Assembly: GCA_009380095.1 (NCBI GenBank)
Contig: WHSL01000039.1
Span: 1-34,366, forward strand
Length of the DNA stretch: 34,366 bases
Source of the DNA: Streptosporangiales bacterium
GTDB taxonomy: Bacteria; Actinomycetota; Actinomycetes; Streptosporangiales; Streptosporangiaceae
Direction of reading: 5' to 3'
The notes under the pieces were generated by a model. That model was not told the DNA's origin. It made no database searches and saw nothing but the letters and a program-made list of their open reading frames with translations. Within the stretch, counting starts at the first letter, position 1. Each line of letters starts with the position of its first letter. Below, in pieces: positions 1 to 34,366 of the stretch. The position numbers and the translations under genes were made by a program.

Positions 1-81
1 CCAGGCCACCTAAGACGGGCACCCCCGGACTGTCACCAGCTCCCAATAGGCTGGTCCCGACAGCAGCCCGAGGGAGGATCC

Positions 82-840
82 GTGCCCGACCGCCACCCCG
101 CGCCCCGGCGCGCACCAAGCGCCGTGCGCACCGCCGTCGTCTGGCGGGTGCTACGCGGCTTCCTCGACGACCGCGCCGAGGCCACCGGCCGCACGGTGTT
201 CGACATCGTCGACGCCGGCGGCGGCACCGGCGGCTTCGCCGTGCCACTGGCCGAGGCGGGCCACAACGTCACCGTGGTCGACCCCAGCCCCGACTCCCTC
301 GCCGCCCTGGAACGACGCGCCGCCGAGGCCGGGGTGACCGTGCACGCCACCCAGGGCGACGCCGCCGACCTCCTCGACGTCGTGCCCCGCGGCGGCGCCG
401 ACCTGGTGCTCTGCCACAACGTGCTGGAGTACGTGGACGACCCCGCCCCCGCCCTCGCCGCGGCCGGCCGCGCCGCCGCACCCGACGGCGCGGTGAGCGT
501 GATAGCGGCCAACACCGTCGCCGCGGTCCTGCACCGCGCGCTCTCCGGCCGCTTCGACGACGCGCTGCGGCTGCTCGGCGATCCCGCCGGCACCTGGGGC
601 GAGCGCGACCTGATGCCCCGCCGGTTCACCGCCGAGCGGCTCACCGAGCTGATCGAGAAGACCGGGCTCCGCGTCCGCGAGGTGCACGGCGTCCGGGTCC
701 TCGCCGACCTGGTCCCGAGCCCGCTGCTGGACGGCGACCCGAGCGCGTTCGACGCGCTGGTGGACCTCGAGGCCCGCGCCTCCACCATCCCCGCGCTCCG
801 CGACATCGCCACCCAACTGCACATCCTCGCCACCCGGTAG
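82..840 (+). CDS. Class I SAM-dependent methyltransferase
   Basis: A 252-residue protein predicted to transfer a methyl group from S-adenosylmethionine to an unknown substrate in the cytoplasm. The Rossmann glycine loop (DIVDAGGGTGGF) is at about residues 41-52, the acidic residue expected to bind the SAM ribose is D67 (VVDPSP), and a motif IV-like stretch (ADLVLCHNVLEYVDDP) follows at about 106-121. The GTG start has a strong ribosome site (AGGGAGG, 71-77). The stop is 21 bases before dinB, so the two probably form one transcript. A TAGGCT sequence at 47-52 resembles a -10 element, but no good -35 is seen. The family is clear; the substrate is not recognisable. Confidence 0.9.
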   Translation: MPDRHPAPRRAPSAVRTAVVWRVLRGFLDDRAEATGRTVFDIVDAGGGTGGFAVPLAEAGHNVTVVDPSPDSLAALERRAAEAGVTVHATQGDAADLLDVVPRGGADLVLCHNVLEYVDDPAPALAAAGRAAAPDGAVSVIAANTVAAVLHRALSGRFDDALRLLGDPAGTWGERDLMPRRFTAERLTELIEKTGLRVREVHGVRVLADLVPSPLLDGDPSAFDALVDLEARASTIPALRDIATQLHILATR

Positions 841-861
841 CCCTGCCCGCAGGAGACGATC

Positions 862-2136
862 ATGAGTCGGCGCCAGCTGGACCGCGGATCACCGCACCTG
901 CCGGGAGAAGGGCCGGGCGACGACGCCGGCTGCACCATCCTGCACGTGGACATGGACGCCTTCTTCGCCAGCGTGGAGGAGCGGGACCAGCCGGAGCTGC
1001 GGGGCCGGCCGGTCATCGTGGGCGGCGCCGGGGCCCGCGGGGTGGTGTCCGCCGCCAACTACGCCGCCCGTGCCTTCGGGGTGCACTCCGCCATGCCGAT
1101 GTCGCGGGCCCGCCGGCTGTGCCCGCAGGCCGCCGTGGTGTCGCCCTCGCACGGCAAGTACGGCGAGGTGTCCGCGGCGGTCATGCAGGTCCTGCAGTCC
1201 GTCACCCCCGAGGTGGAGCCGCTCGCCCTGGACGAGGCGTTCCTCGACGTCTCCGGCGCCGTACGGCGGCTCGGCCCGCCCGGCGAGATCGCCGCGCTGA
1301 TCCGCCAGCGGGTGCACGCCGAGCAGGAGCTCACCTGTTCCGTCGGCGCGGCGAGCACGAAGTTCGTGGCCAAGCTGGCCTCCACGCACTGCAAGCCCGA
1401 CGGCATGCTCGTGGTGCCCGACGATCGGGTCGTGGAGTTCCTGCACCCGCTGCCCTGCGGAGCACTGTGGGGGGTGGGGGACCGCACCGAGGAGGCGCTG
1501 AAGCGGCTCGGGCTGCGTACCGTCGGTGACATCGCTCACACCCCCGAGGCGGTGCTGCGGCGCGAGCTCGGCCAGGCCCTCGGCGCGCACCTCGCCGCGC
1601 TCGCCTGGGGCCGCGACCCCCGCCCCGTCGTCACCAGCACGCCGGACAAGAGCATCGGCCACGAGACCACCTTCGACCGCGACATCGCCGACCCGGAGAT
1701 GATCCGCCGCGCCCTGCTGCGGCTCTCGGAGAGCACCGCCGCCCGCCTGCGCGCCACCGGCCAGGCCTGCCGCACCGTCTCGGTGAAGCTGCGCCGGGCC
1801 GACTTCACCACCTTCACCAGGTCGCGAACGCTGCCCGAGCCCACCGACGGCACGCAGAAGATCTACGCCACCGCCTGCGCGCTGTACGAGGCGGCCGGCG
1901 TGGAGCGGCAGCGGCTGCGGCTCGTCGGCGTGCGGGCGGAGAACCTCACGGACGCCGCCACCGCCCCGCACCAGATGACGTTCCTCGACGAGCACGGCCA
2001 GGCCCAGCGGGAGACCGGCTGGACCGAGGCCGACCGGGCCATCGACCGGGTCGCGCGGAAATTCGGCCGCGGTGCGGTCCGACCGGCCTCCCTGGTGCGG
2101 CCGGAAGCGGACGCCGAACCTCCATCCACGCCCTGA
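862..2136 (+). CDS. dinB: DNA polymerase IV (Y-family translesion polymerase)
   Basis: A 424-residue error-prone polymerase that copies past damaged bases. The metal-binding signature HVDMDAFF (D30, D32, with F35 as the likely steric gate) and the second acidic pair in LALDEAFLDVSG (D124, E125) line up with the E. coli DinB catalytic residues. A finger-domain motif (SVGAASTKFVAKLAS), a helix-hairpin-helix-like GVGDRTEEALKRLGL and a C-terminal little-finger domain follow. QMTFL near the C-terminus could be a beta-clamp binding motif, which is inference. The N-terminus is about 22 residues longer than in short DinB proteins. The ATG has AGGAG at 851-855. It follows the methyltransferase closely and is probably co-transcribed with it. 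Confidence 0.95.
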   Translation: MSRRQLDRGSPHLPGEGPGDDAGCTILHVDMDAFFASVEERDQPELRGRPVIVGGAGARGVVSAANYAARAFGVHSAMPMSRARRLCPQAAVVSPSHGKYGEVSAAVMQVLQSVTPEVEPLALDEAFLDVSGAVRRLGPPGEIAALIRQRVHAEQELTCSVGAASTKFVAKLASTHCKPDGMLVVPDDRVVEFLHPLPCGALWGVGDRTEEALKRLGLRTVGDIAHTPEAVLRRELGQALGAHLAALAWGRDPRPVVTSTPDKSIGHETTFDRDIADPEMIRRALLRLSESTAARLRATGQACRTVSVKLRRADFTTFTRSRTLPEPTDGTQKIYATACALYEAAGVERQRLRLVGVRAENLTDAATAPHQMTFLDEHGQAQRETGWTEADRAIDRVARKFGRGAVRPASLVRPEADAEPPSTP

Positions 2137-2333
2137 GCGGGTGTATCCAAGGCCATCCGGACGCATCCGCTCGCATAAGCTGGTTAGTGGGTACGCTGGG
2201 CGGTGAGGAGGTCGCATGGACGTGGACTTTCGTCCCTGTGGTGGCGGCTCGTATTCTGGGCATATGACCGGCCACCGGGTCGACGTCCAGCACCCGATTC
2301 CCCATCCGGGGGCTGCTGTCTTTGGGAGGCGCC

Positions 2334-2801
2334 GTGCCGCTCTCTGAGCACGAGCAGCGCTTGCTCGACCAGATCGAGCGGGCGTTGTACGCCGAGGACC
2401 CCAAATTCGCGCATGCCGTGCGCGCGACCAGTCCGCAGGTGCACTACAAGCGTCGCGTGATCAAGGCGGCGCTGGGCTTCTTCATCGGGGTGTGCCTGCT
2501 CATGGCGGGCGTCGTCGCGAAGAACCCGTTCGTGGGCGCCGCCGGCTTCGTCGTCATGCTGGTGTGCTGTGTTTGGGGCCTGACCAGCTGGAAGCGAATG
2601 AACGGCCTCGGAGCCGAAGGGGCCAAGGGGGCGGTCGCCGCCGACCCGTCGGCGCCGCCATCACCGTCCGCACCCCCGACCGCCGGGCGGGCCACGCCCC
2701 AGCAGCCGCCGCGGCGCAAGCCACGGCAGCAGCGCAAGCGCGGCTTCATGGAGCGGTTCGAGGAGCGCTGGCGCCGCAGACACGAGGGCGACGGGTTCTA
2801 G
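2334..2801 (+). CDS. DUF3040 two-helix membrane protein
   Basis: A 155-residue protein of the actinobacterial DUF3040 family, whose members begin with the SEHEQRLLxQIERALYAEDPKFA pattern seen here at residues 4-26. Two membrane helices are visible at about 42-62 and 66-86, followed by a Pro/Ala-rich stretch and a strongly basic tail (about 120-155). The GTG at 2334 is preferred over an upstream in-frame TTG at 2322 because GGGAGG (2324-2329) sits just before it and because the family conserves this N-terminus. A TATTCT at 2252-2257 could be a -10 element. The function of the family is unknown; the location is the cytoplasmic membrane. Confidence 0.85.
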   Translation: MPLSEHEQRLLDQIERALYAEDPKFAHAVRATSPQVHYKRRVIKAALGFFIGVCLLMAGVVAKNPFVGAAGFVVMLVCCVWGLTSWKRMNGLGAEGAKGAVAADPSAPPSPSAPPTAGRATPQQPPRRKPRQQRKRGFMERFEERWRRRHEGDGF

Positions 2802-3191
2802 GCCGGGTGGTTCACCCTGTTCGGTGACCTTGCGGACCGGGCGGTTGATCCTGTTCGGTGACCTTTGGTCACCTTCCCGTGGTCCGGCCCTTTGTGCTGG
2901 CCCGGAGGGACGACCCCCCGGACCCCCCGTGTCCTCGGGCGCTGCGCGCCCTGCGGTGAACCCCGTTGCTCGGGCTGTGCGTCCTACGGTGACTCCCGTG
3001 TGCTCGGGCTGTGCGTCCTACGGTGACTTCCGTGTGCTCGGGCTGTGCGTGCCCTGCGGCTGAGCTCCGCCTCCGCCCACCGGCGCGGCCGGCCCCGCAA
3101 CGCCCGGGAGGGCGGTCTCGTGCGGCGGCGCTCGCTCTGGCGGGCGCGTGGGCCACCCCCACGGTGTTGCGGCGCCGTCCGGTCGTCGGCG
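2802..3191. other. Intergenic region between convergent genes, repeat-bearing
   Basis: No gene is supported here. CTGTTCGGTGACCTT occurs twice, 34 bases apart (2817-2831 and 2851-2865). A perfect 7-bp inverted repeat with a TTT loop (GGTGACC/GGTCACC, 2857-2873) may act as a terminator for the DUF3040 gene. From 2934 to 3065 lies a row of imperfect units of about 34 bp. Open frames across it have no ribosome site and a composition that only follows the repeats. The region lies between a + strand gene end and a - strand gene end. Confidence 0.7.
2934..3065. repeat. Four imperfect tandem repeats of about 34 bp
   Basis: Units begin with CTCGGGC at 2934, 2969, 3003 and 3037. The two middle units are nearly identical (CTCGGGCTGTGCGTCCTACG, then GTGAC), and the first and last are diverged. 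The period is 34 to 35, not a multiple of three, which argues against a coding role. The upstream GGTGACC repeats show the same 34-base step. Confidence 0.75.
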
Positions 3192-3851
3192 TCACAGTGA
3201 GCGTGCGGGGCGGAAGCTGAGGTCGTCGGAGCGGTGGTCGGGGTGGCTGCGGCGGCGTACCGAGGCTCGGCAGCTCCAGTGTTCGTCGAACCAGCCGCCG
3301 CCGCGGAGGACCCGGTATTCGCCGTAGACCTCGGGGGCGTAGAGGTCCCAGCACCAGTCCCAGGCGTTGCCGAGCATGTCGTACAGGCCCCAGGCGTTCG
3401 GCCGCCTGCCACCCACGTCGTGGATGCGCCCGTCCGCGTTGCCGCGGTACCAGGCGATCGCGTCGAGCTCGCCGTAGCGCGGGCCGGTGGTGCCGGCCCG
3501 GCAGGCGTGCTCCCACTCCGCCTCGGTCGGTAGCCGGTACCCGTCGGCGGACTCGTCCCAGGTCACCTCGCCGTCGGCCGCGATCCGGTACGCGGGCCGC
3601 AGCCCGGCGCGGCGTGACAGCGCGTCGCAGAACAGGACCGCGTCCCGCCACGAGACGCTCTCCACGGGCAGGCGGTCACCCCGGGCGGCGCTGGGCCGCT
3701 CACCGGTGATCTCCGCGTACGCCGCCTGGGTGACCGGTACCGCCGCCAGCTCGAAGCCGGCGACCCGCACCGACCACCGGCTCTCCGTCCGCCGGTCCGA
3801 CAGCGTCACCAGGCCCCCTGGAACGCTCACCATCGGAATCCCCAGGCCCAC
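3192..3851 (-). CDS. Formylglycine-generating-enzyme / SUMF1-fold protein, one active-site Cys replaced
   Basis: A 219-residue protein of the FGE-sulfatase (SUMF1/EgtB/PvdO) fold. Landmarks are MVSVPGG at the N-terminus, LPVESVSWRDAVLFC (61-75), GYRLPTEAEWEHACRAG (104-120), WGLYDMLGNAWDWCWD (154-169) and the C-terminal VLRGGGWFDEHWSCR (181-195). True FGEs carry two cysteines in this last motif. Here the second is present (C194) but the first position is Asp (D189), so classical oxidation of a sulfatase cysteine is doubtful. No sulfatase gene is adjacent. The start may be GTG 3851 or ATG 3833; neither has a clear ribosome site. The substrate is unknown. Confidence 0.8.
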   Translation of the reverse strand: MGLGIPMVSVPGGLVTLSDRRTESRWSVRVAGFELAAVPVTQAAYAEITGERPSAARGDRLPVESVSWRDAVLFCDALSRRAGLRPAYRIAADGEVTWDESADGYRLPTEAEWEHACRAGTTGPRYGELDAIAWYRGNADGRIHDVGGRRPNAWGLYDMLGNAWDWCWDLYAPEVYGEYRVLRGGGWFDEHWSCRASVRRRSHPDHRSDDLSFRPARSL

Positions 3852-3949
3852 GAATCGAAAATCCTAGCGGCCGCCCGCCCCGGCCCGGCACCACGGCGCC
3901 CCCATGCTCGTCGCGCTCATGCCCGCCGCGCCCGCGGCGAGCCCCACCT

Positions 3950-3981
3950 CGCGGCGCCCCCTACCCGCGGCGCCCCCTACC
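3950..3981. repeat. Two perfect 16-bp tandem repeats plus nearby short palindrome
   Basis: CGCGGCGCCCCCTACC is present at 3950-3965 and again at 3966-3981, preceded by a degenerate copy. A short palindrome CCGCGCGTGCGCGG (3990-4003) lies about 35 bases beyond the stop of the transglutaminase gene and might help to end its transcript. The sequence lies between two - strand genes and looks like slippage in GC-rich DNA. Confidence 0.55.
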
Positions 3982-4038
3982 TGCGGCGACCGCGCGTGCG
4001 CGGGGGGTTCACGGCGGGGGAGCGGCGGGCGGGGGGCA

Positions 4039-6429
4039 TTAGGTGGGGTGGCGGCGGAGACGGTTGCGCCAGGTTGTGGGGAGGGTGGTGGCGTGTTCGA
4101 GGGTGTCGTAGCCACGGCCGAGGGTGAGGCCGAGGAAGTCCAGGCTCGAGCGGGGGAAGAGGATCGCGCGCAGGCGGCGGTGGGGCCGTACGGCCGCGCG
4201 CGCCGCCCGGCGGACCTGCGCCACGTCGGCGGCGAGCGCGGGGGCCGGCGCGGGCGCGGGCGCGTAGCGCGCGCGTTCCTCGGCCAGGGCGATCCGCCAC
4301 AGGGCTTCCGCGGCCGAGCCGTCCAGGTGGTAGCGCTCCACGAGTCGCCGCGCAGCACCGCGTGGGCTCTCCGCGCCGCGCCACTCGCCGCCCATGTCCA
4401 CCACGTCGTCCCGCAGCTCCCGCCACGCCGCCCGTGCCAGCTCAGCGTCGCCGCGCGCCCGCGCCCAGCGCCACCGCCGGACCGCGCTGCGCTGCAGCCG
4501 CGGCCAGCACAGCAGCGCCACGATCACCAGGGCCGTCCAGCCGAGCCAGCGGCCCGGCCCCTCGTCCTCGATCGGCCCGACCGTGCCGCCCACGTCCGCG
4601 CCGGCGCCAGGATCCGGACGCTCCGGCCCACCGGGCGCCGCCGTGGCGGTGCTCTCCGGCGAGGTCTCCGACTCGGGGTCGATGGCCTCCGGGCTGGGCC
4701 CGCCGGCGCCGGTGCCCGGGGTGGGCGGCGGCGGGATCGACCAGTCCGGTACGCTCGCCGAGCCCTGCCCGGCGAGCCCGGACGGGGTCGGCTCGAACCT
4801 GACCCAGCCGATGCCGTCGAAGAACAGCTCCGGCCAGGCGTGCGCGTCCCGAGTGGACACCGACCAGGAGCCGTCCGCGGTGCGCGTACCGGAGGTGTAG
4901 CCGACCGCGACCCGCGCCGGGATCCCGGTCATCCGCGCCATCAGCGCCATCGACGCGGCGAACTGCTCGCAGTACCCCGCGCGGGTGCGCAGCAGGAAGT
5001 CCGACAGCGCGGAGGTCCCGTTGCCGCCCGGCACGGTCAGGTCGTAGCGGAACCGCCCGCCCGTGGTGAACCACTCCTGCAGCGCGACGGCCCGCTCGTA
5101 CGGCGACGTCGCGCCCTCGGTGATCTCGGTGGCGAGGCGCTGGATCCGCTGGTCCACCCGCGGCACGTTCAGGTAGCGCCCTGCGCCCTGCGCCCCGGCC
5201 CGCCAGCCCGCCCCCCGGAGCTGCTCCCGGGAGGGCCGGACGTCGAGCACCTGCGCCCGGTACGTGCTGCCCCCCGCCTCCGAACGGGTGGAGAACACCA
5301 TCAGCGTCGGCCCGTGCACCAGCCAGTCCCCGCGGATGTCGATCTCCCGGGTGGGATAGGGCAGCGGCAGGAAGTTCATCCCGGTGACCCGCTCGGAGAT
5401 CTGCGCCTCAACCGAGGCCTGCGGCGCCGCGATGCGCAGCCCCTGCGGCTCCGGCAGCGGCCGGCCGGCCACCCTGTCGTCGCGCCCGCCGCGCACCGTG
5501 GACATCGTCCAGGCCTGCCCGTCGAACGCGTCGAGCACGTTCATCCGCAGGTAGCCGGGGACCTGCATGCCGGTGCGATACCGCATCACCTCCGCGTCCC
5601 GCGGCAGGTTCAGCTGCCGCTTGAGGCTCACGATCGGGTTGGGCGTGGTGATGCTGGTGCCCCCGCCGTCGCCGGGCCCGCCACCGCCGCCGACGCCGAA
5701 CAGCCCGTCGTCCCGGATCCCCGGGATCACCGCGGGCACGACCAGCGCCACCAGCACGGCGGTGAGCCCCAGCCGCCGGCCCATCCCGGCGAAGGCCGAG
5801 GTGTCCACCGCGGGCTCGTTCCGGCGCGGCGTCGCGCCCTCGGCCCGTACGGTGACCGGCCGCCCCCACCGGCCCACCCGCTCCCGCCCGTCGAACGCGA
5901 GCAGCACCAGGAACCCGGCGGCCGCGAGCGCGAACAACGGCCAGCTCAGCTGGTCCCGCAGCACCGCGACCGGCACGCTGAACAGCGCGAGCAGCGGCAG
6001 CCCGGCGAGCGCCGCGCGGCGCATCCGCACCGCGAGGAACTCCACCGCCAGCGCCACCGCGCCCACGCCGAGCGTGGTGACGGTGGTTATGCCCAGGTAC
6101 GGGGGCACCGGCGCGGCGTACCGGTTCACGTCGTACCAGCCGGCCTCCAGCAGCACGCCGAGGCGCGTCACCGACTCCGGCGTGGGGATCAGTGCGAGGA
6201 TCGCCTCGTCCGAGGTGAACGTGACGGTCATGAAGACCAGCAGCGCCAGCAGCGCGGGCAGCGGCTCGGCCCAGCCCGGTACGGACAGCCGCCGGCCCAG
6301 CGCCGCCCCGCCGATGGTGGCGGCCGCGGCCAGCGCGGCGGGCACGAACCAGCCCCCGCTCTCGAACAGCGGGTGCAGCAGCAGCGCGGCACAGACGGTG
6401 GCGATCAGCGCCCCGGCACTCAGTCGCAT
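4039..6429 (-). CDS. Membrane transglutaminase-like protein (DUF3488-transglutaminase-DUF4129, TgpA-like)
   Basis: A 796-residue membrane protein. The N-terminal third has about seven hydrophobic helices (roughly residues 5-20, 28-45, 57-72, 112-135, 140-157, 162-179, 220-236), typical of DUF3488. An extracytoplasmic transglutaminase core follows, with C487 in AGYCEQFA and H530 in RDAHAWPE. The third triad position is Glu (E546 in RFEPTP) where the family reference has Asp. A final helix (about residues 630-650) precedes a cytoplasmic DUF4129-like region. It is the last gene of a moxR-DUF58-transglutaminase operon and starts 40 bases after the DUF58 stop. Such operons are thought to act in envelope protein processing or stress; the substrate is unknown. 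Confidence 0.9.
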   Translation of the reverse strand: MRLSAGALIATVCAALLLHPLFESGGWFVPAALAAAATIGGAALGRRLSVPGWAEPLPALLALLVFMTVTFTSDEAILALIPTPESVTRLGVLLEAGWYDVNRYAAPVPPYLGITTVTTLGVGAVALAVEFLAVRMRRAALAGLPLLALFSVPVAVLRDQLSWPLFALAAAGFLVLLAFDGRERVGRWGRPVTVRAEGATPRRNEPAVDTSAFAGMGRRLGLTAVLVALVVPAVIPGIRDDGLFGVGGGGGPGDGGGTSITTPNPIVSLKRQLNLPRDAEVMRYRTGMQVPGYLRMNVLDAFDGQAWTMSTVRGGRDDRVAGRPLPEPQGLRIAAPQASVEAQISERVTGMNFLPLPYPTREIDIRGDWLVHGPTLMVFSTRSEAGGSTYRAQVLDVRPSREQLRGAGWRAGAQGAGRYLNVPRVDQRIQRLATEITEGATSPYERAVALQEWFTTGGRFRYDLTVPGGNGTSALSDFLLRTRAGYCEQFAASMALMARMTGIPARVAVGYTSGTRTADGSWSVSTRDAHAWPELFFDGIGWVRFEPTPSGLAGQGSASVPDWSIPPPPTPGTGAGGPSPEAIDPESETSPESTATAAPGGPERPDPGAGADVGGTVGPIEDEGPGRWLGWTALVIVALLCWPRLQRSAVRRWRWARARGDAELARAAWRELRDDVVDMGGEWRGAESPRGAARRLVERYHLDGSAAEALWRIALAEERARYAPAPAPAPALAADVAQVRRAARAAVRPHRRLRAILFPRSSLDFLGLTLGRGYDTLEHATTLPTTWRNRLRRHPT

Positions 6430-6469
6430 CGGCCACCCGTCCCCTCACCGGGCGGCCGTACCGGCCCGG

Positions 6470-7705
6470 TCATCGGCCCACCCCCGTCGTGCGGGAGCGG
6501 GTCACCGGCGCGGCGGCACGCCAAAGCGCGGCGAGGTCGTCGCCCGGCTCCACGGTGAGCACCCGCCAGCCGGCGGCGCGCAGCCGCCTCGCGTTCCGCC
6601 GTACCGCGTCCGCCCGGTTGGCGCGGCCCCACGCCCCCGGGTCCAGCAGCAGCGCCAGCCACGTCCCGGTGCCCCGGTGCGCGCGCGCCAGCCGGTCGGC
6701 CTCCTCGTCGCTCAGGTCGCCGAGCACGGCGACGACGAGCCCGTCGCGGTGCCCGATGGCGTCCACCCCGCGCTGCAGCGAGACCGCGCGGGACGGCCGC
6801 ACCCCGGCGAGCAGGTCGAGCAGCGAGTCCTCGGTGGCGTCGCCCTCGGTGCGGCCCGCGTCGGTGGCGAACCGTACGCCGAAGCCCTCGTGGATCAGGT
6901 GCACCGCCACCGAGGCGGCCGCACTCACCGCGACCTCGAACGACGAGCCCGGCCCCTCACCGGCGTGCGACACCCGCCGGGTGTCCAGCAGCACGCAGCC
7001 GCGGCTGCGCCACTGCTGCTCCTCCCGGCGCACCATCAGCTCGCCGTGCCGCGCGGTGGAGCGCCAGTGCACCCGGCGCAGGTCGTCGCCGTGCCGGTAC
7101 TCCCGCGGCGCCACGTCGTCGTCGCCGGCGGTGGCGAGGCTGCGGGTGCGCCCGTCGCCGCCGCCCGCCCAGTCGCCGTGCAGCCGCACCGGGGGGAGCG
7201 GCACGATCGGCGGCGTGACCACCAGGGTGTCCACGGACTGGAACATCCGGCGCAGCTCCACCAGGCCGAACGGGTCCATGATGCGGATGCCGAGCGGGCC
7301 GATCCGGAACTTGCCGCGCCCGTCGGGGCGGATCCGGTACGCGAGCTCCCGTACGCCCCGCGGCTCCACCCGGTCCAGCACGAAGCGGGGGCGCTCGCCG
7401 AGCACGTACGGCAGCTCCTCCTCGATCAGGATGAGCCCGGACGGCAGCCGGGAGACGTTCTCCATCCCGATCCGTACCTCGGCGGTGTGCCCGGCGGCGA
7501 GCCGGCGCGGGGTCAGCGACCGCGAGCAGGACAGCCGGTACCGGGTGCGGGACACCACCAGGGCGGAGATCAGCGGGAGCGCGACGATCAGCACCGCCAC
7601 CCGCAGCAGGTCGCGCTCGCCGAGCACGAACGCGCAGCCGGCCGTGGTCACGCCGGCGGCGATGAAGCAGCGGCCGCGGGTGGTGAGCACCCGAAGGGAG
7701 TTCAT
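6470..7705 (-). CDS. DUF58 domain protein
   Basis: A 411-residue protein with two N-terminal membrane helices (about 10-27 and 29-47) and a cytoplasmic DUF58 domain, recognised by REYRHGDDLRRVHWRSTARH followed by GELMVRREEQ in the middle of the chain. DUF58 proteins have a von Willebrand A-like fold and are almost always next to a MoxR ATPase and a transglutaminase, as here. They probably act as partners or adaptors in that system. The ATG has a GAGGAG site just upstream, and the gene begins 21 bases after the moxR stop. The biochemical role is not established. Confidence 0.9.
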   Translation of the reverse strand: MNSLRVLTTRGRCFIAAGVTTAGCAFVLGERDLLRVAVLIVALPLISALVVSRTRYRLSCSRSLTPRRLAAGHTAEVRIGMENVSRLPSGLILIEEELPYVLGERPRFVLDRVEPRGVRELAYRIRPDGRGKFRIGPLGIRIMDPFGLVELRRMFQSVDTLVVTPPIVPLPPVRLHGDWAGGGDGRTRSLATAGDDDVAPREYRHGDDLRRVHWRSTARHGELMVRREEQQWRSRGCVLLDTRRVSHAGEGPGSSFEVAVSAAASVAVHLIHEGFGVRFATDAGRTEGDATEDSLLDLLAGVRPSRAVSLQRGVDAIGHRDGLVVAVLGDLSDEEADRLARAHRGTGTWLALLLDPGAWGRANRADAVRRNARRLRAAGWRVLTVEPGDDLAALWRAAAPVTRSRTTGVGR

Positions 7706-7726
7706 CCGGCTCCTCGCAGGAGAGTG

Positions 7727-8707
7727 CTACCGGCCGGAACGGCCCTGTACCGGGACGCGGTTCAGCAGATCCGTCACCACCTGTTCCGGGAGTCGGCGTT
7801 CCACCTGGGCCTCGGCCGTCGGCAGCAGCCGGTGCGCGAGCACGGGAACGGCGAGCTCCTGTACGTCGTCGGGGACGACGTAGTCGCGGTCGTGCAGCGC
7901 GGCCCAGGCCCGGGAGGCGCGGACGAGCTGCAGCGTGGCCCGGGGCGAGGCGCCGAGCCGCAGCTCGGGCGCGCTCCGGGTGGCGGAGGTCAGGTCGATC
8001 ACATAGCGCCGTACGGCGTCGGAGACGTGCACGCTCCGCACCACATCGGTCAGCGCCCGCACGTCGGCGGCGGTCGCGACGGGTTCCAGCTTGTCGAGCG
8101 GGGACGTCGTGCCGTGCACGTCGAGCATCTCCAGCTCCGCGCTCGGCTCGGGATACCCCATGGAGATGCGCGCGGTGAACCTGTCCCGCTGCGCCTCGGG
8201 CAGCGGGTACGTGCCCTCCATCTCCACCGGGTTCTGGGTGGCGATCACCATGAACGGCGCCTCCAGCTCGAAGGTGGTGCCGTCCACCGTGACCTGCCGT
8301 TCCTCCATGCACTCCAGCAGCGCGGACTGGGTCTTCGGGGAGGCGCGGTTGATCTCGTCACCGACCACGATGTTGGCGAAGACCGGGCCGGGCTTGAACT
8401 CGAACTCGCGGACCTCGGCGTTGAACGCGCTGACCCCCGTGATGTCGCTGGGCAATAGGTCGGGGGTGAACTGCACCCGCCGTACGGAGCAGTCGACGGA
8501 CCTGGCCAGCGACTTGGCCAGCATGGTCTTGCCGACCCCCGGCACGTCCTCGATCAGCAGGTGGCCCTCCGCGAGCAGCACGGTCAGGGCGAGCCGGACG
8601 ACCTCCGGTTTGCCCTCGATGACCGATTCAATGGCGCTCCGGATACGGCTTGCCGTCCCGATCAGGTCGTTCAGATCACTTGCGGCATCGCGCGTGTCCA
8701 ATGACAC
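7727..8707 (-). CDS. MoxR-family AAA+ ATPase
   Basis: A 326-residue ATPase thought to remodel or activate partner proteins. Walker A is DVPGVGKT (residues 54-61), Walker B with sensor context is VVGDEINRASPKTQSALLE, and an AAA lid domain makes up the C-terminal third. GTG at 8707 is chosen because a near-perfect ribosome site (AAGGAGG, 8718-8712) lies 4-5 bases upstream. In-frame starts further upstream (8734, 8782) would add residues unlike the family. It is the first gene of the operon with DUF58 and the transglutaminase-like gene. No convincing promoter was found in the 286 bases upstream. Confidence 0.9.
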   Translation of the reverse strand: MSLDTRDAASDLNDLIGTASRIRSAIESVIEGKPEVVRLALTVLLAEGHLLIEDVPGVGKTMLAKSLARSVDCSVRRVQFTPDLLPSDITGVSAFNAEVREFEFKPGPVFANIVVGDEINRASPKTQSALLECMEERQVTVDGTTFELEAPFMVIATQNPVEMEGTYPLPEAQRDRFTARISMGYPEPSAELEMLDVHGTTSPLDKLEPVATAADVRALTDVVRSVHVSDAVRRYVIDLTSATRSAPELRLGASPRATLQLVRASRAWAALHDRDYVVPDDVQELAVPVLAHRLLPTAEAQVERRLPEQVVTDLLNRVPVQGRSGR

Positions 8708-8964
8708 GGGCCCTCCTTGAGCAGCCGTATCCATCGTCGAGACCACGGTCCCTCGCCGTCGCGGGTTCGAGTCCGGTATCAATCATGTCCTGTCGCCTCA
8801 CGGGCGGCATTTCCTGACGGTCGCAACGACGGGGAAGTACGGTCCGTTTCGTCGTTTATCGACAGTACGTCGTCAACCTGCCCCGGCGCGACGTTCCGTG
8901 TCCAGGCCAGTCAGCCGCAACCGGCCGCCGCTTCCGGGCGGGTTTTTACACCGATTTACGCCCG

Positions 8965-9020
8965 GACCGTCTCACCGGCGGGCGGCGACGTGTTCACGCC
9001 GAGACCGTCTCGCCGGCGGG
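8965..9020. repeat. 18-bp direct repeat duplicating the MFS gene end
   Basis: GACCGTCTC(A/G)CCGGCGGG occurs at 8965-8982 and 9003-9020, 38 bases apart. The right copy encodes the last residues of the transporter (PAGETVSA) and the left copy lies just beyond its stop, encoding PAGETVRA in another frame. This looks like a local duplication. The rest of the 8708-8993 interval contains nothing else recognised. Confidence 0.6.
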
Positions 9021-10244
9021 TTCCGGCGTGCGGATGCGGGCACGCCGCCAGGCGTACGCGGCGAACAGCCCCAGCGTGACGCCGAGCGCCCCGGCGACGG
9101 CCACCGTACGGGCCGCGCCGATGCCCTCCGCGAGCAGCCCGCCGAGCAGGATGCCCAGCCCCTGCACCGCGACGAGCCCCGAGGCGACGAGGCCGCCGGC
9201 CTGCCCGCGGCTGGTGTCGGGCACCGTCCGCATGAACGCCGCGTTCGCCGCCACCTGGTACGCGGAGAAGACCCCCACCGCCGCCCACAGCAGCGTGGAC
9301 ACCCCCACGCTGGGCCGCAGCGCGCAGAACACCAGCGGCAGGCTGGTCAGCACCGCCATCGGCCCCATCAGCCGCCCCCGCCACTCCGGCGGGACGAGCC
9401 GGGTGAACAAGGCGACGCCGATCAGGCTGCCGGCCGGCGCGGTGGCCATCAGGAACCCCACGGTGACCGGCGACCCGCCCAGCTCGGCGGCGTACGGCGC
9501 CGCCAGCCCGAGCGGCACCGCGTAGCAGCCGGCCAGCCAGGCCAGGGCGGCGAGACTGCGCAGCCGGGGGGAGCGTGTGATCAGCGCGACCCCCTGTCCG
9601 AGCGAGGCCCACATCGCGCCGGGCGTGGCGGCGCCGTCCCGCGGGGCCGGGCGCGGCCGTACGCCCACGGCCTCGATCGCCGCGGCGAACAGGAACGTCG
9701 CCGCGTTCACCACGAGCGCCAGGTACGGGCCGATGGCCTGCACCACGATGCCGCCCGCGGCGAACCCGCCGAGCACCGCGGACTGCCGGGTCATGTGCCC
9801 GATGGCCTGGCCGGCGACGTACCTGTCGCCGAGCAGGATCTGCGGGAGCAGCGCCATCCGCGCGGCCTTGGCCGGCGCGTCGGCGAGCTGGACGAGGAAG
9901 ACGAGGACGCAGAGCAGCGCCAGCGGGGTGCCGGGCAGCGCCGCGAGGGCGACCATACCCGCCTGCAGCAGCTGGCAGGTGATCATGACGCGGCGGCGGG
10001 GCAGCCGGTCGGCGAGCCCGCTCAGCAGGGTGCCGCCGAGCAGCGAGGGCAGCAGGGTGAGCGCGTACGTGAGGGCGGTGAGCACGGCGGACGACGTGCG
10101 CTGGTAGACCAGCACGGCGAGCGCGACCCGGGCCAGCTGGTCGCCGACCTCCGAGAGCAGGTCGGCCGACCACAGGGCACGGAACTCGGCCACGCCGAAC
10201 GTGTCGCGAAAGGTCGCGGGCCGTACGTGCCTCTCACGTCTCAA
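8994..10244 (-). CDS. Major facilitator superfamily transporter
   Basis: A roughly 416-residue integral membrane protein with about twelve hydrophobic helices and the MFS loop signature GLADRLPRRRVM between helices 2 and 3. The N-terminal FRDTFGVAEFRALWSADLLS pattern resembles actinobacterial exporters of the EntS/multidrug type. The cargo cannot be told from sequence. TTG at 10244 is preferred because GAGGGG precedes it at a usable distance. An in-frame GTG at 10301 would add 19 residues but has no ribosome site. The gene stands alone on the - strand between the moxR operon and the 10.3-10.9 kb gap. Confidence 0.85.
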   Translation of the reverse strand: MRRERHVRPATFRDTFGVAEFRALWSADLLSEVGDQLARVALAVLVYQRTSSAVLTALTYALTLLPSLLGGTLLSGLADRLPRRRVMITCQLLQAGMVALAALPGTPLALLCVLVFLVQLADAPAKAARMALLPQILLGDRYVAGQAIGHMTRQSAVLGGFAAGGIVVQAIGPYLALVVNAATFLFAAAIEAVGVRPRPAPRDGAATPGAMWASLGQGVALITRSPRLRSLAALAWLAGCYAVPLGLAAPYAAELGGSPVTVGFLMATAPAGSLIGVALFTRLVPPEWRGRLMGPMAVLTSLPLVFCALRPSVGVSTLLWAAVGVFSAYQVAANAAFMRTVPDTSRGQAGGLVASGLVAVQGLGILLGGLLAEGIGAARTVAVAGALGVTLGLFAAYAWRRARIRTPEPAGETVSA

Positions 10245-10707
10245 GGTCGCCGTCCCCTCATCGCTCCCATGGCACGGCCGTCGAGTATTCACCGTAACCA
10301 CGTGTGCGCGGACCGCCCAGGGGAGTGGGCGGAAGAGGACGGTTTCCGGCCCTCACGGAACGGGCCGGCGCCATTCGCGGCGCCGGGCTGAGGTGGTCGT
10401 GCCGCCTCTTCCCATTGGCTGACCTGGTCGTTCGGCGAGCCCTCGACGAGGTGGGGGTTGTGCTGCGGACTTGCGCGGATTCGCTTATCAAACCGTTTTC
10501 ATTGACCACATGTGGCCCACCGATGGCATTCAATCACAAATTGCCGGATCCATGCTGGTAAATGGTGGTAAGTCCATTTGCCCGGGTCGCGCGGCCCCCC
10601 GACCGGGCCCTATGGGGTGCCTGTCCCTCGCTCTACGCTCGAAACGTATCCCGCCCACCGGAGGGATCGGGTTGGATCACCGAACAGGAGAAGGTGGGGC
10701 CCCGCAC

Positions 10708-10835
10708 ATGGCGCATGGGACGGTACGCGCGAGACCGAGCTGGTCCTGGAACTGACCGGAATCGCCCCGATCGTGGACCCTCTCGCGAGCTTCTCCGGTC
10801 CGCGATCACGAACAGTGCCCGCCCGCCGGGCATGA
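10708..10835 (+). pseudogene. Possible frameshifted small gene of about 41 codons
   Basis: ATG 10708 with AAGGTGGGG (10691-10699) opens a frame that stops after 15 codons. In another frame, the stretch to TGA 10835 reads RETELVLELTGIAPIVDPLA and onward with a coding-like third-position bias. The two frames meet at a (CG)3 run near 10727-10732. Removing one CG would join them into one peptide starting MAHGTVRETELVLEL. A perfect terminator hairpin begins 7 bases after the stop. This could be a decayed, phase-variable or misread small gene; no family is recognised. Confidence 0.25.
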
Positions 10836-10842
10836 GGCAAGA

Positions 10843-10875
10843 CGCCCTGGGGGAAGCCGAGCACCCCCCAGGGCG
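10843..10875. terminator. Intrinsic terminator-like hairpin, probably bidirectional
   Basis: A perfect 11-bp stem, CGCCCTGGGGG (10843-10853) and CCCCCAGGGCG (10865-10875), with an 11-base loop. It lies about 80 bases past the aldehyde dehydrogenase stop on the - strand and 7 bases past the possible small + strand gene, so it could end both transcripts. The following T run is weak. Confidence 0.6.
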
Positions 10876-10954
10876 CCTTGCTGTCACCGGCAGGGCGCCG
10901 GTCGATCACCGGCCCCGCGCCCGCCGGCCACGGTTCCGGCCCCGGCGGTGCCTC

Positions 10955-12316
10955 TTACTTGATCACCTTCTTGTTCATGAACTCCTCGATGCCGAGCGGG
11001 CCCAGCTCGCGCCCCACGCCGGACCGCTTCACCCCGCCGAACGGCAGGTCGGCCTGAGAGCCGCCGGCCTGGTTGATGAAGACCATGCCGGCCTCGATCC
11101 GCTCACCGACCCGGCGTGCCCGCTCCGGGTCGGCGCTGAACACGCCGGAGCCCAGCCCGAACGGCGTGTCGTTGGCCAGCTCGACCGCCTCGTCCTCGGA
11201 CTCGGCCTTGAACACCATGGCCACCGGCCCGAACAGCTCCTCGGCGTACGCCCTGGTCCCGGGCTCGACCCCGGTGAGCACGGTGGGCTCCACGTACGCC
11301 CCCGGCCCCTCGATCCGCCGCCCGCCGGCCCGTACCGTCGCGCCCTGCGCCACCGCGGCGTCGATCTGCTCGATCAGCCGGTCGGCGGCGCCCTGGGAGG
11401 AGAGCGGCGCCAGCGTGGTCGCAGGGTCGGCGGGGTCGCCCGGGGTGAACCCCTGGAAGCTCGCCACCAGCTTGTCCACGAACGCGTCGTGGATGTCCGA
11501 CATGACGATCATCCGCTTCGGCGCGTTGCAGGCCTGCCCGGTGTTGCCGAGCCGTGAGCGGGTCGCGATCTTGACCATCCGGTCGATGTCCGCCGTGTCC
11601 AGGATGATCATCGGGTCCGAGCCGCCGAGCTCCAGCACCACCTTCTTGAGGTGCTTGCCGGCCTCCGCGGCCACCGCCGCACCGGCCCGCTCGCTGCCGG
11701 TCAGCGACACGCCCTGCACCCGCGGGTCGGCGATGATGTCCGCCACCTGCTCGTTGGTGGCGTACACGTTGATGTACGCGTCCGCCGGCAGCCCCGCGTC
11801 GCGCAACAGCGCCTCGATCGCGGCGGACGAGCGTGGGCAGCTCGGCGCGTGCTTGAGCAGGATGGTGTTGCCGAGCACCAGGTTCGGCGCGGCGAATCGG
11901 GCCACCTGGTAGTAGGGGAAGTTCCACGGCATGATGCCGAGCAGCACGCCGATCGGGCTCTTGCGGATGGTCGCCTCGCCGCCCCGGATCGGCAGCGCCT
12001 CGTCCGCCAGCAGCTTCTCGGCGTTGTCGGCGTAGTAGGAGAAGATGTCCACCACGATGCCGAGCTCGCCCTTGCTCTCCGCGATCCGCTTGCCCATCTC
12101 CGTGGTGATGATCGCGGCCAGCTCGTCGGCCCGCTCCGCGAACAGCTCCGCCGCGCGCTTCACGAGCGCCGCCCGCTCGGCCACCGGGCGCTCCCGCCAC
12201 GCCAGATAGCCCTGGTGTGCGCGGTCGATAGCGCCGGTGATCTCCGCGTCGGTGGCGGTCGGGAACTCCTCCAGGACCTCGCCGGTGGCCGGATTCGTGA
12301 CCTTGTACATGCTCAT
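10955..12316 (-). CDS. NAD(P)-dependent aldehyde dehydrogenase, succinate-semialdehyde type
   Basis: A 453-residue aldehyde dehydrogenase oxidising an aldehyde to the acid with NAD(P)+. The general base E229 lies in [10 protein letters not shown] and the catalytic cysteine C263 in [11 protein letters not shown]; the 34-residue spacing is the family standard. The cofactor-site MPWNFPYYQ and the C-terminal [14 protein letters not shown] are present. The short length and sequence style suit the GabD1-like succinate-semialdehyde group, but the substrate is inferred. ATG 12316 ([14 protein letters not shown]) matches the family start, although an open frame extends further upstream. It is divergent from mraZ, and its leader carries GTGG(A/G)G boxes like those of mraZ. 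Confidence 0.9.
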
Positions 12317-12338
12317 GCCCCCATGCTCCCCGGCGCGC

Positions 12339-12391
12339 CTCCACTTTGCTCCACCGGGGCCCTCCACCACGCCCCACCCCGGGCCCTCCAC
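12339..12391 (-). promoter_or_regulatory. MraZ-box-like repeats upstream of the aldehyde dehydrogenase
   Basis: On the - strand five GTGG(A/G)G hexamers lie 23 to 75 bases before the aldehyde dehydrogenase ATG: GTGGAG (12391-12386), GTGGGG (12377-12372), GTGGAG (12367-12362), GTGGAG (12354-12349) and GTGGAG (12344-12339). The second and third, and the fourth and fifth, are each 10 bases apart with 4-base spacers, as in the mraZ operator. MraZ binding is an inference from this likeness. Confidence 0.45.
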
Positions 12392-12399
12392 CCAGCTCC

Positions 12400-12424
12400 A
12401 ACCACGCGTTACGCGGCACGTTCC
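12400..12424 (-). promoter_or_regulatory. Possible ECF-sigma-type promoter for the aldehyde dehydrogenase
   Basis: On the - strand GGAAC (12424-12420), a 16-base spacer and GGTT (12403-12400) resemble the GGAAC-N15/16-CGTT pattern used by SigE-like ECF factors of actinomycetes. Transcription would begin just before the GTGG(A/G)G boxes. The match is imperfect. Confidence 0.25.
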
Positions 12425-12559
12425 GGTGGTTTCCCGGGGGTCTGGATGGCCGTTACAGGCCCGTACGGACGTGGCGCCGCTCACTCCCTCCACTTCACCC
12501 TACCGCCGCTGAGCTGGGCTAATGCGAGCTCGTAGCCCAGATCGGGTGGTATTGAACTG

Positions 12560-12587
12560 TTGACCGTGGGGAAGAGTGGAGTACAGT
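12560..12587 (+). promoter_or_regulatory. Promoter of mraZ / dcw cluster
   Basis: TTGACC (12560-12565), a 16-base spacer and TACAGT (12582-12587) form a good vegetative-type promoter. The spacer and -10 contain the first three MraZ boxes, so binding there would block polymerase. The start of transcription would be near 12594, about 50 bases before the mraZ ATG. Confidence 0.6.
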
Positions 12588-12601
12588 GGGGCGCCGTGGA
12601 G
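12566..12601 (+). promoter_or_regulatory. MraZ operator: four GTGG(A/G)G boxes in 10-bp phase
   Basis: GTGGGG (12566), GTGGAG (12576), GTGGGG (12586) and GTGGAG (12596) recur every 10 bases with 4-base spacers. A fifth possible half-box, GTGGTA at 12546, is in the same phase. MraZ proteins of other bacteria bind short direct repeats of TGGG type with about 10-bp spacing upstream of their own gene, so autoregulation is expected. Confidence 0.75.
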
Positions 12602-12641
12602 GGCTGTAGAGCGCTCCACACGGCACGGGGAGGTGGGGCCG

Positions 12642-13073
12642 ATGTTTCTCGGCACCCATTCGCCGCGCCTCGACGACAAGGGACGTCTGTTCCTTCCAGC
12701 CAAGTACCGCGACGAGTTGTCGGGGGGACTGGTGATCACGAAGGGCCAGGAGCGCTGCCTCTACGTCTTCCCCGTGGAGGAGTTCCAGCGGCTCACCGAG
12801 GCCCTGCGCTCGGCACCGGTCACGGCCAAGGCGGTCCGTGACTACAGCCGGGTGTTCTTCGCCAGCGCCTCCGACGAGGTGCCTGACAAGCAGGGGCGGG
12901 TCACCATCCCGCCCGCGCTCCGCCAGTACGCGGGCCTGTCCCGCGACTGCGTGGTGATCGGCGCCAACACACGCCTGGAGATCTGGGACTCCGAGTCGTG
13001 GTCGCGGTACGAGGCCGAGCAGGAGCAGAAGTTCTCGGATCTTTCCGAGGAGGTGTTGCCGGGGGTCCTGTGA
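12642..13073 (+). CDS. mraZ: Transcriptional regulator MraZ
   Basis: A 143-residue DNA-binding protein that regulates the dcw cluster, normally as a ring-shaped oligomer. Two SpoVT/AbrB-type half-domains are visible: [19 protein letters not shown] near residues 8-26 and [20 protein letters not shown] in the second half. ATG 12642 ([15 protein letters not shown]) is the family start and has GGGGAGG (12627-12633). An in-frame upstream ATG at 12576 overlaps the operator and is not likely used. It is the first gene of the dcw cluster, and its promoter contains four phased boxes. The C-terminus (EEVLPGVL) is typical of actinobacterial MraZ. Confidence 0.95.
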
Positions 13074-13098
13074 CGGGGACGGCCACCGGCCTTCGGGG

Positions 13099-13199
13099 TC
13101 CAAGCGGCCAGGTCTCCACCCGTCCGTACGAACGTCAGCTGACACTCCTTCCCCGGTGCCAGGTGACGGACACGGCGGATGGGGACCTGGCCGCTCGGA
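13099..13199 (+). promoter_or_regulatory. Structured leader between mraZ and rsmH
   Basis: Arms 13099-13117 and 13181-13199 pair over 19 positions with two mismatches, enclosing a 63-base loop. Inside, GTCCGT (13122-13127) pairs with ACGGAC (13166-13171), and GTCAGCTGAC is a 10-bp palindrome. GCCAGGT (13158-13164) can instead pair with ACCTGGC (13185-13191), which would open the outer stem. The two folds exclude each other, as in an attenuator. The function is untested. Confidence 0.4.
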
Positions 13200-13241
13200 A
13201 ACCGCGTCGCGGTGGTCGCGGGCCGCGAGAGAGGGGGCGAG

Positions 13242-14222
13242 ATGAACGCGGTAGAGGGGCATGTCCCGGTCCTCATGGACCGGATCCTCACGCTGCTCGC
13301 TCCCGCCCTCGACCGGCCCGGCGCCGTTCTCGTCGACGGAACGCTCGGCCTCGCGGGGCACGCCAGTGCCCTGCTGGCCGAGCACCCCGGCCTTCACCTC
13401 ATCGGCATCGATCGTGACCCGTCCGCGCTCGAACGTTCCGGGGCGCGGCTGGAACCGTACGCCGACCGGGTGACGCTTGTGCACGCCGTCTATGACGAGA
13501 TCCCCGACGTCCTCGCCGGGCACGCACGTACTGGGCGGGGCCGCCGCGAGGTGGCCGGTGTGCTGCTGGACCTCGGCGTGTCCTCACCCCAGCTGGACGA
13601 GGCCGGGCGCGGCTTCGCGTACTCCTACGACGCGCCGCTGGACATGCGGATGGACACCACACAGGAACGAACCGCCGCCGACGTCGTCAACGGCTCCTCC
13701 GAGCGCGAGCTCACCCGGATCCTGCGTACGTACGGCGAGGAGCGGCACGCCCACCGGGTGGCCGCCGCGATCGTCCGGGCGCGCGCCCGTGAGCCGATCA
13801 CCTCCACCGCCCGGCTGGCCGAGATCGTCCGCGACGCCATCCCCGCCGCCGCCCGGCGCACCGGGGGGAACCCCGCCAAGCGCACGTTCCAGGGCCTGCG
13901 CATCGAGGTCAACGGCGAGCTGGAGGTGCTCGAGCGGGCGCTGCCCGCCGCCATCGACGCGCTCGCGCTGGACGGCCGGATGGCCGTCCTCTCCTACCAC
14001 TCGCTGGAGGACCGGCTGGTCAAGCGGGCCTTCGCGGAGCGTTCGACCGACACCACGCCGCACGGGCTCCCGGTGTCGCTGCCGGACCGGCTGCCCGAGC
14101 TGAGCCTGCTGACCCGCGGCGCGGAGAGGCCCGACGACGAAGAAGTCCGCGACAACCCGCGCGCGGCATCGGCCCGGCTGCGGGCCGTCCGGCGGGTGAG
14201 GACCGGAGGTGGGGGAGCATGA
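13242..14222 (+). CDS. rsmH: 16S rRNA (cytosine1402-N4)-methyltransferase RsmH (MraW)
   Basis: A 326-residue SAM-dependent enzyme that methylates C1402 of 16S rRNA in the ribosomal P site. HVPVLMDRI opens the protein, the SAM loop is [15 protein letters not shown], and [41 protein letters not shown] and [12 protein letters not shown] are the family blocks. ATG 13242 is chosen over an in-frame upstream ATG (13179) because GAGGGGG lies just before it and because the family starts with this motif. The stop overlaps the ftsL start by 4 bases (ATGA), so translation is coupled. Confidence 0.95.
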
Positions 14223-14887
14223 CGATCACCACGACGCCGCCGCCCGTACGGCGGGGCGCGAAGCCCGCGGGGGGCGTGCCGGTCAAGGAGCGTCCGGCCC
14301 GGGGCCGTACGGCGGCGCCGCGCGGGACCGTACCGGCGTCCCGGCGGGGTGGCACGCCCACGTCGGCCCGGCGCCCGGCGCCGCACGCGCCGCGGGTGCC
14401 GTTCGCCATGCTCGTCATCGGCCTGCTCGGCGGCGCGCTGATCTCGCTGCTGATGCTGCGCACGGTGCTCGCCGAGGACGCGTTCCGGCTCACCAAGCTG
14501 CAGCAGAACAACCGGCTGCTCGCGCAGCACGAGGAGACGCTCTCCCAGGAGGTCGCGCGGGCCGAGTCGCCCGGCGAGATCGCCCGGAAGGCCCGGGAGA
14601 GTGGCATGGGACCCGCACCGGGTGGCTTCGTCAACGAGGCCACCGGTCAGGTTCGCGGTGCCACCACGACGCCGTCCCGTCCCGTGACCCCGGGGGGCGG
14701 CGCCGTGGGTACCGACGACCGGCAGGCCGCGAGCCGCGACGCCGGCGAGACCACTGATACCGGCGCGACCGGCACGCGGCAGGGCGATACCACGGACGGC
14801 AACACCGGCGGCTCCCCGAACCAGGGCGCCCAGGACGACGGGACCGCGGAGGAGGACGCAGCGATCGCCGGCGGGGGCGGCCGGTGA
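14219..14887 (+). CDS. ftsL: FtsL-like septum formation initiator protein
   Basis: A 222-residue bitopic membrane protein in the ftsL position of the cluster. A basic, Pro/Arg-rich cytoplasmic part (about 1-60) leads to one membrane helix (about 61-84) and a short extracytoplasmic coiled coil ([20 protein letters not shown], 92-111). A Gly/Thr/Asp-rich low-complexity tail of about 95 residues follows, longer than in most FtsL proteins. FtsL binds FtsQ and helps activate the FtsW-FtsI synthase. FtsL sequences are poorly conserved, so the name rests on topology and position. It overlaps rsmH and ftsI by 4 bases each. Confidence 0.8.
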
Positions 14888-17031
14888 CGGGACCAGGCGA
14901 CCGGAACCGGCACGGACGGAGACCGAGCGGAGGCACACCGGGAGGCGCGGGCGGCGGCGCCACACGCCGCGGCACCGGCTCCTCCGCCGGCCCCCGCAAC
15001 ACCGGCAAGAGCCACGGCGGCACGGCGGGTACGGGAGGCACGGCGGGTACGGGAGGCGCGGCCGGCGCCCGCGACCGTCCCGGTCAGACGGGCCGGACCG
15101 GCAAGGGCCAGGGCGGCGCGGCGGGCCGGAGCGGCACGGCGGGCAAGGGCGGTTCCGCGGCGGGCTCTCGCGGTCAGGGCGGAGCGGGTGCCAAGGGCGC
15201 ACCGGCCGGAGCGGGGGCGCGCGGCACGGCGGGCGCGTCCTCCCGGCGGCCGGCCGGCGGGCGTGGCGGCGGCCCGCCGAGAAGGCCGCCGCGGCGTATG
15301 CCGCGCCGCGGCGACCCCGCGCGCCGGCTCAGCTTCACGCTGTTGTGCCTGGCCTTCGTCATGTCGCTGTTCGCCGGCCGGCTGGTGCAGATCCAGGGCT
15401 TCGACGCCCAGGTCTACGCCAAGGAGGCGGCGCAGAAGCGGCTGCAGACCAACATCATCCCCGCCACCCGCGGCGAGATCACCGACGCCGCGGGCATCCC
15501 GATGGCGATGTCCGTGGAGCGCCGTACCGTCTTCGTCGACCCGGCACTGATCACCGCGGCGCAGCGGGGCGAGGTCATCGCCCGGCTGTCGGAGACGCTC
15601 GGCGTCCCGGCGAACGAGGTCGCGGCCAAGGTGGACGCGAAGCCGAGCCGCTACCAGGTGGTCAAGCGCGACGTGGCCCCCGGCACCGCGCGGCAGCTCA
15701 TGGCGTACAAGCTGATCGGCGTGAACACCGAGCTCGGCTACGAGCGGGTGTATCCGGGCGGCGCGCTCGCCTCCAACCTGATCGGCTTCGCCGGCGCGGA
15801 CGGCAAGGGCCTGGAGGGGCTCGAGTACGCGAAGGACAAGGTGCTCGCCGGCCGCCCGGGCGAGCAGCGCATGGAGTACAGCCGGCAGGGACAGCAGATC
15901 CCGATGTCCGCGGCGCAGCGCAAGGAGCCCGTGCCCGGCCGTGACCTGCGGCTCACGCTCAACCGCGACATCCAGTGGAAGGCGCAGGAGGCGCTGAACC
16001 GGCAGGTGGCCAAGAGCCGGGCGTCCAGCGGCAGCATCGTGGTGATGGACCCGCGCACCGGGCACATCGTCGCGATGGCCGACGCGCCGACCTACGACCC
16101 CAACCGCCCCGAGATCTCCACCGCGGAGCAGCGCCGCAACGGTGCGGTGACCAGGTCCTTCGAGCCGGGCAGTACCAACAAGGTGATCACCACCGCGGCC
16201 GCGCTGGAGGCCGGGGCGGTGCGGCCGGACACGTCGTTCACGGTGCCGTACTCGCTGCACCGGTACGGCTCGCTGTTCCACGACAGCCACGGCCACCCCA
16301 CCCGCCGGATGACGGTCGGTGGCATCCTCGCCACCTCGAGCAACACCGGCACGCTGCAGATCGCGGAGAAGCTCGGCAAGGACAAGCTGAGCGCCGCGCT
16401 GCACCGGTTCGGCTTCGGCACCCGCCCGGGCACCGAGCTGCCGGGGGAGACGGCGGGGCTGCTGAAGAACCCCAAGGAGTGGTGGGGCACGCAGCTCTAC
16501 ACGATCTCCTTCGGGCAGGGCGTCTCGGTCAACGCGCTGCAGATGGCGAGCGTGTACGCGACCATCGCGAACAAGGGCGTGCGGGTGCAGCCCTCCATCG
16601 TGGCGGGCACCGCGGACGCCGAGGGCCACTTCAGCCCGGCGCCCGCGCCGAAGCGGACCAAGGCGATCAGTCCCCGTACGGCCGAGCAGGTGTCGCGGAT
16701 GCTCGAGGGCGCGACCTCCGTGGACGGCACCGCGCCGAAGGCGAAGATCGACGGCTACCGGGTGGCGGGCAAGACCGGTACGGCCCAGCGGATCAACCCC
16801 GCCTGCGGCTGCTACCGCGGCGGCGGCTACACGGCCTCGTTCGTGGGCTACGCACCCGCCGACGACCCCGAACTCGTCGTGCTCGTCGCGCTGCACGACC
16901 CCAAGCGCGGCAGCTACTACGGCGGTGACGTCGCCGCGCCGGTCTTCTCCGACGTGATGAGCTTCGGCCTGAAGACCCTCAAGGTCCCGCCGACGGGGAA
17001 GAAATCGCCCAAGATCAAGCTCTACCCGTGA
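14884..17031 (+). CDS. ftsI: Septal peptidoglycan transpeptidase FtsI (PBP3-type)
   Basis: A 715-residue class B penicillin-binding protein that cross-links septal peptidoglycan. Residues 1-148 form an unusual Gly/Ala/Arg-rich cytoplasmic tail with a 6-residue tandem repeat (GTAGTG twice). A membrane anchor lies at about 149-168, then the pedestal domain and the transpeptidase domain: catalytic S430 in EPGSTNKVIT (SxxK), SSN at 485-487 and KTG at 630-632. An odd ACGC (C641, C643) follows KTG. The GTG start overlaps the ftsL stop by 4 bases, and the stop overlaps the murE start by 4. It works with FtsW, FtsL and FtsQ at the division site. Confidence 0.95.
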   Translation: MTGPGDRNRHGRRPSGGTPGGAGGGATRRGTGSSAGPRNTGKSHGGTAGTGGTAGTGGAAGARDRPGQTGRTGKGQGGAAGRSGTAGKGGSAAGSRGQGGAGAKGAPAGAGARGTAGASSRRPAGGRGGGPPRRPPRRMPRRGDPARRLSFTLLCLAFVMSLFAGRLVQIQGFDAQVYAKEAAQKRLQTNIIPATRGEITDAAGIPMAMSVERRTVFVDPALITAAQRGEVIARLSETLGVPANEVAAKVDAKPSRYQVVKRDVAPGTARQLMAYKLIGVNTELGYERVYPGGALASNLIGFAGADGKGLEGLEYAKDKVLAGRPGEQRMEYSRQGQQIPMSAAQRKEPVPGRDLRLTLNRDIQWKAQEALNRQVAKSRASSGSIVVMDPRTGHIVAMADAPTYDPNRPEISTAEQRRNGAVTRSFEPGSTNKVITTAAALEAGAVRPDTSFTVPYSLHRYGSLFHDSHGHPTRRMTVGGILATSSNTGTLQIAEKLGKDKLSAALHRFGFGTRPGTELPGETAGLLKNPKEWWGTQLYTISFGQGVSVNALQMASVYATIANKGVRVQPSIVAGTADAEGHFSPAPAPKRTKAISPRTAEQVSRMLEGATSVDGTAPKAKIDGYRVAGKTGTAQRINPACGCYRGGGYTASFVGYAPADDPELVVLVALHDPKRGSYYGGDVAAPVFSDVMSFGLKTLKVPPTGKKSPKIKLYP
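15021..15056 (+). repeat. 18-bp tandem repeat inside ftsI
   Basis: CACGGCGGGTACGGGAGG is present at 15021-15038 and 15039-15056 without change, and a diverged copy follows. The unit keeps the reading frame and encodes Gly-Thr-Ala-Gly-Thr-Gly in the cytoplasmic tail of FtsI, so copy number could vary without breaking the gene. Confidence 0.7.
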
Positions 17032-18680
17032 GCGAGAGCCCCCGCCGATCGAGGGACATCGCCGCGCGTCGTCCGGGCGGAGCCGCTAACGGGCCCATGA
17101 CGGGGTGCGGAGCCGATAATCTCGTCCGCGTGCCGGCAGTGATCCGACCGAAGAACAACCCGGCCCGCCCGCTCAGGGAGCTGGCGGGCCTGCTCGGCCT
17201 GCGCGCGGGCGGGCTGCCCGGCCCCGGGACACGGGGGAGCACCGTCCGCGGCGTGACGCACGACTCGCGCCGCGTCAGACCCGGCGATCTGTACGCGGCG
17301 CTCCCCGGCGCCCGGTTCCACGGCGCCGACTTCTCCCAGCAGGCCGCGCAGGCCGGCGCGAACGCCATCCTCACGGACGCGGCGGGGGAGGAGCGCGCGC
17401 TCCGCACCGGCCTGCCGGTGCTGGTCGTGGACGAGGTGCGTGCCCGGCTCGGCGAGGTGGCGGCCTGGGTCTACCACGAGCCCGCCGGGGACATGTTGAT
17501 CATCGGCACCACCGGGACCAGCGGCAAGACCACCACGACGTACCTGCTGGAGGCCGGGCTGCGCGCGGCCGGGCACGTCACCGGGCTGATCGGCACGGTG
17601 GAGTCGCGCATCGGCGACGAGACGGTGGCGGCCGCGCTGACCACGCCGGAGTCCACCGACCTGCACGCCCTGTTCGCGATGATGCGCGAGCGCGGCGTGA
17701 CCGCCACGGCGATGGAGGTGTCCAGCCACGCGCTGGCGTACGGGCGGGTCGGCGGGGCCCGCTACGACGTGGCAATCTTCACCAACCTCTCCCAGGACCA
17801 TCTCGACTTCCACCCCGACATGCAGGACTACTTCTCCACCAAGGCGCGGCTGTTCACCCCGGCCTACAGCGGCGTCGGCGTGGTGAACCTCGACGACCTG
17901 TACGGGCAGGCGCTGACCGAGGTGGCGCGCATCCCGGTGACCACGTTCTCCGCCTCGGGCGACCCCGCCGCCGACTGGCGGGCGCTGGACGTGCGGGTGG
18001 GTGCGGACGGCGGCGCCTTCCGGGTCGTGGGGCCGGGCGGAATAGAGGCCGACGCGAGCGTCCGGCTGCCCGGGCCGTTCAACGTCGCCAACGCGCTGAG
18101 CGCGATCGTCGGCCTCGTCGAGGCCGGGGTGCCGCTGCACACCGCGGTGGACGGGGTGGCGAACGCCCCCGGCGTACCGGGCCGCATGGAGCAGGTCGAC
18201 GAGGGCCAGGACTTCACCGCCATCGTGGACTACTCGCACAAACCGGGCGCGGTGCATGCGGCACTGACCGCCTTGCGCGAGGTGACGGCCGGCCGGCTGA
18301 TCGTGGTGCTCGGCTGCGGCGGAGATCGCGACCGCGGCAAACGCCCGCTGATGGGGGCCGAGGCCGCGACGCTCGCCGACGAGGCGATCTTCACGGACGA
18401 CAACCCCCGCGGCGAGGACCCGCTGACCATCCTCGCCGCGATGATGGACGGCGCAATCAAGGTCGACCCCGGCCGGCGCGCCACCATCACCGTGGAGCCC
18501 GACCGGGCCGAGGCGATCGACCTCGCGGTCCGCCGGGCCGGTCCCGGGGACGTGGTCATCGTCGCGGGAAAGGGCCACGAGCAGGGCCAATACGTCGGCG
18601 ACGCGGTGCTCCCGTTCGACGACCGCGAGGTGCTGCGCACCGCGTTGCGCAGGCGCGCCGGAGAGCACGGTGAACCCTAA
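17028..18680 (+). CDS. murE: UDP-MurNAc-L-Ala-D-Glu:meso-diaminopimelate ligase MurE
   Basis: A cytoplasmic ligase of up to 550 residues that adds the third residue of the peptidoglycan stem peptide using ATP. The ATP loop is GTTGTSGKTTTTYLL, the carbamylated-lysine region is YFSTKARLF, and FTDDNPRGEDP contains the DNPR signature of meso-diaminopimelate-specific enzymes. This indicates an A1gamma-type wall. The GTG at 17028 overlaps the ftsI stop by 4 bases, which supports this start by coupling. Internal GTGs at 17130 or 17139 would remove about 34-37 poorly conserved residues and remain possible. A hairpin lies just after the stop. Confidence 0.95.
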   Translation: MSESPRRSRDIAARRPGGAANGPMTGCGADNLVRVPAVIRPKNNPARPLRELAGLLGLRAGGLPGPGTRGSTVRGVTHDSRRVRPGDLYAALPGARFHGADFSQQAAQAGANAILTDAAGEERALRTGLPVLVVDEVRARLGEVAAWVYHEPAGDMLIIGTTGTSGKTTTTYLLEAGLRAAGHVTGLIGTVESRIGDETVAAALTTPESTDLHALFAMMRERGVTATAMEVSSHALAYGRVGGARYDVAIFTNLSQDHLDFHPDMQDYFSTKARLFTPAYSGVGVVNLDDLYGQALTEVARIPVTTFSASGDPAADWRALDVRVGADGGAFRVVGPGGIEADASVRLPGPFNVANALSAIVGLVEAGVPLHTAVDGVANAPGVPGRMEQVDEGQDFTAIVDYSHKPGAVHAALTALREVTAGRLIVVLGCGGDRDRGKRPLMGAEAATLADEAIFTDDNPRGEDPLTILAAMMDGAIKVDPGRRATITVEPDRAEAIDLAVRRAGPGDVVIVAGKGHEQGQYVGDAVLPFDDREVLRTALRRRAGEHGEP

Positions 18681-18701
18681 GCTGGCAGACACGGCCGCAG
18701 C

Positions 18702-18729
18702 GGCCGGGCACCGCCCGGCCATGCCGGGC
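18702..18729 (+). promoter_or_regulatory. Mutually exclusive hairpins between murE and murF
   Basis: GGCCGGGC (18702-18709) pairs perfectly with GCCCGGCC (18713-18720) across an ACC loop. GCCCGGC (18713-18719) can instead pair with GCCGGGC (18723-18729). The shared middle arm makes the two hairpins exclusive. It sits about 70 bases before the murF start and is not followed by a T run. Confidence 0.45.
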
Positions 18730-18797
18730 GGCGAACGCGCATGTCACCGTGGTGCGTCCCGGGGGTCACCGGCACGAGTCCGGACGAAGGAGAGGGT

Positions 18798-20195
18798 TTG
18801 ATCGCGTTCTCGCTGGAAGAGATCGCCGACATCACCGGTGGCAGGCTCGACGGCCCGCCAGGCGGCCGGGTGACCGGCCCCGTGGTCGTCGACTCCAGGC
18901 TGGCCGGGCCCGGCTCGCTCTTCGTCGCGGTGCGCGGCGAGCACGCCGACGGCCACGACTTCGCCCGGGCCGCGGTGGACGCCGGGGCCGCCGGGGTGCT
19001 CGCCGAGCGGCCCGTGGGCGTGCCGGCCGTGGTCGTCCCCGACGTGCTCGCCGGGCTGGCGGCGCTGGCCCGGGCGGTGGTCGACCGGCTGACCGGCCTC
19101 ACCGTCGTCGGGATCACCGGCTCCTCGGGCAAGACCAGCACCAAGGACCTGCTCGCCCAGGTGGTGGGCGGTCTCGGCGCCACGGTCGCGGCGGAGGGCT
19201 CGTTCAACAACGAGATCGGGCACCCGCTGACCGTGCTGCGCGCCGACCGGAGCACGCGCTACCTGGTCCTCGAGGTCGCGGCGCGGGGCGCCGGGCACAT
19301 CGCGTACCTGTGCCGGGTCGCGCCGCCGCGGATCGGCGTCGTGCTCAACGTGGGCAGCGCGCACATCGGCGAGTTCGGCGGCCGCGAGGAGATCGCCAAG
19401 GCCAAGGGCGAGCTGGTGGAGGCGCTGCCGCCGGCGGCGGCGGCGGGAGGCGTCGCGGTGCTGAACGCGGACGACCCGCTGGTGGCCGCGATGGCGGACC
19501 GTACGCGGGCCCGGGTCGTCACCTTCGGCAGGTCCGACTCCGCCACGGTCCGCGCCTCCGGCGTCACCCTCGACGCCGCCGGCCGCGCCGCGTTCACGCT
19601 CGTCGCCCCGGCCGGCCAGGCCCCGGTACGGCTCGCCCTGGTGGGCGAGCACCAGGTGGACAACGCGCTGGCCACCGCCGCCGTGGCCGCCGAGCTCGGG
19701 ATGGCGCCCGCGGCGATCGCCGCCGCGCTGGAGGGGGCCCGGCCGCGCAGCCGGTGGCGGATGGAGGTCACCGGGCTTCCGGACGGGACCACGGTGGTCA
19801 ACGACGCGTACAACGCCAACCCCGAGTCGGTGACCGCCGCGCTGCGCACGCTCGCGGTGATGGCCGGCGGCGGGCGCGGGCACGCGGTGCTCGGCCAGAT
19901 GGCGGAGCTCGGCCCGGCGCACCGCGCCGAGCACGAGCGCATCGGACGGCTCGCGGCGGAGCTGGGCGTGACCTGTGTGATCGCGGTCGGGCCGGAGGCG
20001 GCGCCGATCGCCGAGGCGGCGGCGGGCGTGCCGGGCTGGTCCGGGACGGCCCGTACGGTCCCGGACGCGGCGGCCGCGGTCCGGGCCGTACGCGAGGAAC
20101 TGCGCCCCGGCGACGTGGTGCTGGTGAAGGGATCCCGGGTGGCGGCACTGGAGAAGGTGGCGGACGAGCTCGTCGCGGGGGGTGACGCCCGATGA
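18798..20195 (+). CDS. murF: UDP-MurNAc-tripeptide:D-Ala-D-Ala ligase MurF
   Basis: A 465-residue cytoplasmic ligase that attaches D-Ala-D-Ala to the UDP-MurNAc tripeptide. [14 protein letters not shown] is the family N-terminus, [15 protein letters not shown] the ATP loop, [13 protein letters not shown] and [11 protein letters not shown] further Mur-ligase blocks. TTG 18798 is chosen because AAGGAG (18787-18792) lies 5 bases upstream and because the encoded N-terminus fits the family. An in-frame ATG at 18741 would add 19 unrelated residues. Its stop overlaps the mraY start (ATGA). The 117-base gap from murE holds alternative hairpins. Confidence 0.95.
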
Positions 20196-21253
20196 TGAGC
20201 ATGCTGATCGCGGCCGGCACCGCGCTGATGGTCGCGCTGCTCATCACGCCGCTGGCGATCCGGCTGTTCCGCCGCCGTGGGTACGGCCAGCAGATCCGCG
20301 AAGAGGGCCCGTCCGGGCACTACGACAAGCGCGGCACGCCCACCATGGGCGGCACGGTGATCATCCTGGGCGCGCTGGTGGGGTACGGGCTGGCGCACCT
20401 CATCACGCTGACCCGCCCGACCGTGTCCGGCCTGCTCGTGCTGATGCTGATGACCGGGCTCGGCGGGGTCGGCTTCCTGGACGACTTCATCAAGATCTAC
20501 AAGGACCGCAGCCTCGGCCTGCGCAGCGGCGCCAAGATGCTCGGCCAGGTCGGCATCGGCGTGCTGTTCGCACTGCTGGCCACGCGATTCCCGAACGGCT
20601 ACACCTACACCCCGGCCTCCACGCACATCTCGTTCCTCCGCGACATCGACGTGCTCGTCCTCGGCCCGTACCTGTTCGTCATCTGGGCCCTGCTGATGAT
20701 CGTCGCCACGTCCAACGCGGTGAACCTCACCGACGGCCTGGACGGGCTCGCCACCGGCGCGACCGTGCTGGTGCTCGCGGCGTACGTGGTCATCGGCAAC
20801 TGGCAGTTCCGGCAGAGCTGCGTGGTCAACGGCCTGTCCTGGAACTGCTACACGGTGCGCGACCCGCTCGACCTGGCGGTCGTCGCGGCGGCGGTGCTCG
20901 GCGCGTGCATCGGCTTCCTGTGGTGGAACGCGCCGCCCGCGCGGATCTTCATGGGCGACACCGGGTCGCTCGCGCTCGGCGGTGTCCTCGCCGGACTCTC
21001 CATGACCACCCGGACCGAGCTGCTGCTGCTCATCCTGGGCGGCCTCTTCATGATCATCACGTTGTCGGTGATCATCCAGGTGGGGTCGTTCAAGGCGACC
21101 GGGCGCCGGGTGTTCAAGATGGCCCCGCTGCAACACCACTTCGAGCTGATGGGCTGGGCCGAGACCACCATCGTGATCCGGTTCTGGATCATCGGCGGGC
21201 TGTTCGTGGCCGGCGGGCTCGGCATCTTCTACGTGGAATGGATGCCCAAGTGA
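20192..21253 (+). CDS. mraY: Phospho-MurNAc-pentapeptide translocase MraY
   Basis: A 353-residue membrane enzyme that transfers phospho-MurNAc-pentapeptide to undecaprenyl phosphate, giving lipid I. About ten hydrophobic helices are seen. Family motifs are [11 protein letters not shown] near the N-terminus, [16 protein letters not shown] with the DD pair, [25 protein letters not shown] and [12 protein letters not shown] near the C-terminus. ATG 20192 overlaps the murF stop by 4 bases; ATG 20195 immediately follows and cannot be excluded. The stop overlaps the murD GTG by 4 bases. Confidence 0.95.
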
Positions 21254-22653
21254 CCTCCGATTTCAAGGGCGTGCGGGTCTGCGTCGCCGGGCTCGGCGTC
21301 TCCGGCCCGCCCGCCGCCCGGGCGCTGCTCGCGCACGGCGCCGAGGTCACGGTCGTGGACGGCGGCGACGACGAGGGCCGCCGTACGGCCGCCGCGGAGC
21401 TGGAGCGGCTCGGCGCCCGGGTGCGGCTCGGCGGGGGCGCCACCCTCCCCGAGGGCACCGAGCTGGTGGTGACCTCCCCGGGCTGGCGGCCGGACGCGCC
21501 GCTGCTGGTGGCCGCCGCCGAGGCGGGGCTGCCGGTGCTCGGGGACGTGGAGCTGGCCTGGCGGCTGCGCCCGCCGGGGCAGGCGTGGCTCGCGGTGACC
21601 GGTACCAACGGCAAGACCACCACGGTACGGATGCTCGCCGAGATGCTGCTCGCCGACGGCCGCCGCGCCGTGGCCGCGGGCAACGTGGGCACGTCCCTGG
21701 TGGACGTGGTCACGGCCGAGCCCGCGTACGAGGTGGTGGCGGTGGAGCTGTCCAGCTTCCAGCTGCACTGGTCGAGCACGGTGGTCCCGTACGCGGGCAC
21801 CGTGCTCAACGTCGCCCCCGACCACATCGACTGGCACGGCGACCTGGAGGCGTACGCCGCGGACAAGGGGCGGGTCTACGCGCCGGGCACGATCGCCGTG
21901 GCCAACGCCGATGACGAGCTGTCCGTACGGCTCGCCGATCAGGCGCGTGAGCCGGCCGCGCGGGCCGCGTTCACGCTCGGCACCCCGCGCCCGGGGGAGC
22001 TCGGCGTGGTGGAGGACCTGCTGGTGGACCGGGCGTTCGTGGACGATCCCGAGCGGACCGCCGAGGAGTTGGGCACGCTCGCCGACGTGGTGCCGTACGC
22101 GCCGCACAACGTGGCGAACGCGCTGGCCGCGGCCGCGCTGGCGCGCGCGTACGGGGTCGCGCCCGGCTCGGTCCGCGCCGGGCTGCGCGCGTTCCGGCCC
22201 GACCCGCACCGGATGACCGCGGTCGCCACGCTCGGCGAGGTCGGGTACGTGGACGACTCCAAGGCCACGAACCCGCACGCCGCGGCCGCCTCGCTGGCGG
22301 CGTACGACTCGATCGTGTGGATCGCCGGCGGGCTGCTCAAGGGCGCCGACGTGGACGACCTGGTGGCGGTCGCGGCCGGGCGGCTGCGCGCCGCCGTCCT
22401 GCTCGGCGCCGACCGCGCCCGCATCGCCGACGCCCTCCACCGGCACGCCCCGCACGTGCCGATCATCGAGGTCCCGGAGACCGAGCCCCGCGCCGCCATG
22501 GAGGCCGCCGTCCACGCCGCCCGCGCCGCGGCCCACCCCGGCGACACCGTGCTCTTGGCCCCCGCCGCCGCCTCCCTGGACATGTACCGCAACTACAACG
22601 TCCGCGGCGACACCTTCACCGACCTCGTCCGCGGGCTGACACCCAAGCACTAG
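21250..22653 (+). CDS. murD: UDP-MurNAc-L-alanine:D-glutamate ligase MurD
   Basis: A 467-residue cytoplasmic ligase that adds D-glutamate to UDP-MurNAc-L-Ala. The N-terminal nucleotide-sugar domain has [18 protein letters not shown], the ATP loop is [14 protein letters not shown], and [21 protein letters not shown] and [11 protein letters not shown] are standard MurD blocks. GTG 21250 overlaps the mraY stop (GTGA). The frame stays open far upstream through mraY, but that is out-of-frame shadow. The gene is followed by 218 bases that contain a long inverted repeat, the largest break in the first half of the cluster. Confidence 0.95.
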
Positions 22654-22668
22654 CACGTCCCGCGTTCC

Positions 22669-22737
22669 ACAAATTGGGGGAAGGATTTTGTAGGAGAACC
22701 CGCAGGTCGTGCCGGCAAAATCCTTCCCCCAGTTTGT
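22669..22737. repeat. 22-bp inverted repeat between murD and ftsW
   Basis: The left arm 22669-22690 (ACAAATTGGGGGAAGGATTT plus TG) and the right arm 22716-22737 (CAAAATCCTTCCCCCAGTTT plus GT) pair at 21 of 22 positions, the exception being a G-U pair in one strand's RNA. The loop is 25 bases. It is more AT-rich than its surroundings and not followed by T residues, so it may be an RNA hairpin, a protein-binding site or the ends of a small palindromic element. Confidence 0.85.
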
Positions 22738-22871
22738 TGGGGCCGGGGGTGGCCGAGAAAGGTCGTTGATCCGCGCGACACGCGACGAATGTCCGGGTAG
22801 TCGGCGGGCCCGGTCGGGACACTTGTGGTCATGCCTCGCCCTGAGACCCGGAAGACCCCGAGGGCCCGGCC

Positions 22872-24140
22872 GTGACGTCGACCTCCGCCACGGGTGACGG
22901 GCCGGTGCCGCGCCGGCCCGGGCTGCTGCGTGCCCGGCTGGCCGAGGTCCTGCACCTGTTCGACCGGCCGCTCACCTCGTACTACGTGATCTTCGGGTCG
23001 ATGATGCTGCTCATCGCGCTCGGGCTGATCATGGTGCTCTCCTCGTCCAGCATCGACTCGCTGACCGAGACCGGCTCGCCGTACACGCTCTTCCGCAAGC
23101 AGGTCATCTCCGTCGTGATCGGCCTGCCGCTGATGCTCGTGGCCTCCCGGCTGCCCCCGCGCGTCTACCGCGTCATCGCCTACCCGCTGATGGTGGTCGC
23201 GGTGCTGGGCCTCGTGGCGGTGCTGTTCATGGGGGACAGCTACGCGACCGGCGCGGTCCGCTGGATCAATATCGGCGGCCTCACCATCCAGCCCTCCGAG
23301 CCGGCCAAGCTGGCGTTCGTGATCTGGGGCGCCGACCTGCTCGCGCGCAAGGAAGAGCTGAACATGCTCACCGAGTGGCGGCACCTCCTGGTGCCGCTGA
23401 TGCCGGGCGTGGGCGTGCTCACCCTGCTCGTGCTGCTCGGCCGCGACCTCGGCACCAGCCTGGTGCTGATGACGGCGTTCCTGGCGCTGCTGTGGGTGGT
23501 GGGCGCGCCCGGGCGGCTGTTCGTCGGCATGCTCGGGCTCGTCGCGCTGCTGGTGGCCATCATGGTCGTGGTGGAGCCGTACCGGATGGACCGGCTCACC
23601 TCCTTCATCGACCCGGCCGCCGACCCGGGCGGCACCGGCTACCAGGCCATGCACGGCCGGTACGCGCTCGGCTCCGGCGGCCTGCTCGGCGTGGGCATCG
23701 GCGCCAGCCGGGAGAAGTGGCAGTACCTCCCGCACCCGGAGAGCGACTTCATCTTCGCCATCATCGGCGAGGAGCTCGGGCTGGTCGGCTCGCTGCTCGT
23801 GATCGGCCTGTTCGGACTCTTCGGCTACGCCGGCATCCGGGTGGCGCAGCGGGTCCGCGACCCGTTCATGCGGCTCGCCGCCACCGCGCTGACCGCGTGG
23901 ATCGTGGTGCAGGCGCTGGTCAACATCGGTGCGGTGATCGGAGTCCTGCCGATCACCGGCATTCCGCTCCCGCTGGTCTCCTCCGGCGGATCGGCGTTGG
24001 TTCCTACCATGTTCGCCCTCGGCACGCTCCTTTCGTTCGCGAAACGCGAGCCCGGCGCGCGGCAGGCTTTGGCCGCACGGGGCCCCGGCCTCCCCGTACG
24101 GGCTCTAAGCTGGCTGGGTCTGGGATCGCGGAAGCGTTGA
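22872..24140 (+). CDS. ftsW: Septal peptidoglycan glycosyltransferase FtsW (SEDS family)
   Basis: A 422-residue polytopic membrane protein with about ten hydrophobic helices. SEDS proteins polymerise lipid II into glycan strands; FtsW does so at the septum with FtsI. Landmarks are [11 protein letters not shown] in the first helix, [31 protein letters not shown] and [20 protein letters not shown]. The C-terminal [20 protein letters not shown] is the family end. The GTG start has CGAGGG upstream and overlaps the stop of a 14-codon frame (22831-22875). A long inverted repeat lies between murD and this gene. Confidence 0.95.
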
Positions 24141-24152
24141 GCGTTCCCCGAG

Positions 24153-24172
24153 GTGGGGCCCGCGGGCCCCAC
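24153..24172. promoter_or_regulatory. Perfect 20-bp palindrome between ftsW and murG
   Basis: GTGGGGCCCGCGGGCCCCAC is a perfect palindrome; as RNA it gives an 8-bp stem with a CGCG loop. It lies 22-41 bases before the murG ribosome site. It could be an operator or an RNA hairpin. Its ends carry GTGGGG in inverted order, which is not the direct-repeat layout of MraZ boxes. Confidence 0.6.
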
Positions 24173-24208
24173 GCCAGAACCCCAAGTGATCGTGAGGAGG
24201 CGGCGACG

Positions 24209-25324
24209 ATGAGGGTCGTCCTCGCGGGCGGCGGGACGGCAGGTCACATCGAGCCCGCTCTCGCCCTGGCCGACGCCTTGCGGCGTGCCGATCCGGGTGT
24301 CGGCATCACCTGCCTGGGCACGGAGCGCGGCCTCGAGACGAGGCTGGTGCCGATGCGCGGCTACGACCTGGCGCTGGTGCCGGCGGTCCCGCTGCCACGC
24401 GCGCTCACCCCCCGGCTGCTGTCGGTGCCCGGCCGGCTGGCCGGCGCGATCAACACCGCGGCCGGCATACTGGACCGCGTCGGGGCCGACGTGCTCGTGG
24501 GCTTCGGCGGATACGTGGCCACCCCCGGCTACCTCGCGGCCCGTCGCCGCAGCGTGCCGATCGTGGTGCACGAGGCGAACCCGCGCCCCGGCCTGGCCAA
24601 CCGGCTCGGCTCCCGGCTGACCACGCACGTGTTCACCGGGCACCCGGAGACGCAGCTGCCGCACGCGGAGTATCTCGGCATACCGCTCCGCGGCGACATC
24701 AGTCACCTCGACCGGCTCGCCTTGGGCGACAAGGCGCGCGCGCACTTCGGGCTCCGCAACGACCTGCCCACGCTGCTGGTGTTCGGCGGTTCCCAGGGCG
24801 CCCGCTCGCTGAACCGTGCGGCGCTCGCCGCCGGCATGGCGCTGCGCGAGGCGGGCGTGCAGGTGCTGCACGTGGTCGGGCCGAAGAACGCGCAGGAGCC
24901 GGAGGACCTGACGGCGGCCGGCGTGCCGTACGTCTGCGTGCCGTACGTGGACCGCATGGACCTCGCGTACGCGGCCGCCGACTTCGCGCTCTGCCGCGCC
25001 GGCGCGCTGACCTGCGCCGAGCTCACCGCCGTGGGGCTGCCCGCGGCGTACGTGCCGCTGCCCATCGGCAACGGCGAGCAGCGGCTCAACGCCGAGCCGA
25101 TCGCGGCCGCCGGCGGCGGCATGGTGGTGGACGACGCGCAGCTCACCCCGGAGTGGATCCGCGACCACGTGGTCCCGGTGCTGCGCAACCCCGACGCGGT
25201 CGCCGCGATGTCCGAGGCGGCGGCGCGGATGGGGCGCCGCGACGCCGACACCGAGCTGGCCAGGAGGGTCATGGCGATCGTGGCGGGATACGCGGCGGGC
25301 CCCGGTCCGGAGGCGGGCCGGTGA
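24209..25324 (+). CDS. murG: UDP-GlcNAc:lipid I GlcNAc transferase MurG
   Basis: A 371-residue GT28 glycosyltransferase at the inner membrane face that adds GlcNAc to lipid I, giving lipid II. The N-terminal loop is [44 protein letters not shown] and [20 protein letters not shown] with [14 protein letters not shown] are the donor and acceptor site blocks. ATG 24209 follows GAGGAGG (24194-24200). The frame is open far upstream across ftsW, but that part is shadow. The stop overlaps a 33-codon frame by 4 bases. Confidence 0.95.
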
Positions 25325-25422
25325 GTTCGGGAGAGAACCGGACGGAGCGCGCGGAGTGGACGCCGCCCACCGCTCCACGCGCGGCGGCCGCGGAGCGCGT
25401 GAGGCAGGTGAACGACCAGTGA
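25321..25422 (+). CDS. Possible 33-residue protein between murG and murC
   Basis: GTG 25321 overlaps the murG stop (GTGA) and has GGAGG (25309-25313) seven bases upstream. The frame ends at TGA 25422, which overlaps the murC GTG by the same 4-base arrangement. The product is hydrophilic, charged and has no membrane segment; it begins with [19 protein letters not shown] after the start residue. Third positions are G or C in 29 of 33 codons, against 24 and 22 for first and second positions, which fits coding. It resembles no family I know. It may be a small protein or only a coupling frame that delivers ribosomes to murC. Confidence 0.45.
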
Positions 25423-26825
25423 GTCTGGTCAAGCCCGTGTCGCTGGTCCCGCTCGCGGGGATGGGGCGGGTCCACTTCATCGGCATCGGGGGCGCCGGCA
25501 TGTCCGGCATCGCCCGCGTCTTCCTGGCCCGCGGCGTGGCCGTCTCCGGCAGCGACGCCAAGGACTCCGCGATCCTCGCCGGTCTCCGCGAGCTCGGTGC
25601 GGACGTGCATGCCGGGCACGACGCCGCGCACGTCGAGGGCGCCGACACCGTGGTGGTCTCCACGGCCGTCCGGGAGAGCAACCCCGAGCTGGCCCGCGCC
25701 CGCGAGCTGGGGCTGCGGGTGCTGCCCCGCGCGGCCGCGCTCGGCTCGCTGATGCTGGACCGGCGCGGCGTGGCCGTGGCCGGCACGCACGGCAAGACCA
25801 CCACCAGCTCGATGCTCACCGTGGTGCTGCAGCGGGCCGGGGCCGGCCCCGGGTACGTGATCGGCGGGCGGCTGATGTCCACCGGCCTGGGCGCGGAGGA
25901 CGGCACCGGCGAGGTGCTCGTCGCCGAGGCCGACGAGAGCGACGGCTCGTTCCTGATGCTTCCGGCGGAGGTGGCGGTGGTCACCAACGTGGAGGCCGAC
26001 CACCTCGACAACTACGCCGGCCTGGACGAGATCCACGAGAGCTTCGCGCGCTTCGCCGCCGCCGCGCCGCTCGTCGTGGCCTGCGCGGACGACGCCGGCG
26101 CCATGCGCGCGAGCCGGGCCGCGCGGGACGCCGGGCGGCGCGTGGTCACGTACGGCACGACGGCCGGCGCGGACTACCGGATCGGTACCATCACCCCGCA
26201 GGGCTTCGGCTCCAGCTTCGCGCTCACCGGTCCCGGCGGGGTGGACCTCGGCGTCTTCCGGCTCGCCGTACCGGGCGCGCACAACGTGATGAACGCGGCG
26301 GCCGCCATAGCCACCGCCGCGGAGCTCGGGCACGATCCGGCCGCCCTCCGCGACGGCCTCGCCGACTTCACCGGCGCCGCCCGCCGGTTCGAGCCCAGGG
26401 GCGAGGCACGCGGCGTGCGGGTCTACGACAGCTACGCGCATCACCCCACCGAGCTGGCCGCCGACCTGAGGGCGGCACGTGACTTCGCCGGCGACGGCCG
26501 GGTCGTCGCGGTGTTCCAGCCGCACCTGTTCAGCCGGACGCGCGTCTTCGCGGCGGAGTTCGGCGCGGCGCTGGGGCTCGCCGACGAGGTGGTCGTGATG
26601 GGCATCTATCCGGCCCGCGAGGACCCGGAGCCCGGCGTGACCGGGGAACTGGTGTCCCGCGCCGTGCCGCACGGGCACGTCATGTACGAGCCCACCTGGG
26701 AGAAGGTGGCGGGGCACGTGTCGCGGCTGGCCCGGCCCGGCGACGTCGTGCTGACCATGGGGGCGGGCGACGTCACCGACATGGGGCCTGAGATCGTGGC
26801 GGCGCTGGTGACCTCTGGGGGGTAG
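25419..26825 (+). CDS. murC: UDP-MurNAc:L-alanine ligase MurC
   Basis: A 468-residue cytoplasmic ligase that adds the first residue, L-alanine, to UDP-MurNAc. VHFIGIGGAGMSGIARVFL is the nucleotide-sugar loop, VAGTHGKTTTSSML the ATP loop, EADESDGSFLMLP and NVEADHLDNY follow, and the C-terminal domain has YDSYAHHPTELAADL and FQPHLFSRTR. GTG 25419 is chosen because AGGTG lies about 8 bases upstream and it overlaps the stop of the preceding small frame. An in-frame GTG at 25356 would only add repetitive Arg/Gly residues. The ftsQ start follows two bases after its TAG stop. Confidence 0.95.
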   Translation: MSLVKPVSLVPLAGMGRVHFIGIGGAGMSGIARVFLARGVAVSGSDAKDSAILAGLRELGADVHAGHDAAHVEGADTVVVSTAVRESNPELARARELGLRVLPRAAALGSLMLDRRGVAVAGTHGKTTTSSMLTVVLQRAGAGPGYVIGGRLMSTGLGAEDGTGEVLVAEADESDGSFLMLPAEVAVVTNVEADHLDNYAGLDEIHESFARFAAAAPLVVACADDAGAMRASRAARDAGRRVVTYGTTAGADYRIGTITPQGFGSSFALTGPGGVDLGVFRLAVPGAHNVMNAAAAIATAAELGHDPAALRDGLADFTGAARRFEPRGEARGVRVYDSYAHHPTELAADLRAARDFAGDGRVVAVFQPHLFSRTRVFAAEFGAALGLADEVVVMGIYPAREDPEPGVTGELVSRAVPHGHVMYEPTWEKVAGHVSRLARPGDVVLTMGAGDVTDMGPEIVAALVTSGG

Positions 26826-26827
26826 AG

Positions 26828-27655
26828 GTGACGGACGGGGACGATGTGTACCGGCTGGGCGAACGGCCGGGCTCCGCGGAGCCCGCGGTACGGACCGTCG
26901 CGCCGGGCGGGTCTGGGGGAGAGCCTGGTGACGCGGAGGCGCCGGCTGGGCGGGGAGCCCGGCCGGGGCCGCGGCCGCGCCGGGACCCGTGGAAGGTCTC
27001 CTTCGCCGTACTGCTGATCCTCGGCCTGCTCGCGGGCGCAACCTGGGTGCTGCTCGGGTCGCGGCTGCTGGTGGTACGGGAGGTCCGGGTGGAGGGGCTC
27101 GGCCGGGTGACCCGCGCCGAGGTGGTGGCGATCGCCGCCGTCCCCATCGGCACCCCGCTGGCCCGCCTGGACACCACGGACATCGCCGCCCGGGTGGAAC
27201 GCGTCCGGCTGGTCGAGTCCACGAAGGCGGTGCGGTCCTGGCCCGCCGCCGTGACCATCCAGGTCACCGAGCGCCGCCCGGTGCTCGCCGTCCCCGCGGG
27301 CCGGCGCTACGACCTGGTCGACAAGGCCGGCGTCACGGTCACCAAGACGCCACGGGCGCCGCGCGGCATGCCGGTGCTCGTCGTCGCCGGCCCCGCCGAG
27401 GGCAACCCGGGCGTGCCGGTGGCGGTACGGGTGAGCCGGGGGCTGCCGCAGACACTGGCGAAGCGTCTGGAGGCCGTACAGATCCGGCCGGGGACCTCGC
27501 ACGTCACGCTGCGGCTGAGCGGCGGCCGTACGGTGGTGTGGGGCGGGGCGGAACGGAGCGCCGCCAAGGCCAAGGTGCTCACCGGGCTGCTGCGGGCCGA
27601 GCCGCGCGCCCGGCACTTCGACGTCAGCGATCCCGCCGTCGCGGTGGTCAAATAG
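26828..27655 (+). CDS. ftsQ: Cell division protein FtsQ
   Basis: A 275-residue bitopic membrane protein. A Gly/Pro/Arg-rich cytoplasmic part (1-56) precedes one membrane helix (about 57-78), a POTRA domain (VVREVRVEGLGRVTRAEVVA onward) and the FtsQ domain with TEPRP-like TERRPVLAV and DLVDKAGVTV. FtsQ recruits FtsL and the synthase to the ring. GTG 26828 begins two bases after murC. The last codons and the stop are part of a 14-bp triplet repeat. The next gene, ftsZ, is 416 bases away and has its own promoter region. Confidence 0.92.
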   Translation: MTDGDDVYRLGERPGSAEPAVRTVAPGGSGGEPGDAEAPAGRGARPGPRPRRDPWKVSFAVLLILGLLAGATWVLLGSRLLVVREVRVEGLGRVTRAEVVAIAAVPIGTPLARLDTTDIAARVERVRLVESTKAVRSWPAAVTIQVTERRPVLAVPAGRRYDLVDKAGVTVTKTPRAPRGMPVLVVAGPAEGNPGVPVAVRVSRGLPQTLAKRLEAVQIRPGTSHVTLRLSGGRTVVWGGAERSAAKAKVLTGLLRAEPRARHFDVSDPAVAVVK

Positions 27656-27684
27656 CGGTGGTCGAATAGCGGTGGTCGAACAGC
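27643..27684 (+). repeat. Three 14-bp direct repeats over the ftsQ stop
   Basis: GGTGGTCAAATAGC (27643-27656), GGTGGTCGAATAGC (27657-27670) and GGTGGTCGAACAGC (27671-27684) follow without gaps. The first contains the ftsQ stop TAG. The period is not a multiple of three, so the extra copies lie outside the gene and probably arose by replication slippage. Confidence 0.85.
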
Positions 27685-28071
27685 GGGCCGCGTACGTCGG
27701 ATTCTTCACGGAAACGCCCGCCCGCACGGCGGTTCCGGCTGTGGTCTTGGGGCGGCCCCGATAAGGTCGACCGGTCGGGTGCGCCTGCGCGGAGTCATCG
27801 CTTCACGGCGCCGGCAGGGCCGGGCCGGCGAGGGCACGCGGGACGAACGGGACGGGCGCGACACGCCGATCCCGTCGATGCCGGGTTAGTTGACCCTGGG
27901 GGAGACGCGACCCTACTGTCCGTATCAATCGTCAGGTTGACATAACTCTAAATGTGAACTTGAGGGTGAGCAACACCTGACAGCACCCGGCAGTACCGCT
28001 GCGGCGCCCCACCGGACACCGCGGGGGCACGGAGCACAATCGGCACCAAGCGAGCGGAAAGGCCCCTCGTC
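27656..28071. other. ftsQ-ftsZ intergenic region with ftsZ promoters
   Basis: This 416-base interval has no gene. After the 14-bp repeats it is GC-rich to about 27880, then holds a promoter-like pair (27890-27919) and a locally AT-rich stretch (27921-27965) with TTGACA at 27937-27942 and an imperfect dyad around CTCTAAATGTGAACTTGAGG. A separate ftsZ promoter region is usual in actinomycetes. Confidence 0.65.
27890..27919 (+). promoter_or_regulatory. Probable ftsZ promoter
   Basis: TTGACC (27890-27895) and TACTGT (27914-27919) with an 18-base spacer form a good vegetative-type promoter; transcription would start about 145 bases before ftsZ. TTGACA at 27937-27942 may be part of a second promoter, but no clear -10 goes with it. 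Confidence 0.5.
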
Positions 28072-29532
28072 GTGGCAGCACCGCAGAATTACCTAGCGGT
28101 CATCAAAGTCGTCGGTATCGGCGGCGGCGGCGTCAACGCCGTCAATCGAATGATCGAGGAAGGCCTCAAGGGCGTCGAGTTCATCGCCATCAACACCGAC
28201 GCTCAGGCTCTGCTCATGAGTGACGCCGACGTCAAGCTGGACGTCGGCCGCGAGCTCACCCGTGGCCTGGGGGCGGGCGCCAACCCCGACGTCGGCCGGA
28301 AGGCCGCGGAGGATCACCGCGAGGAGATCGAAGAGGTCCTCAAGGGGGCCGACATGGTCTTCGTCACCGCCGGTGAGGGCGGTGGCACCGGCACCGGCGG
28401 GGCTCCCGTCGTGGCCAACATCGCGCGTTCGCTCGGCGCCCTCACCATCGGCGTCGTCACCCGTCCGTTCGGCTTCGAGGGCAAGCGGCGTGCGACGCAG
28501 GCCGAGGTGGGCATCGAGACGCTGCGCGACGAGGTCGACACGCTGATCGTGATCCCGAACGATCGGCTGCTGTCCATCTCCGACCGCCAGGTCAGCGTGC
28601 TCGACGCGTTCAAGGCGGCCGACCAGGTGCTGCTCTCCGGTGTTCAGGGCATCACCGACCTGATCACCACGCCCGGGCTGATCAACCTCGACTTCGCGGA
28701 CGTCAAGTCCGTGATGTCCGGGGCCGGGTCGGCGCTCATGGGCATCGGCTCGGCGCGTGGCGACGACCGCGCCGTGGCCGCGGCCGAGATGGCCATCTCC
28801 AGCCCACTACTCGAGGCCAGCATCGACGGCGCCCACGGCGTGCTGCTGTCCATCCAGGGCGGCTCCGACCTCGGGCTGTTCGAGATCAACGAGGCCGCAC
28901 AGCTGGTCTCCAACTCCGCCGCGCCCGATGCCAACATCATCTTCGGCGCGGTCATCGACGACGCCCTCGGCGACGAGGTGCGGGTCACGGTGATCGCGGC
29001 CGGCTTCGACGAGTCCCGGGGGGCCCGTGCCCCACAGCAGCAGGCGGTGACCGGAGGTACGGGCAGCGGCACCGCCACGGCTGGTAGCCCGCAGGCCAAC
29101 CCGATCCCGACGCGGCCCGCACCGCCCGTGACCCCTCCGCCCGCTCCCGAGCCCGTACGGGCCGAGGCTCCCGCCCCGGCTCCCGCCCCCGTCGAGCCGC
29201 CGGCCGAGGTGCCCGCGCCGGCACCGGAGCCCGCCGCCGACACCGCACCGGCCCCCGAGCCGGCGCCCGCGCCGCCGCGGCCCGCCGAGCCGGAGCCCGA
29301 GCCGGCTCCGCGCGCGGAGCGTATCGTCGAGTCGGTCGAGCCTGACGGCGAGCCTGAGCCGGCGCCGATCCGTCCGGTGGAGGAGCCGGCGGCGCGTAGC
29401 GGCCGTCCGTCCGACGGGGTGAGTTCCAGCGGGCGCTTCTCCGGCGCTCCGCGTACCGGCGACTCGGCGGCCCGTCGTCGGGTTGTCTTCGAAGACGACG
29501 ATGATCTGGACGTGCCCGACTTCCTCAAGTAG
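28072..29532 (+). CDS. ftsZ: Cell division GTPase FtsZ with long C-terminal linker
   Basis: A 486-residue tubulin-like GTPase that forms the division ring and, in filamentous actinomycetes, sporulation ladders. The GTP loop GGGTGTG is at 103-109 and the T7 loop NLDFAD at 205-210. The globular part ends near residue 315. A Pro/Ala/Glu-rich linker of about 150 residues follows, much longer than the roughly 50-80 usual in actinomycetes, and the tail ends in [12 protein letters not shown], the usual partner-binding peptide. The GTG start ([12 protein letters not shown]) matches the family, with GGAAAGG (28056-28062) as ribosome site. A strong terminator lies 30 bases after the stop. Confidence 0.97.
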
Positions 29533-29855
29533 GTCCGGGTCGCGGTTCGCCCGACATGTGCGCCGCGAGGCGGGGTGTGGACACCCCGCCTCGCGGCTTT
29601 TGTTGCCGCGGGGGTCCCGGATATGGCTGTTGAGGCGTGGCTTTGGGGTCCCGGACCTGATCGTGGCGGCGACTTCGGCAGTCCGTCGAGCTGGGAATGC
29701 CGTGGGAGCGGTCGACTCTGGGGGTGATAGGCCTCGAGTGGAGTGGGCCTCCGTTGTGTGAGCGGGTCCACGCACCACCTCGCGGCGTACGCGCCGACGG
29801 CTGGGAGACCGGGTGGGGATACTCTGCGGGGGTCGTGGAGCGTGAGGAGGTCAGG
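29533..29855. other. ftsZ-pgeF intergenic region
   Basis: The terminator fills the first part. Two copies of GGGTCCCGGA occur in the middle. Near the end TACTCT (29820-29825) resembles a -10 element about 20 bases before the pgeF ribosome site, without an obvious -35. No gene is supported; an open frame that runs into pgeF from 29697 lacks a ribosome site. Confidence 0.5.
29562..29602 (+). terminator. Strong intrinsic terminator after ftsZ
   Basis: A perfect 17-bp inverted repeat (29562-29578 and 29581-29597; GCCGCGAGGCGGGGTGT and its complement) is followed directly by TTTTG. It starts 30 bases past the ftsZ stop and should end most transcription from the dcw cluster before pgeF. Confidence 0.88.
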
Positions 29856-30575
29856 GTGCGGACGGAGCTGGCGGGCCGGGTCGGCGTGGCGTTCACCGAT
29901 CGGCACGGCGGGGTGAGTGCGGCGCCGTACGACACGCTGAACCTGGGTGGGGGCGTGGGTGATGATCCCGCCGCGGTGGCGGAGAATCGCCGTCGCGCCG
30001 CGCTGGCGATCGGTGCCGATCCGGGGCGTGTGGTCTTCATGCGTCAGGTGCACAGCAGCCGGGTCGCCTACGTACGGGACCCGGCCGAGTCCTGGCAGGA
30101 GGTCGACGCGGTCGTCACCGACGTTCCCGGGCTGGCGCTCGCCGCGCTGGCCGCGGATTGCGCCCCGGTGCTGCTGGCCGATCCGGAGGCGGGTCTCGTC
30201 GGGGCGGCGCATTCCGGGAGGAACGGCACGCTCGGGGGTGTGGTCCCCGCGCTCGTGGAGGCGATGGTGGAGCGCGGTGGGCGCTCCGGGCGGATGACCG
30301 CGCTCATCGGCCCTGCGATCTGCGGTGCCTGCTACGAGGTGCCTGAGGAGATGCAGAGGGCTGCGCTCGCCGTATTGCCTGAGACGAAGGCGGTGACGCG
30401 AGAGGGGACTCCGGCGCTGGACCTGCGGGCCGGCGTCGTGGCGCAGCTCGCCGCCGCCGGTGTCCGTGACGTACGGCGTGACCCGCGTTGTACGCGTGAG
30501 GATGAGGCTCTGTTCTCCCATCGGCGTGATGGGCGTTCCGGGCGCCTGGCCGGTTATGTCTGGCTGGCGTCATGA
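29856..30575 (+). CDS. pgeF: Peptidoglycan editing factor PgeF (YfiH/YlmD, multicopper-oxidase-like laccase domain)
   Basis: A 239-residue protein of the DUF152/YfiH family. E. coli YfiH removes L-Ser misinserted at the L-Ala position of the muropeptide precursor; other members were described as purine nucleoside hydrolases. The metal-site residues are H66 (RQVHSS), C102 (ADCAPVLLAD) and H119 (AAHSGRNG), spaced exactly as in E. coli YfiH. GTG 29856 is chosen because GAGGAGG (29844-29850) lies 5 bases before it; an upstream in-frame start would add 53 unrelated residues. The stop overlaps the yggS start (ATGA). It sits in the ftsZ-divIVA segment, as in most actinobacteria. Confidence 0.9.
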   Translation: MRTELAGRVGVAFTDRHGGVSAAPYDTLNLGGGVGDDPAAVAENRRRAALAIGADPGRVVFMRQVHSSRVAYVRDPAESWQEVDAVVTDVPGLALAALAADCAPVLLADPEAGLVGAAHSGRNGTLGGVVPALVEAMVERGGRSGRMTALIGPAICGACYEVPEEMQRAALAVLPETKAVTREGTPALDLRAGVVAQLAAAGVRDVRRDPRCTREDEALFSHRRDGRSGRLAGYVWLAS

Positions 30576-31288
30576 GCGATTCCCGGGACGACGAGATCGC
30601 TGCCGGGCTGGCGCGGGTGCGTGCGCGGGTGGCCGCCGCCTGTGTTGCCGCGGGGCGTTCGGAGGCGGACGTACGGATCATTGGGGTTACCAAGAACCAC
30701 CCTGCGTCCGACGTACGGTGCTTGGCGGCTTTGGGCGTCACCGACGTCGGGGAGAACCGTGCGCAGGAGGCCGAGGCCAAGGCGCTTGAGGTGGACGACC
30801 CCAAGGTCACCTGGCACTTCGTCGGGGCATTGCAGACCAACAAGGCGCGTTCGGTGGTGCGTTTCGCGGATGTCGTGCACTCCGTGGACCGGCGCAAGCT
30901 GGTGGCGGCGCTGGGGCGTGAGGCCGTCCGGGCGGATCGTGAGATCACCGCGTTGATCCAGGTCAACCTGGCGCCTGGGACGCCGGGGGTGATCGGGGAG
31001 CGCAGTGGGGCCGTGCCGGGGGAGGTGCCCGGGTTGGCTGCTGCGGTGGCGGAGACCGCGGGGTTGCGGCTGGGTGGTGTGATGGCCGTTGCGCCGTTGG
31101 GTGAGGAAGCGGGGGCGGCTTTCGAGCGGCTGGCGAGTACGGCCGAACGCCTGCGCGTGGAGCATCCGGACGCCACCATGGTGTCCGCGGGCATGAGCGG
31201 AGACCTCGAGGCGGCCGTCGCGCACGGCGCGACACACCTCCGCATTGGTACGGCGTTGCTCGGCGATCGCGGGCCGATCGTCAGGTAA
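30572..31288 (+). CDS. Pyridoxal-phosphate homeostasis protein (YggS/YlmE/PROSC family)
   Basis: A 238-residue PLP-binding protein with an alanine-racemase-like barrel but no known catalysis; it keeps free PLP and amino acid pools in balance. K41 in GVTKNHPASDV is the expected Schiff-base lysine. DVGENRAQEAEAK, WHFVGALQTNKAR and MSGDLEAAVAHGATHLRIGTA (split as MSGDLEAAVAHG and ATHLRIGTALLG) are family blocks, the latter binding phosphate. ATG 30572 overlaps pgeF by 4 bases, so the two are coupled. A 127-base leader with several small hairpins separates it from sepF. Confidence 0.92.
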   Translation: MSDSRDDEIAAGLARVRARVAAACVAAGRSEADVRIIGVTKNHPASDVRCLAALGVTDVGENRAQEAEAKALEVDDPKVTWHFVGALQTNKARSVVRFADVVHSVDRRKLVAALGREAVRADREITALIQVNLAPGTPGVIGERSGAVPGEVPGLAAAVAETAGLRLGGVMAVAPLGEEAGAAFERLASTAERLRVEHPDATMVSAGMSGDLEAAVAHGATHLRIGTALLGDRGPIVR

Positions 31289-31328
31289 TGTCCCCGACAT
31301 GGACCTTGGCGTCCATCTGTCGAGATGG
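31288..31328 (+). promoter_or_regulatory. Three overlapping small hairpins in the sepF leader
   Basis: ATGTC/GACAT (31288-31300), ATGGAC/GTCCAT (31299-31316) and CCATCT/AGATGG (31313-31328) are perfect inverted repeats that overlap pairwise, so neighbours cannot form together. They lie between the yggS stop and the sepF ribosome site. The stems are short (5-6 bp) and the role is speculative. Confidence 0.3.
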
Positions 31329-31415
31329 CGTGCGTCCCCGGGGCGATGTCCCCTCGGGGGAGGCCGGGCGGTGTCGGCAGCGGCGTTGATCAGTGCGACT
31401 ACGGAGGACTAAGGA

Positions 31416-31946
31416 ATGGCCGGCGCGATGCGCAAGATGGCGGTCTACCTCGGCCTCGTGGAGGACGACCGCTACGACGACCGCTACGCGGACGAGTTCG
31501 ATGAGTACGACGACTTCGATGAGGACGGGCGGCGTGACTACGCCGCCGCGACCGCGGACCCGGCAGGCGCGGCCGGGCGCGGTGACGCGGCGGGTGACAC
31601 CCTGCACGGAGCGCTGCAGGTGACCGAGCGCCGGGCGACCACGGGCACCGCCCCGGCGACCGCCGACCTCGCGCGGATCACTACGCTGCATCCCCGTACC
31701 TACAACGAGGCACGAACCATCGGGGAGCACTTCCGCGAGGGGATTCCGGTGATCATGAATCTGACCGAGATGGTCGACAGCGACGCCAAGCGTCTGGTCG
31801 ACTTCGCGGCAGGTCTCATCTTTGGCCTACATGGCAGCATCGAACGTGTTACCAACAAGGTATTCCTGTTGTCCCCTGCCAACGTCGAGGTGACCGCTGA
31901 AGACAAAGCACGCATCGCAGAGCGAGGGTTCTTCAACCAGAGCTGA
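31416..31946 (+). CDS. sepF: FtsZ membrane anchor SepF
   Basis: A 176-residue protein that tethers FtsZ to the membrane and bundles filaments; in actinobacteria, which lack FtsA, it is the main anchor. The N-terminus [14 protein letters not shown] can form the membrane-binding amphipathic helix. A very acidic linker (Asp/Glu/Tyr-rich, about 15-50) and a low-complexity stretch follow, then the SepF core ([53 protein letters not shown]). GGAGG (31403-31407) precedes the ATG by 8 bases. It would bind the [10 protein letters not shown] tail of the FtsZ encoded upstream. Confidence 0.95.
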
Positions 31947-31997
31947 CACGTCGCCGGCGCCGGCGCAGACGAGCTATCCCCGAGGTGAGACGAGGCA

Positions 31998-32276
31998 GTG
32001 AGTACGATCCGCGAGATCCTCGTCGTGCTGCTCTATCTCTATCTGCTCCTGCTCGTGGCCCGGCTGATCTTCGAGACCCTCCAGTCGTTCGCGCGTTCCT
32101 GGCGTCCGACGGGGCTGGTCTTGGTCATCGCCGAGACGACGTACACGCTTACCGACCCTCCACTGAAGTTCCTGCGCCGCTTCATCCCACCGCTACGGCT
32201 GGGTAACGTGGCCTTGGACCTCAGCTTTACGGTCCTGTTCATTGTGGTCTTGGTCATGATCGAAGTCGTCGGCTGA
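31998..32276 (+). CDS. YggT family membrane protein (YlmG)
   Basis: A 92-residue protein with two hydrophobic segments (about 6-27 and 68-91) separated by a polar loop with the family pattern TDPPLKFLRRFIPPLRLG. YggT/YlmG proteins occur between sepF and divIVA in many Gram-positive bacteria and are linked to division or membrane organisation, without a defined activity. The GTG start has GAGGTGAG (31982-31989) upstream. A 14-bp palindrome CGCCGGCGCCGGCG (31952-31965) lies in the short gap after sepF. Confidence 0.9.
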   Translation: MSTIREILVVLLYLYLLLLVARLIFETLQSFARSWRPTGLVLVIAETTYTLTDPPLKFLRRFIPPLRLGNVALDLSFTVLFIVVLVMIEVVG

Positions 32277-32334
32277 CGTCGATCAGGTACCGTCCCACGC
32301 GGACAGACTCCAAGCGCGCCAAGGAGAACCAGAC

Positions 32335-33207
32335 ATGCCGCTGACACCCGCGGATGTGCGGAACAAGCAATTCAGTACCACCCGGTTGCGACCGGGCTAT
32401 GACGAGGAAGAGGTCGACGCCTTCCTCGACGAGGTCGAGTCGGAGCTCGACCGGCTGATCCAGGAGAACGAGGAGCTGCGGGCCAAGCTCGCCGAGTGCC
32501 TGCGCGGCAAGGTGCCCGCGATGGCCGCACCGGTGGTGGAGCCCAAGCAGGAAGTGGCGCCGGAGCCGCCGAAGCAGGAGATGGCCCCGCCGCCGCCCGC
32601 CCCGGTGAACCAGCCGGAGCCCGCCCCCGCCGTCATGGGCATGCCCCCGGCCGAGGACAACATGGACACCGCGGCGCGGGTCCTGGCCCTCGCCCAGCAG
32701 ACCGCCGACCAGGCCATCGCCGACGCCCGTAGAGAGGCCGACGAGACCCTGGGCCGCGCGCGCCGCGAGGCCGACGAGATCCTCGGCAAGGCGCGCCGCC
32801 AGGCCGAGCAGATCGTCAGCGAGGCGCGGGCCCGGGCTGAGAGCCTGGAGCGCGACGCGCAGGAGCGGCACCGCCAGGCCATGGGCAACCTCGTGCAGCA
32901 GCGCGAGGAGCTCGAGGTCGAGGTGGACAACCTGCGCGCCTTCGAGCGTGAGTACCGCAGCCGCCTCAAGACCTACCTGGAGCGGCAGCTCCGTGACCTC
33001 GAGGCCGGCGCGACCGACACCGGGTCCTTCCCGGCGACCGGCGGGTCTTCCGCCGGGGCTCCGGTCATGCCACACTCCGAGACCCGCAACGGGCAGCCCA
33101 GCCCGGCCGGTTCGACCGGGCCGAACCCCTTCCCGCAGCCGGAGGCCGCGCAGCACGCCGGTGGCTTCCGTGGCGCGGACGCAGCCCCCCCGCACGACCG
33201 CCGGTAA
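32335..33207 (+). CDS. divIVA: Polar growth and septum protein DivIVA (Wag31)
   Basis: A 290-residue coiled-coil protein that marks curved membranes at poles and septa and directs polar growth in actinobacteria. The conserved lipid-binding N-domain is MPLTPADVRNKQFSTTRLRP onward to about residue 60. A Pro/Glu-rich linker (about 62-105) and a long coiled coil (about 112-225, with repeated AR(R/A)EAD heptad-like segments) follow, ending in a Gly/Pro-rich tail. AAGGAG (32321-32326) lies 8 bases before the ATG. It is the last core gene of the cluster; a repeat-containing membrane protein starts 36 bases later. Confidence 0.95.
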   Translation: MPLTPADVRNKQFSTTRLRPGYDEEEVDAFLDEVESELDRLIQENEELRAKLAECLRGKVPAMAAPVVEPKQEVAPEPPKQEMAPPPPAPVNQPEPAPAVMGMPPAEDNMDTAARVLALAQQTADQAIADARREADETLGRARREADEILGKARRQAEQIVSEARARAESLERDAQERHRQAMGNLVQQREELEVEVDNLRAFEREYRSRLKTYLERQLRDLEAGATDTGSFPATGGSSAGAPVMPHSETRNGQPSPAGSTGPNPFPQPEAAQHAGGFRGADAAPPHDRR

Positions 33208-33243
33208 CGGGCAGGCCCACGGCCCGCTCCGAGGAGAACCTTC

Positions 33244-34366
33244 GTGATCGTCACCAGCGCAGCCCTCGTCGTCATGGCGATCGCCATGCTGATCTGGGGG
33301 ATCGTCGCCGAGCAACTGACCGCCGTGTACGCGTCGGTGGGAGTCAGTGTCGTCTCGGCGGTCCTGCTTGCCGTCGGCGTTTTCCTGCGCCGCCGGGAGC
33401 TTTTCGGGGACGCTGCGCGTAGTGGTGCGGCCACGGTGCCGAACGGTGCCGCCGCCGCTGTCGGGACGGCCGGTCTGGGGAAGACGGCCGTACCGGTCGG
33501 CGGCGCGCCACACGGTGCCCGGCGCGACACCGCTGTGCGTGATACCACAAGCCTCCGCGGTACGGGCGCGCGCGGTACGGGCGCGCGCGATACGGGCGCG
33601 CGCGATGCGGACCGGCGCGACGCGGGCCCGCGCGATTCGGGGCCACGCGGCGCCGGCTCGGGCGGCACGCGCCGGCGCGGTGCGAACTCGGGTGGCATGG
33701 GTTCGGGTGGCACCGGGCCCGGGGTCGGGCCCGGGGACCGGGCTTCCGCCCCGGGGCGGGCGACGGCGCCCGCCACGCGCGGGGACGACGACGAGGGGGA
33801 GACGTACCCGGTGCCCACCGGGCTCGATGTGCCGTTGGACGCGATCGTCCACGTGGTTCCCGGGAGGCGCCGCTACCACCTCGGCAGCTGCCGGCAGCTG
33901 AGGGGGCGGCAGAGCGAAGAGCTCACCTATGAAGAGGCCCACGAGGAAGGCTTCAGCGCCTGCACGGCCTGCATGCCCGACATCGCCCTCGCAGCCCGAG
34001 GCCCCCGCACCGCCCAACCCACCCCGGCCCCCGTGACCCCCCAGAACTCCACCTGGGACGGCCAATCCGTACGGCCGGACACGGGCGGGGGCGAGCCCGC
34101 GGACACGCCCACGATCACCCCACAGAACTCAACGTGGGACGGCCAGTCCGTGAAGCCGGACGAGGCCGAGGATGCGGACACGGACACGATCAGCCCGCAG
34201 AACTCGACGTGGGACGGCCAGTCCGTGAAGCCCGGCGCCGGCAAGGCGGCGGACGTGGCGGACGCCGCGGACGACTCCACGGCGGAGTCTGCGGTCGCGG
34301 GAACGCGGTCGGCCGAGGAGAAGGCCGCGGCCCGCACCGACGAGCCGATGGGCCCGGCGGCCGCCA
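33244..34366 (+). CDS. Membrane-anchored repeat protein with His/Cys cluster, runs off the window (partial)
   Basis: A frame of at least 374 codons without a stop, from GTG 33244 with GAGGAG (33231-33236). Two membrane helices lie at about 2-22 and 27-47. Then come a low-complexity part with R-(G/D)-x-G-x repeats (about 105-134), a small domain with H212, C216, C240 and C243 (RRYHLGSC and SACTACMP, a likely metal site), and a tail with three units of (T/S)PQNSTWDGQSV(K/R)P at about residues 265-279, 292-306 and 317-331. I do not recognise the family. It follows divIVA by 36 bases and may be co-transcribed. The side of the membrane on which the tail lies is unknown. Confidence 0.8.
   Translation, partial: MIVTSAALVVMAIAMLIWGIVAEQLTAVYASVGVSVVSAVLLAVGVFLRRRELFGDAARSGAATVPNGAAAAVGTAGLGKTAVPVGGAPHGARRDTAVRDTTSLRGTGARGTGARDTGARDADRRDAGPRDSGPRGAGSGGTRRRGANSGGMGSGGTGPGVGPGDRASAPGRATAPATRGDDDEGETYPVPTGLDVPLDAIVHVVPGRRRYHLGSCRQLRGRQSEELTYEEAHEEGFSACTACMPDIALAARGPRTAQPTPAPVTPQNSTWDGQSVRPDTGGGEPADTPTITPQNSTWDGQSVKPDEAEDADTDTISPQNSTWDGQSVKPGAGKAADVADAADDSTAESAVAGTRSAEEKAAARTDEPMGPAAA
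33556..33645 (+). repeat. Six 15-bp tandem units within the terminal gene
   Basis: Units of CGCGGTACGGGCGCG type run at 33556, 33571, 33586, 33601, 33616 and 33631. The first two are identical, the third differs by one base and the rest diverge. The unit length keeps the frame and encodes Arg-Gly/Asp-x-Gly/Asp-x. Confidence 0.8.
34036..34236 (+). repeat. Three 15-codon PQNSTWDGQSV repeats in the terminal gene
   Basis: TPQNSTWDGQSVRPD (34036-34080), TPQNSTWDGQSVKPD (34117-34161) and SPQNSTWDGQSVKPG (34192-34236) are almost identical as protein, while their codons differ at several silent positions and the linkers between them are unrelated. The steps are 81 and 75 bases. Confidence 0.9.

Follow-up and report, generated by a model that had tools for sequence, protein, structure and literature searches.

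The division cluster of many bacteria is headed by the widespread regulator MraZ, and in E. coli the MraZ boxes lie at the mraZ/dcw promoter. In other well-known systems (lac, gal and araC), auxiliary operators act through protein bridging or DNA looping. For Burkholderia cenocepacia, the accessible part of one report describes an mraZ region with four 7-base repeats and 3-base spacers downstream of the −10 element, and presents MraZ as a toroid of eight subunits that recognises GTG-type repeats (PMC7761207). In the same text, binding by MraZ was seen on the promoter half of the mraZ region and not on the upstream half, so upstream operators are not general. The available portion of another report gives the direct repeats of Mollicutes as AAAGTG[T/G] (PMC8475190), and in Dietzia, according to the accessible text, mraZ is controlled by MtrA (PMC9602371). 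Recent MraZ entries in the Protein Data Bank (9qlr, 9sx6 and 9qlg) may help on geometry.

In the searchable literature, accounts of MraZ sites deal mainly with a single short array at the regulator's own promoter. MraZ boxes in that position are already known; the inverted upstream array described here is apparently new in the same literature. We found no open-licence description of inverted upstream MraZ boxes in actinomycetes or of a link between MraZ and moxR (subscription reports may hold one), and no open-licence data on MraZ binding to such boxes in an actinomycete.

The window, that is, the whole stretch of 34,366 nucleotides that was analysed, carries the features collected in Table 1. 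The mraZ promoter was the sole sigma70-like promoter found in 12280-12680. Array A starts directly after TTGACC, overlaps the −10 hexamer TACAGT with its third box and runs beyond it; it consists of direct GTG-type repeats in 10-bp steps at the mraZ promoter, as expected of an MraZ operator. Our family set comprised 80 mraZ loci. Together with the window these make 81 loci. In 79 of them, array A is matched at no fewer than 22 of its 24 positions, and counts made after array alignment omit the other two (L060 and L084). Each base of TTGAC is kept in 78 of the 79 aligned loci.

On the opposite strand, in the leader of a divergent aldehyde dehydrogenase (ALDH) gene, the first-pass annotation had reported five GTGG(A/G)G hexamers, with two pairs sharing the 10-bp step and 4-base spacer of the mraZ promoter boxes. 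Both statements are borne out by the sequence. Five exact GTGGRG hexamers lie within 12339-12391 on the minus strand, the steps between them measuring 10, 13, 10 and 14 bp; two pairs have the stated step and spacer. A sixth, degenerate box (TTGGAG) adds a third pair, matched at 11 of 12 positions, and the resulting pairs C are spaced 23 and 24 bp. These boxes have the hexamer and 10-bp step of array A, occur above chance and are partially kept upstream of mraZ in relatives. The window also holds pair B, which is additional to the boxes reported earlier. On the mraZ side of pair B, at 12504-12520, the window has a degenerate form of the consensus TGACCTGCG, which adjoins B in the 62 loci that carry B and is also present in several B-A pattern matches outside the family.

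Table 1. Features of the mraZ region, in positions of the window
Feature	Position	Strand	Remarks
TgpA-type transglutaminase	4039..6429	-	downstream of DUF58
DUF58 protein	6470..7705	-	downstream of moxR
moxR-type AAA ATPase	7727..8707	-	Pfam AAA_3; read as ancestral divergent neighbour of mraZ in the family
MFS transporter	8994..10301	-	second gene between mraZ and moxR; start uncertain
Aldehyde dehydrogenase (ALDH)	10955..12316	-	PF00171; start ATG 12316 or 12310; read as inserted gene
Exact boxes	12339-12344, 12349-12354, 12362-12367, 12372-12377, 12386-12391	-	
Distal operator pair C1 (putative)	12339..12354	-	GTGGAG-caaa-GTGGAG; 227 bp upstream of first promoter box
Distal operator pair C2 (putative)	12362..12377	-	GTGGGG-cgtg-GTGGAG; 23 bp from C1
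Distal operator pair C3 (putative)	12386..12401	-	exact box 12386-12391 and degenerate box 12396-12401; 11/12 positions
Weak ECF-like promoter candidate for ALDH	12400..12424	-	GGAAC (12424-12420)-N17-GTT (12402-12400); by eye
Proximal inverted pair B	12488..12503	-	one exact and one degenerate box; 78 bp upstream of first promoter box
mraZ promoter	12560..12587	+	TTGACC-16-TACAGT
Promoter array A	12566..12601	+	four GTGGRG boxes in 10-bp steps, at 12566, 12576, 12586 and 12596
mraZ	12642..13073	+	next gene rsmH (mraW); division and cell wall cluster

Our preferred reading, to which we give a probability of roughly 0.7, is that the mraZ promoter has an upstream MraZ operator array with the ALDH-side boxes as its distal part, that MraZ binds these boxes, and that ALDH was inserted beside them. 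The array would comprise the four direct boxes of A at the promoter, the inverted pair B about 78 bp upstream and, further out, C, made of one or more inverted pairs, with 10 bp from box to box and usually 22-24 bp from one pair to the next. The earlier proposal that the boxes are putative operators of MraZ type is supported by their genome-wide rarity, their strand polarity and their conservation upstream of mraZ.

Within the family, pair B lies 76-79 bp upstream of A in 62 of 79 loci, window included (11/12 positions). Distal C pairs occur in 22 of 78 loci, again with the window, and 16 of these are exact; one short locus was dropped from this count. The corresponding controls gave 0.83 (0.06 exact) in shuffled sequence and 1 (0 exact) on the plus strand. 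In an enlarged set with 40 more loci, from which the window was left out and one locus dropped, B was present in 94 of 117 and C in 45 of 117 (34 exact). The near pair thus keeps its distance of about 78 bp from the promoter boxes in relatives, and the distal pair sits where the ALDH boxes do. Retention of C varies between genera: it is at the identical place in all five loci read in genus g23 and absent from all five loci read in genus g33. Within genera g65 (L109, L267-L269) and g44 (L088, L271-L273), the distance between the distal pair and the promoter takes several different values, and the pair therefore seems to move or to be rebuilt rapidly.

The same arrangement extends beyond the family. 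The B-A pattern matched 21 of 394 genomes of the class, compared with 0 for the reversed control, and all 21 sites lie at mraZ, 10 of them outside the family. With a further 78 loci obtained by MraZ match (from the best-scoring and listed matches), these 10 form an outside set of 88 mraZ promoters. Three without a recognisable A were dropped, and the 85 anchored loci represent 17 families, with 22 loci from one genus. Of the 85 promoters, 56 carried an exact inverted pair, and these came from 11 of the 17 families; in the controls, exact plus-strand pairs occurred in 4 of 85 and shuffles gave a mean of 0.06 (maximum 1). When the pattern-picked loci were left out, the exact pair was still found in 46 of 75 loci, from 14 of the 31 genera and 8 of the 14 families represented. 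It was not seen in 6 of the 17 outside families. As part of the whole explanation that we prefer, the upstream layout is probably old and widespread in actinomycetes, and not universal. Among the matches listed, 133 of the 138 genera searched have an MraZ match in some genome; in family f18, genus g85, which has large genomes, most genomes have no MraZ match and four have a weak single one (among the matches listed).

In the outside set, mraZ is often preceded by a co-directional DUF3040 gene, and 28 of 36 loci with this arrangement have the exact inverted pair (20 of the 28 in one genus), as do 18 of 32 where moxR is divergent and 10 of 17 where neither gene was found. Without the pre-picked loci, the figures are 27 of 35 for co-directional DUF3040 and 12 of 26 for divergent moxR. 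Where the upstream gene is co-directional, the exact inverted pair cannot serve a divergent gene, and since the pair is present with or without such a gene, it most simply serves mraZ.

Within the family, the neighbour comparison covered 78 relatives (L084 and L112 were dropped for too little upstream DNA). In all 78, the first gene upstream of mraZ is divergent and belongs to a single homology group, a MoxR-type ATPase; the window's own moxR is 75% identical to the divergent neighbour of one relative. The mraZ-ALDH gene pair of the window was found in none of the 78 relatives, and ALDH and the MFS gene stand between mraZ and moxR in the window only. We read this as a lineage-specific insertion of ALDH and the MFS gene between the mraZ array and the ancestral divergent moxR; for dating it, the window's genus is represented by one genome in the comparison. 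ALDH itself is rare in the family: with five candidates scored per genome, 2 of the 297 family genomes have it at E ≤ 1e-180, and the second family copy is 78% identical and lies on another contig than mraZ. The best NCBIfam matches of the window's ALDH are succinate-semialdehyde dehydrogenases, below every cut-off (best 25 of 42 matches). The MFS gene was set aside as a pointer to where the insert came from, having relatives of 54% identity at most among 150 family genomes. Upstream of moxR, on the plus strand at about 8858-8872 of the window, we noted an element resembling GACAGTACGTCG, whose loose pattern matches 45 of 77 relatives; it is perhaps a moxR promoter or regulator site, and by eye it stayed with moxR after the insertion.

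The strongest competing explanation takes the boxes as a true MraZ operator of ALDH, perhaps captured from the mraZ array, with MraZ at the transcription start repressing ALDH or tuning it with the division cycle. The position of the boxes is in keeping with this, as 22 bases separate the array from the ALDH start codon at 12316 and the five exact distal boxes of the window are the highest count among the 79 loci compared. An ECF-like promoter candidate also lies just upstream. The first-pass annotation had placed a possible ECF-type promoter directly before the boxes; the best promoter candidate for ALDH, GGAAC-N17-GTT, lies between C and B and is a weak match made by eye. No sigma70-like promoter was found on the ALDH strand in 12280-12680. 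The comparison of homologues also argues against an ALDH operator. A sense pair within 400 bp upstream occurs at 1 of 80 ALDH homologues from other bacteria, mostly actinobacteria, and at the closest family homologue (78% identical) there is no pair. In the DNA compared, neither mraZ nor the MFS gene was found beside any of the 80 homologues. As the boxes do not travel with the gene, we rejected them as an ALDH feature. MraZ control of ALDH, which the earlier annotation had put forward as the function of the boxes, is likewise not supported, given the conservation of the boxes where ALDH is absent, the ALDH homologues without boxes, and the boxes upstream of mraZ with co-directional neighbours in other families. 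We consider this explanation unlikely. Under our preferred reading, MraZ bound at C could well affect ALDH transcription, as a by-product of the insertion.

A different possibility, which we regard as quite improbable, is that the distal boxes evolved for control of the moxR-DUF58-transglutaminase operon, which diverges from mraZ, and so linked genes of the cell envelope to MraZ, and that ALDH later took the place of moxR. Throughout the family moxR is indeed kept as the divergent gene next to mraZ, and the distal pairs lie between the two. However, in the outside set the pairs are at least as frequent with a co-directional gene as with a divergent moxR. In addition, the distance from the distal pair to the moxR promoter element, defined by the loose pattern in 45 of 77 loci, ranges from 67 to 288 bp. 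A tie between the boxes and moxR was dropped, since the distance to the moxR element varies at least as much as the distance to the mraZ promoter and loci with a co-directional neighbour carry the boxes too.

Even less probable, in our assessment, is that not MraZ but some other protein that binds GTGG, or a structure of G-rich DNA, uses the inverted pairs. The assignment of the inverted pairs to MraZ derives from sequence, the DNA is G-rich, and the accessible part of a G-quadruplex study in Staphylococcus aureus often names mraZ (PMC11796246). Against this, the pairs share their hexamer and 10-bp step with array A, and the B-A pattern falls at mraZ only, in every one of the genomes matched. 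Genome G018, which has no mraZ match, also has no phased pair near rsmH, although it is a weak natural control because the whole region differs there. Genome G091 was tried as a further control without mraZ, and no rsmH was found in it either.

Chance has to be considered as GTGG is common in GC-rich DNA. In the 6.09-Mb genome, counting both strands, GTGGRG-N4-GTGGRG has 13 matches, compared with 15 for the reversed control; the genome-wide count is therefore not raised, and the local cluster alone is unusual. Five of the 13 fall in a single 263-bp interval, three of them overlapping at mraZ and two at ALDH, where simple arithmetic from a background of 8 per 6.09 Mb gives about 0.0004 expected. 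With this clustering, a near absence of pairs in shuffles and strong strand polarity, the frequency check that had been called for speaks against a random origin, and chance or low-complexity GC-rich sequence, which the genome-wide count, the shuffles and the opposite-strand control rule out, has a negligible probability. The remaining eight phased pairs lie within ORFs (four) and between ORFs (four); the intergenic ones (G000:C69:2417, C207:5749, C298:19307 and C344:4929) could be further MraZ targets.

The spacing of the boxes follows a rule of its own. Outside the family, steps between minus-strand boxes peak at 10 bp (79 cases), 22-23 bp (43) and 33 bp (14), compared with 4 occurrences of step 10 on the plus strand. 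Among spacings between successive exact pairs, 11 of 23 are 22 or 23 bp, from 6 genera and 4 families. The ALDH-side boxes of the window, with the steps and pair distances given above, closely obey this outside rule.

Distances of the exact C pairs from A in the family also fit a 10.5-bp period, in the phase of B. For 22 genus-collapsed C positions, R was 0.69 (permutation p = 0.0002), and for 11 distinct positions R was 0.76 (p = 0.0003, or 0.0037 allowing any period of 8-14 bp); these tests include the window's own positions, and the pattern was noticed before it was tested. With C pairs matched at 11 of 12 positions, distinct positions gave p = 0.005, and 0.067 over periods of 8-14 bp. Outside the family, phasing was significant with B (p = 0.003) and not without it (p = 0.18-0.19), so we claim helical phasing for the family only and dropped it as a class-wide rule.

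With respect to mechanism, MraZ itself would bind B and C, and these sites would act on the mraZ promoter, perhaps through bridging or looping by the ring-shaped protein. Given that phasing is seen in the family and is not significant outside it when B is left out, bridging or looping by the MraZ ring is favoured yet unproven, and we propose it tentatively, at somewhat less than even odds. The insertion of ALDH and the MFS gene between the array and moxR would have placed the array within the ALDH leader as well, and any effect of MraZ on ALDH would be a side effect of this event. A more speculative extension is that a higher-order MraZ-DNA complex controls the division cluster in many actinomycetes. 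Here, the ring might bind the four direct promoter boxes together with inverted pairs that start 78 bp upstream and reach beyond 300 bp (10-bp pairs, often every 22-23 bp), folding the DNA into a loop or wrap, and the inserted ALDH, captured by the distal array, would be an accidental MraZ target.

If true, an inverted upstream array with its own spacing rule, present across most of the outside families sampled (11 of 17) and with varied neighbours, would mean that four boxes are not the limit for a ring-shaped regulator, and it would give a directly testable operator map. The window represents a natural insertion experiment in which the array has been separated from moxR. It also carries a warning: boxes that adjoin a divergent gene need not regulate that gene.

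Compared with described systems, the locus combines familiar and distinct elements. Dietzia offers another regulator at an actinobacterial mraZ promoter; MtrA is a different protein, and the accessible text describes neither MraZ boxes nor an upstream array (PMC9602371). Array A resembles the MraZ boxes of the mraZ/dcw promoter, as far as the available descriptions go, in having four direct GTG-type repeats in 10-bp steps. The boxes reported for B. cenocepacia lie downstream of the −10 element, whereas array A begins right after the −35 element and spans the −10. In the accessible account of that species the upstream half was unbound, whereas here the inverted pairs B and C occur from about 78 bp upstream out to 320-340 bp, where the scan ended. 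In contrast to lac, gal and araC, looping here is something that we infer, and positions outside the family without B are not significantly phased; each site is a short tandem pair, and the protein that reads it probably forms a ring. The likeness to these operators lies in secondary sites that are distant from the promoter and, within the family, placed at helical spacing.
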